A stretch of 64,000 nucleotides of DNA from positions 496,001 through 560,000 of the forward strand of contig NZ_CP069247.1 of assembly GCF_021065005.1 (NCBI RefSeq), written 5' to 3'. Under the pieces are notes generated by a model. That model worked only from the letters and a program-made list of their open reading frames with translations, was not told the DNA's origin and did not search any database. Position 1 is the stretch's first letter. The number at the start of each line of letters is the position of its first letter. Source of the stretch: Candidatus Gromoviella agglomerans (GTDB lineage Bacteria; Pseudomonadota; Alphaproteobacteria; CAJXXZ01; G021065005). The position numbers and the translations under genes are program-made. Positions 1-64,000 of the stretch are shown piece by piece.

Positions 1-88
1 CAAAAGATATGTTATGTAGGATAAAGTTCTTTTTTCTCCAAAATGAGCTGTCTTTAGATACAGATAGATTTGATATTTTTAAGCTCAT
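1..88 (-). CDS. ABC transporter ATP-binding protein, N-terminal fragment (runs off the window)
   Basis: On the minus strand an ATG at 88 opens a frame that stays open to the window edge (29 codons). The peptide begins MSLKISNLSVSK and continues to ILHNISF. This is the usual first strand of an ABC ATPase, the stretch that precedes the Walker A loop (pattern LxIxNLSVS...ILxxISF). The Walker motifs would lie outside the window, so neither substrate nor subfamily can be read. A plus-strand frame over the same bases (3-110) is also open but matches nothing I know. The gene diverges from tRNA-Gly at 178. Confidence 0.55.
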   Translation of the reverse strand, partial: MSLKISNLSVSKDSSFWRKKNFILHNISF

Positions 89-177
89 TGCAGATACCTA
101 CATAATATAGTGCATGATACATAAGTTTGTTTATATAATATAGATTAATAGGAAAAATTTGTGTATTATTATGTTGT

Positions 178-250
178 GCGGGTGTAGCTTAGTTGGTAGA
201 GCGTAACCTTGCCAAGGTTGAGGTCGAGAGTTCGAGTCTCTTCACCCGCT
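178..250 (+). tRNA. tRNA-Gly (GCC)
   Basis: A full cloverleaf folds here. The acceptor stem is GCGGGTG with CACCCGC, the D arm is GCTTAGTTGGTAGAGC, and the anticodon loop is TTGCCAA with anticodon GCC at 211-213. The T arm contains GTTCGAGTC and the discriminator base is T. CCA is not encoded. An AT-rich -10-like TATAAT lies about 35 bases upstream. It is a different isoacceptor from the tRNA-Gly at 10233. Confidence 0.95.
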
Positions 251-498
251 CAGTTATGTTTCAAAGTTGTTTGTTACATATTCATTGTATTGAGGTAATT
301 TTTCATGACGAAGATGTATTGTATGACTGTTGACGATCATCTTAAAATAATGATTATAGTTTATGTTTTTATATATCTTCGATTAAACAAGAAGAATTTG
401 ATCACAATGATGTTGATCAAGGAAGTATTTGCTGCTCAAATCTAATTTAACTGATGTTGTTACAGTTTGAGTACAATATAAATGATTTTTTCGTTTGT

Positions 499-2382
499 CT
501 AAGCAATGCATTTAATTTGATTTTTGACAATTTTAATATTATCACCATATTTTTCTACCAATATGTGAAATTGGCTTATATCTATAAATTTAAATATTTT
601 AAGGAAATTTTTGTATGTTATTTGAATACCTTCATTCATTAATGAAAATCTAATATCATCGATTATGAGATCTGCTCCATTTCCAAGAAATTTCTGCAGG
701 TTTTTAGTATTTGTTGTATGACAAATTTTGAATGATAACTTTCCGTATTTATTTCGCTGAACGATTTTATCGTTTGTTATTTCGATTATTGAGATCGGTT
801 GATGAAAGTTGTTGTAAATCAATACTATAAAACTTGCTGCTGTTATAGGAATTTTATATAGACTTTTTGTAAAGCATACAAAGAATATTACAAATGTGAA
901 AAATAGAACTTCTGCTCCAGAAATGCTGTAGTATTCAAAATTGATTGAGTGTAAATTTGCGACAAATGATGCAATTTTTCGTAAAATATCAATGCTTATA
1001 TCAAGTGGATAAATAGTTATTGGATTGGTACAAAATAGGCTCAGTACTAGTGTAACTATACATAGTGGCATTATTACTGATATTGTTAATGGAATTGCTA
1101 TGATGTTTGATATTATGCCGTAAAGTGTGAATTGCTTAAAGAAGAAAACAGTGTATAAAGCTGTTGCAAAAGTTGACGCAAGCGAAGATGAAAGTATTTC
1201 TTTCGTATATGATGTGATATTTCTTTTAGTTGAAATGCTTCTTGATATACTTGCTAGCCCTATGACAGCTGCAAAAGATAATACAAATCCCGGATTCATC
1301 AGAGATAAAGGAGTAATCCATAGGATTATTGATGCAGCAACTGATATATTTCGTACAAGAATTGTTTTTCTATGAAAAATTATGCCAACAAAAATGAATG
1401 ATGTCATCAAGAAGGCTCTGATTGCAGATATACTTCCGCCAGACAAAAGAGAGTATATTGATGTGCATATTATAGATATTATTCCAGCGAATCTCTTTGA
1501 ATTTATCATGAAAAATGGCATGAGTATTGTATGAAAAATGAAAAATACTATGGAAGCTATGATCGACATGTGCAATCCAGATATGGCGAGTAAGTGAGCT
1601 AATCCAGATTGACTGAAATCTCTTTTTATGTAAGCTGTTTCTTCTGATATACCGGTAATTAGTGCTGATGCGATGCCTCCGTTAATTTGCCCTAATTGCT
1701 TGAGGAAATTTTGATGAATTTTTATTCTGACTTTTTGTATAAATGTTAATTTTTCATATTTATTGCGTGATAATTTATCGTGAATAATAGTACATTTACA
1801 TGAAATTCCACTTAATTTGCTAATTATTCTTTCATACGGTTGATATGATGTGTTGCTAATCGGCTTAAGCGTTGTATCTATTTCGATGATATCTCCTGTA
1901 AATATGGGTTTGTTTGATGATAATTTAATGTATTTTATTGATTTTAATAAATCTTCACTCTTACTGTTTTTTGTTATACTTATTGGTTTTAGAATTGCAT
2001 TATGGCGAATTTCTCCCATTTTGTTTTTTATATGAGTTTTTACACATACAATTTCACCCTGTAAGTGAACTTTTTCTGAATTAGCTAATAATTCTGTGGT
2101 TGAGCATAATATGTGAAGATGAATAATGATTGCTCCTGTTAACAATCCCGATGTGATTAATATTAATTTCTGTAAAATATCCTGTTTGTACTTTGCATAA
2201 AATGCAGATATTGCAAATACTGATAATGTGCAATATATAAAGAAGTTTTGGTATGTTAAATGACATAAAATTCCAATTATCAAGAAATATGGCATCAATA
2301 AAATTAAAAAATCAAGAGTAATTTGTGTACGTATATCTCTGATAATATTGCAGTTATATATCAAATCTATAAATCTTTGCAT
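499..2382 (-). CDS. comEC: ComEC/Rec2-type competence membrane protein
   Basis: This 627-residue polytopic protein is of the ComEC/Rec2 type, the inner-membrane channel that passes single-stranded DNA into the cytoplasm during natural transformation. The N-terminus has several membrane segments and a soluble DUF4131-like part. The competence-domain signature GLAHLLAISGLHMSI lies near residue 255 and is followed by many hydrophobic helices. The last ~110 residues are soluble and lack the metal-binding histidines of a metallo-beta-lactamase domain, so the length is near that of the shorter family members. It is the last gene of the minus-strand run from glyQ, 40 bases after dapB. No other competence gene is in the window, so uptake of DNA cannot be inferred from this gene alone. 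Confidence 0.85.
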   Translation of the reverse strand: MQRFIDLIYNCNIIRDIRTQITLDFLILLMPYFLIIGILCHLTYQNFFIYCTLSVFAISAFYAKYKQDILQKLILITSGLLTGAIIIHLHILCSTTELLANSEKVHLQGEIVCVKTHIKNKMGEIRHNAILKPISITKNSKSEDLLKSIKYIKLSSNKPIFTGDIIEIDTTLKPISNTSYQPYERIISKLSGISCKCTIIHDKLSRNKYEKLTFIQKVRIKIHQNFLKQLGQINGGIASALITGISEETAYIKRDFSQSGLAHLLAISGLHMSIIASIVFFIFHTILMPFFMINSKRFAGIISIICTSIYSLLSGGSISAIRAFLMTSFIFVGIIFHRKTILVRNISVAASIILWITPLSLMNPGFVLSFAAVIGLASISRSISTKRNITSYTKEILSSSLASTFATALYTVFFFKQFTLYGIISNIIAIPLTISVIMPLCIVTLVLSLFCTNPITIYPLDISIDILRKIASFVANLHSINFEYYSISGAEVLFFTFVIFFVCFTKSLYKIPITAASFIVLIYNNFHQPISIIEITNDKIVQRNKYGKLSFKICHTTNTKNLQKFLGNGADLIIDDIRFSLMNEGIQITYKNFLKIFKFIDISQFHILVEKYGDNIKIVKNQIKCIA

Positions 2383-2422
2383 GTGAATAAGTTTTATTTT
2401 GCAAGATTATATATTGAAGTAA

Positions 2423-3157
2423 TTATTCGTCCAATGATAAGTAGTCTTTTAAAAAATCGCTCATACTAAATATTCCTTTTCTCTTGCTTATCCATATTCC
2501 AGCTTCGATTGCGCCTTTTGCGAAAATTTCTCTTGAAAGAGCTTTATGAGAGATCGAAATCTCCTCAAATTCTGTGAAATAACTAACTGTATGAGTTCCT
2601 TTTTCATTTCCTTTTCTCTCAAAAGAAAATTCCCTTGTGTTAGGAATATGCTCTCTTATGATTTCTAATGTTTTTTTTGCTGTGCCTGAAGGTGCATCTT
2701 TTTTTTCTGCGTGATGAATCTCATGTCCTGTAGCTGAAAAATTAAACTTGGATAATGTTTTTGTTGCTTGTTTTATCAAATTCCAAAATATATTTACTCC
2801 TATTGAGAAATTTGATGAATGTAAAAATGCTGAATCTGTCGTGTATGGAAATTTATTCCAATTCTCGTATATGAATTCATAGTTCCATCCTGTTGTTCCG
2901 GATATTATTTTTGACCCCATACCTAGTAGAGTTTTTATTCTGTCCAAGCATCCTGTTCCATCAGAAAAGTCGATAATCACTATATTTTGCAAAAATTCCT
3001 CGTTTTGTGATGCAAGTATACACAATTGTTTGAAGTCATCTTCATTGTTTATAATTGAATGTAAGTCATTTTTTTGAATTAATGACTCTATCGCGTGTCC
3101 CATTTTCCCATATCCAATAAGGATTATTTGTATGTTTTTTGAAGATAGTTCGTACAT
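2423..3157 (-). CDS. dapB: 4-hydroxy-tetrahydrodipicolinate reductase
   Basis: DapB reduces the cyclic product of DapA to tetrahydrodipicolinate with NAD(P)H, in the diaminopimelate/lysine pathway. The N-terminal Rossmann motif GYGKMG is at residues 15-20. The active-site signature HHAEKKDAPSGTA is at 148-160, with the catalytic His pair and the conserved Lys. At 244 residues it is slightly short for the family. It lies between putP and comEC with gaps of 35 and 40 bases, in what looks like one transcript. Together with asd (44126) and dapC (55167) it supports a kept route to meso-diaminopimelate for peptidoglycan. Confidence 0.95.
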   Translation of the reverse strand: MYELSSKNIQIILIGYGKMGHAIESLIQKNDLHSIINNEDDFKQLCILASQNEEFLQNIVIIDFSDGTGCLDRIKTLLGMGSKIISGTTGWNYEFIYENWNKFPYTTDSAFLHSSNFSIGVNIFWNLIKQATKTLSKFNFSATGHEIHHAEKKDAPSGTAKKTLEIIREHIPNTREFSFERKGNEKGTHTVSYFTEFEEISISHKALSREIFAKGAIEAGIWISKRKGIFSMSDFLKDYLSLDE

Positions 3158-3192
3158 GTGATTAAGTGAAATTTTACAATTTTATCAGATAA

Positions 3193-4596
3193 TTATGAGC
3201 AGGATAATGATTTGTTGCTATTTTTGTGTATGAATCTTCCAAATAAAATGCCAATTATACTCAAAACAAACCCTGGAATCATTTCGTACAGGTCTTGATC
3301 CACTATTTGAGACCATTTTAAAAATCCGCAAAGAATTACTCCAAAAAACCCCATAACAATTCCTAGAAATATTTCATAAAAATAACATCGTTTTGAGTAA
3401 ATTGAGTATACAATTACTGCACCAAAAGATGATCCTAATCCAGCCCACGAATATGCTACTAAGTCCATAATTTTGTTCTCTGGATTAAATGACACTATGA
3501 ACGATAGTCCGGATGTTATGAATATTGGTATGAACGATAATCCAAATGAGTTTAGCTTTATATAATAGCTTATTTTGCTCATTAATATGGAAGAACATGC
3601 TAATGTTTGTGCGCAAATTGTACTTAGTATAGCAGCTATTACTCCAGAGAAAATTATTCCGATCATGTGTGTTCCAAAGCTATTAAATACGGCATGAAAA
3701 AATAGTTGCTCAGGGTCTTCAACCGTCCACATGGTTTTTCCTATGCACCCGATTGTTACAGCACAAGAAAAAGCAATTATCATCCAGCTTAAGCAAAATT
3801 TTCTTGCTTTCTCGATGTTCTCTGAAGATTTTGATGCCATGAATTTTAACAGTAAGTGAGGTTCTCCAAGATATCCAAGCCCCCAGCACAAAGATGAAAT
3901 TATCGATATATAAGAATAATCATTCTTTGAGTATATCCACTGGTGAATTTCATTTATTATGTTCGTGCTGCGCCTTGTGTACAAAGGAATTGATATTAAT
4001 GTCAGCATTATAAGTGATACTTGAATAATATCAAGTTTCCCCATCGCTTTCATTCCTCCAATTGAAGAGTACAATATTATGAAAATTGTGAAGATTTTTA
4101 GTGCATTGTGGTATTTTATACCTGTGAAACACTGTACTAGTATTGCTCCACTTTTTAATCCAGACGCGATGTATATTACTAGAAATATTAAGATGATTAT
4201 TGAACTGAGTGTTTTTATAATTGATGAGTTTTTACCGTTTACACAGCATTTACTTAAATACTCTGGAATTGTCATTGAATCTGTCTCAATAGTCCTTTGT
4301 CTTAATTTTGCTGCTACGTATTTCCAGCTAATGTATGACCCAATGATCAAACCTATTGGAATTAGTGATTGACTCATTCCATAAGTATAAACAGCTGCGG
4401 GTAAAGATATTATGACCCAGCTGCTAGTGTCTGCTGATGCGACGCTCATTGCTGTTTGTATTGTTGTCATCTGTCTCCCTGCTAGCATATGATCTGTTAT
4501 TGCTTTTGACCTGAATACGATGCTCAGTATTAGCATAATTCCTAGGTATGTACATAAGTATATTAATATGCTGCTTGCGTGTTCTAGATGATTCAT
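3193..4596 (-). CDS. putP: Sodium/proline symporter family protein
   Basis: This 467-residue protein is of the sodium:solute symporter (SSS) family, most like PutP, which imports proline with Na+. About 12 hydrophobic segments are visible. The early SSS signature LAGRQMTTIQTAMSVASADT (residues ~38-57) resembles the PutP stretch containing GGRSLGPxxxALSAGASDMS. It lies 22 bases after glyS and 35 before dapB. An amino-acid importer fits a host-dependent life style, but the substrate assignment rests on overall resemblance only. Confidence 0.8.
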   Translation of the reverse strand: MNHLEHASSILIYLCTYLGIMLILSIVFRSKAITDHMLAGRQMTTIQTAMSVASADTSSWVIISLPAAVYTYGMSQSLIPIGLIIGSYISWKYVAAKLRQRTIETDSMTIPEYLSKCCVNGKNSSIIKTLSSIIILIFLVIYIASGLKSGAILVQCFTGIKYHNALKIFTIFIILYSSIGGMKAMGKLDIIQVSLIMLTLISIPLYTRRSTNIINEIHQWIYSKNDYSYISIISSLCWGLGYLGEPHLLLKFMASKSSENIEKARKFCLSWMIIAFSCAVTIGCIGKTMWTVEDPEQLFFHAVFNSFGTHMIGIIFSGVIAAILSTICAQTLACSSILMSKISYYIKLNSFGLSFIPIFITSGLSFIVSFNPENKIMDLVAYSWAGLGSSFGAVIVYSIYSKRCYFYEIFLGIVMGFFGVILCGFLKWSQIVDQDLYEMIPGFVLSIIGILFGRFIHKNSNKSLSCS

Positions 4597-4618
4597 TAAT
4601 GATTGAAATCACGGTAAA

Positions 4619-6637
4619 TCATTTTGTTTCGCAAAAAATGATGTTGTCAAGTAATTTATGAAACATAAACGCGATATCGTAGTTAATTGACTCCTTTGAA
4701 TCGTGAATAGCTTCTGTATCTATCAAATGGTTTACTTTATCAATGTTTTCAATTGCATATTTTATATTTGATTCCAATTCTGATGAAGACACACCTTCTA
4801 TTTTATTCATTAATGTCCTGTGAAATGTAGTTTTGTGATCTAGGCTATCCATCTTATCTTGTTCGTTAATATTATGATTGTATTCAGTTATTAGTCCAGA
4901 TAACCTTTTATGAAGGCTGATCATTTTATCAAAATACTCATAATTTTCTTGCAATATTTTTGCACGATTCATTTCAGTGTGAAAATTGTATTTTTTGAGT
5001 AAATTCATTTTGCTCAAAATATCTTTATGAATATTCATTTCGTCCGAGAAGACTCTATAGGTTCTATCTATTAAAAATGATGAGAGTTTTTGTGATTGTA
5101 TATCAAAATTTTGCTTGTCTGATGCAAATGATTTTGCCCATACTTCTATAAGTGATATTAGATCATTTATGGAAAAATCTTCAATGTTGCAAAGCATTTT
5201 TATTACAGAATTTCCACTACGTTTTAAGCTAAAGGGATCACCGCTGCTCTTGGGAGTGATATCTAACATGAAAAACATAATCAGTTTATCTATATTGTCG
5301 ATAAGAATGATGTGTTTAGTAATGTTATTCAATTTATCAGTAATTTTATACTGGTTATATTGATTGTATATTGCATCGAAAATTTCATTCTTATGCTGAT
5401 GCTGATGCTTGAAATGATAAGCTCCTATTATCCCCTGTAATTCTGGAAATTCCTGAACGGTTTGTAAAATTAGATCTAATTTTGAATACTCAATTGCTAT
5501 AATGATGTTATCGTAAATTTCTTTCTGACTGCAAATCCATTTCGCGATCTCCTTCATTCGTTGTATCTTATCAAAGATTGTTCCGAATCCTTCATAATAT
5601 GTCTTTTGTCTTAGTTTGTTCTCGCATACCGATTTTTGAGTATTTATATCTAATCTCCAGAAAAATAGAGCATCTTCAAGACGAGCTGATATAACATTTT
5701 CGTTCCCATTGATGATTTTATCTTTTCTTTCAGATAATGAGTCTGATACTATGCAAAATTTTGGAAATAAATCGTTTTTGATATAAAAAGCACGTTGGTG
5801 ATTTTTTAAAACAGTGAAGATTATCTCTGAAGGGAGTTCTAGAAATTTTTTTTCAAAGCTCCCGGTGAGAACAGATGGAAATTCCGCATTGTAAGCATTC
5901 TCTTCTACGATTGATGCGTTCTCATTTGTGAGATGAAACTCACATTTGTTGTTTTTGTATGCTTCAGTTAATTGATTTATGATTTTTTCTTCTCTCTCTT
6001 TTTGAGCTAATATTACCCGTTGCATGGAATTTTCATAATTTGTAGCATTTGTGATTATTACTTGACGATTTAATTGACGATGATCAGAAGTCTTGTTGCT
6101 TGTGGTGATGTAATCGTACTGCCATGTCATGAGTTTATCGTTTAGTAAGGATAATATTGATATTATTGGTCGAAACCAATGAAGTGTGGATTCGCTCCAT
6201 CTCATCATTTTTGGCCCCTTAGTTTCGTAAATAAATTTATTAGATAAATGTTGTAGTAAAGACTCAATTGATTGTGTAGATGATTCTTTTGTAAGTTCCC
6301 AAAAAGTTTTATCTTTGAATGTTTTCTTTGTACAATTTGTTTCTGTAGCATTATTTGCAATTAAAAATGCCTCAAATGCATCAATATTTGATATTTCTGG
6401 ACCTTGCTTTCTTACAGCTTTTGATATGAAAGTTAAAGGAAAATTCCATATTTTAGCTATAACTCTGCGAGAAGTCGAAAATAGCTGAAATTCACATGGT
6501 ATCTCAGTAGATCCGTAAGTTTTGAATGTGCTGTTTATGTGTTTATTCCACTCTTGTAAGATGAATTTTTGAGAATGTGATGGCAATTCTCCGCATAATA
6601 ACTCAAATATGAAAGTATTTTGGTCTTGTGATTTCAT
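4619..6637 (-). CDS. glyS: Glycyl-tRNA synthetase beta subunit
   Basis: This is the beta chain (672 residues) of the alpha2-beta2 bacterial glycyl-tRNA synthetase; it carries tRNA-binding and HD-like domains. The family signature near the N-terminus is seen in FIFELLCGELPSHS and in the GPEIS segment. Later blocks include LEDALFFWRLD and GSFEKKFLELPSEI. The start codon abuts the stop of glyQ, giving translational coupling of the two subunits. The length is near the usual ~690. Confidence 0.95.
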   Translation of the reverse strand: MKSQDQNTFIFELLCGELPSHSQKFILQEWNKHINSTFKTYGSTEIPCEFQLFSTSRRVIAKIWNFPLTFISKAVRKQGPEISNIDAFEAFLIANNATETNCTKKTFKDKTFWELTKESSTQSIESLLQHLSNKFIYETKGPKMMRWSESTLHWFRPIISILSLLNDKLMTWQYDYITTSNKTSDHRQLNRQVIITNATNYENSMQRVILAQKEREEKIINQLTEAYKNNKCEFHLTNENASIVEENAYNAEFPSVLTGSFEKKFLELPSEIIFTVLKNHQRAFYIKNDLFPKFCIVSDSLSERKDKIINGNENVISARLEDALFFWRLDINTQKSVCENKLRQKTYYEGFGTIFDKIQRMKEIAKWICSQKEIYDNIIIAIEYSKLDLILQTVQEFPELQGIIGAYHFKHQHQHKNEIFDAIYNQYNQYKITDKLNNITKHIILIDNIDKLIMFFMLDITPKSSGDPFSLKRSGNSVIKMLCNIEDFSINDLISLIEVWAKSFASDKQNFDIQSQKLSSFLIDRTYRVFSDEMNIHKDILSKMNLLKKYNFHTEMNRAKILQENYEYFDKMISLHKRLSGLITEYNHNINEQDKMDSLDHKTTFHRTLMNKIEGVSSSELESNIKYAIENIDKVNHLIDTEAIHDSKESINYDIAFMFHKLLDNIIFCETK

Positions 6638-7525
6638 TTATAAATCTCCCAGGCTAAAACGTAATGAATGCTCTTGATTGTTCTCAAGATATCTGTGAGC
6701 GCATAAAGATGCAAGTTCTCGAATCTTTAAAATATTGTTACATCTTTCGCTTGTGCTTATGACTCCTCTAGCTTCCATTAAGTTGAATAAATGACTTGAT
6801 TTTATGCAATACTCGTATGCAGGAAGTATTAAGCCCTTATCAATTAAACGCCTGCACTCAAGTAGTGATTCGAAAAATTGTCGAGATATTATATCTGTTG
6901 CAGCTTCATTGAAATTGAATTCTGAGCACTCTTTCTCCTGAATGTAAAATAAGTCTCGATATTTTACATCGTCTGACCATATTAGATCGTATGTATTTTG
7001 ACAGTTTTGAACACACATAGCGAGTCTTTCTATTCCATATGTTATCTCAACAGTAATGGGATTGCATTGAACAGATGCAAATTGCTGAAAGTATGTGAAC
7101 TGTAGAATTTCCATTCCATTGTACTGTACTTCCCATCCTATTCCAGATGCGCCTAATGTCGGGCTTTCCCAATTGTCTTCCAGAAATCGAATCTCATTTT
7201 CGTCTGGGGTAATTCCTATTTTCTCTAAACTTTTTAGTGCGAGTTCTTGTGCATGAAGTGGAGATGGTTTTAAAGTGACCTGAAATTGATGAAATTTCTG
7301 CAATCTGTTAGGATTTTCTCCGTATCTTCCGTCAAATGGTCTCCGACATACCTGAATAAATGCGCAATTCCATTTTGATTTGGTTATTGATCTGAAAAAG
7401 GTCTCTGGGTGAAATGTGCCTGCTCCCATCTCCATATCATACTGTGGTAAAATCGTACATCCGTAATCTTTCCAAAATTGCTGCAGATTGAGAATTATGT
7501 CCTCTATATTCATTTTTCTTATCAT
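6638..7525 (-). CDS. glyQ: Glycyl-tRNA synthetase alpha subunit
   Basis: This is the catalytic alpha chain (295 residues) of the heterotetrameric glycyl-tRNA synthetase, which charges the two tRNA-Gly species found in this window. The class II start YGCTILPQYDMEMGAGTFHP and the family block GRYGENPNRLQ are intact. A second in-frame ATG four codons downstream (7513) is an alternative start. It is the first gene of a five-gene minus-strand run (glyQ-glyS-putP-dapB-comEC). A minus-strand -10-like TATAAA lies at 7560-7565. Confidence 0.95.
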   Translation of the reverse strand: MIRKMNIEDIILNLQQFWKDYGCTILPQYDMEMGAGTFHPETFFRSITKSKWNCAFIQVCRRPFDGRYGENPNRLQKFHQFQVTLKPSPLHAQELALKSLEKIGITPDENEIRFLEDNWESPTLGASGIGWEVQYNGMEILQFTYFQQFASVQCNPITVEITYGIERLAMCVQNCQNTYDLIWSDDVKYRDLFYIQEKECSEFNFNEAATDIISRQFFESLLECRRLIDKGLILPAYEYCIKSSHLFNLMEARGVISTSERCNNILKIRELASLCAHRYLENNQEHSLRFSLGDL

Positions 7526-7645
7526 TTAAGTATTGCATTTTATTTGATTTTTTTGCAAATTTATAGTGAAAAATCTTTATGATTGAAATTTTTGAACATG
7601 TTATAGAATAATGAAAATTTTAATGGTACAATTCAGCATTTCTTT

Positions 7646-8263
7646 TTGAAGTTTGTTGTGCAAATATTGAGTATTACAGTAGAAAACGGAGATAAGGTTA
7701 GGTGTAAGTATTTAAGGTCTTCTTCTTACTCTCCTCTTGTTTTGTTTCTGGTTCATCGTGTAAATGATTCTGTTCAGAATTCTATTGTAAATACTTTGCG
7801 TGGATTGCATTTTAATGTTTTGGTTATGGAAGCTAGATCCACTAATCGAGATCTTATGAATGCTGTTTTTTGCTGGTCTAGGTTGCGCTCTCTGAATCCA
7901 TACGCTTCAAAGTGTTTTGTCATTGGAGTCAATGATGGTGCTTGGGTCGGAATGCAGCTTTTAATGAGGAGACCGGAATTTGATAGATTTATAGCAATTA
8001 ATCCTCCTATTAAGACTAGCGATTTCTCTTTTTTGGCTCCATGTCCTTGTTCTGGAATAATTATTGATGCTCCTGTTTCTGAAGGTGAGTCTTTGCAATG
8101 TACGAGTGAAGTGTCTAAGTTTGTTCAAAAAACATCCATTAACTCTCCGATAAAGCTTGAGCACTGTAAGTTAAGTGGTGGATTTTCATCCGATACGCCC
8201 GATGTTATTGCTGGTGTTATAAGGGATTATATTGTATCTTCTTTTAATGCTATAGCCTCTTAG
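7646..8263 (+). CDS. Degenerate alpha/beta hydrolase (COG2945-like), active-site residues lost
   Basis: The protein resembles the ~210-residue alpha/beta hydrolase often found beside Fe-S cluster genes in alphaproteobacteria; the block WVGMQLLMRRPEFDRFIAIN followed by PP and DFSFLAPCPCSG is close to that family as I recall it. The nucleophile elbow, normally GFSFGAW, reads GVNDGAW, so the serine is missing. The C-terminal GANHFF-type histidine is replaced by SGGFSSD. Catalysis by the normal triad is therefore not expected, although the frame is intact. TTG at 7646 or GTG at 7658 could be the start. An extended -10 (TGGTACAAT, 7624-7632) sits just upstream. The gene precedes an exported protein and iscU. 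Confidence 0.75.
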   Translation: MKFVVQILSITVENGDKVRCKYLRSSSYSPLVLFLVHRVNDSVQNSIVNTLRGLHFNVLVMEARSTNRDLMNAVFCWSRLRSLNPYASKCFVIGVNDGAWVGMQLLMRRPEFDRFIAINPPIKTSDFSFLAPCPCSGIIIDAPVSEGESLQCTSEVSKFVQKTSINSPIKLEHCKLSGGFSSDTPDVIAGVIRDYIVSSFNAIAS

Positions 8264-8266
8264 TGA

Positions 8267-9010
8267 GTGTGTATGTTCTTTATTGCTTTTATTTTTTCTC
8301 TCTTTTTTGTTCATTTTTCTTGGGGAATTTCCGATCAGTACGTTCGTACTATTCATAATGTTGTTGTGTGTAATAGCGATGTAGAACAGATGTGCTTGTT
8401 ATTTAAAAATATATTCGGAGTAACTGATTCTGATATGATTAATGTACATAAAAAAATTCGTGCGAGTATATTAAATATGCTTAATCTCTACGCTAATTCG
8501 CGTGAGGTCAAATACAGAGATGTGCGTGATTTTGTTATTTCTGCTACTGGAAGGGATTTTGACTTAATTTTGGGATCTTGTGCTAATATTGGTGTGAGTC
8601 GTAAAAATGCTCTTTTGTTTTTTGCTGTTTTTAAAAATGAGATAGATAGTATTAGACTTTTAGTTCGTAAAGCAATGTCTTCAATAAATGACATTGACAG
8701 TATGATTTTTTTATCTTTGAAAGATGCGGGAGTGTTGAGAGTTTTTGTCCCTTTGTCGAGTGATGCAACTGCCCATAAGTCTTTGATAGATAAGCTTATG
8801 AATTTGAAAAGCGATCCTTCAAGATTGTTGGAGCAATTGAGACTGCAATACGATTGTCGAGATCATTTTATTCGAGATAAGTCTCATAGTGAAGCTGTTT
8901 CAGTTGATGGCGGTACTCTCGTTTATATTAATCAAGGAGTGGGTTTTTCTTCTGCTGATTTAATTAATTTGATTGCTTTAAAAATTGCTGTAAATTCAAT
9001 TTATACTTAA
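8267..9010 (+). CDS. Exported protein of unknown function
   Basis: I do not recognise this 247-residue protein. The N-terminus (MFFIAFIFSLFFVHFSWG) is a hydrophobic signal sequence ending near Gly-Ile-Ser. The mature part is mixed helical, with few cysteines and no obvious repeats or catalytic motif. The start is GTG at 8267 or, more likely, ATG at 8273. It begins 3 bases after the hydrolase gene and ends about 60 before iscU, so the three appear co-transcribed. In related clusters a cysteine desulfurase might be expected here, but a signal sequence and the absence of a PLP lysine motif argue against that. Confidence 0.7.
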   Translation: MCMFFIAFIFSLFFVHFSWGISDQYVRTIHNVVVCNSDVEQMCLLFKNIFGVTDSDMINVHKKIRASILNMLNLYANSREVKYRDVRDFVISATGRDFDLILGSCANIGVSRKNALLFFAVFKNEIDSIRLLVRKAMSSINDIDSMIFLSLKDAGVLRVFVPLSSDATAHKSLIDKLMNLKSDPSRLLEQLRLQYDCRDHFIRDKSHSEAVSVDGGTLVYINQGVGFSSADLINLIALKIAVNSIYT

Positions 9011-9068
9011 TAGTGTTTTTTTTGATTGATATGTGTCTATAATCCTTTGTGTTGTGTTTTTTTTTATT

Positions 9069-9476
9069 ATGACTTACAGTAAGAAAGTGATTGATCACTA
9101 CGAGAATCCCAGAAATGTCGGGTCTTTTGATAAAAATGATATGAACGTTGGCACTGGAATAGTTGGAGCTCCCGCATGTGGTGATGTTATGAAATTGCAG
9201 ATTATGGTTGATTCAGAGACTGGAATGATAAATGATGTTGTTTTTAAGACTTTTGGTTGTGGGTCTGCTATTGCTTCTAGCTCGCTTGTGACTGAATTGC
9301 TAATGGGCAGGCATATTGATGACGTGCTTTCAATCAAAAATACTGATATAGCATCTGATTTGCAGTTGCCGAAAATAAAAAGTCATTGTTCTGTCCTTGC
9401 TGAAGAGGCAATAAAGGAGGCTGTGGAGGATTATAAGCAAAAAAGGAAGTCTCTAGCTGCGTTAAAGAAGGTTTAG
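9069..9476 (+). CDS. iscU: Iron-sulfur cluster scaffold IscU
   Basis: IscU is the scaffold on which [2Fe-2S] clusters are built from IscS-derived sulfur. All three ligand cysteines are present: GAPACGDVM (with the neighbouring Asp), FGCGSAIASSS and KSHCSVLAEEA. I place the start at the ATG at 9069 (MTYSKKVIDHYENPRNVG), because the 12 residues upstream of it in frame have no counterpart in the family. The C-terminus has a Lys-rich tail beyond the core. iscA follows after 8 bases with a GGAGG ribosome-binding site. No iscS, hscA, hscB or fdx is in the window. Confidence 0.93.
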   Translation: MTYSKKVIDHYENPRNVGSFDKNDMNVGTGIVGAPACGDVMKLQIMVDSETGMINDVVFKTFGCGSAIASSSLVTELLMGRHIDDVLSIKNTDIASDLQLPKIKSHCSVLAEEAIKEAVEDYKQKRKSLAALKKV

Positions 9477-9484
9477 GAGGCAAA

Positions 9485-9823
9485 ATGGAGCTGATTTCGA
9501 TTAATAGAGATGTTAAGTTGTTTTTTACTGATGTGGCGATTCGAAAAATTCTCGATCTATCGAAAAGTGGAGAGTTGCGTCTTTCTATGAAGAGGTATGG
9601 TTGTTCCGGAATGAGTTATGATATGTCGGTGGTGAAGGAAATTGATGAAAATGATCTGGTGTTTGAGCTGAATGGAGTTAAGTTTTATGTCGATTCTTCG
9701 ATCAGTTCGTTTGTAAATAGCTGTGAAGTGGATTACAATGTTGGTTTGTTAAGTGAGGGGTTCGTATTTAATAATCCAAATGAAAAAGGTGGTTGTGGAT
9801 GTGGAAAATCTTTCAATTTTTGA
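9485..9823 (+). CDS. iscA: Iron-sulfur assembly protein IscA/HesB family
   Basis: This A-type Fe-S carrier (112 residues) passes clusters to target apoproteins. The three conserved cysteines are in RYGCSGMSYDM and in the C-terminal GGCGCGKSF. It is preceded by a strong GGAGG and lies 8 bases after iscU. It could belong to the IscA or ErpA/SufA subgroup; the neighbouring iscU favours IscA. It is the last gene before a 319-base non-coding stretch. Confidence 0.9.
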   Translation: MELISINRDVKLFFTDVAIRKILDLSKSGELRLSMKRYGCSGMSYDMSVVKEIDENDLVFELNGVKFYVDSSISSFVNSCEVDYNVGLLSEGFVFNNPNEKGGCGCGKSFNF

Positions 9824-10142
9824 AGATTTTGCGTTTTTTTAATTGACCTTATGATAATAAAATTGTTTTTTTTGAAAAATTTTGTGCTACAAAGTTTGTC
9901 CAGTGTTGCTATATCAGTTTGTTTTGTATTTTGTGGATTGTTTTTTTAAATTTGATTATATATGAGATGTGCATGATCATCTAATGTATTGTAAATTTGA
10001 TGAATAGCTTACTCAAATTATGTTAAAATGGTATTTGCTTTTGAGTTGAAATTATTTGTATAAATTCTTTAGTTCTTTTTATGTTATTGAGTTTTTCTAT
10101 TGATTTTTTTGAAAAATGCTGTGATAATCCAAATCGTGATGA
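9824..10142. other. Non-coding stretch between iscA and the tRNA cluster
   Basis: These 319 bases hold no convincing gene on either strand. The stretch is very AT-rich, with several T runs. The only clear element is the promoter at 10100-10128 for the tRNA-secE-nusG transcript. No hairpin-plus-T terminator is apparent for iscA. Confidence 0.7.
10100..10128 (+). promoter_or_regulatory. Promoter of the tRNA-Tyr/Gly/Trp-secE-nusG transcript
   Basis: A sigma70-type pair TTGATT and GATAAT is separated by exactly 17 bases. The predicted transcription start, about 10135, lies just before tRNA-Tyr at 10143. Confidence 0.65.
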
Positions 10143-10225
10143 GGAGGGGTGGCTGAGCGGTCAAAAGCAACAGACTGTAAATCTGTCGGTTAATTCCTAC
10201 GTAGGTTCAAATCCTGCCCCCTCCA
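10143..10225 (+). tRNA. tRNA-Tyr (GTA)
   Basis: A class II tRNA with a long variable arm. The acceptor stem is GGAGGGG with CCCCTCC, the anticodon loop is CTGTAAA with anticodon GTA at 10177-10179, and the discriminator is A. It is first in a tRNA-Tyr/Gly/Trp cluster upstream of secE, similar to the arrangement in many proteobacteria. Confidence 0.95.
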
Positions 10226-10232
10226 AATTTCC

Positions 10233-10303
<71 letters not shown>

Positions 10304-10313
10304 CTTTGCTTTT

Positions 10314-10386
10314 AGGAGAGTAGTTCAATTGGTAGAGCATCGGTCTCCAAAACCGAGTGTTGGGGGTTCGAGTCCCTTCTCTCCTG
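10314..10386 (+). tRNA. tRNA-Trp (CCA)
   Basis: The acceptor stem is AGGAGAG with CTCTCCT, the anticodon loop is CTCCAAA with anticodon CCA at 10347-10349, and the discriminator is G. It sits directly upstream of secE-nusG, a common bacterial order. The anticodon is the ordinary CCA, in agreement with TGA being used only as a stop here. Confidence 0.95.
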
Positions 10387-10458
10387 TTTTTTTATTGTAG
10401 ATATTTATATTATGGTTGTTTTATGAAATAATGTGTAATTATTATCCAGTGATTTATT

Positions 10459-10650
10459 GTGAGTGTTTTGTCTTCTCTGATTGTTTTTATAAAATCTTCA
10501 CTTATGGAGATAAGTAAGATCAGTTGGCCTTCAAAAAAAGAGGTTTACGCTCATGCCTCTATAGTTTTTTTGATGATGTTTGTGTTTATGGTATTTTTTT
10601 TCTTTGTTGATCTTTTGCTCTCGAAGTTTGTGGCATTTTTACTTGATTGA
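10459..10650 (+). CDS. secE: Preprotein translocase subunit SecE
   Basis: SecE is the small clamp subunit of SecYEG. The 63-residue protein has the short single-membrane-span form typical of alphaproteobacteria. It carries the conserved amphipathic segment MEISKISWPSKKEV followed by one hydrophobic helix. The start is GTG at 10459. It lies between tRNA-Trp and nusG, as in most bacteria. Confidence 0.93.
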   Translation: MSVLSSLIVFIKSSLMEISKISWPSKKEVYAHASIVFLMMFVFMVFFFFVDLLLSKFVAFLLD

Positions 10651-10734
10651 TAGTTATAAAAAGTGTTTTTCTTTTTGGAATTTTATGTTATATTGTGTAA
10701 GTTTTCCTTTGTATTGCGTTCTTAAGAGGCTCTT

Positions 10735-11259
10735 ATGGGGATGAAATGGTATGTTTTAAAAGTTTATGCTGGTCAAGAGAAGCGTTTTGTGCGTGAGATG
10801 GAAGCTGTGAGAGATGGGGGAGTTTCGGGAATTGGCGAAATTTTTGCACCTAGGGAAAAGGTTGTTGAGGTTGTTAAGGGAGCTCTTTTAGAAAAAGAGA
10901 GAGGAGCGCTACCTGGTTATGTTTTTATCAAGATGGATCTTAATGATGATGTTTTGTCTGCGATATCATCCATAAATAAGTCTACTTCGTTTTTGGGTGG
11001 AGAGGCTCCAATGCCAGTTTCTGATAAAGAGATTAACTCTATGATTGGTAGGCTAAATGATATCGCGTCGTCGTCTGTAAGTGCTTTTGTTGTTGGGGAG
11101 CGAGTTAGAATTTGTGATGGTCCTTTTACTTCTTTTGTTGGGACTGTGGAGGATGTTATGATGGAAAAATGTTCTTTAAAGGTGTCTGTTTTTGTTTTTG
11201 GTCAGTCAACTCCTTTGGAGGTTGCTTTTGATCAAGTTGAGAAAGTTAAGGAGGATTAA
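10735..11259 (+). CDS. nusG: Transcription termination/antitermination factor NusG
   Basis: NusG binds RNA polymerase and links it to Rho or the ribosome. The N-terminal NGN domain (KWYVLKVYAGQEKRF) and the block LPGYVFIKMDLND are clear. The C-terminal KOW motif GERVRICDGPFTSFVGTVED is present. The start is ATG at 10735 or 10741. The stop codon overlaps the rplK start by one base. Confidence 0.95.
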   Translation: MGMKWYVLKVYAGQEKRFVREMEAVRDGGVSGIGEIFAPREKVVEVVKGALLEKERGALPGYVFIKMDLNDDVLSAISSINKSTSFLGGEAPMPVSDKEINSMIGRLNDIASSSVSAFVVGERVRICDGPFTSFVGTVEDVMMEKCSLKVSVFVFGQSTPLEVAFDQVEKVKED

Positions 11260-11801
11260 TGGCTGTAAAGAAAAATATCAAGGCTGTTTTGCGTTTGAGG
11301 TTGGTTACTGGTACAGCTCTTACTGCTGTTGTTGCGCCTCGTTTGGGTGCGCACGGTGCTAATATTCCTATGTTTTGCAAGGCTTTTGAAGAGCGTGTTG
11401 CTGGTTATGAAAAAGGCATCGAATTGCCTTGTGTTGTTACTGTTTATGATGATAAAAGTTTTGTTTTTGATATAAAATCTCCGTCAGTGTCGTTTTTGAT
11501 AAAGGAGGCGTTGACGAAGAAAGGTGTGAAGAATGTTGTGGAGGAAGATGTGCAGGTGAAGAAGGGTGCAAAAAAGGTTGCTACTTCTAAGGTTTCTTCT
11601 GCTGATGGGCCGCTTAAGGGAGCTCGTGCTCCTGGAAAATCTGTGGTTGGTGTTCTAGACCTTGAGGATATGGAAAATATTTTTGACAAAAAGAAAGATG
11701 ATTTGAATTGTTATGATCGAACTGGTGGTTTTAGGATTATAGCTGGTTCTGCTATGTCGATGGGTGTTTTGTTGGCGCCTGGTATTTTGGAGGGTGTATG
11801 A
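11259..11801 (+). CDS. rplK: 50S ribosomal protein L11, divergent and elongated
   Basis: L11 forms the GTPase-associated stalk base. The block NIPMFCKAFEERVAGYEKG is family-like, but the usual ANPSPPVGPALGQQG reads ALTAVVAPRLGAHG, so the paired prolines involved in RelA and thiostrepton response are missing. At 180 residues it is about 35 longer than usual; the excess is a Lys/Ala/Gly-rich linker (~residues 100-130) before a weakly conserved C-terminal domain ending in SAMSMGVLLA. It overlaps rplA by four bases. The frame is intact, so it is divergent rather than broken. Confidence 0.88.
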   Translation: MAVKKNIKAVLRLRLVTGTALTAVVAPRLGAHGANIPMFCKAFEERVAGYEKGIELPCVVTVYDDKSFVFDIKSPSVSFLIKEALTKKGVKNVVEEDVQVKKGAKKVATSKVSSADGPLKGARAPGKSVVGVLDLEDMENIFDKKKDDLNCYDRTGGFRIIAGSAMSMGVLLAPGILEGV

Positions 11802-12511
11802 AAAAAATGGGGAAAAAATTCGTTACTGCGTGCGCTTCGTTGCCTTCGAGTGCTGTATCTATGAAAGATGCTTTTTCGTGTGTGAAAGATATGGCTTTTG
11901 CGAATTTTAATGAGTCTGTTGATTTGAATGTCCGTTTGGCTATTGATCCAAAGATTTCTACGCAAGTTGTGAAAGGTTCGCTTTTTCCTCCTGCTGGAAT
12001 TGGAAGGGATTTGGTGATGGCTGTTGTGGGAAAAGGGTTGTCGTCAAATGATTTTAAGGCGGCTGGTGCGGCTTATGTCGGATTTGATGATTTGGTGTCT
12101 GATATTCAGAGTGGGGCTATTTCTTTTGACATATGTTTTGCGATGAAGAGTGCAATGTCTCAACTCTCGAAGGTTGCTAAAATTTTGGGGCCAAAAGGTC
12201 TTATGCCAGATGTAAAAATGGGGACAATTTTTGAAAAAGAGGATGATTTGTTAAATGCTGTCAAGCGCGCTAAGTCTGGAGTGATACGTTACAAAAATGA
12301 CAAGCAAGGAGCGTTGCACTGTTCTATTGGGCGAGTGAGGTTTTCTGTTGATGATTTGGTTGCGAATGCTTCTGCTTTTTTTGATGAAGTTGTTCGTATG
12401 CGTCCAGCGACTTTGAAGGGAAGTTCGTATATTTTGAGTGCGTTTGTCTCTTCAACGATGGGGCCTTCTGTTAAGATAGATTTGTCTACGGTTTGTGGGG
12501 GTGTAAAATGA
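11798..12511 (+). CDS. rplA: 50S ribosomal protein L1
   Basis: L1 is the mobile stalk protein and, in other bacteria, the translational repressor of the rplKA mRNA. The 237-residue protein has normal length and carries the conserved block KILGPKGLMPDVKMGTIF. The C-terminus contains KGSSYILSAFVSSTMGPSVKI. ATG at 11798 overlaps the stop of rplK, and its own stop overlaps the rplJ start. Confidence 0.95.
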   Translation: MKKMGKKFVTACASLPSSAVSMKDAFSCVKDMAFANFNESVDLNVRLAIDPKISTQVVKGSLFPPAGIGRDLVMAVVGKGLSSNDFKAAGAAYVGFDDLVSDIQSGAISFDICFAMKSAMSQLSKVAKILGPKGLMPDVKMGTIFEKEDDLLNAVKRAKSGVIRYKNDKQGALHCSIGRVRFSVDDLVANASAFFDEVVRMRPATLKGSSYILSAFVSSTMGPSVKIDLSTVCGGVK

Positions 12512-12990
12512 ATAAGTTGGAAAAAAAAGAATTTGTTAATAATTTTGAAAGAATGCTTAGTGAAAATTCTTTCTTCGTTATATTATCAAATAATGGCTTG
12601 GTTTTTTCTGAAATTTTTGTTTTGCGTAGAAAATTGAGAGAAGTTGGTGCTGCTGTTCTTTTTTCTAAGAACACTTTGGCTTCTATTGCTTTGAGTCGTT
12701 TTGGTGATAAATATTCAGATTTGATGAAATTTTTGTCTAACTCCATTTTTATGATTTTTGGAAATGATTCTGCAGCGATTTCTAGGATTTTGAATGAATT
12801 CTTAAAATCGACAAAAGTGAGTTTTGTGTTGGGTGGAATATCTACAAGCGGAGTTTTAGACGCGGCTGAGATTGAGTGTATCGGAAATGTTGTTTCTATT
12901 GATGATGCTAGATCTAAAATGATATCTTGCTTGTCTTCGGTTGGATCTAAACTTGCGTGTATTATGAATGCATTGGCTAAAAGGTCTTAA
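12508..12990 (+). CDS. rplJ: 50S ribosomal protein L10
   Basis: L10 anchors the L7/L12 dimers to the ribosome stalk. The N-terminal half (KKEFVNNFERMLSE, LRRKLREVG-type block RRKLREVGAAVLFSKNTL) is recognisable. I use ATG at 12508, which overlaps the rplA stop as ATGA and has GGGGG-rich spacing upstream. Because of this overlap there is no room for the L10-binding leader that precedes rplJ in E. coli. Confidence 0.93.
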   Translation: MNKLEKKEFVNNFERMLSENSFFVILSNNGLVFSEIFVLRRKLREVGAAVLFSKNTLASIALSRFGDKYSDLMKFLSNSIFMIFGNDSAAISRILNEFLKSTKVSFVLGGISTSGVLDAAEIECIGNVVSIDDARSKMISCLSSVGSKLACIMNALAKRS

Positions 12991-12995
12991 TATTT

Positions 12996-13070
12996 GATTT
13001 GTGTGGATTTGTCTATGAGGTTGTGATTTTATGAATTTGTGCATGAAGATTTGTGTGAATTTGTGATGAT
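12996..13070 (+). repeat. Short direct repeat in the rplJ-rplL gap
   Basis: GATTTGTGTGGATTTGT at 12996 recurs as GATTTGTGTGAATTTGT at 13048 (16 of 17 identical). An additional ATGAATTTGTG lies between the copies. The role is unknown; duplication decay or an mRNA element are both possible. Confidence 0.5.
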
Positions 13071-13105
13071 TTTTTAAGAATTGTTTTTCATGATCTATGA
13101 GTGCT

Positions 13106-13134
13106 TTGATATGATGTTGGTTGTTTTTTACAAT
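13106..13134 (+). promoter_or_regulatory. Promoter for rplL-rpoB-rpoC
   Basis: TTGATA and TACAAT are separated by 17 bases. The predicted start near 13141 gives rplL a leader of about 180 bases, so L7/L12 and RNA polymerase can be transcribed independently of rplKAJ. Confidence 0.6.
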
Positions 13135-13322
13135 CTTTTATTGCCTTAAATTTGCGGTAATATTTACTATTTTTCATTAATTTTTAATTTAATATTTTGA
13201 TTGTTGTTTGGATTATGAAAGTGTAAAAAAATCCTGAGTTTATATTGCATTTGTTATTTGTGTGGTATAAAATCACCGTGATTGTGAATGTTTTTACGTT
13301 TTTTTTACTTTGGGAGGAATTT

Positions 13323-13685
13323 GTGTCGGAAAGGTTGAATGATATATTGGATAATTTGTCTAAGTTAAGTATTGAAGAGGCGGCTTTGTTGTGCAAAAAA
13401 ATGGAAGAGGCTTGGGGGGTCTCAGCTGTTTCTATGTCGGCTCCTTCAGCTGCTGCGATGCCTTCTCAAGAAGAGAAGTCTTCTTTTGATGTGAAGTTAA
13501 CTTCAGTGGGAGCTAAGAAAATCGAGTTGATAAAAGTTGTTAGAGAATTGACAGGTTTGGGCTTGAAGGAGGCTAAGGATTTGGTAGAGGGATTAGGTGT
13601 AATTAAGACAGGGGTATCTAAGATTGATGCTGATGCTTTGAAGAGTAAGCTTGAAGAGGCTGGCGCTTCTGTCGAATTGAAATAA
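13323..13685 (+). CDS. rplL: 50S ribosomal protein L7/L12
   Basis: L7/L12 is the multicopy stalk protein that recruits translation GTPases. The 120-residue protein has the N-terminal dimerisation helices, an Ala/Ser-rich hinge, and the C-terminal domain with [20 protein letters not shown] and DLVEG. I choose GTG at 13323 (VSERLNDIL), because GGGAGGA lies 7 bases before it and the upstream in-frame residues are hydrophobic and unlike L12. Confidence 0.94.
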
Positions 13686-13703
13686 TTGTATTAAGTGTTA
13701 CAT

Positions 13704-16700
13704 ATGAAGATCGGATTTTGTAATGATCGTCCTGTTCGCGGTCGTTGTGTGACTCGTAGGTCTTTTTCTCGCTTGCCTATTGTTTTTCCTGATAATTCCC
13801 TACTGTCTGTTCAAGAAGAATCTTACTTTAGATTTATGGGAAGTAATGAGTTTGAAGGTGATTTGTCTTTGTCTTTGCGAAGGTTTTTCCCTTTGTACAA
13901 TTCTTCGAAGTCGTTGCAATTGAGGTATTTGCATTATCGTTTTGGAATTCATAGATTCTCTCCTGAAGAGTGTATCAAAAGAGAATTGACTTATTCTGTG
14001 CCAATATTTGCTACTTTTGAGATTGTGTATAAGAATGAGGGCGAGGAGTTTGTTAGACCAGAAGAGATATATATGGGAGAAATGCCATGCATGGTGAGGA
14101 ATGGTTCTTTTATTGTAAATGGCGTTGAAAGGGTGATAGTTTCACAGATTCATCGTTCTCCTGGAGTGATTTTTGGTTCTGACGGTTTAAAGGATAGGCA
14201 TTCTTCTTATTATGCTAAGATCATTCCTTATAGGGGGTCTTGGATTGATTTTGAAGATGCTAAGAGTATGATTTTTGCTAGAATTGATAAAAAAAGAAAG
14301 GTTCTTGCTAGCACTTTTTTGCTTTCTTTAAATGATTTATTAAAGAGATCTCATTTGCTAAGTTTGAATTTGCCTGCAGAATCGTGTGATTTTTTGTCTT
14401 CAAATCATGATTCGGATAGTGCGATTGAGCTTGATAAATTTAAATTGTTGGCATTTTTCTATGGAGTGAAGAAAATTTCAAGAGTTGGTGATAATTGGCT
14501 TGTTAATTCTGATTTCTCTACATTTGAAGGTTGTATCATGAGTAATGATTTCGTGAATTTGCAGACTGGGAATGTGCTTTTTAAAAAAGGAAGGGTGGTT
14601 GATTCTTTGTCTATTGAATATGCTAGTCGTGATAGTTCAAGTGTCGAAATTGATGAGTCTTTTTTGATAAATTCTTATCTTGTTTCAGATGTTTTTGATA
14701 TGGCTACTGGTGAGTGTATTGCTAAAGCTGGTGACATGATTTCTTCTGATATGCTCTCAGTTTTTCGAGATACTAATGTTGGAAGTTTGACTATTATTTT
14801 TAGTTGTGAAGTTAATAAGTCTCCTCATATGATGAATACAATTCTTGCTGATAAGAATGTTTTGCCAGTAGATGCTATTTGTGATGTGTATAGGGCAATT
14901 CGGCCTGGTGATACTCCGTCTTTTGATGGAGCGAGATCGTTTTTCTATGGTTTATTTTTTGATTCTATGCGTTATGATCTCACATCTGTGGGTAGAGCAA
15001 AATTAAATGAGCGTTTGTGTTTGAATGTTGATGATGATGTGCATGTATTGACTCCTGCGTGTTTAATAAAAGTTGTTAAGATGTTAATAAACGTCATCGC
15101 TGGAAATGAAAATATTGATGATGTCGATAGTTTGCTTTGTAGAAGGGTTAGATCTGTTGGTGAATTGTTTTTAAATCAGTGTGTTTTGAGCTTTGGTCGT
15201 GTTGAGCGAAGTATGGTAGATGCTTTGAATGCGTCTGATCCGTCTACGGTTATGCCTTCTGATCTTGTTAGTGTTAAATTTTTGGATATTCCTCTCAGAG
15301 ATTGTCTTTTATTGAGTCAATTATCGCAATTTATGGATCAGACCAATCCACTTTCTGAGGTTAGTCATAAAAGAAGGTTGTCTGCTCTTGGTCATGGAGC
15401 TATCTCTCGAGATAGGAGTGCTGGAATTGAAGCTCGCGATGTGCATTATACTCAATATGGTAAGATATGTCCTGCTGAAACGCCGGAAGGGCCGAATTTG
15501 GGGTTGGTTGTGTCGCTCGCGATGTTTGCTAATGTTGATAAACATGGGTTTTTGAGAACGCCTTATCATCCTGTGGTGAGTGGAGTGGTTGATCGAAATT
15601 GTGTTCATCTCACGGCAGGTCAAGAGTCTGGTCATAAAATTGCTCAGGCTACAGATTTGTTGAATGATCGAGAAAAAAAAACAGAAGTTGTTGTTAGAAG
15701 TGGTCCAGATTATGTTCTTGTATCTGCTGATGAAGTCACTTTATGCGATGTAAGTTCGGTTCAAGGGTTCTCTGTTGCAACTTCGCTTATTCCGTTTGTT
15801 GAGAAAGATGATGCGCATAGGGCTTTGATGGGGGCAAACATGCAGAGGCAGGCTGTTCCACTTTTGAACCCTCAAGAGGCATTAATTGGTACAGGATATG
15901 AAGCTTATGTTGCTAGAGAGTCTGGGGCTGTCGTGCGAGCTAATTTTGATGGATATGTGGTTAAGGTTGATGGAAGTGTGATTGTTGTTAATAGAAGTGA
16001 TTTTTCAGGAGTTGATGTCTATTATCTGAGGAAATTTCAGAAGTCAAATGCTGGAACTTGCGTTAATCAAAAGCCTTTCGTTAGTGTTGGTGATTTTGTA
16101 AAATCTGGACAGGTTATTTCTACTGGCCCGGCAATTAATGCTGGTGAGTTGGCTCTTGGAAGAGATTTGTTGGTTGCTTTTGTTTCTTTGCATGGAATGA
16201 ATTTCGAAGATGCTATTGTTGTGTCAGATAAAGTTGCTGATGCTTTTACGTCGTGTCATTTGTCTCAGTATGAGTGCAAAGTTTCTAATTCAAAGGGAGT
16301 GGAAGAAGAATTTACCAGAAATGTTCCAAATGTGGCTTCCGGAAAGCTTGTGCATTTAAATGAATTTGGTTTGGCTCGTGTTGGAAGTGTGGTCAATACT
16401 GGTGATATTTTGGCTGGTAAAGTCAGTAGAAATGTTATGGGTTATAGATCTTTACCTGAAGAGAGGTTATTAAAAGCGCTTTTTGGTGATGTCGCTCATG
16501 ATGTTAAAGATTTGTCTTTGCGAGTGCCCCCAGGTGTGAGGAATGCAACTGTTGTGAATGTTGAGTATTTTGTAAAAGGTGGTCAGGAAAAGGATTCTTC
16601 TGTGCTGTTTATGGAAAGGAAAAGACTTGATGAGCTTGAGAAAAAATTTAAAGATGATTGTACTTTTTTTGTTTTTGGCTTGAGGCATTTTTTTAGGACT

Positions 16701-18044
16701 TTGATTGAGAAGGGCTATGATTTATATGTAAATAAAGTTAAGTTGACAGAGTCTTTGCTAAATGAAATGGTTGATTTAAAGAAGTTTTTTCTTATTTCAT
16801 CGACTAATAAGCTTCATAAAAAAGAAATTGACTCTGTTGTCGATTTGTATAAGAAAGAGTTTGTGGCTCTAGAAAATAAGTATGATGAGGATCGTAGTGG
16901 AATTTTGAGGGGGGATGATTTGCCTTCTGGCTCTATTAAGGTTCGATTTACTTTGATGACGAAGCGGCGTTTGATGGTTGGAGATAAAATGGCTGGTCGT
17001 CATGGAAATAAGGGTGTTGTTGCGTGTATTTTACCAGTTGAAGATATGCCTTATCTTAGTGATGGGACTCCTATTGATATAGCTGTTACTCCTACGGGTG
17101 TGCCTTCTCGTATGAATATAGGGCAGATTGTTGAGACTGTATTTGGTGGTCTTTTGTTAAAAGTTGGTGAAGTTATTCGTCAATTTTTGTGTGAAATATC
17201 TGTTCAAGAGGTCTTTGATTGTTCTAAATTGAGAGAGTTCTTACTAAAATTGTATTCTTGTGACGTGATTAGAGATGGTTGTTTTGTGCGTGGTTTTTCT
17301 GTTGATGGTATGACTGATGATGAAGTGATTCTTTTTGCAACTGGATTATCACGTGGTATGCATATTGCTTCTCCGATATTTGATGGAGTCTCAAATGAAG
17401 ATATAAAGCAATTGGCTAATGTTCTTGGAGTTGATGCAAGTGGAGAGCATGAGTTATTTGATGGAAGAATTGGAGAGAAATTTGACCGTCCAGTCACTGT
17501 TGGAGTAATGCATTATTTAAAGTTGCACCATTTGGTTGAAGATAAGATTCATGCTCGTTCTGTTGGAGGGTACAGTTTGGTGACGCAGCAACCTCTTGGT
17601 GGAAAGGCTCAGTTTGGAGGTCAAAGACTTGGAGAAATGGAAGTTTGGGCTCTTGAAGGTTATGGAGCTGCTTATATTTTGCGAGAGATGTTGACAGATA
17701 AATCTGATTCTGTTGAAGGCCGAGGTCGTATCTATTCTGGAATTATAGAGGGACAGCATTCTCATAAAGCTGGTTCTAGTACTTCTGCTGCGTTTCAAGT
17801 TTTGTGCAAAGAGCTGGAAGCTTTGTGTATATATCCTCATTTGCATTCGGCCGATGATGCTTATTCTATGAAGTTTATGAATGATAGTTCTCGTTATTCT
17901 TGTAAGTTTTTTGATAGCAAATCTTCAGATGAAGGTCATATTTCTGATTCTGAGAAGGTGTTCGATGTGAGTGATGTCATTTCAGATGAATCTGATGAAA
18001 CTGCGGTTGCTCGTGATTTTGGTTCAACAACTGATGATGAATAG
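13704..18044 (+). CDS. rpoB: DNA-directed RNA polymerase beta subunit
   Basis: RpoB forms the beta half of the catalytic cleft. The 1446-residue protein contains the rifampicin-region block LSQFMDQTNPLSEVSHKRRL near residue 545, the CPAETPEGPNLG segment, the catalytic-site block GDKMAGRHGNKGVV, and the C-terminal clamp block GGKAQFGGQRLGEMEVWALE. An acidic tail of about 60 residues rich in Ser/Asp/Glu follows, which is longer than in E. coli. ATG at 13704 is preferred over GTG at 13695. rplL lies 18 bases upstream and rpoC follows after 36. Confidence 0.97.
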   Translation: MKIGFCNDRPVRGRCVTRRSFSRLPIVFPDNSLLSVQEESYFRFMGSNEFEGDLSLSLRRFFPLYNSSKSLQLRYLHYRFGIHRFSPEECIKRELTYSVPIFATFEIVYKNEGEEFVRPEEIYMGEMPCMVRNGSFIVNGVERVIVSQIHRSPGVIFGSDGLKDRHSSYYAKIIPYRGSWIDFEDAKSMIFARIDKKRKVLASTFLLSLNDLLKRSHLLSLNLPAESCDFLSSNHDSDSAIELDKFKLLAFFYGVKKISRVGDNWLVNSDFSTFEGCIMSNDFVNLQTGNVLFKKGRVVDSLSIEYASRDSSSVEIDESFLINSYLVSDVFDMATGECIAKAGDMISSDMLSVFRDTNVGSLTIIFSCEVNKSPHMMNTILADKNVLPVDAICDVYRAIRPGDTPSFDGARSFFYGLFFDSMRYDLTSVGRAKLNERLCLNVDDDVHVLTPACLIKVVKMLINVIAGNENIDDVDSLLCRRVRSVGELFLNQCVLSFGRVERSMVDALNASDPSTVMPSDLVSVKFLDIPLRDCLLLSQLSQFMDQTNPLSEVSHKRRLSALGHGAISRDRSAGIEARDVHYTQYGKICPAETPEGPNLGLVVSLAMFANVDKHGFLRTPYHPVVSGVVDRNCVHLTAGQESGHKIAQATDLLNDREKKTEVVVRSGPDYVLVSADEVTLCDVSSVQGFSVATSLIPFVEKDDAHRALMGANMQRQAVPLLNPQEALIGTGYEAYVARESGAVVRANFDGYVVKVDGSVIVVNRSDFSGVDVYYLRKFQKSNAGTCVNQKPFVSVGDFVKSGQVISTGPAINAGELALGRDLLVAFVSLHGMNFEDAIVVSDKVADAFTSCHLSQYECKVSNSKGVEEEFTRNVPNVASGKLVHLNEFGLARVGSVVNTGDILAGKVSRNVMGYRSLPEERLLKALFGDVAHDVKDLSLRVPPGVRNATVVNVEYFVKGGQEKDSSVLFMERKRLDELEKKFKDDCTFFVFGLRHFFRTLIEKGYDLYVNKVKLTESLLNEMVDLKKFFLISSTNKLHKKEIDSVVDLYKKEFVALENKYDEDRSGILRGDDLPSGSIKVRFTLMTKRRLMVGDKMAGRHGNKGVVACILPVEDMPYLSDGTPIDIAVTPTGVPSRMNIGQIVETVFGGLLLKVGEVIRQFLCEISVQEVFDCSKLREFLLKLYSCDVIRDGCFVRGFSVDGMTDDEVILFATGLSRGMHIASPIFDGVSNEDIKQLANVLGVDASGEHELFDGRIGEKFDRPVTVGVMHYLKLHHLVEDKIHARSVGGYSLVTQQPLGGKAQFGGQRLGEMEVWALEGYGAAYILREMLTDKSDSVEGRGRIYSGIIEGQHSHKAGSSTSAAFQVLCKELEALCIYPHLHSADDAYSMKFMNDSSRYSCKFFDSKSSDEGHISDSEKVFDVSDVISDESDETAVARDFGSTTDDE

Positions 18045-18080
18045 TGATTACGTTAATTCTTTAATTTTGATGAGGTTGGT

Positions 18081-21000
18081 ATGAATATGTTTAATTTTAA
18101 GGGATCTAATAGAGTTGCAGATGTAGATTCAATGTTTGAAAATTTTGATGCTATATCATTATCAATAGCTAGTCCGGATATGATACGGTCATGGTCTAGT
18201 GGAGAAGTTAAGCGTCCAGAGACTATAAACTATAGGACTGGCAAGCCTGAAAGAGATGGTTTGTTTTGTTGTCGCATATTTGGTCCTGTGAGAGATTATG
18301 AGTGTATATGCGGAAAATATAAACGCAGTAGATATGCTGGCAAGTCAGTAGGTGTGGTTTGTGAAAAATGCGGAGTGGAGGTTTGTTTATCAAAAGTTCG
18401 TAGATTTCGAATGGGTCATATCGATTTGGCTTCGCCTGTAGCTCATATATGGTTCACAAAGTCAGTTCCTAGTAGAGTTGCTACTCTTTTGGGTATGTCT
18501 ATGAAGGAATTGGATGCTATCCTTTATTTTGAGAAATATGTTGTGGTTGACCCTGGCACTACAGCTCTTGAAAAAAATCAACTTCTTTCTGAAGAAGAAT
18601 ATTTAGAAGAAGTAAATCAATGCGAAGAAACAGGAGATGAGTTTGTAGCTTTTATTGGAGCTGAGGCTATAAAAAATATGTTGTCATCTTTGGATTTGCT
18701 GGCTGAGCGTGATGCGTTGTTGCATGAAATATCTGCTACGAATTCTGATATAAAGAAAAAGAAGGCGATGAAGAGATTGGATATGGTGGAATCTTTTATT
18801 CGCAGTGGAAATAAACCAGAATGGATGATGATAGATGTTTTGCCAGTTTTGCCACCTGACTTGAGGCCGTTAGTGCCTTTAGATGGTGGTAGATTTGCAG
18901 TTTCTGATTTGAATGATTTGTATAGAAGAGTTATTAATAGAAATAATCGTCTTCGTAGGTTGATTGATTTAAGAGCCCCAGACATAATTATTCGAAACGA
19001 GAGGAGAATGTTACAAGAGTCAGTTGATGCTCTGTTTGACAATAGTAGAAGGCCTCGTCCAATTTTGGGGATGAATAAGCGGCCTTTGAAGTCTTTATCT
19101 GACTCTTTTCGTGGGAAACAGGGTCGTTTTAGGCAAAATTTACTTGGTAAAAGAGTTGATTATTCTGGTAGGTCTGTAATTGTTGTAGGGCATGATTTGA
19201 AGCTTCATCAATGTGGGTTGCCCAAAGAGATGGCAATAGAGTTATTTAAACCTTTTGTGTTAAATATGCTACGTCGGCATGGGTATGCTCAGACTTTGCA
19301 AAGTGCGAAAAAGATGATTGAAGTTGGGGCTAGTGAAGTTTGGGATGTGCTTGAAGAAGTCGTTTCTGGCCATCCAGTTCTTTTAAATCGTGCTCCAACC
19401 TTGCATAGGCAGAGTATTCAAGCGTTTGAGGTTGTGCTTACAGATGGAAAGGCAATAAAATTGCATCCATTAGTTTGTAGTGCTTTCAATGCTGATTTCG
19501 ATGGAGATCAAATGGCGGTTCATGTTCCTTTGTCTATTGAGGCTCAGATTGAAGCTAGAGTTTTGTTGATGTCTTCTAAAAATATTAGGAGCCCTGCAAA
19601 TGGTTCATTTTCTATAGTACCTACCAAAGATATGATTTTAGGTTTATATTACTTGACTTACATGGTGAATCCTGATTCTAATGATAAGGATTGTCAAAGA
19701 TTTGCGTCTGTTTCTGATGTAATTTCTGCATTAAATTCTAAAGTTGTTTATATGCATCAGAAAATTATTCTGAGATTATCTTTAAGTAGGCCTAGATTTG
19801 TTGTTACAACTCCTGGTAGGTGTGTTCTATTTCATGCATTTGAAACTGAACTTGATGAAGTGAGTTCTGGATTGTTGTCTTTTGATAATGTGAATTTTGT
19901 CTTTTCGTCTAAAACGATAAAGTTGTTTTTTACTGATATTGCTAAGAAAGTACCAGATAGTTGTATAGTTAAGATTGCAGATATATTAAAAGATTTAGGT
20001 TTTTATTATGCTACTATGTCAGGAATTTCTTTTTGTATGAAAGATATGATTGTGCCAACTGATAAGCAAGAAGTTGTTGCTCAAACTGAGGCAATGGTCT
20101 CTCAATATAGAGAGCAATTTATAAATGGATTACTTACTGATTCTGAAAGGTATAACAAAGTTCTTGCGGCTTGGTCTAAGGCGACTGAGGTTTTGTATGG
20201 ATCTCTGATGAAAAAAATAAAAGCTGAAAATGATGGGTTCTTTAACAATATACATGTTATAAGTGCTTCTGGAGCAAGAGGTTCTGAAGGGCAAATTCGT
20301 CAACTTTGTGCTATTAGGGGTATGATGACTGATACCAAAGATGAGGTTATTGAAGTGCCAGTTGTGCATTCTTTTATAGAGGGTTTGACCGTGATTGAAT
20401 ATTTTATTTCTACTCATGGTGGTAGAAAAGGTTTGATGGATACAGCTTTCAAAACAGCGAATGCTGGTTACTTGACTAGAAGATTAGTTGATGTTGCTCA
20501 AGATTGTATAATTTGCGAAGAAGATTGTGGTTGTGAAGAAGGTATTTATGTTCGAGCTGTTAAGCGAGGGGGAGAGACCATAGTTTCATTGTTTGAGGCA
20601 ATATTTGGTAGATTTACTGCAAAAGATGTGGTCTCTAAAAGTGGAGAGGTTATTTGTAGTAGAAATGAGTATATTTCTGAAGAGTTGGCTGCAAAAATTT
20701 CAATGTATGTTGATGCTGTGTGGGTTAGGTCACCTTTGGTTTGTGGCTCTAAAGATGGAAGTGTGTGCAAAATGTGTTATGGATTGGATTTGGCTAAGTC
20801 TCACATTGTTGATATGTATGAATCTGTTGGAATTGTAGCTGCGCAATCTATAAGTGAGCCTGGTACTCAGCTTACCATGCGTAACTTTCAAGCGGGTGGT
20901 TTGGCTCAGGCAGATACGGGAGAATCTGCGATTATTGCATCTGTTGGGGGAAAGGCTGTGTTTGATAATTGTAGATTTATTGAGTCTGAATATAATACAA

Positions 21001-22184
21001 TTTCTGTTGGTACATCTAGTTATATCGTTCTTATTGATGAATTTGGAGATGAGGTTGCGAGGTATAAGGTGCCTTATGGTTCATTAATGAATATTAAGGA
21101 TGGCCAACAAGTGTTAGCTAATGATGTTTTAGCTTCATGGGATCCTTATGCAACCCCTCTTATCTCTGAATTTAGTGGAACTGTAGTGTTTAGACATTTG
21201 ATTGATGGTGTCTCTTTGAAGGAAATTGTCGATGATGTTACAGGTATATCGGTTGTTTCTGTCTTGGATTGGAAGACCCTATCTAAGGGTGATAAAATTT
21301 CTCCATCTATTGTTGTAAAATTGGAAGATGGATCTGAAGTGTCTTATTCTGTTCTGCCGAGATCTGTTTTGCAAGTTTCTGATGGAGATGTTGTTTCTGT
21401 TGGTGATGTTTTGGCTCGTTTGCCTAAAGAGATGTTAAAATCTAAAGATATTACTGATGGTTTGCAGAGAGTCTCTGAATTATTTGAAGTTAAAAAGCAA
21501 AAAGAAGTTGGTGTGATGGTTGCTAGAAATGGTTCAATATCTATTGATTATGATCTTAAGGTTGGAAATATAGTATATGTAAATACTATGGATGGAGAGC
21601 GTGATAGTTATTTCATTCCACGTAGTAGAAAGATTATGGTTCAAAATGGAGATAAGGTTCGTGCAGGAGATTTGATAACCGATGGAGAGGCTTCTCTGCA
21701 TGATATATTAGCTATATTGGGAGTTGAGAAATTTGCTGATTATTTAATCAATGAGATTCAAGATGTCTACAGAATGCAAGGAATAAAGATAAGTAATAAG
21801 CATTTTGAAGTAATGGTGCGGCAAATGCTACTAAGAGTGAACATTGTAGACCCTGGTGATTCTGAATATATGGAAAATAGTGTCATTAGTTTTCATAACT
21901 ATATTAATGTTCGTAAGGCAATGTTAGAAGAGGGCAAAAGGCCTCCTGTTGGTGTGCGTAGATTAGATGGTATCACAAAAGCTTCTCTGGCAAGTGATTC
22001 TTTTATGTCGGCGGCATCTTTTAGAGCTCCTATACCTATAATTACTGAAGCTGCCATAAATAATATGGTTGATTTATTAAGAAGTAATAAAGCTGCATCT
22101 ATAGCGGGCAAGTTAATATTTGCTGGTACTGGAGGAGTTACTAGATCTAAGAAAATGAAAAAATTTAATATGGATTTACATTGA
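18081..22184 (+). CDS. rpoC: DNA-directed RNA polymerase beta' subunit
   Basis: RpoC carries the active-site Mg2+ loop NADFDGDQMAVH near residue 470. The N-terminal zinc site CICGKYKRSRYAGK with CEKCGVEV is intact. The second zinc site has Cys residues in IICEEDCGC and VCKMCYGLDL. The bridge/trigger segment with ISEPGTQLTMRNFQAGG is present. The length (1367) is normal. A GAGG site precedes ATG at 18081. A 222-base AT-rich gap separates it from rpsL. Confidence 0.97.
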   Translation: MNMFNFKGSNRVADVDSMFENFDAISLSIASPDMIRSWSSGEVKRPETINYRTGKPERDGLFCCRIFGPVRDYECICGKYKRSRYAGKSVGVVCEKCGVEVCLSKVRRFRMGHIDLASPVAHIWFTKSVPSRVATLLGMSMKELDAILYFEKYVVVDPGTTALEKNQLLSEEEYLEEVNQCEETGDEFVAFIGAEAIKNMLSSLDLLAERDALLHEISATNSDIKKKKAMKRLDMVESFIRSGNKPEWMMIDVLPVLPPDLRPLVPLDGGRFAVSDLNDLYRRVINRNNRLRRLIDLRAPDIIIRNERRMLQESVDALFDNSRRPRPILGMNKRPLKSLSDSFRGKQGRFRQNLLGKRVDYSGRSVIVVGHDLKLHQCGLPKEMAIELFKPFVLNMLRRHGYAQTLQSAKKMIEVGASEVWDVLEEVVSGHPVLLNRAPTLHRQSIQAFEVVLTDGKAIKLHPLVCSAFNADFDGDQMAVHVPLSIEAQIEARVLLMSSKNIRSPANGSFSIVPTKDMILGLYYLTYMVNPDSNDKDCQRFASVSDVISALNSKVVYMHQKIILRLSLSRPRFVVTTPGRCVLFHAFETELDEVSSGLLSFDNVNFVFSSKTIKLFFTDIAKKVPDSCIVKIADILKDLGFYYATMSGISFCMKDMIVPTDKQEVVAQTEAMVSQYREQFINGLLTDSERYNKVLAAWSKATEVLYGSLMKKIKAENDGFFNNIHVISASGARGSEGQIRQLCAIRGMMTDTKDEVIEVPVVHSFIEGLTVIEYFISTHGGRKGLMDTAFKTANAGYLTRRLVDVAQDCIICEEDCGCEEGIYVRAVKRGGETIVSLFEAIFGRFTAKDVVSKSGEVICSRNEYISEELAAKISMYVDAVWVRSPLVCGSKDGSVCKMCYGLDLAKSHIVDMYESVGIVAAQSISEPGTQLTMRNFQAGGLAQADTGESAIIASVGGKAVFDNCRFIESEYNTISVGTSSYIVLIDEFGDEVARYKVPYGSLMNIKDGQQVLANDVLASWDPYATPLISEFSGTVVFRHLIDGVSLKEIVDDVTGISVVSVLDWKTLSKGDKISPSIVVKLEDGSEVSYSVLPRSVLQVSDGDVVSVGDVLARLPKEMLKSKDITDGLQRVSELFEVKKQKEVGVMVARNGSISIDYDLKVGNIVYVNTMDGERDSYFIPRSRKIMVQNGDKVRAGDLITDGEASLHDILAILGVEKFADYLINEIQDVYRMQGIKISNKHFEVMVRQMLLRVNIVDPGDSEYMENSVISFHNYINVRKAMLEEGKRPPVGVRRLDGITKASLASDSFMSAASFRAPIPIITEAAINNMVDLLRSNKAASIAGKLIFAGTGGVTRSKKMKKFNMDLH

Positions 22185-22406
22185 TTCAATTCTCTAGTGA
22201 TTTTGTTTTGTTAAGATAACTGTGTTTTTAGTTTTTTTATATGTCAGATACTGATTTTTTGCTTAAACTCAAAGTAATTATGCATGATTTTAGAAATTGC
22301 TGGTGCACGTTTTTGATGCTTATTTACATTTTAAAACTAAATTTGCTATTGATTTTTTATAATATCTTGATAGATACTATTCCATGTGTTTTTTTGTTTT
22401 TTATTG

Positions 22407-22793
22407 ATGCCTACTATAAATCAACTGGTTAGGAAGGGTAGATCTCCTAAGAAAGAAGGTACTCCGCTTGTGAGTTTGCGCGGAGCTCCACAGAGATCTG
22501 CTGTTTGTACAAGAGTTTTTACTACTACTCCTCGTAAGCCTAACTCTGCTATAAGAAAAGTTGCTCGTGTTCGTATGTCTCATGGAGTTGAAGCTACAGT
22601 TTATATTCCTGGTATGGGACATAATCTACAGGAGCATAGTAAGGTTTTGATTCGTGGTGGTGGGCCTAAAGATTTGTCTGGAGTGAATTTTAGCATTGTT
22701 AGAGGTGTTCTTGATGCTGCTGGAGTCAAAAATAGGTCTCAGGGGCGTTCTAGATATGGAGCGAAAATTGCTAAAACTGTAACAAAAAAATAA
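22407..22793 (+). CDS. rpsL: 30S ribosomal protein S12
   Basis: S12 sits at the decoding centre. The 128-residue protein starts at ATG 22407 ([14 protein letters not shown]), as in the family. The decoding loop [18 protein letters not shown] has Arg at position 43 (codon CGT at 22533), where Lys is normal and where Arg gives streptomycin resistance in several bacteria. The second loop reads GGGPKDLSG instead of GGRVKDLPG. No Shine-Dalgarno sequence is apparent. A TATAAT lies at 22358-22363. Confidence 0.96.
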
Positions 22794-22822
22794 TATATTG
22801 AGATTATAGGAGGGAAATAATT

Positions 22823-23320
22823 ATGTCTCGTCGTGCTAGAGCTAATAGGCGTGAAATATCACCGGATTATAAGTATGGTGATGTTTTATTGGCTAAATTT
22901 ATTAATTGCGTTATGTGGGAGGGTAAGAGATTTATAGCAGAGAAAATTGTTTATGAAGCTATTGATGCAATGGTCAAAGAAGTGAGAAAGAGTGGAGTTG
23001 ATGATTTTGAAGGTAAAAGTGATGTCGATATATTTACATCTGCCATTAGAAATGTCAGACCTACGATTGAAGTTAAGTCCAAAAGAGTTGGTGGAGCTAC
23101 ATATCAAGTTCCAGTTCTTGTTGATGTTCGCAGATCTGAAGCGCTTGCAATCCGTTGGATTATTGGATTTGCTCGCAAAAGAGGTGGAATGCCAATGATG
23201 AAAAGGCTTTCGATAGAATTGCTAGATGCGTATTTTAATAGAGGATCTGCTATTAAAAAGAGAGAAGATACTACGAAAATGGCAGAAGCTAACAGGGCTT
23301 TTGCGCGATTTCGTTGGTAA
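22823..23320 (+). CDS. rpsG: 30S ribosomal protein S7
   Basis: S7 nucleates assembly of the 30S head and binds near the E-site tRNA. The 165-residue protein carries the expected [19 protein letters not shown] start and the blocks [20 protein letters not shown] and [11 protein letters not shown]. It is a few residues longer than the usual 156. A strong AGGAGGG precedes ATG at 22823. fusA follows after 15 bases. Confidence 0.96.
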
Positions 23321-23335
23321 TTTTTGGAGAATTGT

Positions 23336-25429
23336 ATGTCTAATAACGTTTTTATTGATAAGTACAGAAATATTGGAATTATGGCCCATATTGATGCGGG
23401 TAAGACAACTTTTACGGAGAGAGTTTTGTATTTTACTGGAAAAAGTCACAAAATTGGTGAAGTGCACGATGGTAAAGCAACCATGGATTGGATGATTCAG
23501 GAGCAAGAGAGAGGTATTACGATTACTTCCGCTGCTACTACTTGTTTTTGGTCTTTAAATGATGTTAAGCACAGAATAAATATTATAGATACTCCTGGTC
23601 ACGTCGATTTTACTATAGAGGTGGAGAGGTCTTTACGTGTTTTGGATGGTGCTGTGACAGTATTTGATGGAGTTGCTGGTGTTGAGCCTCAATCTGAAAC
23701 TGTTTGGAGGCAAGCTAATAAATATCGAGTACCGAGAATATGTTTTGTTAATAAGCTTGATCGTCAGGGTGCAAATTTCGACAGATGTGTGAATATGATA
23801 AGGGATAGATTGAGAATGACACCTGTCCCATTGCAAATGCCGGTTGGCTCAGAGTCTGATTTTGTTGGAATGATAGATTTGATTGCTATGAAATTCTATA
23901 AATGGGGTGGTTTGGATGCAAAAGGAGAGATGTTTGAAATTCTCGATATTCCTTCAGACATGTTAAATGAGGCTAAAAAGAAGCGACATGAGATGGTTGA
24001 TGCTATCGCAGAGTACGATGATGAGTGTATGGATAAATATTTTGCTGATGGTGACTTGTCAAATGATGATATCGTTAAGTGTATAAGAATTGGTACTTTA
24101 AAAATGGCGATTTCTCCTGTGTTGTGTGGATCTGCTCTGAAAAATAAAGGAGTTCAGCAGGTTTTGGATGCAGTAGTTATGTATTTGCCTTCTCCTGTTG
24201 ATGTTCCTAGAGATAAAATTTTTCCAAATGATGCAGAGAAGTATTTAAGTAGTGATCGAGATAATTTGTGTGATTTGCCTTTCTGTGGATTGGTTTTTAA
24301 GGTTACAAACGATCAGTTTGGTGTTTTGACTTACATAAGAATCTATTCTGGAAAAATTTCTTCTGGAATGAAAGTCTTAAATTCTTCGACTGGTGATGAA
24401 GAAAGAATTGGTCGATTAGTCTTGTTGCATGCGAACTCTCGTGAAGACGTAAATTCTGCCAGTGCTGGTGATATAGTTGCTGCAATAGGTTTGAGGAAAT
24501 CTTCAACTGGTCACACTTTGTGTGATATTTCAAATCCATTGCTACTTGAAAGTATTGAAAAAATGCAAGGTGTTATTGAGCAAAAAATTACTCCTATGAG
24601 TGATGCAGATCAGACCAAGATGTCTGATGGCTTGTCGAAATTGCTTGCTGAGGATCCTTCTCTTAGTGTTAAATCTGATGGTTCTGGCACTGTGATTGTT
24701 GGTATGGGTGAGTTGCATCTAGATATTATTGTTGATAGATTGAAGAGAGAATTTGGTTGTGAGGTTAAAATCTCTTCTCCCAAAGTTTCGTATAAAGAGA
24801 CGATTGTTAATTCTGTTACTAAGGAATATTTGCATAAAAAACAAACTGGAGGGGCTGGTCAATATGCTAAATTGACGATTGTGGTTTCTCCGACAAGTGA
24901 TGATGAATTTGTTTTTGTTGATAAGATTGTTGGTGGAGTTATTCCAAAAGAGTACATCGCTTCTGTGGAAAAAGGTATAGTAGAAGCTATGGAAAATGGT
25001 CGATTGCTTGGTTATCCTGTGGTTAATATTAAAGTTGAGTTAATTGATGGAGACACTCATTCGGTTGATTCAAGTGCAAATGCCTTTCAGATTGCTGCTA
25101 GATATGCATTTAAGGAGGCTATGGAGGAGTCCGGAATGATTTTGCTCGAGCCTATAATGAATGTTGAAGTTACTACTCCGGATGAGTTTGTTGGCTCTGT
25201 TATGGGTGATTTGAGTAGTAGGCGTGGAATAATTTCATCTAATTCTTCTCCTTATGCTGGAGTTAGTGTTGTTTTTGCTCGAGTCCCGTTGAGTGAAATG
25301 TTTGGTTACATCACGCAACTTAGAGGTATGACTCAAGGCAGGGCCAGTTATTCTATGACTTTTGCTGATTATTCTAAGACTCCTGAGGGTGTATTGGTTA
25401 AATTGAGAGAGGCAGTTGACACTAAGTGA
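23336..25429 (+). CDS. fusA: Elongation factor G
   Basis: EF-G drives translocation by GTP hydrolysis. The P-loop AHIDAGKTT, switch region [18 protein letters not shown] and [10 protein letters not shown] are all present. Domain IV/V blocks ([23 protein letters not shown]) are intact. The 697-residue length is normal. ATG at 23336 is preceded by TTGGAGA at good spacing; the in-frame TTG at 23324 is less likely. Confidence 0.97.
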
Positions 25430-25637
25430 TTTTGTGATGGTGTGCGATTTTTTTTGTTTTATGCTATTAAGTTTATTTTTTTTGTAAGTTTTTTCTATTA
25501 TAGCTATTGTATTTTGTTAATTCTGATTTATTTAGTTTTTAACTACTTGTTTTTTTTGTTTTTGTGGCATTTCATGATGTCATCTTTTGTTTTGATAAAA
25601 AAATTGTTTTTATTTGTTATAAAAAGCATTATTTGGA

Positions 25638-25666
25638 TTGATAAAACGCTTAATTTGTTGTATAAA
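25638..25666 (+). promoter_or_regulatory. Promoter of tuf and the S10 cluster
   Basis: TTGATA and TATAAA are separated by exactly 17 bases. The predicted start is near 25673, 34 bases before the tuf ATG, with a GGAG site in the leader. The rest of the 277-base fusA-tuf gap is T-rich and shows no credible gene. Confidence 0.7.
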
Positions 25667-25706
25667 AGCGTAACTGTTTTGTGTTTTTTGTTGGAGATTA
25701 GGAATT

Positions 25707-26936
25707 ATGGCTACTGGGAAGTTTGAGCGTAACAAGCCTCACGTTAACATTGGTACTATTGGTCACGTTGATCATGGAAAGACGACTTTAACTGCTGCTA
25801 TTACTCATTATTGTTCTAAATTTGGAATGGGTGAGGCTAGAAAGTATGCTGATATTGACTCTGCTCCTGAAGAGAAAGCTAGGGGTATTACTATCAATAC
25901 TGCTCATGTTGAGTATGAAACTAAGAATCGTCATTATGCTCATGTTGATTGTCCTGGTCACGCTGATTACATCAAGAATATGATAACTGGTGCGGCGCAA
26001 ATGGATGGAGCTATATTGGTTGTTGCGGCGACTGATGGTCCTATGCCCCAAACTCGAGAGCATATATTATTGGCTCGTCAGGTTGGTGTTCCAGCGATTG
26101 TGGTTTTTTTGAATAAATGTGATATGGTTGATGATGATGACATGATAGAGCTTGTTGAAAGTGAAATTCGAGAGCTTTTGTCTTCTTATGATTTTGATGG
26201 TGATGCTACTCCTATAATTCGTGGATCTGCTCTAAAAGCGCTTGAGGGTGATGAAATTTATTTAGAATCTGTTTCGAAATTATTGTCTGCTGTAGATGAG
26301 ACTATTCCTGTTCCGGAAAGGCCAATTGATGCTCCTTTTCTTATGCCTGTTGAGGATGTCTTTTCAATCCCTGGCAGAGGAACGGTTGTTACTGGTAGAA
26401 TTGAGAGGGGGATTGTGAAGGTTGGTGAGCCTGTGCAGATTGTTGGTTTATGTGAGGCTGAAAAATCCAAATCTTCAACGGTGACTGGTGTTGAAATGTT
26501 TCGAAAAGAATTGGATGAAGGTCGTGCTGGAGACAATGTTGGTCTTTTATTGCGAGGTATTGGCAAGGAAGATGTTGAGAGAGGTCAAGTTGTTTGTAAG
26601 CCTAATAGTGTTTCTCCACATTTTGAATTTCGTGCGGCTTGTTATGTTTTGACTAAGGAAGAGGGTGGTCGTCATAGTCCTTTTTTCGTAGATTATCGTC
26701 CTCAGTTTTATTTTAGAACTACGGATGTTACTGGTGAAATATTTGCTATTTTGACTGATGCTGATATTTCTTCTGGATCTTCGGGCGACCCCAAGGCTAT
26801 GGTCATGCCTGGAGATAATGTGCATTTGTGTGTGAGATTAATTTCTCCTGTTGCGATGGAAAAGGGAATGCGTTTTGCTATTCGTGAAGGTGGTAGAACT
26901 GTAGGTTCTGGTGTAGTTTCTGAGATAGTTAAGTAG
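25707..26936 (+). CDS. tuf: Elongation factor Tu, with an extra loop in domain 3
   Basis: EF-Tu delivers aminoacyl-tRNA. [23 protein letters not shown] and NKCDM are intact. The protein has 409 residues instead of about 395. The excess is in domain 3: after [10 protein letters not shown] the family has ~9 residues before MVMPGDN, whereas here there are 21, including [17 protein letters not shown]. The second Asp of the G-4 region and the effector loop look normal. It follows its own promoter and leads directly into rpsJ (7-base gap). It is the only tuf in the window. Confidence 0.97.
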
Positions 26937-26943
26937 GTTTGTT

Positions 26944-27264
26944 ATGGAGCAAAAATTTCGTTTAATTCTTAAATCTTATGATTATCGTTTATTGGATAGC
27001 GCTGCGTCTATGATATCTGAAGTTGTTTTTGATAATGGTGCTATGATAAGGGGGCCTGTTCCTTTGCCTAATTCTACGGAAAGATTTTGCGTTCTTCGTG
27101 GTCCGCATGTCGATAAAAAGTCTAGAGAGCATTTTAAAATAGTCACTCATAAAAGATTGATTGATGTGCTTGGTTCTTCTTCTAAAACTATTAATGCTAT
27201 GATGGATATTCCTGTTCCGTCTGGTGTTTTTATTGAAATGATTCAAATTAAGAGTGAGTATTGA
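26944..27264 (+). CDS. rpsJ: 30S ribosomal protein S10
   Basis: S10 (NusE) is a head protein and an antitermination partner of Nus[31 protein letters not shown] and [18 protein letters not shown] are family blocks. The 106-residue length is normal. It follows tuf by 7 bases. Confidence 0.96.
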
Positions 27265-27284
27265 TTTTTATTGTGGAGGTTTTT

Positions 27285-27755
27285 ATGTATTTAGTTGCAA
27301 AAAAAGTTGGAATGACGAGGTTTTTGTCTGATTATGGAGTTTTTATTCCTTGTACTATCTTGGATCTTTCTGCACTAGGTGCTGATCAGATAGATTTTTT
27401 GAAGGAGTACAAGTTTTTTGATATAAGAGGTAAGACTAAGGGGCGGGGTTTTACTGGTAGTATGAAGCGTCATAATTTTCATGGATTGCGTGCTACTCAT
27501 GGTGTTTCTTTGTCTCATAGAAGTCATGGTTCGACTGGTTGTCGTCAAGATCCTGGTCGTGTTTTTAAGAATAAGAAGATGGCTGGTCATTATGGTTGTG
27601 AAAATGTAACAGTTCAAAGTTTGGAATTTTTATCTGTATTTGATGATTGTATGTTTGTGATTAAGGGTGCTGTGCCTGGCTTTCCCTCTTCTTCTTTGAA
27701 GTTGAGGCCTGCTATTAAGAAGTATGGTCGAGTAAAGATTGAGGTGCAAAAATGA
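27285..27755 (+). CDS. rplC: 50S ribosomal protein L3, internally shortened
   Basis: L3 reaches the peptidyl-transferase region. The start [20 protein letters not shown] and the extension loop ([34 protein letters not shown]) are well kept, including the Gln that is methylated in E. coli. Only about 20 residues join IPCTILDLS to [12 protein letters not shown], where the family has about 70, so roughly 50 residues of the beta-barrel are missing in frame. The total is 156 residues versus the usual ~209 or more. ATG at 27285 has GGAGG upstream. It overlaps rplD by four bases. Confidence 0.93.
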
Positions 27756-28390
27756 AATTAAGAGTTGTTGATTTTGTTACTGGAAATTGTGATGATTTTG
27801 TCGATTTTCCTGTTTTTGATGAACCTTTTGCTATTGATATGAGGCATTTGTCTTCTGCTGTCAGATTAAATGAATATAGGAGCCATTTGGGAGTTTCAAA
27901 AACTAAAAGTTATGCAGATGTTAGTGGTGGTGGTAAGAAGCCTTATAAACAAAAGGGTACAGGTCGTGCTAGGCATGGATCGATAAGGTCTTCTATTTGG
28001 CGCGGAGGTGCGGTCGTTTTTGGTGGATATAAATATTCGAAAACTTTTGCTATTAACTTTTCTAAAAAAGAACGAGAGTTAGCGTTTCTTCATGCTGCGC
28101 GTTATGTTTTTTCTAATTCTCAGGTTTATGTGTTAAACGATTTTGATTTTATTTTAGGTGTTACTAATTTTGATAAAAAGTCTTTTGGTACTACGTTTTG
28201 TGATGGCTGTTTGATTGTTTTTGATGATAATTTTCCAGTGGATTTTATTAAAAAGGTTAGGAATTTTTCATTTGTTAATTTTGTTCACATAAATTTTTTG
28301 ACTGTTTTTGATTTATTAAAGTTTAAAAATGTGGTATTTACTAAATGCAGTTTAGATTTGTTGGTTGGGAGGGTTGCATGTCGTCTATAA
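27752..28390 (+). CDS. rplD: 50S ribosomal protein L4
   Basis: L4 lines the exit tunnel. The tunnel loop is conserved: [20 protein letters not shown] with WRGGAVVFG. The C-terminal half is divergent and Phe-rich. The length (212) is normal. It overlaps both rplC and rplW. Confidence 0.94.
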
Positions 28391-28680
28391 TGAATGTGGT
28401 AATCTCTTGCTTAGGTGGAGAAAAGGCTATTGCTAGAGAGTCTAGGTTTTATTATACATTCTTGGTGAATGATTTTGCTAATAAGGTTCAAATAAAGAAT
28501 GCTCTTAGTCTTATATATGGAGAATCAGTCACAAAGTTGAATGTTATGCGTTGTAAGGAAAAAGTAAATCTTCGCAAAAGACAATCTCCCGTTGCTTTGA
28601 CTTCTCGGCCAAGTAGATTTAAGAAGGCTATTGCTTTTTTTGGTGGGAAGCAAATAGATGTGTCTGGAACTAGGTTTTAA
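28378..28680 (+). CDS. rplW: 50S ribosomal protein L23
   Basis: L23 surrounds the tunnel exit and docks trigger factor and SRP. The C-terminal half ([17 protein letters not shown] and FKKAIAFF) fits the family; the N-terminus is divergent, with [17 protein letters not shown] choose ATG at 28378 because GGGAGGG lies directly upstream inside rplD. The gene overlaps rplD by 13 bases. The product has 100 residues. Confidence 0.92.
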
Positions 28681-28697
28681 TTTGTGTTGGAGAGATT

Positions 28698-29561
28698 ATG
28701 TGTGCATTGAAAATTTTTAATCCCACAACTTCTAGTCAAAGAGGTTTGGTTTTGGTCAATAAAAAAGATATTTGGCGTGAAGGGCCGATGAAATCTTTGT
28801 CTTTTGGTGTTAATAAGACTGGTGGAAGAAATTCACTTGGTAGACTGACAGCGAAATATATAGGTGGTGGTCACAGAAAAGTTCTGAGAATTGTTGATTT
28901 TATTAGGAGATCTATGGCAGATGTTTCTGCTCTCGTTAAGAGGATAGAGTATGATCCTCATAGAACCTCTTACATTGCTCTTATTGAATATGAGGTTGAC
29001 ACTTTGAGTGATTCTGATGTTAGAAAAAAATCAAGATTTGCTTATATTTTAGCTCCGGCTGGTATCAGTATTGGGGATCGTATTATTTCTTCGGTTGATA
29101 ATTCTGTGTCTATATCTCCAGGAAATTCAATGCCAATTTATCGAGTTCCTATCGGTTTGCATGTTCATAACGTTGAGTTAAAAGTTGGAAAAGGTGGACA
29201 AATTGCTCGTGCTGCTGGTTCTTTTGCTGTGGTTGTGGCTAATGAAGGTGATTTTGTGATGATTAAGCTCTCTTCTGGAGAGTCTAAGATGATTCAGAAG
29301 GATTGTATGGTTACGATTGGAGTGTTATCTAATTCTGATAACAAAAATACATATTTGTCTAAAGCTGGTCGTAAACGTTGGATGGGGATTCGTCCTAGAG
29401 TTAGGGCAGTTGCAATGAATCCAGTTGATCACCCGTTGGGTGGTGGTGAAGGTAAATCTTCAGGTGGTCGTCATCCTTGTAGTAGAAGTGGTTTGAGAAA
29501 GGGTACTAAGACTAGATCTAGTAAGAAGCCAAAGCTCAATAAGTTGTTGAAGAGGGGGTGA
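28698..29561 (+). CDS. rplB: 50S ribosomal protein L2
   Basis: L2 is needed for subunit joining and peptidyl transfer. The C-terminal signature [20 protein letters not shown] includes the essential His. [19 protein letters not shown] marks the N-terminal domain. The 287-residue length is slightly above average. rpsS follows after 4 bases. Confidence 0.96.
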
Positions 29562-29565
29562 TTTT

Positions 29566-29841
29566 ATGTCTCGTTCTGTTTGGAAAGGGCCTTTTGTGGA
29601 TGTTTCTTTGTTGAGGCGTTTAAAAAGAGGTGGTGATAAAGTGATTAAGACGTGGTCTAGAAGGTCTACAATTATTCCATCTTTTGTCGGTTTGACATTT
29701 ATGGTCCATAATGGTAAGTCTCATGTCCCTGTTCATGTGAATGAAAGTATGATTGGGCATAAATTGGGTGAGTTTTCGCCTACTAGAAATTTTAAAAGAG
29801 GCCATTCTGGTGATAAAAAAGCGACTAGAAAGGCTAAATGA
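29566..29841 (+). CDS. rpsS: 30S ribosomal protein S19
   Basis: S19 is a head protein that contacts S13 and the A-site finger. [32 protein letters not shown] and [12 protein letters not shown] match the family. The 91-residue length is normal. It lies between rplB and rplV. Confidence 0.96.
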
Positions 29842-29853
29842 TGGAGGGTTTTG

Positions 29854-30246
29854 ATGAGTGTAAATTCTGTTGTTGAAAAGCCTGAGAAGGTTTTATTGTA
29901 TAAATTGCCTGTCTTGGGAAAGGCAGTCTTGAGAGGGGTTTTTATGTCTCCTAGAAAGGCCAATGAAGTTATGTCGTTAGTTCGTGGGTTGCCTGTAAAG
30001 AATGCTCTTTCTTTACTTGGGAGGTGTCCTAGAAGAGCTGCTTCTTATCTATATAAATTGGTTAAATCTGCTGCATCGAACTCTTTGCAAAATAGAGATT
30101 ATCGTGGGGATTTATATATAGTTGAGGCTACTGTCGGAAGAGGAACTTGTGCTAAGAGGGTTGAGTTTAAGGGGCGTGGAAAAACTGGTACTCGAACTAA
30201 GATTCAGTGCTATATGAGAGTTGTTATTGGAGGTACGGAGGTTTGA
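29854..30246 (+). CDS. rplV: 50S ribosomal protein L22
   Basis: L22 has a long hairpin lining the exit tunnel. SPRKANEVMSLVRGLPVKNA and VEATVGRGTCAKRVEFKGRG are recognisable. ATG at 29854 has GGAGGG upstream and is preferred over TTG at 29851. An N-terminal extension of about 25 residues precedes the core. rpsC begins two bases after its stop. Confidence 0.94.
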   Translation: MSVNSVVEKPEKVLLYKLPVLGKAVLRGVFMSPRKANEVMSLVRGLPVKNALSLLGRCPRRAASYLYKLVKSAASNSLQNRDYRGDLYIVEATVGRGTCAKRVEFKGRGKTGTRTKIQCYMRVVIGGTEV

Positions 30247-30247
30247 T

Positions 30248-30925
30248 ATGGGACAAAAGGTAAATCCAATTAGTTTTAGATTGGGTGTGAATCATACTTG
30301 GAATTCAAGGTGGTTTGTTAGTAAGGTTGATTATTCTAAGTTTTTGGCTCGTGACTTGAGAATTCGTGATATTGTTATTCAGCATTTTCCTTCTGGCGTT
30401 GTTTCAGATATTTTTATAGAGAAGATGCCTAAAAAACTTGTCATAACTATTAGGTCAAGTAGGGCGTCTATGCTTTTGGGTAAAAAGGGATCTCAAATCG
30501 AATCTTTACATAAAAAGCTTCTTCCTGTTGTGAGTTTTTATGCTCCAGGTGATGATATTAGCATTAGTGTTATTGAAATTTCGACTCCAGATCTTGATGT
30601 TGTTGCAATTTCTGCTGGAATTGCTCGTCAATTGGAGAAGCGTGCATCTTTTCGGCGAGTTATGAAGAGGGCTATGCAGTTGGCTGTGAAAGCTGGAGCT
30701 CGTGGTATAAAGATAATTTGTTCCGGGCGTCTTGGTGGAGCTGATATTGCTCGTTCTGAAAAGGTTTCGTATGGCTCTGTGCCTTTACATACTCTTCGAG
30801 CTGATATAAACTACTCGGAATCTGTTGCTAAGACTGCGTATGGTACGATTGGAGTTAAAGTTTGGGTTTATTTCTCTGATGTTAGTTCGTATAATCCTTC
30901 AGCGTACGATAGAAGGTTGAGTTAG
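30248..30925 (+). CDS. rpsC: 30S ribosomal protein S3
   Basis: S3 has KH domains that line the mRNA entry. The start MGQKVNPISFRLGVNHTWNS at 30248 is canonical and has GGAGG upstream. The KH segment is ASMLLGKKGSQIESL and the C-terminal domain contains GARGIKIICSGRLGGADIAR. The length (225) is normal. Confidence 0.96.
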   Translation: MGQKVNPISFRLGVNHTWNSRWFVSKVDYSKFLARDLRIRDIVIQHFPSGVVSDIFIEKMPKKLVITIRSSRASMLLGKKGSQIESLHKKLLPVVSFYAPGDDISISVIEISTPDLDVVAISAGIARQLEKRASFRRVMKRAMQLAVKAGARGIKIICSGRLGGADIARSEKVSYGSVPLHTLRADINYSESVAKTAYGTIGVKVWVYFSDVSSYNPSAYDRRLS

Positions 30926-30935
30926 GGGTGGTGAT

Positions 30936-31388
30936 ATGTTTTTTCCAAAGAAGACAAAATATAGAAAATTTATGAAAGGCCGAATTCACGGAATTAATAC
31001 AAAAGGAGCGACCTTGAGTTATGGAGTAGGCTCTGTAAAGTCTGGTGTTAGTGGGTGTTATGGATTAAAAGCTCTTACGCCTGGGAGAGTCACTTCTAGA
31101 GAAATAGAGTCTGCCAGAATGGCTGTAAAAAAAATTGCTCGCTCTGGTCGTTTGTGGATAAGGATTTTTCCTGATATCGCTGTTTCTGGAAAGCCTGCAG
31201 AAGTGCGTATGGGTAAGGGAAAAGGTGATATTGATAGGTGGGTGTGTAGAGTTAAGCCTGGTACAATTATATTTGAGATAGATGGCGTTGAGTTTGATTC
31301 TGCTAAAGCTGCTCTTGAGATGGCGGCGAATAAATTGTCTGTATGTGCCAAAGTTGTTAGTATTTTGGATAGTGGAATGTTGGTTTAG
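30936..31388 (+). CDS. rplP: 50S ribosomal protein L16
   Basis: L16 helps place A-site tRNA. The start FFPKKTKYRKFMKGRIHG and the block PAEVRMGKGKGDIDRWVCRV are diagnostic. The 150 residues exceed the usual ~137, with the excess in the central and C-terminal parts. rpmC follows after 11 bases with a GGAGG site. Confidence 0.95.
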   Translation: MFFPKKTKYRKFMKGRIHGINTKGATLSYGVGSVKSGVSGCYGLKALTPGRVTSREIESARMAVKKIARSGRLWIRIFPDIAVSGKPAEVRMGKGKGDIDRWVCRVKPGTIIFEIDGVEFDSAKAALEMAANKLSVCAKVVSILDSGMLV

Positions 31389-31399
31389 GAGGTAATCAT

Positions 31400-31582
31400 A
31401 TGGGGTTAAAGTTTAGTAATGTTAATATTGATTCTGAGGTTATGAGCTTGAAGTTGCAGATGTATTTTTTGAGATGTAAGTCTGTTGTGGGTGAAGCTCC
31501 TCCTTCTCACGTTTTTAAGAAATTGAGGCGTGATATTGCGAGATCTATTCATAAATCTCTTGTTGGAGGTGGGAATGTCTAA
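31400..31582 (+). CDS. rpmC: 50S ribosomal protein L29
   Basis: L29 is a small tunnel-exit protein. The 60-residue product has the length and helical pattern of the family, with the C-terminal block KLRRDIARSIHKSL matching the usual IARIKTxL region. The N-terminal half is weakly conserved. Position between rplP and rpsQ supports the call. It overlaps rpsQ by eight bases. Confidence 0.85.
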   Translation: MGLKFSNVNIDSEVMSLKLQMYFLRCKSVVGEAPPSHVFKKLRRDIARSIHKSLVGGGNV

Positions 31583-31823
31583 GAAAGTCTTAAGTGGAGT
31601 TGTTGTAAGGTCCAATGGAGATAAGACCATTTATGTTTTGGTAACAGATGTTCGGCCTCACCCTTTGTATAAAAAGGTTATGAGTGTTTCTAAGAAATAT
31701 CCCGTTCATAATCCAAGAAATGTAGATTATGCTTTGCATTCAGTGGTAAATATAGTTGAATCAAGGCCGTTTTCAAAGACCAAGAAATGGTGTGTAGTTT
31801 ATAATGATGGAGTTTTGTCATGA
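31575..31823 (+). CDS. rpsQ: 30S ribosomal protein S17
   Basis: S17 is an early-binding 16S rRNA protein. SKKVLSGVVVRSNGDKTIYV and VRPHPLYKKVMSVSKKYPVH are typical. I place the start at ATG 31575 because the 15 upstream in-frame residues lie in rpmC and a GGAGG precedes this ATG. The stop overlaps rplN. Confidence 0.94.
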   Translation: MSKKVLSGVVVRSNGDKTIYVLVTDVRPHPLYKKVMSVSKKYPVHNPRNVDYALHSVVNIVESRPFSKTKKWCVVYNDGVLS

Positions 31824-32179
31824 TTAGAATGGAAAGTTGTTTATCTGTGATCGATAATACAGGCGCTAAAATTGTTAAATGTATTAAGGTTTTAGGTGGA
31901 TCTCGAAGGAAGTTCGCAAAAGTTGGCGATATAATTGTTGCTTCAGTTCAGGAAGTCACTCCTGATTCATCAGTAAAGAAAGGAGCGGTTGTTAAGGTTG
32001 CTATAGTTAGTACAAAGAATCGCATTCCTAGATTTGGTGGAGTTTTTGTGAGATTTGACACTAATGCGGCGGTGATTGTTTCAGCTCAAGGTGCTATGGT
32101 TGGGACTCGTGTTCTTAAGCCAATTTCAAGATTGGTTAAAGTGGATAAAGTTGCTTCAAGGGCGATGGAGGTGATATGA
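31820..32179 (+). CDS. rplN: 50S ribosomal protein L14
   Basis: L14 lies at the subunit interface, where the silencing factor RsfS binds. MIRMESCLSVIDNTGAKIVK and VIVSTKN-like and RFDTNAAVIV blocks are intact. The length (119) is normal. It overlaps both neighbours by four bases (ATGA). Confidence 0.95.
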   Translation: MIRMESCLSVIDNTGAKIVKCIKVLGGSRRKFAKVGDIIVASVQEVTPDSSVKKGAVVKVAIVSTKNRIPRFGGVFVRFDTNAAVIVSAQGAMVGTRVLKPISRLVKVDKVASRAMEVI

Positions 32180-32505
32180 GTTGGAAAGTTGTGGTTGGTG
32201 ATTTTGTTGAAGTTATCTATGGTTCTTACAAGGGTTATAGGGGTAACGTGATGAAGGTTGATAGGTCGTCCAATATGGTTATGGTTTCTGGAGCTTGTAT
32301 GCGAGTAAAACATAAGAAGCCTTCTGATGGGAATCCTGGAGAAGTTATTCGCTCTGAGTCATTTATTCATAAATCCAATGTTATGCATATTATGCAGGAT
32401 GGTTCGCTTTCTAGAGTTGGTTTTAGATTTAAGGATTATAATGGAAAGAAGGTGAAAGTGAGGTTTTTTAAGAAAAATTCTGAGGAGGTGAAGTATGTCC
32501 GATAA
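32176..32505 (+). CDS. rplX: 50S ribosomal protein L24
   Basis: L24 initiates 50S assembly. The KOW segment is GDFVEVIYGSYKGYRGNVMK. Later blocks include KHKKPSDGNPGEVIRSESF and HKSNVMHI. The 109-residue length is normal. It overlaps rplN and rplE. Confidence 0.94.
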   Translation: MSWKVVVGDFVEVIYGSYKGYRGNVMKVDRSSNMVMVSGACMRVKHKKPSDGNPGEVIRSESFIHKSNVMHIMQDGSLSRVGFRFKDYNGKKVKVRFFKKNSEEVKYVR

Positions 32506-33058
32506 TGTTTCTTCTTATTTGAGGAATATATACGAAACTGTTACTGTGCCAGCTTTAAGAGAAAAATTTGGTTATGGAAATTTGTTTCAGGTTCCAAAGA
32601 TAGTCAAAGTTTCGTTAACAGTTGGTGTGTCTCCTAAGCTGGGCAAAGATGTATTTGAAAATGTTTCACAAGATTTGAGAATGATATCTGGGCAAAGTCC
32701 TATGATATGCAAGGCCAGGCGTTCTATTGCAGGTTTTGGTATTAGAGAGGGTATGAATATAGGTGTCATGGTTACTTTGCGTGGCAACAGAATGTATAAT
32801 TTTCTCGAAAAATTGATTTATTATGCATTGCCTAGAGTCCGTGATTTTAAAGGTTTTTCATCAAGTGGGTTTGATGGTAATGGTAATTATTCTTTTGGCC
32901 TCCCTGATCGTCATGTTTTTTTGGAAGCAAATAGTCATTTACTTGACAAGCCTGGTATATCGGTTACTATAGTTACTAATTCTTCTAATGATGTTCAAGT
33001 GATGCATATGCTTCAATCTTTGGGAATCCCTTTTATTTCTTGGAGGGTAAATGGCTAA
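32495..33058 (+). CDS. rplE: 50S ribosomal protein L5
   Basis: L5 binds 5S rRNA in the central protuberance. The block YGNLFQVPKIVKVSLTVGV, then KARRSIAGFGIREGMNIGVM and LPRVRDFKGFSSSGFDGNGN are characteristic. The length (187) is normal. ATG at 32495 has GAGGAGGTG upstream inside rplX. The stop overlaps rpsN by eight bases. Confidence 0.96.
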   Translation: MSDNVSSYLRNIYETVTVPALREKFGYGNLFQVPKIVKVSLTVGVSPKLGKDVFENVSQDLRMISGQSPMICKARRSIAGFGIREGMNIGVMVTLRGNRMYNFLEKLIYYALPRVRDFKGFSSSGFDGNGNYSFGLPDRHVFLEANSHLLDKPGISVTIVTNSSNDVQVMHMLQSLGIPFISWRVNG

Positions 33059-33356
33059 AGTTTCTTCTATTGAAAAGAATAATTATCGTGCCACTTTGGT
33101 GAAAAAATATGACAAGAAGAGGTCTGCACTGAAGTCAATAATTATGGATAAATCTTTGCCTTTGTCAGATAGGTATGCTGCTTCGATGAAAATGGCAAAA
33201 TTGCCTAGATATTCTTCTAAGATTTGTTTGGTAAATCGTTGTGCTATTACTGGTAGATCGAGAGGTGTGTATAGAAAGAGGTTTGGTGGAATATCGAGGA
33301 TTATGCTTAGAAAGCTTGCTTCGTTTGGTTTATTAAATGGTGTTGTAAAGGCTTGA
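33051..33356 (+). CDS. rpsN: 30S ribosomal protein S14 (zinc-free type)
   Basis: S14 is a 30S head protein. MAKVSSIEKNNYRATLVKKY and the C-terminal NRCAITGRSRGVYRKRFGGI are diagnostic. The CxxC pairs of the zinc-binding form are absent, and the 101-residue length fits the long zinc-free form. GGAGG precedes the ATG at 33051. Confidence 0.95.
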   Translation: MAKVSSIEKNNYRATLVKKYDKKRSALKSIIMDKSLPLSDRYAASMKMAKLPRYSSKICLVNRCAITGRSRGVYRKRFGGISRIMLRKLASFGLLNGVVKA

Positions 33357-33371
33357 TTTTGGAGGTATAAG

Positions 33372-33755
33372 ATGGATATTGTTGCTGATATGTTGACGAG
33401 AATAAGAAACGCTTGCATCGCTCGTCATAAAACTGTTGATGTAATTTTTTCAAAATTAAATCGAAATATTCTTGATGTTATGCGTAAGCAAGGTTATATT
33501 GCTGATTATAGTTTTATTAAATCTGGCGTGAGAGAAATGCTTAGGGTGCAATTGAGGTATTTTGAGAAAAATCCCGTTATTTCTATAATAAAGAAAGTTT
33601 CTTTGCCTGGTTGTAGGATGTACGCTGGTTGCAGATCTTTGTTTGATGATAGGCGTGGTTTGTATATATTGTCTACTTCTAAGGGTGTAATGTCTCAATT
33701 TGAGGCTTTTTATGATCATAAAGTTGGTGGAGAGGTTTTGTGTTATGTTTTTTGA
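33372..33755 (+). CDS. rpsH: 30S ribosomal protein S8
   Basis: S8 is a primary 16S rRNA binder and, in other bacteria, the repressor of the spc operon. DIVADMLTRIRNACIARHKTV is the usual start. The C-terminal signature STSKGVMSQFEAFYDHKVGG with EVLCYVF is clear. The length (127) is near normal. It overlaps rplF by 11 bases. Confidence 0.94.
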   Translation: MDIVADMLTRIRNACIARHKTVDVIFSKLNRNILDVMRKQGYIADYSFIKSGVREMLRVQLRYFEKNPVISIIKKVSLPGCRMYAGCRSLFDDRRGLYILSTSKGVMSQFEAFYDHKVGGEVLCYVF

Positions 33756-34341
33756 TTGTTCTGACGTTTCTTTTAAGCCATCTCAGTCTAGAGTTGCTTG
33801 TAATTTTCTAAATATTGATGGAGTGGATGTTTCTATAAGTGCTGATTCTGTTCTTTCTGTGAAAGGGCCTAAGGGGGATCTTTTTTTTAAAATTCCTAAT
33901 GGAGTTCGATTTTATAAAGATCAGTCAAAAGTATTTGTTAGTGAAGTTTCTGAGAATTTTGTTAGCATCGCTGGAACTGTTCGTAGCGTTGTTAATAATA
34001 TGATAATTGGTGTGAAGGATGGGTTTTTTAAGACATTAAAGCTATCTGGAGTCGGTTTTAAAGTTTCAAGTAGTGATGGAAATCTTGTGATGAATATTGG
34101 TTATAGCCATCAGGTTGTTTTCCCTCTGCCAAAAGGTATTTCTGTTTCTTTAATTTCTCAAACTGCTTTTTCTTTGCATTCTATTGATTGTGTGCTTCTA
34201 GGTGATATTGTTCATAAAATAAAATCTCTTAGAAAGCCTGAGCCTTACAAAGGTCGTGGTATTTTTGAAGAGGGTCATTCTATAATTTTGAAGGAAGTTA
34301 AGAAAAAATCTGCAACTGTAAAGGAGGCTAAGAAGAAATGA
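33745..34341 (+). CDS. rplF: 50S ribosomal protein L6
   Basis: L6 sits near the sarcin-ricin loop. VLSVKGPKGDLFFKIP and KPEPYKGRGIFEEGH mark the two alpha-beta repeats. The N-terminus (MFFDCSDVSFKPSQSR) lacks the usual MSRIGKKPI start and is longer. I use ATG at 33745, since the frame further upstream lies in rpsH. The C-terminus ends in a Lys-rich tail. The product has 198 residues. Confidence 0.92.
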   Translation: MFFDCSDVSFKPSQSRVACNFLNIDGVDVSISADSVLSVKGPKGDLFFKIPNGVRFYKDQSKVFVSEVSENFVSIAGTVRSVVNNMIIGVKDGFFKTLKLSGVGFKVSSSDGNLVMNIGYSHQVVFPLPKGISVSLISQTAFSLHSIDCVLLGDIVHKIKSLRKPEPYKGRGIFEEGHSIILKEVKKKSATVKEAKKK

Positions 34342-34724
34342 CGATTAATTCTGTGTATTTTGCTAGAAAGCTTAGATCAGTAAGGGTTAGGAAAAAGTTG
34401 AAACAGGTGTCTGGTGATAGTCTCAGGCTTTCTATTTTTAGATCCAACCGTCATATAGAGGTTCAACTTATAGATGATTCTCAAGGTAAGACCCTGTTGT
34501 GTGTTTCAACTTTGCAGAAATGGTTTTCTGGCTCTGGATCTACTGTTGAAGCTGCTGAAAAACTCGGTAAAAAGTTTAGTGAGCTTTATCAGGCGATTGG
34601 TTCGCCAGATTTATATTTTGATAGAGGTTGTTATTCTTATCATGGTAGAGTAAAATCTTTTGTTGATTCTGCTATTAGTGCTGGGTTGATTTTGCGTAAG
34701 CAGAAATCGTCCGTAAATAGTTGA
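34338..34724 (+). CDS. rplR: 50S ribosomal protein L18
   Basis: L18 binds 5S rRNA with L5. RVRKKLKQVSGDSLRLSIFR and SNRHIEVQLIDDSQGKTLLC match the family; the block GRVKSFVDSAISAGL replaces the usual GRVKALADAAREAGL. The 128 residues are slightly over average. It overlaps the rplF stop by four bases. Confidence 0.95.
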   Translation: MTINSVYFARKLRSVRVRKKLKQVSGDSLRLSIFRSNRHIEVQLIDDSQGKTLLCVSTLQKWFSGSGSTVEAAEKLGKKFSELYQAIGSPDLYFDRGCYSYHGRVKSFVDSAISAGLILRKQKSSVNS

Positions 34725-34746
34725 GTTTTAGAGGAGGGAGTTTTTT

Positions 34747-35259
34747 ATGGCGAGATCTAAATTAAGTGAAGATACTAAGCGTTATGTTATATCTGTTAAC
34801 AGGACTACAAAAGTTGTTAAGGGTGGTGCGAATTTTTCTTTTTCGAGTTTTGTTGTTGTTGGAGATGGAAACGGTCGTGTTGGTGTTGGATTTGGGAAAG
34901 CTAAAGAAGTTGCTGATGCTACTAGAAAAGCTACGGATTATGCGGCGAATTCTATGATATTTATTCCGTTAAAAGAAAAAAGAACCGTGTATTATAGTTT
35001 TTTGGGTAAAAGTGGTGCTTCTTCTGTGTTTGTTCAGCCAGCGCCTGCTGGTAGTGGAATACGCTCTTCCAGAGTGTCTCGGTGTATTTTTGAAGCTCTT
35101 GGGGTGAAAGATGTTGTGGCGAAGTGTATTGGTAGTCATAACCCGTTAAATGTTGCTAAAGCTGTTCTGAATGCTCTTGTTTCTATAAAATCCCCTACTT
35201 TCATGAAGAAAATGAGGGGTAAGAAATTTCATGGAGGTAATGATGAGTCTGTTGAATAA
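34747..35259 (+). CDS. rpsE: 30S ribosomal protein S5
   Basis: S5 lies at the mRNA entry and affects decoding fidelity. FSFSSFVVVGDGNGRVGVG and APAGSGIRSSRVSRCIFEAL are typical. GAGGAGGGAG precedes ATG at 34747. The stop lies inside rplO. The gene for L30 (rpmD), normally next, is missing. Confidence 0.95.
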   Translation: MARSKLSEDTKRYVISVNRTTKVVKGGANFSFSSFVVVGDGNGRVGVGFGKAKEVADATRKATDYAANSMIFIPLKEKRTVYYSFLGKSGASSVFVQPAPAGSGIRSSRVSRCIFEALGVKDVVAKCIGSHNPLNVAKAVLNALVSIKSPTFMKKMRGKKFHGGNDESVE

Positions 35260-35698
35260 TTTGCCAAAATCTTATGGAGTGGGAAAAAAAAGGAAAAGAA
35301 TTGGCCGTGGTATAGGTTCTGGAAAGGGAAAGACGGCTGGATTTGGTCATAAAGGTCAAAAAGCTCGCTCTGGCGTTGCTGTTAAGGGATTTGAGGGTGG
35401 CCAGACGCCTATTCATATGAGGCTGCCTAAGAGAGGATTTGTTAGTCATGTCAAAAAGGATGATTTTGCCATTACTTTGCGTTCTATTCAAGGGTTAATT
35501 GATTCAAAGAGGATTTCTTCCGATGTGATTGACATTTCGATTTTGAGATCAATAGGTCTGGTTGGTGAAAAGAGTAAGCTCAGAATTATTGGTAATTATG
35601 GTCTTGTTTCTTCGTTGAAGTTTAATGTTCATCATTGTAGTACTGGCGCGAAAGAGATGATCATTAGATCTGGCGGTAGTGTAAATTTGGTTGGTTGA
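35243..35698 (+). CDS. rplO: 50S ribosomal protein L15
   Basis: L15 is a late 50S assembly protein. KRKRIGRGIGSGKGKTAGFG and GQKARSGVAVKGFEGGQTPI are diagnostic. GGAGG at 35233-35237 sets the start at ATG 35243 (or 35240); the in-frame ATG at 35231 overlaps that site and is unlikely. It overlaps the end of rpsE by 17 bases. secY follows by one base. Confidence 0.95.
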   Translation: MSLLNNLPKSYGVGKKRKRIGRGIGSGKGKTAGFGHKGQKARSGVAVKGFEGGQTPIHMRLPKRGFVSHVKKDDFAITLRSIQGLIDSKRISSDVIDISILRSIGLVGEKSKLRIIGNYGLVSSLKFNVHHCSTGAKEMIIRSGGSVNLVG

Positions 35699-35699
35699 A

Positions 35700-37040
35700 A
35701 TGTCTGTATCTAGATTGAATGCTAAGAAATTTGATCCTTATGCTCACCTAAATGAGTCTAATGTTTCTGATTTGTTCCGTAGGGTTTTTTATACTTTATT
35801 TATACTTTTAATATGTAGAATTGGTGTTCATATTCCTCTTCCTGGCGTAAGGTCTGATGTTGTATTGGAATTGGTCCGTAGTAGCGGTGCCGGTTTGTTG
35901 GGTATGTTTGATATGTTTTCAGGTGGAGCAGTCTCCAATATGTCTATCATGGCCTTGGGTCTGATGCCCTACATATCTTCTAGCATAATAGTACAATTGT
36001 TTTCGGTGGTGTCTCCTTATTTAAAGGATTTGAAAAAATCTGGTGGTGAGGTTGGTCAGAGAAAAATTAATCAATATACCCGCTATGGAGCTGTTTTTAT
36101 AGGTTTGTTCCAGTCTTTTGCTGTTGCAAATGGACTTGAAGTTTTGTCTTCACACTCTGGTATGATGGCAGTTCCTTATCCTGGCTTCTTTTTTAAATTC
36201 ACATCAGTTATCAGTCTTGTATCTGGTACGTTATTTTTGGTCTGGTTGGGTGAACGTATATCAGCTAGAGGAATAGGTAATGGATCTTCTATGATAATAT
36301 ACGCTGGAATAGTTTCAAATTTGCCACAATCTGCTTATAGAACAATTGAATTGGGTAAAATTGGTGCTGTTTCTAGCTTTATTATGATTGCAGTTCTTGT
36401 TTCAGTGATTTTTATCATATTATTTATAGTTTTCTTTGAAAAAGCCATTAGAAAAGTGCCATTTTTTCATGCTAGACATAATGTTCAAGGTTCGGTTAAT
36501 AGATCTTCTTACATTCCAATCAAGGTAAATATGTCTGGAGTGTTGCCACCGATATTTGCAGGTGCTTTGTTGGGTATACCTCAGATTTTGATTCAATTTT
36601 TCGGCTCTTCTGATATGTGGTTTGTTTCATTTATGTTGAGGATTTTGTCTCATGGGCATCCGGTTTTTATAGTTTTATATATATCGTTGATAGTCTTTTT
36701 TTCATTTTTTTATGCTCCTATTATATTTAATACTGAGCAGATTGCTAATGAAATGCGCAAAAGTGGAGCATCTATTGATGGTATGAGGGCTGGTGATAAA
36801 ACTAAGGAATATTTGGATCATATTTTAAATAGATTGACATTTATAGGTGCATTTTATATATCTGCTATTTGTATTATACCTGAATTGATTTTATCAATAG
36901 TTTCTTTACAATTTTATCTTGGTGGTACTAGCATGCTTATTATTGTTGGTGTCAGCATTGAGGTTATGACACAAGTTGCATCTTATCTTTTGGGCTCTAA
37001 GTACGCACATATTGTAAATAAACCATGGTTAAGAAATTAG
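35700..37040 (+). CDS. secY: Preprotein translocase subunit SecY
   Basis: SecY is the protein-conducting channel. Ten hydrophobic segments are present. GVHIPLPGV, FDMFSGGAVSNMSIMALGLM and GIGNGSSMIIYAGIVSNLP are conserved blocks, and the C-terminus has GGTSMLIIVGVSIEV. ATG at 35700 is preferred over the in-frame TTG at 35691, which lies in the rplO end. The length (446) is normal. It is the last gene of the ribosomal cluster. Confidence 0.96.
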   Translation: MSVSRLNAKKFDPYAHLNESNVSDLFRRVFYTLFILLICRIGVHIPLPGVRSDVVLELVRSSGAGLLGMFDMFSGGAVSNMSIMALGLMPYISSSIIVQLFSVVSPYLKDLKKSGGEVGQRKINQYTRYGAVFIGLFQSFAVANGLEVLSSHSGMMAVPYPGFFFKFTSVISLVSGTLFLVWLGERISARGIGNGSSMIIYAGIVSNLPQSAYRTIELGKIGAVSSFIMIAVLVSVIFIILFIVFFEKAIRKVPFFHARHNVQGSVNRSSYIPIKVNMSGVLPPIFAGALLGIPQILIQFFGSSDMWFVSFMLRILSHGHPVFIVLYISLIVFFSFFYAPIIFNTEQIANEMRKSGASIDGMRAGDKTKEYLDHILNRLTFIGAFYISAICIIPELILSIVSLQFYLGGTSMLIIVGVSIEVMTQVASYLLGSKYAHIVNKPWLRN

Positions 37041-37497
37041 TTGGTAGTTTTTGAGAAAATTTTATTGTAAAAGATGATTTAGCTTTGATAGAAGTTATGT
37101 TATATCTGAGATGTTATATTGACTTATTCTAATTAATATGGAAGTGAGTATTTTCGTTACTCTAATCATATGCGCTGCTTGCACATGATAAAATCGAAAC
37201 TTTTATATGATATAAAAAATCTTATATTACATTAACATAAAATGGATGCTATTAAGATTGATACGATCATGTAATCGAAATTTTTTACTATAATATATAA
37301 AAATCGAAAAATTTGAGCAAAGTGATATGAAAAAATTGTAAAGTATCTTAGTTATTTATCTTGTGCCGAAAGCTTTTTTTTGTGTGATTTTATCAGATAT
37401 TATGTTATCTTTATGGTTTTTGATATTTTCATTTATTTGATTTTATTTGATTTTATTGATATAAAAATACATATATTTTTTATAAAACATTTGTACG
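37041..37497. other. Non-coding gap between secY and adk
   Basis: This 457-base AT-rich stretch has no ORF I can support. An imperfect direct repeat is visible: AATCGAAACTTTTATATGAT near 37190 and AATCGAAATTTTTTACTATA near 37273, each followed by a T/A-rich tail ending AAAAATC. TTGATA and TATAAA (spacing 19) just before adk could be its promoter. In most bacteria adk follows secY directly. Confidence 0.55.
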
Positions 37498-38145
37498 ATG
37501 AACATCGTTCTTTTAGGGGCTCCTGGATCTGGCAAAGGAACTCAATCTTTAATTTTGTGTAAAAAATTTAATCTTTATTGTCTGATGATGGGTGCATTAG
37601 CTAGAATTGAAGCGTCTATGCCAACTCCATTGGGTGCAAAAATTAGTGAAATTTTGAACTCAGGGAGTCTTTTGAATGATGAAATGTTTGTAATACTCTT
37701 AAAAAAAGGGTTGTCCAAAAATATCAATGAATTCAAAGGGATTTTGTTTGATGGAGTTGTGCGTACATTGAATGAGGCGGTTATATTAGATGAATCCATG
37801 AAAGAGATGGGATTAGGATCGATAGATTATGTAATAGAAATTTCAGTTAGTATAACTGATGTGCAAAATCGAATTTTGAACAGATTGATATGCAAAAATT
37901 GTAATGCATCTTACTCATTAAGGAATTATTCAAAAGATTTTTGCGAGCTGTGTAAAGAAAATTTGGTTAAACGTAGCGATGATAATTTAAAAGCTTTACA
38001 GAGTAGAATCGATGGGTATTTTGATATGCGTCAAAAAATAGTTGATTATTATTCCGGAAATGGCATTCAGATTAATATAATAGACGGTTGTGGGAATGTA
38101 GAAGATGTGTCTGCAAACATATTGAGTGTTTTGCAAAATACATAA
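37498..38145 (+). CDS. adk: Adenylate kinase
   Basis: Adk interconverts ATP, ADP and AMP. The P-loop GAPGSGKGTQ is at residues 7-16. A zinc-type LID is visible (CKNCN, then CELC). Two normally strict motifs differ: the AMP-site STGDMLR reads LMMGALAR, and DGFPRT reads DGVVRT. The arginines of both motifs are kept. At 215 residues it is of normal length. No Shine-Dalgarno site is seen. It is cut off from secY by 457 bases and is not followed by rpsM. Confidence 0.9.
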   Translation: MNIVLLGAPGSGKGTQSLILCKKFNLYCLMMGALARIEASMPTPLGAKISEILNSGSLLNDEMFVILLKKGLSKNINEFKGILFDGVVRTLNEAVILDESMKEMGLGSIDYVIEISVSITDVQNRILNRLICKNCNASYSLRNYSKDFCELCKENLVKRSDDNLKALQSRIDGYFDMRQKIVDYYSGNGIQINIIDGCGNVEDVSANILSVLQNT

Positions 38146-38308
38146 TAGTTGTTATATTAATCTTTTTAAGATCTTTTCGTTAATATTAAGACTTTTGTTA
38201 TAAGTAAATTTTGAAAAATCTTTAAATCCACGATCTTGATAGTTGAAAATTTTTTTATTGTATAAATATTTTGAATTTAATATATATTTAATACTTTTTG
38301 AACTAATA

Positions 38309-39112
38309 TCATACGAAAATTTCCATTTTATCATATGCAAGAAGGACATTATTCGGAATGATGGATGAAATCTCATCATAATCCATATCCACTCCCATAT
38401 GAGTTAATATTGTTAATTTTGAGTTAAATTTCTCCCTCCAATTCATTACTTTCTCAAAACTGGCATGTTTATTATTATGAGAAACGTAATTTGTGCAAGA
38501 AATTATAAGCAAATCCAAGCTAAAAAGATTATTGATTGCATGATCTGAAAATTCAAAAACATCAGTGCAGTAGGCAAAATTTTTAAATCTAAACCCTGTT
38601 GATATGCAATCGCCATGATATTGATCAAAACATATGACTTTCTCTTGAAAAAGTTCAAATTCTTTTTCGATAATGTGGCAATCTATAAAGGATTTTTTAG
38701 CATAATCGCAAAATGATTTTGTAAAATTTGTAATTATCTCTATTGCACTTTGATGCAAGAATAAGTATGGGAATTGAAGAATCAAATTGCTCAATGTGTT
38801 GCGAGAGCCGTATATAGGTATATTTGCTTTATTTTGCATGAAGCTTGTATCGTGAATGCCAAATACGTGATCAGCATGAGGATGAGTATACAAAATTGCA
38901 TCTAAGTGTTTTACATTGTTTCCTATCATTTGATTTCGAAAATCTGGTGTAGTATCTATAATAACGTTTTTATTATTATATTGAACGAGCAGAGATGACC
39001 TTTGTCTACGATTTTTTGCATTATTTGGATTGCACTTTCCCCAATCTCCATTTGCTCTAGGTACTCCAGAAGAAGATCCGCATCCTAGAATGGTTATTTT
39101 AAATGAATGCAT
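38309..39112 (-). CDS. Metallo-beta-lactamase fold hydrolase (PhnP-like)
   Basis: The 267-residue protein starts with ILGCGSSSGVPRANGDWGKC, the hallmark of the PhnP-like phosphodiesterase branch of the metallo-beta-lactamase fold. The metal motif THPHADHVFGI is intact, and further ligands appear in DQYHGD and LTHMGVDMDY. The branch hydrolyses cyclic phosphodiesters in the best-studied members; the substrate here is unknown. It follows tatD on the minus strand by 45 bases, a pairing common in alphaproteobacteria. Confidence 0.85.
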   Translation of the reverse strand: MHSFKITILGCGSSSGVPRANGDWGKCNPNNAKNRRQRSSLLVQYNNKNVIIDTTPDFRNQMIGNNVKHLDAILYTHPHADHVFGIHDTSFMQNKANIPIYGSRNTLSNLILQFPYLFLHQSAIEIITNFTKSFCDYAKKSFIDCHIIEKEFELFQEKVICFDQYHGDCISTGFRFKNFAYCTDVFEFSDHAINNLFSLDLLIISCTNYVSHNNKHASFEKVMNWREKFNSKLTILTHMGVDMDYDEISSIIPNNVLLAYDKMEIFV

Positions 39113-39157
39113 GCTTTGTTTAACTTTTTACTAGTCTACTATCGAATCCAAATTCGC

Positions 39158-39994
39158 TCAATTTAATTTTTTAAATAGCTGATGCGTATTATGAAATATT
39201 CTATCAGCAGCTTCATTTAGTGAAATTTGATGAATTTCTGATATTTTTTCCAAAATATGTAGAGAGTGCGCTGGTTCATTTCGCTTGATTTTTCTTACAG
39301 GTTCTGGTGAAAGGTAAGGTGAATCAGTTTCAACTAATATCCTATTTAAAGGAGTGTTTCTAATAATATCTCTTATTTCATGAGTGCTTTTAAAAGTGCA
39401 TATTCCTGAAAATGATATAAAGAAACCCATATCGATTGCTTGATTAGCAAGTGGCTGTGAACCTGTAAAACAGTGAAAAACTCCTGAATTTGCTGTATTT
39501 TGCTTTAAGATGCGAATGGTGTCTGCTTCAGCAGATCTTGTATGAATTATAATTGGGAGTTGAAGTGTTTTTGATGCTTCTATATGTGCGATGAATGATT
39601 TTTCTTGATTAATAAGATCGCAATTGCTTTCTACATATAAATCTAAGCCAGTTTCTCCAAGTCCAACTATTTTCTTGTGTTGTCCGTATTCAATAAGGTA
39701 TTCATAAATAATGTCTTCAAAGTTTTTACCATATTCTCTGAAAATTTTTTGTGTACTAGATGGATGTATTCCGACTGTGCCAAATACATTATCGTATTTA
39801 TCGATTATTGGTAGTATTTTTTCATGTGAATCAATTTCTGTCCCTACAGTAATCATTTTAATAACGGAGTTGTATTTTGCATTTTGAATAATATTATCTA
39901 AGTCTTCGGTAAAGTTTTCGAAGTGAATATGACAATGGCTGTCGATTATTTTGATTGATTGATCGACTGAAGTATTAATCGAGTTTTGTGACAT
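39158..39994 (-). CDS. tatD: TatD family metal-dependent deoxyribonuclease
   Basis: TatD-type nucleases are TIM-barrel metal hydrolases with DNase activity. The metal sites are present: SHCHIHFE (His20, His22), GETGLDLY, PIIIHTRSAEA, FHCFTGS and VETDSPYLSPEP. The 278-residue length is normal. It lies upstream of the metallo-hydrolase on the minus strand and diverges from xseB. Confidence 0.93.
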   Translation of the reverse strand: MSQNSINTSVDQSIKIIDSHCHIHFENFTEDLDNIIQNAKYNSVIKMITVGTEIDSHEKILPIIDKYDNVFGTVGIHPSSTQKIFREYGKNFEDIIYEYLIEYGQHKKIVGLGETGLDLYVESNCDLINQEKSFIAHIEASKTLQLPIIIHTRSAEADTIRILKQNTANSGVFHCFTGSQPLANQAIDMGFFISFSGICTFKSTHEIRDIIRNTPLNRILVETDSPYLSPEPVRKIKRNEPAHSLHILEKISEIHQISLNEAADRIFHNTHQLFKKLN

Positions 39995-40065
39995 TTTTTT
40001 GAGAATTTGATATATTCTATAGAAGATTATGATGTTATCATTTAATAAATCAATATTGATGTCGT

Positions 40066-40314
40066 ATGTATCTCGATGAAAAAGATTTTTTTGATGAAAA
40101 TGAGAATGACAACATTAAACAAGAACAGTCTTTTGAAGAGGCACTCAGTGATCTAGAGAAAATTATAGAGATTCTTGATAAAGGCGATCTTCCCTTGAGA
40201 GATGCTATTAATGCTTATAAGCGTGGTCTGGAATTAAAACAAATTTGTAACGAAAAGTTAAACGAAGCAAAAGAGCTTATGGAGAAGATTTTTGAAATTT
40301 ATAATAAAGACTAA
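40066..40314 (+). CDS. xseB: Exodeoxyribonuclease VII small subunit
   Basis: XseB is the small helical subunit that coats XseA. SFEEALSDLEKIIEILDKGD, then LPLRDAINAYKRGLELKQIC is the family signature. An acidic N-terminal extension of about 20 residues precedes it. The product has 82 residues, and xseA is not in the window. No Shine-Dalgarno site is seen. Confidence 0.92.
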   Translation: MYLDEKDFFDENENDNIKQEQSFEEALSDLEKIIEILDKGDLPLRDAINAYKRGLELKQICNEKLNEAKELMEKIFEIYNKD

Positions 40315-40396
40315 TCCATTTGCCAAAAATTCATTTTAATGATGTTTTTTTTGATAAAACAGTTATACTGATGCAAATATTTATCTGCTAAAAAAA

Positions 40397-41635
40397 ATGG
40401 TCGTTTTAAATGATAGAGATGAAGATTTAAATGGAGAGCATTATGAATGTAAAATCACAGATGGTTCGAGTGTAAGATCTCGCTTTATGAAAGAGATGTT
40501 TGATCGTGGATTTATCTATCAATGCTCAAATGTTGAAGCTTTAGATAATTATTTATGTGCTAAAGGCTCTGAGGCTGTTGGTTATTGTGGATTTGATATG
40601 ACTGCTAGAAGTTTGCATGTAGGTAATCTTCTGATGATCATGATTTTAAAGTGGTTTGAAATATGTGGTCACAAATCTATAATTCTTTTGGGTGGAGCTA
40701 CGACCAAAATAGGAGATCCATCTTATCGTAAAGATGCTCGACCTATTTTATCTGATGAAGAAATTTATGAGAATATGAGATCGATAAGCTCGATTTTTTC
40801 TCGTTTTTTTGAAAATCCTCAAATTGTGAATAATTTAGATTGGTTTGAAGATGTTAAATATATAGACATGTTGCGTAATATTGGCACATGCTTTTCTATT
40901 AATAAAATGGTTAACATAGATATCGTAAGGCAGAAATTATCGAACAATTTGAATTTATCTTTTCTTGAATTTAATTACTTGGTTATGCAATCTTATGATT
41001 TTCTCCATTTGTATGAATCAGTTAATTGCGCGGTTCAGTTTGGAGGATCAGATCAATGGGCTAACATAATTCACGGAGCAGATTTGGTTAGAAGAAAGAT
41101 AGGTGGAATGGCTTTTGGATTGACAGCGAACTTGATTACCAATTCAAATGGAGATAAGATGGGAAAAACTGCTAATGGAGCTATTTGGCTTAATCCAGAA
41201 ATGAAATCTCCTTATGATTATTGGCAATTTTGGCGAGATTGTAGTGATGATGATGTATTTAAATTCTTGCGTTTATACACGTTTTTGCCAATCGAAGAGA
41301 TCAAAAAGATGGAGAGTTTGACTGGATCTGATATAAATCAGGCTAAGATTAGGCTTGCAAATGAAGCGACTAAGATTTTACATGGAGAGGACGCCATTAG
41401 TGGTGATATGGCTTTTACAGCTACTGTTTTTATGCAAAATAGAATGAGTTTGGTTGAAATCTTGAGAAAATCTGAGGTTGTATCTTCAAATACGGAGGCT
41501 AAGAATTTGATCAAAAGTGGAGCTATCAAGATTGATGGAGCACAAGTGTTTGATGATAGTAATTTAGATAAATTTAGTGAAAATTTCGTGATAAATGTTG
41601 GTAAAAACAAGAGAATTTTAGTGAAAATTTTATAA
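40397..41635 (+). CDS. tyrS: Tyrosyl-tRNA synthetase
   Basis: TyrS charges the tRNA-Tyr found at 10143. The class I motifs are HVGN (HIGH, about residue 74) and KMGKT (KMSKS, about 254). GGSDQWANI is the tyrosine-site block. A C-terminal S4-like domain includes EAKNLIKSGAIKIDG. There is a hydrophilic N-terminal extension of about 30 residues; ATG at 40487 would remove it and is an alternative start. Confidence 0.95.
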   Translation: MVVLNDRDEDLNGEHYECKITDGSSVRSRFMKEMFDRGFIYQCSNVEALDNYLCAKGSEAVGYCGFDMTARSLHVGNLLMIMILKWFEICGHKSIILLGGATTKIGDPSYRKDARPILSDEEIYENMRSISSIFSRFFENPQIVNNLDWFEDVKYIDMLRNIGTCFSINKMVNIDIVRQKLSNNLNLSFLEFNYLVMQSYDFLHLYESVNCAVQFGGSDQWANIIHGADLVRRKIGGMAFGLTANLITNSNGDKMGKTANGAIWLNPEMKSPYDYWQFWRDCSDDDVFKFLRLYTFLPIEEIKKMESLTGSDINQAKIRLANEATKILHGEDAISGDMAFTATVFMQNRMSLVEILRKSEVVSSNTEAKNLIKSGAIKIDGAQVFDDSNLDKFSENFVINVGKNKRILVKIL

Positions 41636-41693
41636 AAAATAAGAAAGATAATTAAGTCTGAATAATTTTTGATAATGTTGCAGTGAAATAGTT

Positions 41694-42425
41694 TCATTTG
41701 TCTGTTTTTGGTTTAGATATTGTTAGTAAATTATTAACGATTGATTGTTTGATTTGCATGACATTTCCTGGTTTTATTTCATCAAGTGATATATCTCCGT
41801 AAGATATTCGTATGAGTTTTAAAATTTTGCATTTCATATATGAGAAAATTCTTCTTATCTCTCGATTTTTTCCTTCATATAGGGTGATTTTTATCCAATG
41901 TCCTTCATGTTGTTGAAATGAATTTTGGTAATTTAATATGCATGGTTTGTATTCCATTTTATCGATTTTTAAACCATTTTGTATTTGTGATATCTCATAT
42001 TTATTAATACTTTTGTTCAAAAGTACCATGTATGTCCTTGGAATTTTGTTCCTCGGATTCTCCATAAAATGAGCGATTTGAGGGCTATTTGTCAAAATCA
42101 GCAGACCTTCTGACATATAGTCAAGTCTGCCTATTGATATTACGTGTTCTTTTATGTATTTTTTGACTTCTTTGAATACTGTTTTCCTTTCATCTTTATG
42201 AGATGTGATAACCATAGTAGGTTTGTAATATATCCACATTTTTGGTGTTATGGTTGAAATTTCTCCTTCATTTACTGAGATTACATCGCTTTCAAGGACG
42301 AAATGGACTGGTGATGAAATGACTTTATTATTTATCTTTACTTTACCTAATGCAATTAGTTTCTCTGCATCTCTTCTTGAGCATATTCCCATATTGGATA
42401 TAAATTTTGCGATTCTAATTTGCAC
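41694..42425 (-). CDS. rluB: rRNA pseudouridine synthase (RsuA/RluB family)
   Basis: The enzyme isomerises uridine in rRNA. The N-terminal S4 domain starts with RIAKFISNMGICSRRDAEKL. The catalytic motif GRLDYMSEGLLILTN contains the nucleophilic Asp. The C-terminal block EGKNREIRRIF is typical. RluB is favoured over RsuA or RluE by overall layout, but the exact target uridine is not certain. It converges on tyrS and diverges from gapR. Confidence 0.88.
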   Translation of the reverse strand: MQIRIAKFISNMGICSRRDAEKLIALGKVKINNKVISSPVHFVLESDVISVNEGEISTITPKMWIYYKPTMVITSHKDERKTVFKEVKKYIKEHVISIGRLDYMSEGLLILTNSPQIAHFMENPRNKIPRTYMVLLNKSINKYEISQIQNGLKIDKMEYKPCILNYQNSFQQHEGHWIKITLYEGKNREIRRIFSYMKCKILKLIRISYGDISLDEIKPGNVMQIKQSIVNNLLTISKPKTDK

Positions 42426-42461
42426 ATTTGTAAATTCTTGTTATGTTTGATTATATTTTGC

Positions 42462-42490
42462 TCGACAATTTTTATCTACAATGAGATAAT
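42462..42490 (+). promoter_or_regulatory. Promoter of gapR and the lipoprotein pair
   Basis: TCGACA and GATAAT are spaced by 17 bases. The predicted start near 42497 leaves a leader of about 18 bases with no Shine-Dalgarno site. A second -10-like TATAAT (42507-42512) touches the start codon. Confidence 0.5.
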
Positions 42491-42514
42491 TAAAATTATT
42501 TTTTTCTATAATGT

Positions 42515-42781
42515 ATGTTCTCCGAACTGAGCAGTTCTACAATTCCTTATCTAAAGGATTTTGTCCGTAGAATTAATAACATAAAGGATGAGAATGAAAA
42601 GTTATCTATTGATCTCAAGGAAATATATAAGGAAATTAGTGATGCTGGATTTGATGCTAGAATTGTCAAAGCTGTCGTGAAAGAATTAAGAATGGATAAA
42701 AATGAAAAAATAGAAAAAGAGAAAAATGAAGAGATGTTTCATGTGTATATGAGTGCTATAAAGGGAGGACTTGATGAATAA
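42515..42781 (+). CDS. gapR: GapR family (DUF2312) nucleoid-associated protein
   Basis: GapR is a small coiled-coil DNA clamp of alphaproteobacteria that prefers overtwisted AT-rich DNA and supports replication and segregation in Caulobacter. The 88-residue product has the family layout: VRRINNIKDENEKLSIDLKE, then DAGFDARIVKAVVKELRMDK and an EEMFHVYMSAI end. The coiled coil covers most of the protein. The stop overlaps the next gene, and GGGAGG for that gene lies inside gapR. Confidence 0.88.
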   Translation: MFSELSSSTIPYLKDFVRRINNIKDENEKLSIDLKEIYKEISDAGFDARIVKAVVKELRMDKNEKIEKEKNEEMFHVYMSAIKGGLDE

Positions 42782-43445
42782 GTGTCTTGATTCTATATTG
42801 CAAGCTTGTTTTGTATTTTTTTTGTGTGTTTTTTTTTCAGGGTGTATGGCTAATCCTAATAATTATGTATCTAAATCAGGCGATTCTTTTAAGGTGAAGT
42901 CAGTTGATATTATTTGTGAAAATGCATCAGAGTCCGATTTTGCTAAAAAAATAGATATTTGTCGACCATTTAAGTTGTGGGCGAGAGAAAAATTTTGTTA
43001 TGAAGATTCTAAAGCAAATTATCATCTTAGTGTCTGCATTACTTTGTTTGCCAATAAGACTCAGAAGCAGTACGAATCTTTTGGCAAGCAATATTATGGT
43101 AGAGTATCTGGAAATATGTCATCATATAACATGAAAGCGAAAGTTAGCGTGTCTCTGTTTGATAATAAAAGCAATGAGATTTTTAATTTCGTGATAAATG
43201 AAAAGGTTGAATTTGATATTGGAGATATAACTGATCAAGAGGAAAGGGAAGAATTTGATTCTATGATAAGAGTTTTGTTGCGCAAGGTAGATAAGTTATG
43301 TGATAAAGAAATTAAGAATTTGATTAATGAATATAATAAACAAGTTAATACTGCCACCGCAGGGGCAGTAATTGCAGTTGGTGCATTGGCTATTGCAGCT
43401 GCTAGTATGGATAGTCAACCGAAAAAGCCTCATCAACGTAGATGA
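42774..43445 (+). CDS. Lipoprotein, tandem family member 1
   Basis: The N-terminus is a lipoprotein signal with the lipobox FFSGC near residue 23. The mature part contains VKSVDIICE and LWAREKFCYE, shared with the next gene. The middle part carries a predicted beta-rich segment with DNKSNEIFNFVI; the C-terminus has the hydrophobic, Ala-rich stretch TATAGAVIAVGALAIAAAS before a basic end. Similar ~200-residue lipoproteins with a WAxxRL motif occur in other alphaproteobacteria, as I recall. Function is unknown. ATG at 42774 follows GGGAGG at good spacing and overlaps gapR. Confidence 0.75.
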   Translation: MNKCLDSILQACFVFFLCVFFSGCMANPNNYVSKSGDSFKVKSVDIICENASESDFAKKIDICRPFKLWAREKFCYEDSKANYHLSVCITLFANKTQKQYESFGKQYYGRVSGNMSSYNMKAKVSVSLFDNKSNEIFNFVINEKVEFDIGDITDQEEREEFDSMIRVLLRKVDKLCDKEIKNLINEYNKQVNTATAGAVIAVGALAIAAASMDSQPKKPHQRR

Positions 43446-43448
43446 TTT

Positions 43449-44027
43449 ATGCTTATGATATATATGATGTCTGTTATTAAATTTAGATCTGTTTTTTTTA
43501 CTTTCGCTGTTTTGCTTTGTTTTAGCTTATTTGGCTGTTCAACTCGAGATACTGGCAGAGTGTCTGATTTTATTCCAAAAAGACAGTGTTTGCCTGTGCG
43601 TTCTGTAGATATTATTTGCGATGATTTATCTGATTCTCATTTAATCAATAAGGTTTGTTTCTTCGCTCACGCTGAGCAATGGGCAAGAGAGAGGTTCCTT
43701 TATGGAAAAAAGAACGGTGATTTTTCTTGTGTAATCCATATTAGAGTATCTGTTAATAAAAAAGTTAAGAATGATGGGTTTTTTAGCGACAATATTTCTT
43801 TCTATCTTTTGAAGATGAGTGTATGTCTTGATTTGATTAATTCAGAAGGTGATAGAGTTGGGGCATTTTCTATATCTGATTCCGTCAGTCTAGATTTCAA
43901 GAATTTAAGTGAGAAATTCGAGTTGATCGAGGTTGAAGATACCATTGTTGTTTTATTGAAAAGGGTTAATTCTAGAGTTGATGTTGAGATGCCAAAATTG
44001 ATAAAAGCCATGAAGCGAGTGAAATGA
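43449..44027 (+). CDS. Lipoprotein, tandem family member 2
   Basis: This is a second lipoprotein, with lipobox SLFGC at about residue 30 counted from ATG 43449; ATG at 43467 is an alternative start. It aligns with its neighbour: VRSVDIICDDLSDS and QWARERFLYG against VKSVDIICENASES and LWAREKFCYE, and later IVVLLKRV against IRVLLRKV. It lacks the C-terminal Ala-rich hydrophobic segment. The gap to the first copy is 3 bases. A duplication followed by divergence is likely. Function is unknown. Confidence 0.72.
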   Translation: MLMIYMMSVIKFRSVFFTFAVLLCFSLFGCSTRDTGRVSDFIPKRQCLPVRSVDIICDDLSDSHLINKVCFFAHAEQWARERFLYGKKNGDFSCVIHIRVSVNKKVKNDGFFSDNISFYLLKMSVCLDLINSEGDRVGAFSISDSVSLDFKNLSEKFELIEVEDTIVVLLKRVNSRVDVEMPKLIKAMKRVK

Positions 44028-44125
44028 TTTGCTACTTAAGATTTTTCCTATATCTAAATTATATTCCTTTGATGGAAATTTTTGATTCAAGTGGTATGAT
44101 TTGATGAATATTTATAAATATTTCT

Positions 44126-45208
44126 ATGTATAGTAAAATTATTGGAGTACTTGGAGCTACTGGGTTAGTTGGATCTGAGATAATTCGGACTATTGAAAAA
44201 AGAAAATTTCCAGTATCAAAGTGCTTTTTTGTTGGATCTGGATCTCGGGCTGGGGAATTGATTAATTTTAAAAATATTAATGTTCCAGTAATAAGTATTG
44301 ATGAATTTTTATGTGAAAATATCAGTATGGATGTGCTTTTCTCTTGTGCTTCAGAGTCTGTATCTGAGATATACGTTTCTGAAATATCCAACAAATGTAC
44401 AATTGTGATTGATAAAACTGAATATTTTAGAGATAAGGTTGATTTAATTATTCCGGAAATTAATGAATTCTTGATAAATGATGCTAGAATTGTTTCTAGT
44501 CCAAATTGCGTTGTAATTCCACTTGCTCTTGCATTAAATCCATTTAAGATGTTTATTAAAAGAGTGATTATTAGCACATATCAGTCTTTTTCAGGTGCTG
44601 GAATGAGATCGATGAGTAAATTTCGTACTGATACTGATTCTATTATGAAAGAAGTATCAACATCTGTTGAAGATATGAGGTCTTGCATTGCTGCATCCAC
44701 TAACGAATTTGGATTTAATGTTATTCCTAATATTGGATTAAGCAATGTTTCTGATGGTGTATTTTCAGAAGAGAGAAAAATCGTATACGAATTACAGAAG
44801 ATCCTAGGTGTTGATTTGCCTATATGTGTTACTTGCGTTCGAGTGCCATCGATGATTGGTCATGGCATGTCTGTTAATGTTGAATTATATGATAATTTTT
44901 ACGATATGCTAGTGATTGATAATTCGATCTATAAGACCAATCATCTTTACGATGATGATTTTATTTCAATTATTAAGGATTTGATATCACAACAAGATGG
45001 AGTTCAATTGAATCATTCTGAATCTGGCGATAGTCTAAAGGATTGTTTGAATACGTCTAATGTTTTGGTTAGCAGACTGAGAAGAGATTTTACGCTTAAG
45101 CGTGGATTTTCAATGTGGGTCTGTTGTGATAATTTGCAAAAAGGGGCTGCTCTAAATGCTGTGCAAATTGCAGAGTGTAAATTCAATTTTAAGCCAGAAT
45201 TGTCGTAA
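44126..45208 (+). CDS. asd: Aspartate-semialdehyde dehydrogenase
   Basis: Asd makes aspartate semialdehyde, the common precursor of diaminopimelate, threonine and methionine. The nucleotide motif GVLGATGLVGSE is at the N-terminus. The catalytic Cys is in SSPNCVVIPLA (about residue 128). The substrate block YQSFSGAGMRSM is kept. The usual later TKIGHG-type segment appears as PSMIGHGMSVNVE. An acidic insertion of about 20 residues lies in the C-terminal half (360 residues in total, versus ~340). An extended -10 (TGGTATGAT) is at 44092-44100. Confidence 0.93.
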   Translation: MYSKIIGVLGATGLVGSEIIRTIEKRKFPVSKCFFVGSGSRAGELINFKNINVPVISIDEFLCENISMDVLFSCASESVSEIYVSEISNKCTIVIDKTEYFRDKVDLIIPEINEFLINDARIVSSPNCVVIPLALALNPFKMFIKRVIISTYQSFSGAGMRSMSKFRTDTDSIMKEVSTSVEDMRSCIAASTNEFGFNVIPNIGLSNVSDGVFSEERKIVYELQKILGVDLPICVTCVRVPSMIGHGMSVNVELYDNFYDMLVIDNSIYKTNHLYDDDFISIIKDLISQQDGVQLNHSESGDSLKDCLNTSNVLVSRLRRDFTLKRGFSMWVCCDNLQKGAALNAVQIAECKFNFKPELS

Positions 45209-45253
45209 TCTTTAATTTATTGTACAATGTCGTGATTTTTTCATGATAACTTA

Positions 45254-47014
45254 ATGCTATTGCAAAATGAATATAGATCTCACAGGTGTGGTGATATTAG
45301 ACAGAATTTAACTAAGCAAGTTGTAAAAATTTCTGGATGGATTAACAAGATAAGGAATCACGGTAAAGTGGTTTTTCTAGATATTCGAGATGAAACTGGA
45401 ATAGTTCAATGTGTATCTTCATTGCACAGCATTCTTAATATAGTTGAAGAATTTTCCTTAGAAAGTGTAGTGTCTATTATTGGTGAAGTATTATTAAGAG
45501 AATCGAATCTAATAAATCCAAGTATTGCTACTGGTGAAGTGGAGATTGTGATTCATTCTATTCATTTGCTTTCAAAAGCTGATGTTTTGCCATTTAGTGT
45601 CAGTTCAGATGATGGTACTTCTGAAGAAAATCGTCTAAAGTATAGATTTCTTGATTTGAGAAGAACTTGGGTACGTGAATTAATAAATTTGAGATCAAAT
45701 GTCATAAAATTCATCAGAGAGCGTATGCAAAAAGATGGTTTTATGGAAATTCAAACACCTATACTCACTGCTTCTTCTCCTGAAGGTGCTAGAGATTATT
45801 TAGTGCCAAGCAGATTGCACAAGGGTATGTTTTATGCTTTACCACAAGCTCCTCAGCAATTCAAGCAATTGTTGATGGCATCTGGAGTGGATAGGTATTT
45901 TCAAATTGCTCCGTGTTTTCGAGATGAGGATAGTAGGGCTGATCGTGCACCTGGAGAGTTTTATCAGCTAGATATAGAAATGGCGTTTGTTACTCAGGAA
46001 GATATTTTTAAAATTATTGAACCGATAATATACGATATTTTTAAGAACTTTTCTACTTACTCGATTTCATATCCGTTTAAGAGAATCACCTATAGTGATG
46101 CTATGAATTTTTATGGATCAGATAAGCCAGATTTGAGGAATCCTTTGATGATTCATGATGTAACTGAGATTTTTCGTACATCTGATTTTTCTCTTTTTAG
46201 GGATATTCCTTCTAGCGCTTCGATTAAGTCCATTTCTGTTGGAGTGCAAGGCATTACTAGGAAAACTTTGGATGAATTAAATTCATGGGCAAAAGAAATT
46301 GGCTTACCTGGATTGGGATATATATCATTTGATGACAATGAGGCTAAAGGACCCATTGCTGGAAAGCTATCTCAAATTGAAATATCTTATCTGCAAAGTG
46401 TTTTTGATAAATATTCAAGTGAAAGAAGTGGAGCGATGTTTTTTGTTTGTGGAGAAGATATAGACAAGAAATGTGGCTTAGTTAGGGATAAATTGGCCGC
46501 TCATTTTGATTTGTTAAAAAAAGATTCGTTTGAGTTCTGTTGGATTATTGATTTTCCTTTTTATGAAAAAGATTCTGATGGTCGTGTGATTTTTTCTCAT
46601 AATCCATTTTCTATGCCTCAAGGAGGAATGGACTCGTTGATTAATGAAAATCCTTTACAAATTAAGGCATATCAGTACGATCTATGTTGTAATGGAATTG
46701 AATTATCAAGTGGAGCAATTCGAAATCATGTTCCTGACATTATGTACAAGGCGTTTTCTATAGTTGGTTATGATGAAGAGTATGTAAGAGATAAATTTGG
46801 AGCTATGTTGAACGCATTTAGATTTGGAGTACCCCCTCATGGAGGAATTGCGCCTGGAATTGATAGAATGGTAATGTTATTAGCTGATACCTCAAATATT
46901 CGAGAAGTTATAGCTTTTCCACTTAATCAAAGCGCAAGAGATTTAATGATGAACGCTCCTTCAGTAGTGGATGAAAGTGCGCTGAATTTATTAGGCTTGA
47001 AGATTATTGATTGA
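45254..47014 (+). CDS. aspS: Aspartyl-tRNA synthetase
   Basis: This is a class II synthetase of the bacterial type (586 residues). The OB fold begins with YRSHRCGDIRQNL and VVFLDIRDETGIVQ. Class II motif 2 is CFRDEDSRADRAPGEFYQLD and motif 3 is GVPPHGGIAPGIDRMVMLLA. The GAD insertion is present. A promoter-like pair TTGTAC and TGATAA (spacing 18) ends only 4 bases before the ATG, so the mRNA may be leaderless. Confidence 0.96.
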   Translation: MLLQNEYRSHRCGDIRQNLTKQVVKISGWINKIRNHGKVVFLDIRDETGIVQCVSSLHSILNIVEEFSLESVVSIIGEVLLRESNLINPSIATGEVEIVIHSIHLLSKADVLPFSVSSDDGTSEENRLKYRFLDLRRTWVRELINLRSNVIKFIRERMQKDGFMEIQTPILTASSPEGARDYLVPSRLHKGMFYALPQAPQQFKQLLMASGVDRYFQIAPCFRDEDSRADRAPGEFYQLDIEMAFVTQEDIFKIIEPIIYDIFKNFSTYSISYPFKRITYSDAMNFYGSDKPDLRNPLMIHDVTEIFRTSDFSLFRDIPSSASIKSISVGVQGITRKTLDELNSWAKEIGLPGLGYISFDDNEAKGPIAGKLSQIEISYLQSVFDKYSSERSGAMFFVCGEDIDKKCGLVRDKLAAHFDLLKKDSFEFCWIIDFPFYEKDSDGRVIFSHNPFSMPQGGMDSLINENPLQIKAYQYDLCCNGIELSSGAIRNHVPDIMYKAFSIVGYDEEYVRDKFGAMLNAFRFGVPPHGGIAPGIDRMVMLLADTSNIREVIAFPLNQSARDLMMNAPSVVDESALNLLGLKIID

Positions 47015-47035
47015 GTGTTTTTTTTGATTAAGTAA

Positions 47036-47065
47036 TTGACAGGATTTTGTATCTAGTAGTAAGAT
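47036..47065 (+). promoter_or_regulatory. Promoter of rplM-rpsI
   Basis: A perfect -35 TTGACA is followed after 18 bases by TAAGAT. The predicted start near 47072 is about 20 bases before the rplM ATG chosen here. Confidence 0.6.
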
Positions 47066-47091
47066 TACTCTTAGTTTTATTTGTAATTATA

Positions 47092-47565
47092 ATGCACTTG
47101 CAGCGCACATATTCTATGAAAGTAAGTGAAGTTAATAAGAAATGGATTCATATTGATGCTACTGGTCTCATCTTGGGAAGATTAGCTAGCATAATTGCTA
47201 TGCGACTGCGTGGAAAGCATATTCCTTCATTTACTCCTCATATTGATTCTGGAAACAATATTGTTGTGACAAATGTTGATAAGGTCGTTTTGACTGGTAA
47301 AAAAATGGATGATAGTAGATTTTACTGGCATACAGGTTTCCCTGGTGGAATTAAATCCAGAAGTCCGAAGCAGATTTTATCTAGCAATTATTCAGATAGA
47401 TTGCTTAGGAAAGCGGTTGAAAGAATGATGCCAAAAAATAAGTTGCGTGATAGGCAGATGGCAAATCTTTATTTATATGCATCAGATAATCACCCTCATC
47501 ATGGTCAGGTTCCGGAGACTATTGATATTTTATCTATGAATGCAAAGAATGGAAGGAGGTTTTGA
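47092..47565 (+). CDS. rplM: 50S ribosomal protein L13
   Basis: L13 is an early 50S assembly protein. WIHIDATGLILGRLASIIAM, then RLRGKHIPSFTPHIDSG and HTGFPGGIKSRSP are diagnostic. ATG at 47092 gives MHLQRTYSMKVSEVNKKW, which aligns with the MKTFSAKPAEVEKKW start of relatives; ATG at 47116 would be shorter. There is no clear Shine-Dalgarno site. It overlaps rpsI by one base. Confidence 0.94.
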   Translation: MHLQRTYSMKVSEVNKKWIHIDATGLILGRLASIIAMRLRGKHIPSFTPHIDSGNNIVVTNVDKVVLTGKKMDDSRFYWHTGFPGGIKSRSPKQILSSNYSDRLLRKAVERMMPKNKLRDRQMANLYLYASDNHPHHGQVPETIDILSMNAKNGRRF

Positions 47566-47966
47566 TGGATAAATATGGTGTTCCAGGGAAATTTTACTCA
47601 ACTGGGAAGAGAAAGGATGCGGTTGCTAGAGTTTGGATTTGCTCTGGTACTGGTAAATTTTCTGTTAATAGCAGGGATTTGAATTCATATTTTCCTTCAA
47701 GATCTGTTTTTTCTGTTTTAGAGCCTTTTAAGAGATTGCATCTTGACGGTAAAATTGACGTTTTTTGTACGGTGAAGGGTGGTGGTTTTACTGGCCAATC
47801 TGGGGCTATAAGGCATGGAATTGGAAGGGCTTTGGCTTATTATGACCCAGCTTTGAAGCATGATTTAAGAGTTAACGGATTTTTGACGAGAGATTCTAGG
47901 GTTGTTGAGCCAAAGAAGTACGGTCGACATAAAGCTAGAAAGGCAACTCAATTCTCCAAGCGTTGA
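47565..47966 (+). CDS. rpsI: 30S ribosomal protein S9
   Basis: S9 reaches the P-site tRNA with its C-terminal tail. FYSTGKRKDAVARVWICSGT, GGGFTGQSGAIRHGIGRAL and the end KKYGRHKARKATQFSKR are all present. GGAGG five bases upstream fixes the start at ATG 47565. It follows rplM, as in nearly all bacteria. Confidence 0.96.
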   Translation: MDKYGVPGKFYSTGKRKDAVARVWICSGTGKFSVNSRDLNSYFPSRSVFSVLEPFKRLHLDGKIDVFCTVKGGGFTGQSGAIRHGIGRALAYYDPALKHDLRVNGFLTRDSRVVEPKKYGRHKARKATQFSKR

Positions 47967-48028
47967 TTTGGTTATTGGGAGTTTTTTACAGTGTATTTCT
48001 CATAATAGGGTTTTATATTTTTTACTCA

Positions 48029-48104
48029 TTCGATTTTGCAGTTGATGGATTCAGTTATCTTCGATTTTGCAATTGGTAGATTCAGTTATATCTTCGATTT
48101 TGCA
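48029..48104. repeat. Tandem repeat spanning the recJ 3' end
   Basis: Units of 31 bases (48029-48059) and 33 bases (48060-48092) each begin TTCGATTTTGCA and end TTCAGTTAT plus C or ATC. A third, partial unit of 12 bases starts at 48093. On the minus strand they encode the repeated CKIED peptides at the end of RecJ, and the stop codon lies in the outermost unit. Confidence 0.8.
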
Positions 48105-49967
48105 TGATACATTTCCTCTCCATTCTGAGATGGATACGACGCATGACACTAAATTGCCAAACGATTTTGTGTTTTCAATGAATTCTATTGTTCTTTTATC
48201 AATATTGAACATCATTGCATTTATGTTTTCTCTTAAATCTGAGAGATTTATTTTTGCGTGTTTTTCTTTAATTATTAATATGTTTTTAATAAAAACTCTA
48301 TCGATCAAAAATAGCGGCCTTGCATTACCATTTCCATATGGTGCGCAGACATCTATTTCTGTTAATATGTTTTTGTTGATTGCGCTACATGATATTACAG
48401 AGTCTATCTTTAGAGAATCCGCTTGCCAAGAGTAATATGTTAATTCTTCCTTAAGAAATTCATGAAATTTTTGTAAATTTTTTCTTTTGATGCTAAATCC
48501 GCATGCCATTGCATGGCCACCTCCATTTTCCAAAATACCCATATTGATTGCTTTATCGATTAAGTGGCCGATGTGCAGTCCTTCAACTGAGCGTCCTGAT
48601 CCTTTCAAAGTTTCGGAATTGTGGTTGATCGTATCTATTTGGAGTGAATTTGATTTTGTGTTTATATTCAAATTGCGTTCTGATTCATGATTTATTTGAA
48701 TTGAGTTTAGGGAATTATTTGAAATTTCTTCATGATTTGATAGAACAAAACTAGGTTTATGAAATTTTTCCTTGAGTCTGCTGGCTGCAATGCCTATTAT
48801 ACCGAGATGCCAGCTACCATGAACGAGAATGAAATTTTGATTCATCAAATTTTCATTATATATTAATATTTCTATTTCATTTTGAGTATCATAATTTATA
48901 TCTTTTCTCATAGAATTTAGTACATTTAGCTCATGTGATATTCTCAAAGCATCGATTTCGCTGTTCGTTGTCAGTAGTTTAAATCCTAAATATTGATTTT
49001 GGCCAATTCTTCCACCTGCATTTATTTGTGGACCGAGAATATAACCTATATCTTCTGCCTGAAGAGTATTTATCTCATTTGCTTGACATAGGAATTTTAT
49101 TCCAATATTTTTTTGCTTTCTAATTATATTAATTCCGTTTTTGATAATTGCTCTATTGAGACCCTTGATTGGCATCATATCGCATATTGTGCCTATTGCG
49201 ACTATATCTAGCATGTTTATTAATTCTTTTGATAGGATATTGATTATGCCTGAGTGTTCGTTTTTTAGAATTTTTATTATTGCACTACAAAATATGAATG
49301 TAATTCCAACTGCTGCCATATCTTTGGTTTTACTGAAAATATCATTTGGAGTGAGAGGATCATGAGGATTGATTAATCCAAATGCTTTTAGTGATTTGTT
49401 TTTTGTTATATGATGATCAATAACTATTACTTTAATTCCGATTTCTTTTGCATATTCAATTGATTCAAATGCTGTTGTTCCGCAATCTAATGTAAGTACG
49501 AGAGTGATTTCTTCATTTGCAAATTCATCAAATATGGATTTTGATGGTCCGTATCCATCTTTTACTCTATGAGGAATTTTACATATGATTTTGTTTTCTT
49601 CTTTTTTATGTATTAAGTGATAGACAAGATTTAAAAATTTGTAGATTAATGCAGCTGATGTGGCTCCATCAACATCGTAATCGCTTATTATACCTATTGG
49701 TAATTTTTCCAATATGTGATTTATGACTGCATTTGCTGATTTCTTCATGTCATGAAAATTCAATGGATTTGGAAGTAGATTTTTGATTTTCGGATCAAGA
49801 ATTGTTTCGTATGTATCATCAGAATTTTCAGATCTGTTGATCAATATTTCTGCTGATATTTTACTGAGATTGAATTTTTGCTTTACGAATTCTAAATCTC
49901 TTGTATTTATGTCTGAAATGATCCAAATTTTATTTTTTATTGATAAATTTTCTTGCAAAATAATCAT
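48051..49967 (-). CDS. recJ: Single-stranded-DNA-specific exonuclease RecJ
   Basis: RecJ degrades single-stranded DNA 5' to 3' in recombination and mismatch repair. The DHH motifs are ISDYDVDGATSAALIY, LTLDCGTTAFE, VIDHHIT and, at the end, ENGGGHAMACGFSI of the DHHA1 domain. An Asn/Ser-rich insertion of about 45 residues (around 410-455) separates SFVLSNHEE from GSGRSVEGLHIG, which are nearly contiguous in relatives. The C-terminus ends in two copies of CKIED, made by a DNA tandem repeat. The length (638) is somewhat above average. Confidence 0.95.
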   Translation of the reverse strand: MIILQENLSIKNKIWIISDINTRDLEFVKQKFNLSKISAEILINRSENSDDTYETILDPKIKNLLPNPLNFHDMKKSANAVINHILEKLPIGIISDYDVDGATSAALIYKFLNLVYHLIHKKEENKIICKIPHRVKDGYGPSKSIFDEFANEEITLVLTLDCGTTAFESIEYAKEIGIKVIVIDHHITKNKSLKAFGLINPHDPLTPNDIFSKTKDMAAVGITFIFCSAIIKILKNEHSGIINILSKELINMLDIVAIGTICDMMPIKGLNRAIIKNGINIIRKQKNIGIKFLCQANEINTLQAEDIGYILGPQINAGGRIGQNQYLGFKLLTTNSEIDALRISHELNVLNSMRKDINYDTQNEIEILIYNENLMNQNFILVHGSWHLGIIGIAASRLKEKFHKPSFVLSNHEEISNNSLNSIQINHESERNLNINTKSNSLQIDTINHNSETLKGSGRSVEGLHIGHLIDKAINMGILENGGGHAMACGFSIKRKNLQKFHEFLKEELTYYSWQADSLKIDSVISCSAINKNILTEIDVCAPYGNGNARPLFLIDRVFIKNILIIKEKHAKINLSDLRENINAMMFNIDKRTIEFIENTKSFGNLVSCVVSISEWRGNVSCKIEDITESTNCKIEDN

Positions 49968-50039
49968 TTATTGTAGTTTTTTTGTGAGTATTGCATTTTG
50001 AACCTTCGCACGATAATGTGCAATGATGTATTTTATCTA

Positions 50040-50070
50040 TTGTATTGATATTTTTATTTTATGTTATAGA
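50040..50070 (+). promoter_or_regulatory. Possible promoter of tRNA-Glu
   Basis: TTGTAT and TATAGA are spaced by 19 bases. The predicted start is near 50077, just before the tRNA. The spacing is longer than ideal. Confidence 0.4.
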
Positions 50071-50080
50071 ATCACAGCAT

Positions 50081-50153
50081 GTCCCCATCGTCTAGAGGCC
50101 TAGGACATTGCCCTTTCACGGCAACAACAGGGGTTCGAATCCCCTTGGGGATG
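50081..50153 (+). tRNA. tRNA-Glu (TTC)
   Basis: The acceptor stem is GTCCCCA with TGGGGAT, the anticodon loop is CTTTCAC with anticodon TTC at 50115-50117, and the T arm contains GTTCGAATC. The sequence closely follows the bacterial tRNA-Glu consensus. It stands alone between recJ and mutS. Confidence 0.95.
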
Positions 50154-50226
50154 TTAGTTTTTCTGGCTATGCAATTTTTGTTATAGGTAATATACTTGAA
50201 TCTATGTGGTTTTTTTGCTTGTATAA

Positions 50227-52821
50227 ATGATAGATAAAATTCCTGGTGAAGATTGTAATGAAGAACATTCTCATCTTACTCCCATTATGCGTCAGTATTT
50301 GGAATTAAAGGAAGGTCATAAGGATTGTCTGCTATTTTTTCGGTTAGGTGATTTTTACGAATTATTTTTCGATGATGCTATTTTGGTTTCGAATTTACTC
50401 GGTCTGACTTTGACGCAAAGAGACAAATCTAGGGGTGGAGTTCCAATGTGCGGAATGCCTGCGCATGCTAGTGATTCTTATATATCAAAATTAGTAAAAT
50501 TGGGTTACAAAGTTGCAATATGTGAGCAGATGGATATGCCTGCTACGAAGCCTATCAAAGGTCCTATGCGAAGACAAGTTGTGAGAATTATTACTCAAGG
50601 AACTGCAACTGATGATATTTTGCTAGAGCCAAGTGAATATAATTTTATTTTGTCTATGTCTTTTAATAAATCTTCAAATACAATTGGATTGGCATTTGTT
50701 GATGTTTCAGTTGGTGATTTTTTTGTTGAATCTGTGAGTTTTAATAATTTGCTATCATCTTTATTTAGAATGCAACCAAAGGAGGTGCTGGTTGAAAATT
50801 CATTATTTAGCAATTTATTATTTGCGGATATTATGAAGAGTTGGCGCTTGGATTGGCGCTGTTTTATTAGATCGATGTCAGATCAGCTGTTTGATTACAA
50901 TAATGCTTACAGGACATTGTTGAGTTTTTATAATGTTTCTGTGCTTGATGGTTTTGGCGTATTCAGTTCAAATGAGATTATGGCTTCAGGAGTTTTATTT
51001 GATTATATAAGATTTACTCAAGTTGACAAAACTCCTTATATTTCTGCTCCAATCAAAATTTCTAACAAAGATTTTGTTGAGATAGATGCATTTACAAGAA
51101 ACAGTTTGGATATAATCGACACAAATTCTGGATTGAAAAATGCTAGTTTGTTTTATGTTCTTGATTCAACGATAACGAAAGGAGGATCTAGGCTTTTGAA
51201 GATGAACTTGTCTTCTCCTTTACGTGATATAGATAAAATAAATGAGCGACTTGATTGTATCAGTTTTTTTCTATCTCATAATAATATTTGCGAAAATGTT
51301 AGGAATGTACTTAAAAATCTGCCTGATATATCTAGGATATTATCAAGAATTTGCTTGCATAGATGGTCATTAAAAGATATATCAATGTTGAAAGTTGCTC
51401 TGATTGAAGTTAATAGATTAAGATCATGCTTTGCAGATATTCTCAATTCTGAAAAAGAAAATGATAATAATAATAATGTATCAGCAAAAGAGTCTTGCAA
51501 GAGTAATGACAGTATAATTTCATCTATAAGTGAAGTTTTGCTTGAAGATGAACTGGCTGACAAAAGTAGTAAGAAAGTATGCAATTTGCTTAAGAATTTA
51601 TTCTTTCAATTAGGAGATTATGACAGTTTTTGCAATGAAAACATGAATAGTATAAGAATGGACAATATTCCTATTTCATTGAATGATGGAGATTTCATAT
51701 TAAGTGGATTTTGCCACGAATTGGATGATATACGCTTGCTTCGTGATGATTCTGAGAAACTTATGCTTAATTTGCAACATAAGTACGTGAATGAGTCTGG
51801 AATTTCAAATCTTAAGATAAAAAGGAATAATATTATTGGATATTACATAGAAATTCCTCAATCTCAGGAGATGAAAGCTCTGCACTCGTTTATTCGTCGA
51901 CAATCTACCACTAATACGATTCGCTATGTTAGTGAAGAGCTATCAGTGATTGAGGATAATATAGAAAATGCACAGTGTAAAGCTAAGGAAATAGAAACCA
52001 AAATTGTTCAAGAAATGATTAATAATATAGTTAAGATTCAAGATGCTATACATCTTACTGCTAGTGCAATTTCTCAAATCGATGTCTTTGCATCTTTAGC
52101 TGTGATTGCGAAAAAATATGGATACATCCGTCCTATAGTTGATATGTCAGAAGATTTTATTGTTCATGATGGAAAGCATCCGGTAGTTGATATGATTATG
52201 CAAAATAGTAGCGATTTATTTATTCCAAATGATTGTATTTTGACTTATAACGAAAAAATGTGGTTGCTTACTGGTCCAAATATGGCGGGGAAGAGTACTT
52301 TTCTCAGGCAAAATGCGTTAATTGCTATTATTGCACAATCTGGATCATTTGTTCCTGCAAAATATGCAAAAATTGGTTGTATTGATAAGATTTTTAGTCG
52401 AATTGGAGCATCTGATGACATAGCAAGAGGTCGATCAACTTTTATGGTTGAAATGATAGAGACTGCACTGATTTTGAGAAATGCGACTCCAAGGAGTTTT
52501 GTAATATTGGATGAGCTAGGTAGAGGAACTTCAACACAGGATGGTCTGGCGATTGCTGTTGCGTGTTTAGAAAAATTGCTTTATCAGATTCAGTGTAGGA
52601 CATTATTTGCGACTCATTATCATGAGATTCCGCACATGGTAGAAGTTGCTTCGTACAATATGAAAATAAAAATTGCAAACGAAAGGATGTTATTTTTGTA
52701 TAAATTAGCGAAAGGGAATGCTGAAAATTCTTATGGAATATATGTTGCGAAATTGGCTAGCATTCCGGAAGATGTGATTTCTCGAGCTGAAGAAATATTG
52801 ACTGATTTATCTATAGGTTGA
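50227..52821 (+). CDS. mutS: DNA mismatch repair protein MutS
   Basis: MutS recognises mispairs. The mismatch-binding FYE motif is in FFRLGDFYELFFDDA. The ATPase has GPNMAGKSTFLRQN near residue 683, ILDELGRGTSTQDGLA and THYHEIP. An Asn/Ser-rich insertion (with NDNNNNVSAKESCK) lies in the lever region near residue 415-435. The length (864) is normal. mutL is not in the window. Confidence 0.97.
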   Translation: MIDKIPGEDCNEEHSHLTPIMRQYLELKEGHKDCLLFFRLGDFYELFFDDAILVSNLLGLTLTQRDKSRGGVPMCGMPAHASDSYISKLVKLGYKVAICEQMDMPATKPIKGPMRRQVVRIITQGTATDDILLEPSEYNFILSMSFNKSSNTIGLAFVDVSVGDFFVESVSFNNLLSSLFRMQPKEVLVENSLFSNLLFADIMKSWRLDWRCFIRSMSDQLFDYNNAYRTLLSFYNVSVLDGFGVFSSNEIMASGVLFDYIRFTQVDKTPYISAPIKISNKDFVEIDAFTRNSLDIIDTNSGLKNASLFYVLDSTITKGGSRLLKMNLSSPLRDIDKINERLDCISFFLSHNNICENVRNVLKNLPDISRILSRICLHRWSLKDISMLKVALIEVNRLRSCFADILNSEKENDNNNNVSAKESCKSNDSIISSISEVLLEDELADKSSKKVCNLLKNLFFQLGDYDSFCNENMNSIRMDNIPISLNDGDFILSGFCHELDDIRLLRDDSEKLMLNLQHKYVNESGISNLKIKRNNIIGYYIEIPQSQEMKALHSFIRRQSTTNTIRYVSEELSVIEDNIENAQCKAKEIETKIVQEMINNIVKIQDAIHLTASAISQIDVFASLAVIAKKYGYIRPIVDMSEDFIVHDGKHPVVDMIMQNSSDLFIPNDCILTYNEKMWLLTGPNMAGKSTFLRQNALIAIIAQSGSFVPAKYAKIGCIDKIFSRIGASDDIARGRSTFMVEMIETALILRNATPRSFVILDELGRGTSTQDGLAIAVACLEKLLYQIQCRTLFATHYHEIPHMVEVASYNMKIKIANERMLFLYKLAKGNAENSYGIYVAKLASIPEDVISRAEEILTDLSIG

Positions 52822-52839
52822 TTTTTGGTGGAGGTTGAA

Positions 52840-54036
52840 GTGATTTCTATATCAAATTTTGAAGAATATGACATATTAAATATATGGAGGAATGATTCTA
52901 TAATGCATAATTACAGAATTTTGAAAAAAAAATTTCAAGAATGTACTGGAAATCATTCTAACGATTGTTGTGCTGTGACGATAAAGAATAGTCTATATGG
53001 TGCGGATTTGATTAGAATTCTTTACATGTTATATGAAGAGGGGTGTAGGTACTATTTTGTGGCTTCATTGCGAGAAGGGATTGAAGCTCAGAATATATTT
53101 TCTTCTTATAGAATTTTTGATGCAAAGATAATGATTTTGAATGGATTAATGAGTGGACAAGAAGAGTTTATAAAAAATTATAATCTTATTCCTTGTATTA
53201 ATAGCTTAAATCAACTAAAAATGTGGAATAATTTTGCAAAAATGTCTTCGATTCGTGGAAAGTGTGTTATTCACTTAGATAGTGGAATGACTCGGCATGG
53301 TATTTCTTATTTAGATGCATTAAAAATAAGTTCTGATAAAAGCATTGTGAGTAATTCAGATATTGAGATGTACATCAGTCACTTTTATGCTCTAAAAGAC
53401 GAATGTCAAGAAAGTGATGATTATTTTTGCACAACAAATCAGATAAATGCGTTTTACAAGATGCTTGATATTTTACCACCTAGGCCTTTCTCTTTTTCTG
53501 CAACTGATGGTGTGCTAGTTTTGTATGGTAATGTGAATTCTGTACCTAAATTTGATCGATATAAGGAAAATTTCATAAAACCAGGATGTGGCCTGATTGG
53601 TGCTGTCCCATCTGCTGATTTCATTAGTGAATTAAAACTTGCTTTTGAGGTATATGTTCGTGTGAGTGCAATTGTCGATGTTGAGCCTGGCCAAAATATT
53701 GGTTATTCTGTGAATATTGCTTTGTCTAAGACTAGAATTGCAATTATTAACATAGGATATGGAGATGGGTATATGAAAAATTTTATCGGGACGGATGTTT
53801 TTATTTGTGGTTATAATGCGCGTGTGATTGCTATTAATTTGAATTGCTCTATAATTGACGTCTCAAATATTGAAGATGGTTTAAAAGATGATGATGGATA
53901 TTATAGAAACGATTTATACGTTGAGATATGCGGTCCTAATGTCGATATAAGATATACAGCGATAAGAGATGGTCATTATCAAGTGTTTGACGCTTTGGGC
54001 CACGGTTCTATTAATGTTAAGCGAGTTTTTTTGTAA
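52840..54036 (+). CDS. alr: Alanine racemase
   Basis: Alr makes D-alanine for peptidoglycan with PLP. The PLP-lysine block reads AVTIKNSLYGAD, with Lys near residue 49 in the KxxxYG spacing. SGMTRHGI resembles the usual TGMNRLG. The second active-site region has GYSVNIALSKTRIAIINIGY with GDGY. GGAGG five bases upstream supports GTG at 52840 as the start; TTG at 52825 lies before that site. It is more divergent than its neighbours. It follows mutS by 18 bases. Confidence 0.9.
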   Translation: MISISNFEEYDILNIWRNDSIMHNYRILKKKFQECTGNHSNDCCAVTIKNSLYGADLIRILYMLYEEGCRYYFVASLREGIEAQNIFSSYRIFDAKIMILNGLMSGQEEFIKNYNLIPCINSLNQLKMWNNFAKMSSIRGKCVIHLDSGMTRHGISYLDALKISSDKSIVSNSDIEMYISHFYALKDECQESDDYFCTTNQINAFYKMLDILPPRPFSFSATDGVLVLYGNVNSVPKFDRYKENFIKPGCGLIGAVPSADFISELKLAFEVYVRVSAIVDVEPGQNIGYSVNIALSKTRIAIINIGYGDGYMKNFIGTDVFICGYNARVIAINLNCSIIDVSNIEDGLKDDDGYYRNDLYVEICGPNVDIRYTAIRDGHYQVFDALGHGSINVKRVFL

Positions 54037-54232
54037 AAAAGAAATTATTTTTATTTGTTTAGTAAAGGCAAATTAGTATCTTATGATCTTATAAATATTA
54101 AGTAAAATCCATTGTTTACATGAGTTGTATTTGTTTAGCTAAAGAATATTTAAACTTTTTTATTAAGTTGGCTGTAATTTTTTTGCAATTTTGTTCTTAT
54201 TTTGTAGAGATTTATGCTACTGAGAATGAAAT

Positions 54233-54517
54233 TTAATTATATACGATTATGCTATAATCTGGATTGTGATAATGTAATATGTTGCCAACTACTTCTTCTA
54301 TAAAATCATCGTCTGATTGATTCATGATGAGATATATTTGCCTGTTGATGTTGCTTATTTTTTCTTGAATGATTGATAGCTCATTCTGTTTTTTATATAA
54401 CTCTAATTTTATCTTAGATAGATTTGACAATCCACTTTGAGTAAAAAAGCAGTGCAGGTATATCGTGCATAAGCACAGTAAGAAAACGATAATTAATCCA
54501 AATCTCCTAAAAATCAT
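54233..54517 (-). CDS. ftsB: Septum formation initiator FtsB/DivIC family protein
   Basis: This 94-residue protein has one N-terminal membrane helix and then a coiled coil (KIKLELYKKQNELSIIQEKI), followed by a short C-terminal tail. That is the bitopic layout of FtsB, which with FtsL and FtsQ controls septal peptidoglycan synthesis. The family is sequence-poor, so the call rests on layout. It stands alone, convergent with alr, rather than next to eno or pdhA. Confidence 0.7.
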   Translation of the reverse strand: MIFRRFGLIIVFLLCLCTIYLHCFFTQSGLSNLSKIKLELYKKQNELSIIQEKISNINRQIYLIMNQSDDDFIEEVVGNILHYHNPDYSIIVYN

Positions 54518-54589
54518 ATGTCGTAGAACATTTTAAGAATCCTACTTTAGATATGGAATGAGGTCAAACGAATATTCATTTAATTTATG

Positions 54590-54618
54590 TTGAAATTTCA
54601 GTATTTAATGATTTATCA
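54590..54618 (+). promoter_or_regulatory. Possible promoter of the hsp20 gene
   Basis: TTGAAA and TTATCA are spaced by 17 bases and lie about 30 bases before the ATG. The -35 resembles sigma32 sites, which would suit a heat-shock gene, but the -10 is not characteristic. Confidence 0.3.
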
Positions 54619-54648
54619 TTAGAGCTACGATGTGTTGCTTGTGCTAGC

Positions 54649-55068
54649 ATGTACACTAAATACGATAGTTTTGATAATGAGAATAAGAGATTACTTTATA
54701 GCTTGGAAGAGTCAAGTTTTCCTCCTTATGATATTGAGAAATTGCAGTCTGATTTAGTTGATAAGGAGTATTATAGAGTTAGTCTTGCCGTTGCTGGAGT
54801 TAAAAAAGAGGATTTACAAGTTTATATTCAAGGAACTTATTTGATAGTTAAGGCTGTTGCTCGAAAAGAGGTGGATAGGATTTTTTTGCATAAAGGCATA
54901 TCTAGCAAGGGTTTTGAGAAGATATTTCAGCTAAGTGAGTCAATGGTCGTTCGTCACAGTTTTTTTAGAGATGGTTTGTTGTGTGTAGACGTTATTCGAA
55001 ACCTTTCAAGGCAAAATATCAAGGCTATACCAATAATTTCTGAATCAGATCTGCTAAAGCTGGAGTGA
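54649..55068 (+). CDS. Small heat shock protein (Hsp20/IbpA family)
   Basis: Small heat shock proteins hold unfolded proteins. The 139-residue product has SSFPPYDIEKL at the start of the alpha-crystallin domain, then YYRVSLAVAGVKKEDLQVYI, IFLHKGISSKGFEKIFQLSE and RDGLLCVDVIR. This order matches the IbpA-type subgroup. It is a single-gene unit. Confidence 0.9.
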   Translation: MYTKYDSFDNENKRLLYSLEESSFPPYDIEKLQSDLVDKEYYRVSLAVAGVKKEDLQVYIQGTYLIVKAVARKEVDRIFLHKGISSKGFEKIFQLSESMVVRHSFFRDGLLCVDVIRNLSRQNIKAIPIISESDLLKLE

Positions 55069-55114
55069 AACTTGTGTTTATATATTGGTTTTTTATCAAA
55101 AGCTATTTTTTGTG

Positions 55115-55143
55115 TTGACTTGGACTTTTTATCACAATATGCT
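55115..55143 (+). promoter_or_regulatory. Promoter of dapC
   Basis: TTGACT and TATGCT are separated by exactly 17 bases. The predicted start near 55150 leaves a leader of about 17 bases without a Shine-Dalgarno site. Confidence 0.55.
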
Positions 55144-55166
55144 AGATAATATCTACTCTTGCTGAT

Positions 55167-56438
55167 ATGTTTACTACGACATTTTCTAAAATTCTTTCTG
55201 ATCGATCAGTCAAGAGGAATATTTTTGATGAGATAGATGATGTTATTAAGGAATCTAATGAAAGAGTATATGATTGCGGTGTTTTAGATCCAGCAAAATT
55301 TGTAGGAATACCTGATTTTATTTTTGCGGATATTGGAAATTATATTAAAAGCAACAATCTTATTGGATATCCTGGCAATAAAGGGGAAGAGTTTTTTCTT
55401 GAATCTTGTATTGGATATTTGAAGAGGAATTTTGATATCGATTTGAGATATAGTCAGATTAATATCACTAATGGATCTAAGACAGATGAGTTTATTTTTG
55501 CAAGGACTATTGCGGATTCTGGTGATACTGTAATTTGTCCGACTCCTGGTTATCCAGCTTTTAGACAGGGAGCTGCTTTTTTGGGTTTGAACGTTTATGC
55601 TGCACCTTTATCTGCTGAGAATGATTTCTTTATAGATTTTGAGAAAATTCCATCTGATATAGCAAAAAAATCTAAGTTATTGTGGATAAATTATCCTAAT
55701 TCTCCTACTGGAGTCGTTGCTGACAAATACAATATACATAGATTAATTGAGTGGGCGGATATGCATGAGATTGTTATTGCTTCTGATGAAGCATATGTGG
55801 ATTTTTATTATTTTTCATCAGATGTTGTATATGTATATGATAATCTTGTGAATTATGATTTTGATAATGGTATTGAGAAAATTATATGTCAATTAAGAGA
55901 CTTAATTGATCAGCGATGCTACTCTATTTTGAATTTCACTACGAATAACGTCATTGCATTTTTTTCTTTATCAAAAAGAAGTCGAATGAGTTCATTTAGA
56001 GTGGGATTTGCTGCTGGTGATGAAAATATAATTTCTGCATTATATCAGATAAAGAATATGCATGATGACGGAGTGCCTCAATTTATTCAAAAAATGGCTT
56101 CGACTGCATTGAATGATGATGAACATGTTTTTGAGTCGAGGAAATTGTATAATTACTGCAGATTTTTGTGGAGCTATTGTTTTGATTCAAATATCGATTT
56201 GAGAAAGATTGCTCGTGAAGGAGGTTTATTTCTTTGGCAGAGAGTTCCAGTTAATCTAACTGACATTGACTTTGCAAATATTTTAATGAAAGAGGCTAAG
56301 ATAATTTCCATTCCTGGAAGTAATTTTGATTTGAGAATGAATGCATATATTAGAATTGCACTGAGCTGTGACTTGAAATTTATTCATGAAGTAGCTGATC
56401 GTATAAGATTCATTGTCTCAAGAATATATGCTAATTGA
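55167..56438 (+). CDS. dapC: N-succinyldiaminopimelate aminotransferase (DapC-type)
   Basis: This fold-type I, PLP-dependent aminotransferase (423 residues) most resembles DapC, which aminates the succinylated keto intermediate in diaminopimelate synthesis. The PLP contacts are NSPTGVVAD, SDEAYVDF and the Schiff-base block FFSLSKRSRMSSFRVGFAAG, with Lys near residue 272. SLSKRS plus RxGFxAGD is typical of DapC. A ~45-residue segment between the DEAY and SLSKRS motifs contains an extra stretch (around 215-255). LL-diaminopimelate aminotransferase is the main alternative. asd and dapB elsewhere in the window support the pathway. Confidence 0.82.
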   Translation: MFTTTFSKILSDRSVKRNIFDEIDDVIKESNERVYDCGVLDPAKFVGIPDFIFADIGNYIKSNNLIGYPGNKGEEFFLESCIGYLKRNFDIDLRYSQINITNGSKTDEFIFARTIADSGDTVICPTPGYPAFRQGAAFLGLNVYAAPLSAENDFFIDFEKIPSDIAKKSKLLWINYPNSPTGVVADKYNIHRLIEWADMHEIVIASDEAYVDFYYFSSDVVYVYDNLVNYDFDNGIEKIICQLRDLIDQRCYSILNFTTNNVIAFFSLSKRSRMSSFRVGFAAGDENIISALYQIKNMHDDGVPQFIQKMASTALNDDEHVFESRKLYNYCRFLWSYCFDSNIDLRKIAREGGLFLWQRVPVNLTDIDFANILMKEAKIISIPGSNFDLRMNAYIRIALSCDLKFIHEVADRIRFIVSRIYAN

Positions 56439-56442
56439 TTTA

Positions 56443-56471
56443 GTGACAAGTACTATTAGTTCTGATAAGAT
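56443..56471 (+). promoter_or_regulatory. Promoter of the symporter-fabH pair
   Basis: GTGACA and TAAGAT are separated by 17 bases. The predicted start near 56478 is about 22 bases before the ATG. Confidence 0.5.
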
Positions 56472-56499
56472 CTACCATTTAAATTACTCGTAAAAATGT

Positions 56500-57675
56500 A
56501 TGTTTATTGCAATTACTGATGCATTGACTTCAAAATGGGCTATGCTGATGGCTGTTATATTGGGATTATTGTTGCAATTTTATGCTTGTCCTATGAGTGT
56601 ATCTCACTTATGGGCGTTGAGTTTGATCATAAAGAAGTTCATAATGGCGTGTCTACCATTCATAATGTTCGGAATTTTGTTCTCTGCACTTGTGAATATA
56701 GGTAGTAATGGAATAAAAATTATAATTTTGCTTGGAGTGATGACATTTTTGATTAATTTCTTTGGATTTTGGTTTTTGTATCCTGTTGCGAGGTTTACTA
56801 ATGCCTTTGAAGCAGGAGATGCTGTGAATGGCTTATCCGACATGCTCATTCATGATTCTGCTTGGAGTTTTGATATTCCTGTATTGGTTGGAAATGGAAC
56901 TGCTGTTGCTTTAGCTGTAATTGTTTGGCTAATAAGCAGGCAATTTTTTCTTGAAAAATCGATAAAAATATCGAAATTCATGAATAATGCTTCATTTTTC
57001 TTTTTACAAAGAGTTCTAGGTCCAATGATTTCTCTTTTTGTACTTGGTTTTATATCTAATTTAAACTTGTCTGGATTTGTTTTACCTATGTTTGGTTCAA
57101 ATTTAACAGTGCTTTCTATTATTATTTTTTCTCCACTACTTTTTGTATATATCGTATTAGTAATATGCAATGGATTTAAGGAGGCAGCTCGTAATATGCT
57201 AAATATGATGCCTGCTGTTACGATTGCTTTTACTACTATGTCTTCAAGTTTAGCGTTTCCAAAAACATGCGAAGGATTAAAAAAGAATAAAGTTCCAGAT
57301 GACATTATATCGCTTATTCCAGGAGTAATGATGCCATCAACTTTGGGAGATTGTTTTACTATCCCTACCCTTATATTTTTCATCTTGTCTGTATTTGGAA
57401 TGCCGATGTTATCATTTTCTCAGTATTTTATTGCTTCTATTTTTTATTCACTATACAAATACTCAAATTGTTGCATTCCAGCAGGGACTATAATGTGTGT
57501 TATGCCCGTTATATCGAATTATTGTGGATTTACTGATGAAATGTGCGACCTCATAATGTCTATGAGTTTAGTTTTTGATTCATTTACTACTGCTGCGAAC
57601 GCTATGGGACAAGGCACTTTTGGTATAGCATTTAATAGATTTTTCGGTAAACTAATTGTAAAGGGATGTGATTGA
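56500..57675 (+). CDS. Dicarboxylate/amino acid:cation symporter (SDF family)
   Basis: This 391-residue membrane protein is of the sodium:dicarboxylate symporter family (GltP/GltT type), which imports glutamate, aspartate or dicarboxylates with cations. The Ser-rich hairpin motif is AFTTMSSSLAFPKTCEGLKK. The later unwound helix region is seen in FDSFTTAANAMGQGTFG, where relatives have DxxRTxxNVxGD; the substrate-binding Arg and Asp are not conserved, so the substrate may differ. fabH follows almost immediately. Confidence 0.75.
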   Translation: MFIAITDALTSKWAMLMAVILGLLLQFYACPMSVSHLWALSLIIKKFIMACLPFIMFGILFSALVNIGSNGIKIIILLGVMTFLINFFGFWFLYPVARFTNAFEAGDAVNGLSDMLIHDSAWSFDIPVLVGNGTAVALAVIVWLISRQFFLEKSIKISKFMNNASFFFLQRVLGPMISLFVLGFISNLNLSGFVLPMFGSNLTVLSIIIFSPLLFVYIVLVICNGFKEAARNMLNMMPAVTIAFTTMSSSLAFPKTCEGLKKNKVPDDIISLIPGVMMPSTLGDCFTIPTLIFFILSVFGMPMLSFSQYFIASIFYSLYKYSNCCIPAGTIMCVMPVISNYCGFTDEMCDLIMSMSLVFDSFTTAANAMGQGTFGIAFNRFFGKLIVKGCD

Positions 57676-57677
57676 TT

Positions 57678-58646
57678 GTGAGTGTTTTAAGGAGTAAAAT
57701 TATTGCTTGTGGTGGTTATTTGCCACAAAATGTCGTTACAAATAAAGATTTGGAAAGTGTATTTGATACTACTCATGATTGGATTGTAGAAAGGACAGGA
57801 ATATTGCAACGTTGTGTTGCTGATGAGTTTGAATATACTTCTCATTTGGCAGTTCATGCCGCAAAAAATGCGATTCAAATGGCGTGTATTGATCCTATGT
57901 CGATAGATATGATTCTTCTTGCAACTTCAACTCCAGATCATACTTTTCCAGCTACTTCTTCTATTGTGCAGGCTGCTATAGGAGCGAATAATGCATATGC
58001 TTTTGATCTTCAGGCTGTATGTAGTGGTTTTATATTTGCTCTCACTACTGCTGATATGTATATAAGGCATGGAATGGCAAGTACTGTGGTAGTTATAGGA
58101 GCTGAGACATTCAGTCGTATTCTAAATCCTTTGGACAGATCTACAGCAGTGCTTTTTTCTGATGGAGCTGGTGCAATGATATTGCAAGCAAGTGAAGAAA
58201 TGAGTGGTGGTCATATTATTGAGAGTGTTCTTCATACGGATGGTAAATGGTACGATGCTCTAAAAACATCTGGTGGGCCTAGTACTACTGGTTATTCTGG
58301 GTATGTTGAGATGAATGGCAGGTTAGTTTTTCGTCATGCTGTTGAAAAATTGAGTTCTGTGATTGTTGAAATCTTGGAGAAATCATCTACTCATATAAAT
58401 GAAATTGATTGGTTTATTCCTCATCAAGCTAATAAACGGATCATTAATGCTGTTGCAAATAATGTTAATATTGATCAATCAAAAATCATATATACTGGAG
58501 ATATGCATGCTAACACATCTGCTGCATCTGTGCCGCTTGCATTTGACCAAGCATTTCGCCAAGGCAAGGTAAAAAAGGGTGATATTGTCTTGTTTGAGTC
58601 TTTTGGTGCTGGTTTCTCTTGGGGAGCAATTTTGGCTAAAATTTGA
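57678..58646 (+). CDS. fabH: Beta-ketoacyl-ACP synthase III
   Basis: FabH starts fatty-acid synthesis by condensing acetyl-CoA with malonyl-ACP. The catalytic triad is complete: Cys in LQAVCSGF (about residue 113), His in FIPHQANKR (about 247), and Asn in HANTSAASVP (about 278). The block GWIVERTGI-like HDWIVERTGI is near the N-terminus. I prefer GTG at 57678 over TTG at 57672, whose bases overlap the upstream stop. plsX, usually upstream, is missing. Confidence 0.95.
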   Translation: MSVLRSKIIACGGYLPQNVVTNKDLESVFDTTHDWIVERTGILQRCVADEFEYTSHLAVHAAKNAIQMACIDPMSIDMILLATSTPDHTFPATSSIVQAAIGANNAYAFDLQAVCSGFIFALTTADMYIRHGMASTVVVIGAETFSRILNPLDRSTAVLFSDGAGAMILQASEEMSGGHIIESVLHTDGKWYDALKTSGGPSTTGYSGYVEMNGRLVFRHAVEKLSSVIVEILEKSSTHINEIDWFIPHQANKRIINAVANNVNIDQSKIIYTGDMHANTSAASVPLAFDQAFRQGKVKKGDIVLFESFGAGFSWGAILAKI

Positions 58647-58666
58647 TTGTTGATTTTTGCGAACAT

Positions 58667-58684
58667 AAAGGCAGTTTTGCTTTT
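58667..58684 (+). terminator. Possible Rho-independent terminator of fabH
   Basis: AAAGGCA and TGCTTTT form a 7-base-pair stem (one G-T pair) with a 4-base loop. The T-rich 3' arm doubles as the U tract. It starts 20 bases after the fabH stop. Confidence 0.45.
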
Positions 58685-58874
58685 GCGTCATAATGATTTG
58701 ACTGTTTGGTAAAGATTATGTTCTAACGAGTTCTTTCGATTGACTAAATCTCTCATCATATATCTTCTAAATAGAGTCTTTTATAATATTCTCGTATCTT
58801 GGCAATGGTTGAAACAGTTTATTTCAATTTACACTATAGTCTCTGCATTTACTTGAAATTATTATAGTTTAGAC

Positions 58875-59561
58875 TTAATCTTTTTTTATTGAATGAGAGA
58901 ATATATCGTGTTCTTCCCATCCACGTATATCCAATTCTACTCGATGAGGGAGGAAATCCAAGCATTTCTGTAGTAACTCTAATCTATTTTCTCTCTTAAG
59001 AATTTTATTTAACTCTGCTCTCAATTTATGCAAATACAAAACGTCTTTAGCTGCATATTCCTTCTGTTCTGGAGATAATTCACTTGCACCCCAGTATGAA
59101 GATGATTCAGTCTTTGATAGTTCGATTCCTAATAATTGCCTACAAACTTCTTTCAATCCATGACGATCAGTGTATGTCAGAGCTAGATATGAGGCAATTT
59201 TTGTGCAATATACATTCTGACAAAGTATTCCAAATGTTTTGTACAAAATAGCGATATCAAACCTTGCATAATGAAATATTTTTTGAATTTTCGAATCTTC
59301 CAATAACCTTATTAGATTTTTAGGTTGATTGACATTAGGAGCAATCTGAATCAAATAAGCCATATCATCTCCAAAACAGAGCTGTACAAGGCAAAGTCGA
59401 TCACGTATATGGTTTAATCCCATGGCCTCAGTGTCTATTGCAACTGAATCTCCAGAAAAACTGAAATCGTTGGGCAAGTCTTCCTTATATACTTTGATGT
59501 TATCGTGATGAATAAAGTGGTGATTGAAAGTTCTGGACATGATATATGAATTAATTTGCAT
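58875..59561 (-). CDS. rnd: Ribonuclease D-like 3'-5' exonuclease, short form
   Basis: The DEDDy exonuclease motifs are present: VAIDTEAMGL (Exo I), FHYARFDIAIL (Exo II) and EYAAKDVLYL (Exo III with Tyr and Asp). The 228 residues contain only the nuclease domain; the HRDC domain of full-length RNase D is absent. Short RNase D proteins of this kind are common in alphaproteobacteria and act on tRNA or other structured RNA ends. The start may be ATG eight codons further in. It follows the dnaX unit on the minus strand. Confidence 0.88.
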   Translation of the reverse strand: MQINSYIMSRTFNHHFIHHDNIKVYKEDLPNDFSFSGDSVAIDTEAMGLNHIRDRLCLVQLCFGDDMAYLIQIAPNVNQPKNLIRLLEDSKIQKIFHYARFDIAILYKTFGILCQNVYCTKIASYLALTYTDRHGLKEVCRQLLGIELSKTESSSYWGASELSPEQKEYAAKDVLYLHKLRAELNKILKRENRLELLQKCLDFLPHRVELDIRGWEEHDIFSHSIKKD

Positions 59562-59662
59562 GAATTATACATTTTAATGTATTATTTCGCAATTCTTGCT
59601 AGTGAAATGTCTATTTTATTGGGCTTCATAAGCCTTGATTTGTGTTTAACTTAGAATAAATA

Positions 59663-60106
59663 TTAATCCAAATCATATACTTGCAGTTCTGAAAAATTTG
59701 TCTTCAATTCTGAGAGAATATCTTTAAGGTTATTTTCTTTGGAAGAATTGTAAAAAATCCATGATTCAAAAGCAAAGTTATACGTGTTTTTCAATTCAGA
59801 TAATTCAAAGCTCCAAGCAATTCCAGTTTTTTCTATTAGAAACAGCTTAAATTTGTCGATAATTTGTTGATTTTTTTCGCAGAAAAATATTATATGTCCA
59901 TATTTAAATTCAATTAAGAAAAAGTCATTAAGTATAAATGAGTATAATATTGGTTCACGAGACTCTCTCACAAGGATTACGATTTCTTCAAATCTGGACT
60001 TCTCATTGAGGACTATTCGTTCGTTTAAGATCATAATAGAAGGCTTTTTGCTCGCTGTTTCGTAACTGGTGTTTTCATTAATAGTATTATTGGTGTTTTT
60101 GTTTAA
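59663..60106 (-). CDS. dnaX: DnaX tau-specific C-terminal part, in the -1 frame of dnaX
   Basis: The frame is open without a stop from 60106, inside the T run at the end of dnaX, through 147 codons to TAA at 59663. The first ~24 residues (LNKNTNNTINENTSYETASK) look like a flexible linker. The rest resembles the C-terminal domain of DnaX/tau: ILVRESREPILYSFILNDFF, KYGHIIFFCEKN, FLIEKTGIAWSFEL (family: LxxWTGRRWxV), and an end with LKTNFSELQVYDLD (family: VLxxFPGAxIxxV). The first ATG is only at 60034, without a Shine-Dalgarno site. I infer that it is made by frameshifting from dnaX; a decayed or mis-sequenced dnaX are the alternatives. Confidence 0.7.
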   Translation of the reverse strand, partial: LNKNTNNTINENTSYETASKKPSIMILNERIVLNEKSRFEEIVILVRESREPILYSFILNDFFLIEFKYGHIIFFCEKNQQIIDKFKLFLIEKTGIAWSFELSELKNTYNFAFESWIFYNSSKENNLKDILSELKTNFSELQVYDLD

Positions 60107-60113
60107 AAAAAAA
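60103..60113 (-). promoter_or_regulatory. Slippery T9 run with abutting stop codon in dnaX (candidate frameshift site)
   Basis: On the minus strand the zero frame reads GTT TTT TTT TAA. The heptamer T TTT TTT (60112-60106) allows both tRNA-Phe to re-pair one base back, after which TTA AAC continues the -1 frame. The stop in the A site would pause the ribosome. Nine T in a row also permit transcriptional slippage. I see no strong downstream hairpin. Confidence 0.6.
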
Positions 60114-61218
60114 CACTCTTATTATCTTTGAAACTTATAGAATTTGATTCTAAGTATAGTATTCTTATTAGAATTATCTCAAACGCAGAAGTCGCATCAG
60201 AAGCTGTTTTTATGTCTTTTTCACCGCTTAGAAGCATGCTCCAGATTCTTAATAAATCGTCAAGTTTATATTTTTGTAAAAGTTGGTCGTAATCTTTGCT
60301 CCATTCATGTGGTGTTTCATATGATCCAATTTTGCTATCATCAGCTTTTGCCTTTACAGCGTAAGACATTATATCAAGCAGATCATGAATTACTTGAATT
60401 GGACTAAACCTTTCTTTTGTTTCATCAAATATTTGAAGAAGATTTTGCATATCACCTTCCAATATACAGCGAAAAATTCCCATTACAAGCGCATAATCGA
60501 TCAAAAACACTTGATTTATGTTTGAAGTATCGATTGTATCTGATGTTGTTGACAAAATTATTTGTTCTAGCATAGATAGTGCATCTCTCATTGATCCTTC
60601 CGATCGTTTGCATATTATTTTCAGAGCATCTTCACTTACTTTTTTTCCTTCCAAACTGCATATTTCTTTAAGATGAATTAGCATGTCATTTGGTTTTATA
60701 ATCTCAAGTTCAAAGTCCATGCATCTGGATATTATCGTAGATGGAACTTTGTTTAATTCTGTAGTCGCAAAGATGAATTTTACGTGAATTGGGGGTTCTT
60801 CGATTATTTTGAGCAAAGCATTGAATGCACTTTTAGATAGCATATGCACTTCATCAATTATGAACACCTTATATGTTAAATGAGTAGGAGAATAGTAGCT
60901 GCTATCTATGATTTTGCGAACATCATCAACTCCTGTATTGCTCGCGGCGTCTATTTCAATTATATCAACACTTGACTTATCCAAACAGGCTTTGCATTGA
61001 TTACATGGTAAAGTTTGTCCATTTACATTCAAGCAGTTGAAAGCTCTTGCCAAAATGCGTGCTAGAGTGGTTTTACCAGTACCTCTAATGCCAGAAAAAA
61101 TAAACGCACTGGGTAACATTTTTGATCTTATACCATTTTTGATAATTTCAATTACTATATTTTGACCAACAACCTTCTCTATGCAATCGGGACGATATTT
61201 TAAAAACAAGCTACTCAT
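60103..61218 (-). CDS. dnaX: DNA polymerase III clamp loader subunit gamma (zero-frame dnaX)
   Basis: DnaX is the ATPase subunit of the clamp loader. The Walker A motif is FSGIRGTGKTTLA, the zinc site is FNCLNV with PCNQCKAC, and Walker B is FIIDEVHMLS. SRCMDFEL is the sensor region. The 371-residue frame covers the AAA+ and collar domains (I-III) and ends KSVFF at a TAA that interrupts a run of nine T. AGAGGG precedes the ATG. The gene for 4.5S RNA lies directly upstream, an order seen in several bacteria. The full -1 frameshift product would have about 518 residues. Confidence 0.94.
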   Translation of the reverse strand: MSSLFLKYRPDCIEKVVGQNIVIEIIKNGIRSKMLPSAFIFSGIRGTGKTTLARILARAFNCLNVNGQTLPCNQCKACLDKSSVDIIEIDAASNTGVDDVRKIIDSSYYSPTHLTYKVFIIDEVHMLSKSAFNALLKIIEEPPIHVKFIFATTELNKVPSTIISRCMDFELEIIKPNDMLIHLKEICSLEGKKVSEDALKIICKRSEGSMRDALSMLEQIILSTTSDTIDTSNINQVFLIDYALVMGIFRCILEGDMQNLLQIFDETKERFSPIQVIHDLLDIMSYAVKAKADDSKIGSYETPHEWSKDYDQLLQKYKLDDLLRIWSMLLSGEKDIKTASDATSAFEIILIRILYLESNSISFKDNKSVFF

Positions 61219-61243
61219 TGAACCCTCTCTTTATCAAATAAAC

Positions 61244-61333
61244 GGGCTATTTTACGGACCTGTTCTTCAATTTCTTGTCTGCTTTCTTCCGAATCTGAAC
61301 CATTAAAAAGAGAAAAACACCCCGAAACAACCC
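61244..61333 (-). ncRNA. ffs: Signal recognition particle 4.5S RNA
   Basis: The minus strand at 61297-61279 reads CAGATTCGGAAGAAAGCAG, which is the Ffh-binding core of 4.5S RNA (E. coli CAGGTCCGGAAGGAAGCAG) with its GGAA tetraloop. The flanks pair as a long hairpin: GGGTTGTTT with AAATAGCCC-type pairing in the outer stem, then CGGG with TCCG, and GTTTTTC with GAAGAAC. The ends are estimated from the outermost pairs, giving about 90 bases. TATGAT at 61340-61345 lies 6 bases before the 5' end as a -10. It is directly upstream of dnaX. Confidence 0.85.
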
Positions 61334-61339
61334 AAATCG

Positions 61340-61345
61340 ATCATA
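61340..61345 (-). promoter_or_regulatory. -10 element of the ffs promoter
   Basis: TATGAT on the minus strand, six bases before the predicted 5' end of 4.5S RNA. A -35 is not clear. The element lies between the AsmA-like gene and ffs and may also serve dnaX. Confidence 0.45.
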
Positions 61346-61363
61346 CACTTTATTTTATTCTTT

Positions 61364-64000
61364 TTAAATACTCGTTTGAGATTTTATTCTGTATTGATTT
61401 TTTACTTTTTTAAATTTTTGCTTCATAAAGTGAAATAGAAATATGCTTGATGGTTGAACTTTCTTTGATGGATTATCAATTGATCCTGATATACGATATG
61501 CCATGCTTATGATTCCTTTACCTTTGTGGCTTATTATATTTAAGAGAGGTACCTGACCGATCATGAATGACACGCCATAAAATGGAATGATATCTCCTTT
61601 CCATTTTAAAAATTTCCTTGTATTTGTGTTGATTAATCCTTCTCCTGTGATGCAAATATCTAGGAAATTTATTGCAAAGTTTTCAATTTCGTACACATTA
61701 TCTTCTTTTAAATTTAATTTGACTTTGCAGTTTGTTTTTACGTACGATCGAAAGAAATGCTGAATACTGAAGCCAGACACTATGTGGCTTATGAAATTTA
61801 TTAACAGATTGTTATTGAGTAAATTGAGTTTTGCGTCATATATTTCTGCTTCAATGCTAACTTTATTTTTAGCATTTTTGTAAATTTTCATTAGAAGAAT
61901 TCCGCTAAAGAAAGAATCAAATTCTGTCATAAATTGCAGTATTGCTCCGGCTTTTGTTGAGTAAATATTTATCGTATCATCATTATCCATGAATATATAT
62001 CCGTTAAAACTCTTATCTTTTGTGATTTTATGATTTGTCTTTAATTTAAAAATTTTCTTCCACCAAGGATACTTTGTACTTTCTTGAGAAATTACTGTTC
62101 CATCAAAATTGCCATATAAATTGGTAATTTTCTTGAAACGACCGTCGTACATCATTTTAATATATAAATCTTTTATCTCTCCTCTAGGAGAAAGTATTTT
62201 TTTGCAATTTAAACTGATAAATGTCGGCTTGTCTTTCTCAGTATTTTTATAATCAAAGAAGTTTATATTGAAATTGGAGCATTCTCCAAAAGATAGCATT
62301 CTAAGTACAAAGTTGTAATCTGCAAAAGGAATTTTTAAATTTAGATATTTATTGTTTTTGGAAATGAAATGAATATCTACAGGTACTCTGCTCCTTTCCA
62401 GGTTGTTATCAAAAATATATGTTTTTAAGAAAGCCTCATAAGAGTCAAAATTATCATTGAATGATATTGTTCCGCTAATAATTTGATATGGAGAAGTATT
62501 CCTTATCTTTAAATAATCCTTTGGAATCTGATGATTTTTCCTGATTTCTCTATGATTTTGCTGTGAAATTTCAGTGTTTGAATGAGGAAAAAGTTCGATA
62601 AATATGTCGTCTATTTTGTCTATCCATGAAGCATGAACTGTCAATATTTTAAATGCATTTGTCGATGAGATATCAATATAAAATTCGTCAAAAAGTTTCT
62701 TTTTTATATTTGCGTAAGGAATGAAAAATTTTGAATCGTTGAAATCGATTCTTCCTATCCACTCGCGATTTTTAAAGGAAAGAACTCCGCGAATGATCGA
62801 ATTTTTGTCAAAATATTGAACGAAATTTAATCTTAATTTTGCTAAATCTTCCATATTGAGTTGTACATTCATTTGAGCGATGTCATCATTTTTAGAAAAA
62901 ATCTTTAAAAATTTTACTTTGTTTGAGTTGCACAATAAGTATATTTCTTGATTTAAAGGTTTGTTATAGTCCTTTAATCTCAATAAAAATTCGATATCGT
63001 TAAGAGGAAACATGGCATCAAGTATATTAAATTCAATCTTTGAGCAAAATCCTTGTATTGCTAGACTTTGATTATTTAGATCCATTTTAAGATTTAGCCT
63101 GAGTTTCTCTTGTCCATGAATTCTGTTTAAAATGTTTATGCTAAAGTTATATTTTGTAAGGAATTTTTTTGCTATATTTATAGCGGTTTTCTGTGATAGA
63201 TTTGTATATAAATTTAAGCAAGTTTTATCAAAGTTAAATTCTTCCAAATTGAAATCAGATAAGTGAATTTCTCCGCAGTTTAGTTTTTGTGCGCAAAAAT
63301 AGGCTCGAGATATCTGGTGTTTTAGTGTGTGATCGTAAAATTTTCCATTTCCTTGAACGAAAATATTTAAGTTGTTAACCTTGAAGAAAATTTCTAACAT
63401 CTCATACGAGAATTGGAGGTTTGAGATCTTAAAATCGTTTTGTAGATTAAAGTAACCGTTCAATGATTTAAACTGTAAAGTTTCAAATGGAAATTGCATG
63501 TTTTGTAAAATATTACTTACTAACTCTTTATTGATATAAAAAATATCACATATATCACTTTTCAATTTGTTTAGATTGAAATTCTCTACTCTGAAAAAAG
63601 TTGTATTTTGTGGATTTTCTCCACTTGTCATACCAGATTGTGGATTTTTAGACTGTATTATAAAGATTATGTCATTTATTCTGGCGTATATATTTTGGAA
63701 AAATAAGGTGCTGTTGATTTTGTTCACTATCCCTTTGAGGGCAAAATCCTTTGATTCTATGTTAAAAAAGGTCGATAATTTTGATAAGTCAAAATTAAGA
63801 TCTATTTTGATTATCTCTTTCATTTTTTCATCCAATATACTTGTATTTATGATTTTTTTATTGAAAAATCCATTTGCTAAAATTAATTTTTTATCAATTT
63901 TCATGCTAGATATGAAAATGGAATTGCCATTTTTTTCTTTTAAGCGCTTATATTCAAGATTAGTTATTTGTAATCTGTTAATGAATATTAATTCATGTGA
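61364..64000 (-). CDS. AsmA/YhdP-like envelope protein, C-terminal 878 residues (partial)
   Basis: The frame runs from the right window edge to a stop at 61364; the ATG at 63904 is internal, because upstream codons (LIFINRLQITNLEYK and more) continue the same kind of sequence. The protein is a long beta-rich repeat of the AsmA/TamB/YhdP group, which bridges the envelope for lipid transport in the studied members. The C-terminal signature is clear: ITGEGLINTNTRKFLKWKGD, then IIPFYGVSF, GQVPLLNIISHKGKGIISMA and SGSIDNPSKKVQPSSIF. It precedes ffs-dnaX. The subfamily is not certain. Confidence 0.8.
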   Translation of the reverse strand, partial: SHELIFINRLQITNLEYKRLKEKNGNSIFISSMKIDKKLILANGFFNKKIINTSILDEKMKEIIKIDLNFDLSKLSTFFNIESKDFALKGIVNKINSTLFFQNIYARINDIIFIIQSKNPQSGMTSGENPQNTTFFRVENFNLNKLKSDICDIFYINKELVSNILQNMQFPFETLQFKSLNGYFNLQNDFKISNLQFSYEMLEIFFKVNNLNIFVQGNGKFYDHTLKHQISRAYFCAQKLNCGEIHLSDFNLEEFNFDKTCLNLYTNLSQKTAINIAKKFLTKYNFSINILNRIHGQEKLRLNLKMDLNNQSLAIQGFCSKIEFNILDAMFPLNDIEFLLRLKDYNKPLNQEIYLLCNSNKVKFLKIFSKNDDIAQMNVQLNMEDLAKLRLNFVQYFDKNSIIRGVLSFKNREWIGRIDFNDSKFFIPYANIKKKLFDEFYIDISSTNAFKILTVHASWIDKIDDIFIELFPHSNTEISQQNHREIRKNHQIPKDYLKIRNTSPYQIISGTISFNDNFDSYEAFLKTYIFDNNLERSRVPVDIHFISKNNKYLNLKIPFADYNFVLRMLSFGECSNFNINFFDYKNTEKDKPTFISLNCKKILSPRGEIKDLYIKMMYDGRFKKITNLYGNFDGTVISQESTKYPWWKKIFKLKTNHKITKDKSFNGYIFMDNDDTINIYSTKAGAILQFMTEFDSFFSGILLMKIYKNAKNKVSIEAEIYDAKLNLLNNNLLINFISHIVSGFSIQHFFRSYVKTNCKVKLNLKEDNVYEIENFAINFLDICITGEGLINTNTRKFLKWKGDIIPFYGVSFMIGQVPLLNIISHKGKGIISMAYRISGSIDNPSKKVQPSSIFLFHFMKQKFKKVKNQYRIKSQTSI

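Follow-up and report, generated by a model that had tools for sequence, protein, structure and literature searches.

The clamp-loader proteins gamma and tau are made from one gene, dnaX, by ribosomal frameshifting, transcriptional slippage or proteolysis, depending on the bacterium. Candidatus Gromoviella agglomerans is an endosymbiont that lives inside protists and has a reduced genome, which consists of one contig of 589,967 bases with 32.2% GC. We analyzed a window of 64,000 nucleotides of this contig; "the window" means this whole stretch of DNA. The dnaX frame in the window closes at a run of nine T's (T9), and another frame opens in the same run. Is this gene broken, or are two proteins made from it? 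A first-pass annotation, made from the sequence alone, had proposed that gamma and tau both arise from this gene by a -1 shift at the run. The best-supported reading of the sequence is that one dnaX would probably give gamma and tau through slippage on the T9 run. The features of the locus are collected in Table 1.

Table 1. Features of the dnaX locus, with positions in the window
Feature	Position	Strand	Description
dnaX zero frame	61218..60103	-	ATG at 61218, TAA at 60103, 371 codons; gamma-like clamp-loader subunit of 371 aa with Pfam and NCBIfam matches
T9 run, proposed slippage site	60105..60113	-	A9 on the plus strand; the zero-frame TAA takes its last T
-1 frame ORF	60106..59663	-	147 codons and a stop (59663-59665); opens TTA AAC AAA AAC (LNKN); linker of ~38 residues, then DUF3646 with C-terminal helix
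First ATG of the tail frame	60034..60032	-	68 nt past the zero-frame stop; no Shine-Dalgarno motif; possible independent start
8-bp inverted repeat GTGTTTTT...AAAAACAC	60093..60116	-	overlaps the T9 run; z of the region -0.36
Bacterial small SRP (4.5S) RNA gene	61238..61336	-	45.2 bits (gathering score 40); directly upstream of dnaX

The zero frame encodes an ordinary DnaX that ends at the T9 run

The zero frame ended with AAG AGT GTT TTT TTT TAA (...K S V F F stop). The first-pass annotation had placed this end at residue 371, after the AAA+ and collar domains; its coordinates and codons were right, but it had left the strand, which is minus, unstated. The 371-aa protein contained AAA+ domain I, lid domain II, and collar domain III. 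It matched TIGR02397 (dnaX_nterm) of NCBIfam with 375 bits, and DNA_pol3_delta2 (PF13177), DNAX_ATPase_lid (PF22608), and DNA_pol3_gamma3 (PF12169) of Pfam, all above their curated cut-offs. With the AAA+, lid, and collar domains of a clamp-loader subunit, this part is an ordinary DnaX.

Domain III ended at about residue 357, and the T9 run began 14 residues further on. The frame change sits at the gamma/tau boundary, where tau goes on in other bacteria. With nine T's, the run has the length (at least nine A's or T's) of runs prone to transcriptional slippage. The sequence GTTTTTTTTTAA was present in a single copy in the whole genome. A search of genome contigs with the DnaX N-terminal protein returned a distant Burkholderiaceae locus as its sole match. 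The dnaE gene of the same genome was intact and encoded 1142 aa.

The end of the 4.5S RNA gene and the ATG of dnaX were 19 bases apart on the same strand, suggesting that dnaX mRNA may come from a processed common transcript.

The -1 frame encodes a tau C-terminal domain

From the T run, the -1 frame was open for 147 codons, as the first-pass annotation had reported. Its suggestion that this tail resembles the tau C-terminus was followed up with profile searches. The tail matched PF12362 (DnaX gamma/tau C-terminus) with an E-value of 2.3e-4, the match being below the gathering score, and aligned to the DnaX model NF006585 (616 positions) between positions 467 and 548. A DUF3646 profile was built from 23 DnaX tails, without the tail under study. 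It gave the tail 38.9 bits, whereas none of 2,000 shuffles of the tail exceeded 8.1 bits and no further ORF of at least 60 aa in the genome scored above 10.3 bits. The hhalign probability was 96.8. The residues L54, L90, and W98, invariant in an alignment of eight proteins, were all present in the tail. In an alignment of 33 proteins, W98 was still invariant, and the homology of the tail extended to the natural C-terminus. These results identified the tail as a genuine C-terminal domain of tau (DUF3646).

The tail was also modeled using AlphaFold2, and residues 41-100 formed a core with pLDDT of 92-97. A Foldseek search of 350,542 PDB chains placed 2aya (E. coli tau domain V) at the top, with a probability of 0.84 and an E-value of 0.15; this fold match of a predicted structure is weak, and corroborates the identity of the tail as a tau C-domain without proving it. 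The tail profile had no match among PDB sequences.

An open frame of this length is seldom found by chance in this genome: only 7 of 2,414 wrong-frame windows of 147 codons were open. The codon signal of the tail was 0.072, the best of its six frames, compared with 0.18 ± 0.07 for genes and -0.03 for wrong frames. The ratio of tail-core identity to N-terminal identity was 0.61. For intact or split relatives it was 0.41-0.70, indicating that the tail has diverged as expected for a fast-evolving gene. Thus, the tail, open to its natural C-terminus and at a ratio of 0.61, shows neither the decay nor the faster evolution of a pseudogene. A young frameshift would look identical, so the intactness of the tail rules out old decay only.

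Relatives and the possibility of a recent frameshift

The closest relatives compared were seven order-mates (G001-G007), none of them of the same family. The DnaX of all seven lacked DUF3646, indicating that the lineage is able to live without this domain. In the tree, the window DnaX grouped with those of G003 and G005 with support of 99/99, on long branches. Therefore, we considered that the frameshift may be real but young. The order would be shedding the tail, only gamma would matter, and the 147-codon frame would be a pseudogene remnant, perhaps a leaky one. The seven order-mates and the grouping with G003 and G005 are in its favour, as are the below-average codon signal of the tail and the fact that indels in homopolymers are known to initiate erosion in endosymbionts (PMC3017870). 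However, the 147 codons of the tail contain no stop and extend to its natural C-terminus, and its divergence is no greater than the N-terminal part predicts.

The order-mates G003 and G005 bear on this point in another way. Both have short in-frame tails, which end with FPNGVEMYL and FPAAKVLY, and this FP end motif also closes longer alphaproteobacterial tails. The window gene attains an end of this FPxxxV type only via the -1 frame. This suggests, without proof, that the end is needed and the frame is used. We consider it unlikely that the tail is only a remnant.

The DUF3646 core was also lost in other DnaX proteins (L060-L066, L070, and L089-L091). A short C-terminal FPxxxV motif was kept in L062, L064, L070, and L089-L091. 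Its retention after the loss of the core suggests that the end motif is an essential polymerase contact. The C-terminal length of DnaE was tried as a test of co-evolution and set aside, as it was not clean.

Homopolymer runs in the genome

A simpler explanation of the split is a sequencing or assembly error. The true run would be T10, and dnaX would be an uninterrupted gene of 518 codons that makes tau only. Indel errors are commonest at homopolymers, and one wrong base would suffice for the apparent break. We searched the genome for similar breaks. It contained 38 A/T runs of at least nine bases, most of them within predicted ORFs, but the genes with the other in-gene runs stayed open. dnaX was the sole ORF of at least 100 codons that ended at or near such a run with a shifted frame open for at least 60 codons. 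That it is the single such break argues against generally bad homopolymer calls in this genome. In addition, the break coincides with the gamma/tau boundary and the stop abuts the run, and other Alphaproteobacteria have split dnaX genes too, including all examined genomes of one order (see below). An error at this run is therefore quite improbable.

Two ORF ends at shorter runs, T8 and A8 (200967 and 401062), were rejected as further cases, since they look like separate genes; one pair had different domains, and the other had no matches.

A/T runs of at least nine bases occurred at no more than half of the expected frequency, in genes and between genes alike. Their scarcity points to a mutational length ceiling, not to coding selection. 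Depletion of 9-mers in genes as a sign of selection against slippage was dropped, since intergenic DNA was equally depleted; for the same reason, the rarity of these runs is no evidence for slippage.

Finally, the tail could be translated separately from the ATG at 60034, giving gamma and a free tau C-domain of 123 aa as two proteins. This ATG (tail residue 25) is located just ahead of the domain start (at about residue 38). The first-pass annotation had noted that it has no ribosome-binding site; no Shine-Dalgarno motif was found there, but such motifs are scarce in this genome (before 20% of ATG genes and 12% of internal ATGs), so its absence is weak and non-decisive evidence. Separate translation is nonetheless very hard to credit. 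Ahead of the ATG, the tail frame stays open across the linker as far as the T run and on into dnaX, a continuity for which a separate gene would have no need. In 82 of the 83 same-strand pairs of overlapping ORFs, the downstream start is at most 32 nt beyond the stop or upstream of it, and only in the dnaX pair is it further away, at 68 nt. The established role of tau is to tether the polymerase to the clamp loader, and a tau domain on its own could not do this.

The proposed route to the -1 frame

As assembled, the zero frame stops at the run and the tail behind it is intact. The -1 frame tau tail starts from a slippage-prone run with the zero-frame stop close by, and by this architecture the window dnaX belongs to the two-ORF kind; the base (T) and the lineage are different. 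Production of gamma and tau by slippage on this run would proceed as follows. A U9 run read as written would lead to a stop at the abutting TAA and give gamma (371 aa). RNA polymerase would add one U in some transcripts (U10 in the mRNA), which is the favoured route to the -1 frame. A ribosomal -1 slip on U_UUU_UUU would be a less likely route, and a mixture of the two is possible. The shifted reading (...VFF-LNKNTNNT...) would give tau of 371 + 147 = 518 aa. By analogy with E. coli tau domain V, the DUF3646 domain of tau would couple polymerase and clamp loader. RNAs one U shorter or two U's longer would reach a stop five codons on (...KQKHQ), again giving a gamma-like protein.

The stimulators of ribosomal frameshifting were searched for around the run. 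The sequence upstream of the T9 run contained no Shine-Dalgarno-like stimulator, and folds of the downstream sequence had z values of +0.93 and +0.47, revealing no stem-loop stimulator. The locus thus has neither the stimulators of an E. coli-type programmed -1 frameshift nor its type of heptamer, being U_UUU_UUU instead of the A_AAA_AAG type. In E. coli, frameshifting at U_UUU_UUU is far weaker than at A_AAA_AAG (PMC5009743). Of 249 T runs with at least eight bases, 4 had arms comparable to the 8-bp inverted repeat, compared with 3 of 600 random segments. The repeat was rejected as a stimulator: it is not significant, and it can form only once the run is transcribed.

Runs of nine bases are the usual threshold for slippage, and the U run of Shigella mxiE yields a longer product (PMC1088944). 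In Buchnera, which also has a reduced genome, RNA-polymerase insertions at homopolymers were measured, and that RNA study reported no restored reading frame (PMC5574713). The nine-base threshold, the mxiE U run, the Buchnera insertions, the lack of ribosomal stimulators, and the weakness of U_UUU_UUU together favour transcriptional slippage. RNA-polymerase slippage is more likely, fitting the site better than ribosomal shifting. The first-pass proposal was partly supported: two products by T9 slippage remain the best-supported reading, with a genuine, undecayed tail and the sole case of its kind in the genome, and the use of T_TTT_TTT as a ribosomal heptamer is doubtful.

Split dnaX in other Alphaproteobacteria

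Another alphaproteobacterial order, that of genome G012, was represented by 15 genomes with a full dnaX N-terminal part (L069 and L071-L084). dnaX was split in all 15, with an open frame of just 398-429 aa. Every one of them had an A9 or A10 run in the zero-frame phase AAA AAA AAG, followed by a stop a few codons on; the phase was checked by script for 14 and by direct reading for L081. The tail was in the -1 frame and contained a full-length DUF3646-type domain in 14 of the 15. Neither a Shine-Dalgarno motif nor a downstream structure was consistently present at the A9/A10 sites of this order. In G112, which belongs to another family, the dnaX frame changed at an A5G5 site. Three other candidates for split dnaX (G114, G131, and G073) were rejected because their genes are located at contig ends.

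The exception in the tail domain was L081 (G399). Its -1 tail was only 67 aa long; most of DUF3646 was deleted and the C-terminal FP motif was kept. L081 represents a stage between the full and the minimal tails.

In the tree, the split genes of this order formed their own clade (support 100/96), apart from the window gene; the deep nodes were weak. This placement implies that split dnaX probably has more than one origin in Alphaproteobacteria. We also considered a common ancestry of the T9 site and the A9/A10 order; as the tree places them apart, separate origins are more likely, without being proven. A limited search of the literature found no mention of a repeated origin of split dnaX in Alphaproteobacteria.

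A broader scenario can be put forward tentatively, and we regard it as possible rather than probable. Recoding-dependent dnaX would have arisen several times in Alphaproteobacteria (in the A9/A10 order, in the T9 endosymbiont, and in a third lineage with A5G5), RNA-polymerase slippage would set the gamma:tau ratio, and the gamma-only dnaX of the order-mates could easily have come about once the second ORF was lost.

Comparison with known systems

Two-ORF dnaX genes that need recoding for tau were described in 2013 in Chlorobi and others, those with a homopolymer having runs of 7-10 A's (Antonov et al. 2013, PMC3711429). Similar to these genes, the window gene would give gamma unshifted, and a homopolymer marks the point where its tau tail opens in the -1 frame; slippage by RNA polymerase was proposed for them, as here. 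A difference is that the window run consists of nine T's, instead of 7-10 A's, and is located in an alphaproteobacterial endosymbiont.

dnaX of Thermus thermophilus (A9) also has a nine-base run, makes gamma and tau from one gene, and has stops in two of the three frames soon after the run. However, its run is of A's and its tau is the unslipped single ORF, whereas tau of the window gene would need slippage on a run of T's. Similar to E. coli dnaX, the proposed shift is in the -1 direction, the site is past domain III, and a stop is right behind it. E. coli uses a ribosomal -1 shift at A_AAA_AAG, while the window gene has a U heptamer and no Shine-Dalgarno or stem-loop stimulator; shifting gives the short product in E. 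coli and would give the long one here. The parallel with E. coli and Thermus drawn in the first-pass annotation is thus inverted: tau is unslipped there, and gamma is unslipped here.

For the U run, the nearest likeness is mxiE of Shigella flexneri, in which insertion in a U run fuses two overlapping ORFs into a longer protein (PMC1088944); mxiE encodes a transcription activator, whereas dnaX is a replication gene. For the setting, it is dnaX of Blochmannia vafer and B. floridanus, reduced-genome symbionts with a homopolymer frameshift for which transcriptional rescue was proposed. In Blochmannia, the frameshift comes after the normal site of ribosomal slippage, within the part of the gene specific to tau (PMC3017870). 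Caulobacter DnaX is also alphaproteobacterial, has a DUF3646 tail, and gives gamma and tau from one gene, but gamma is cut from tau by proteolysis with no change of frame (PMC5009743).

Implications

The split also carries a warning: automated annotation would label this essential dnaX as broken. If the slippage proposed here is true, a poly-U site with slippage-dependent tau would be a further convergent solution for making both proteins, found in an alphaproteobacterium, while the described alphaproteobacterial case, Caulobacter, uses proteolysis. The A9/A10 order and the T9 gene would together form a natural series in which to look for selection on the product ratio. The case bears on the question of whether a frameshift at a homopolymer serves as a regulatory device in a reduced genome or marks the onset of tau loss.
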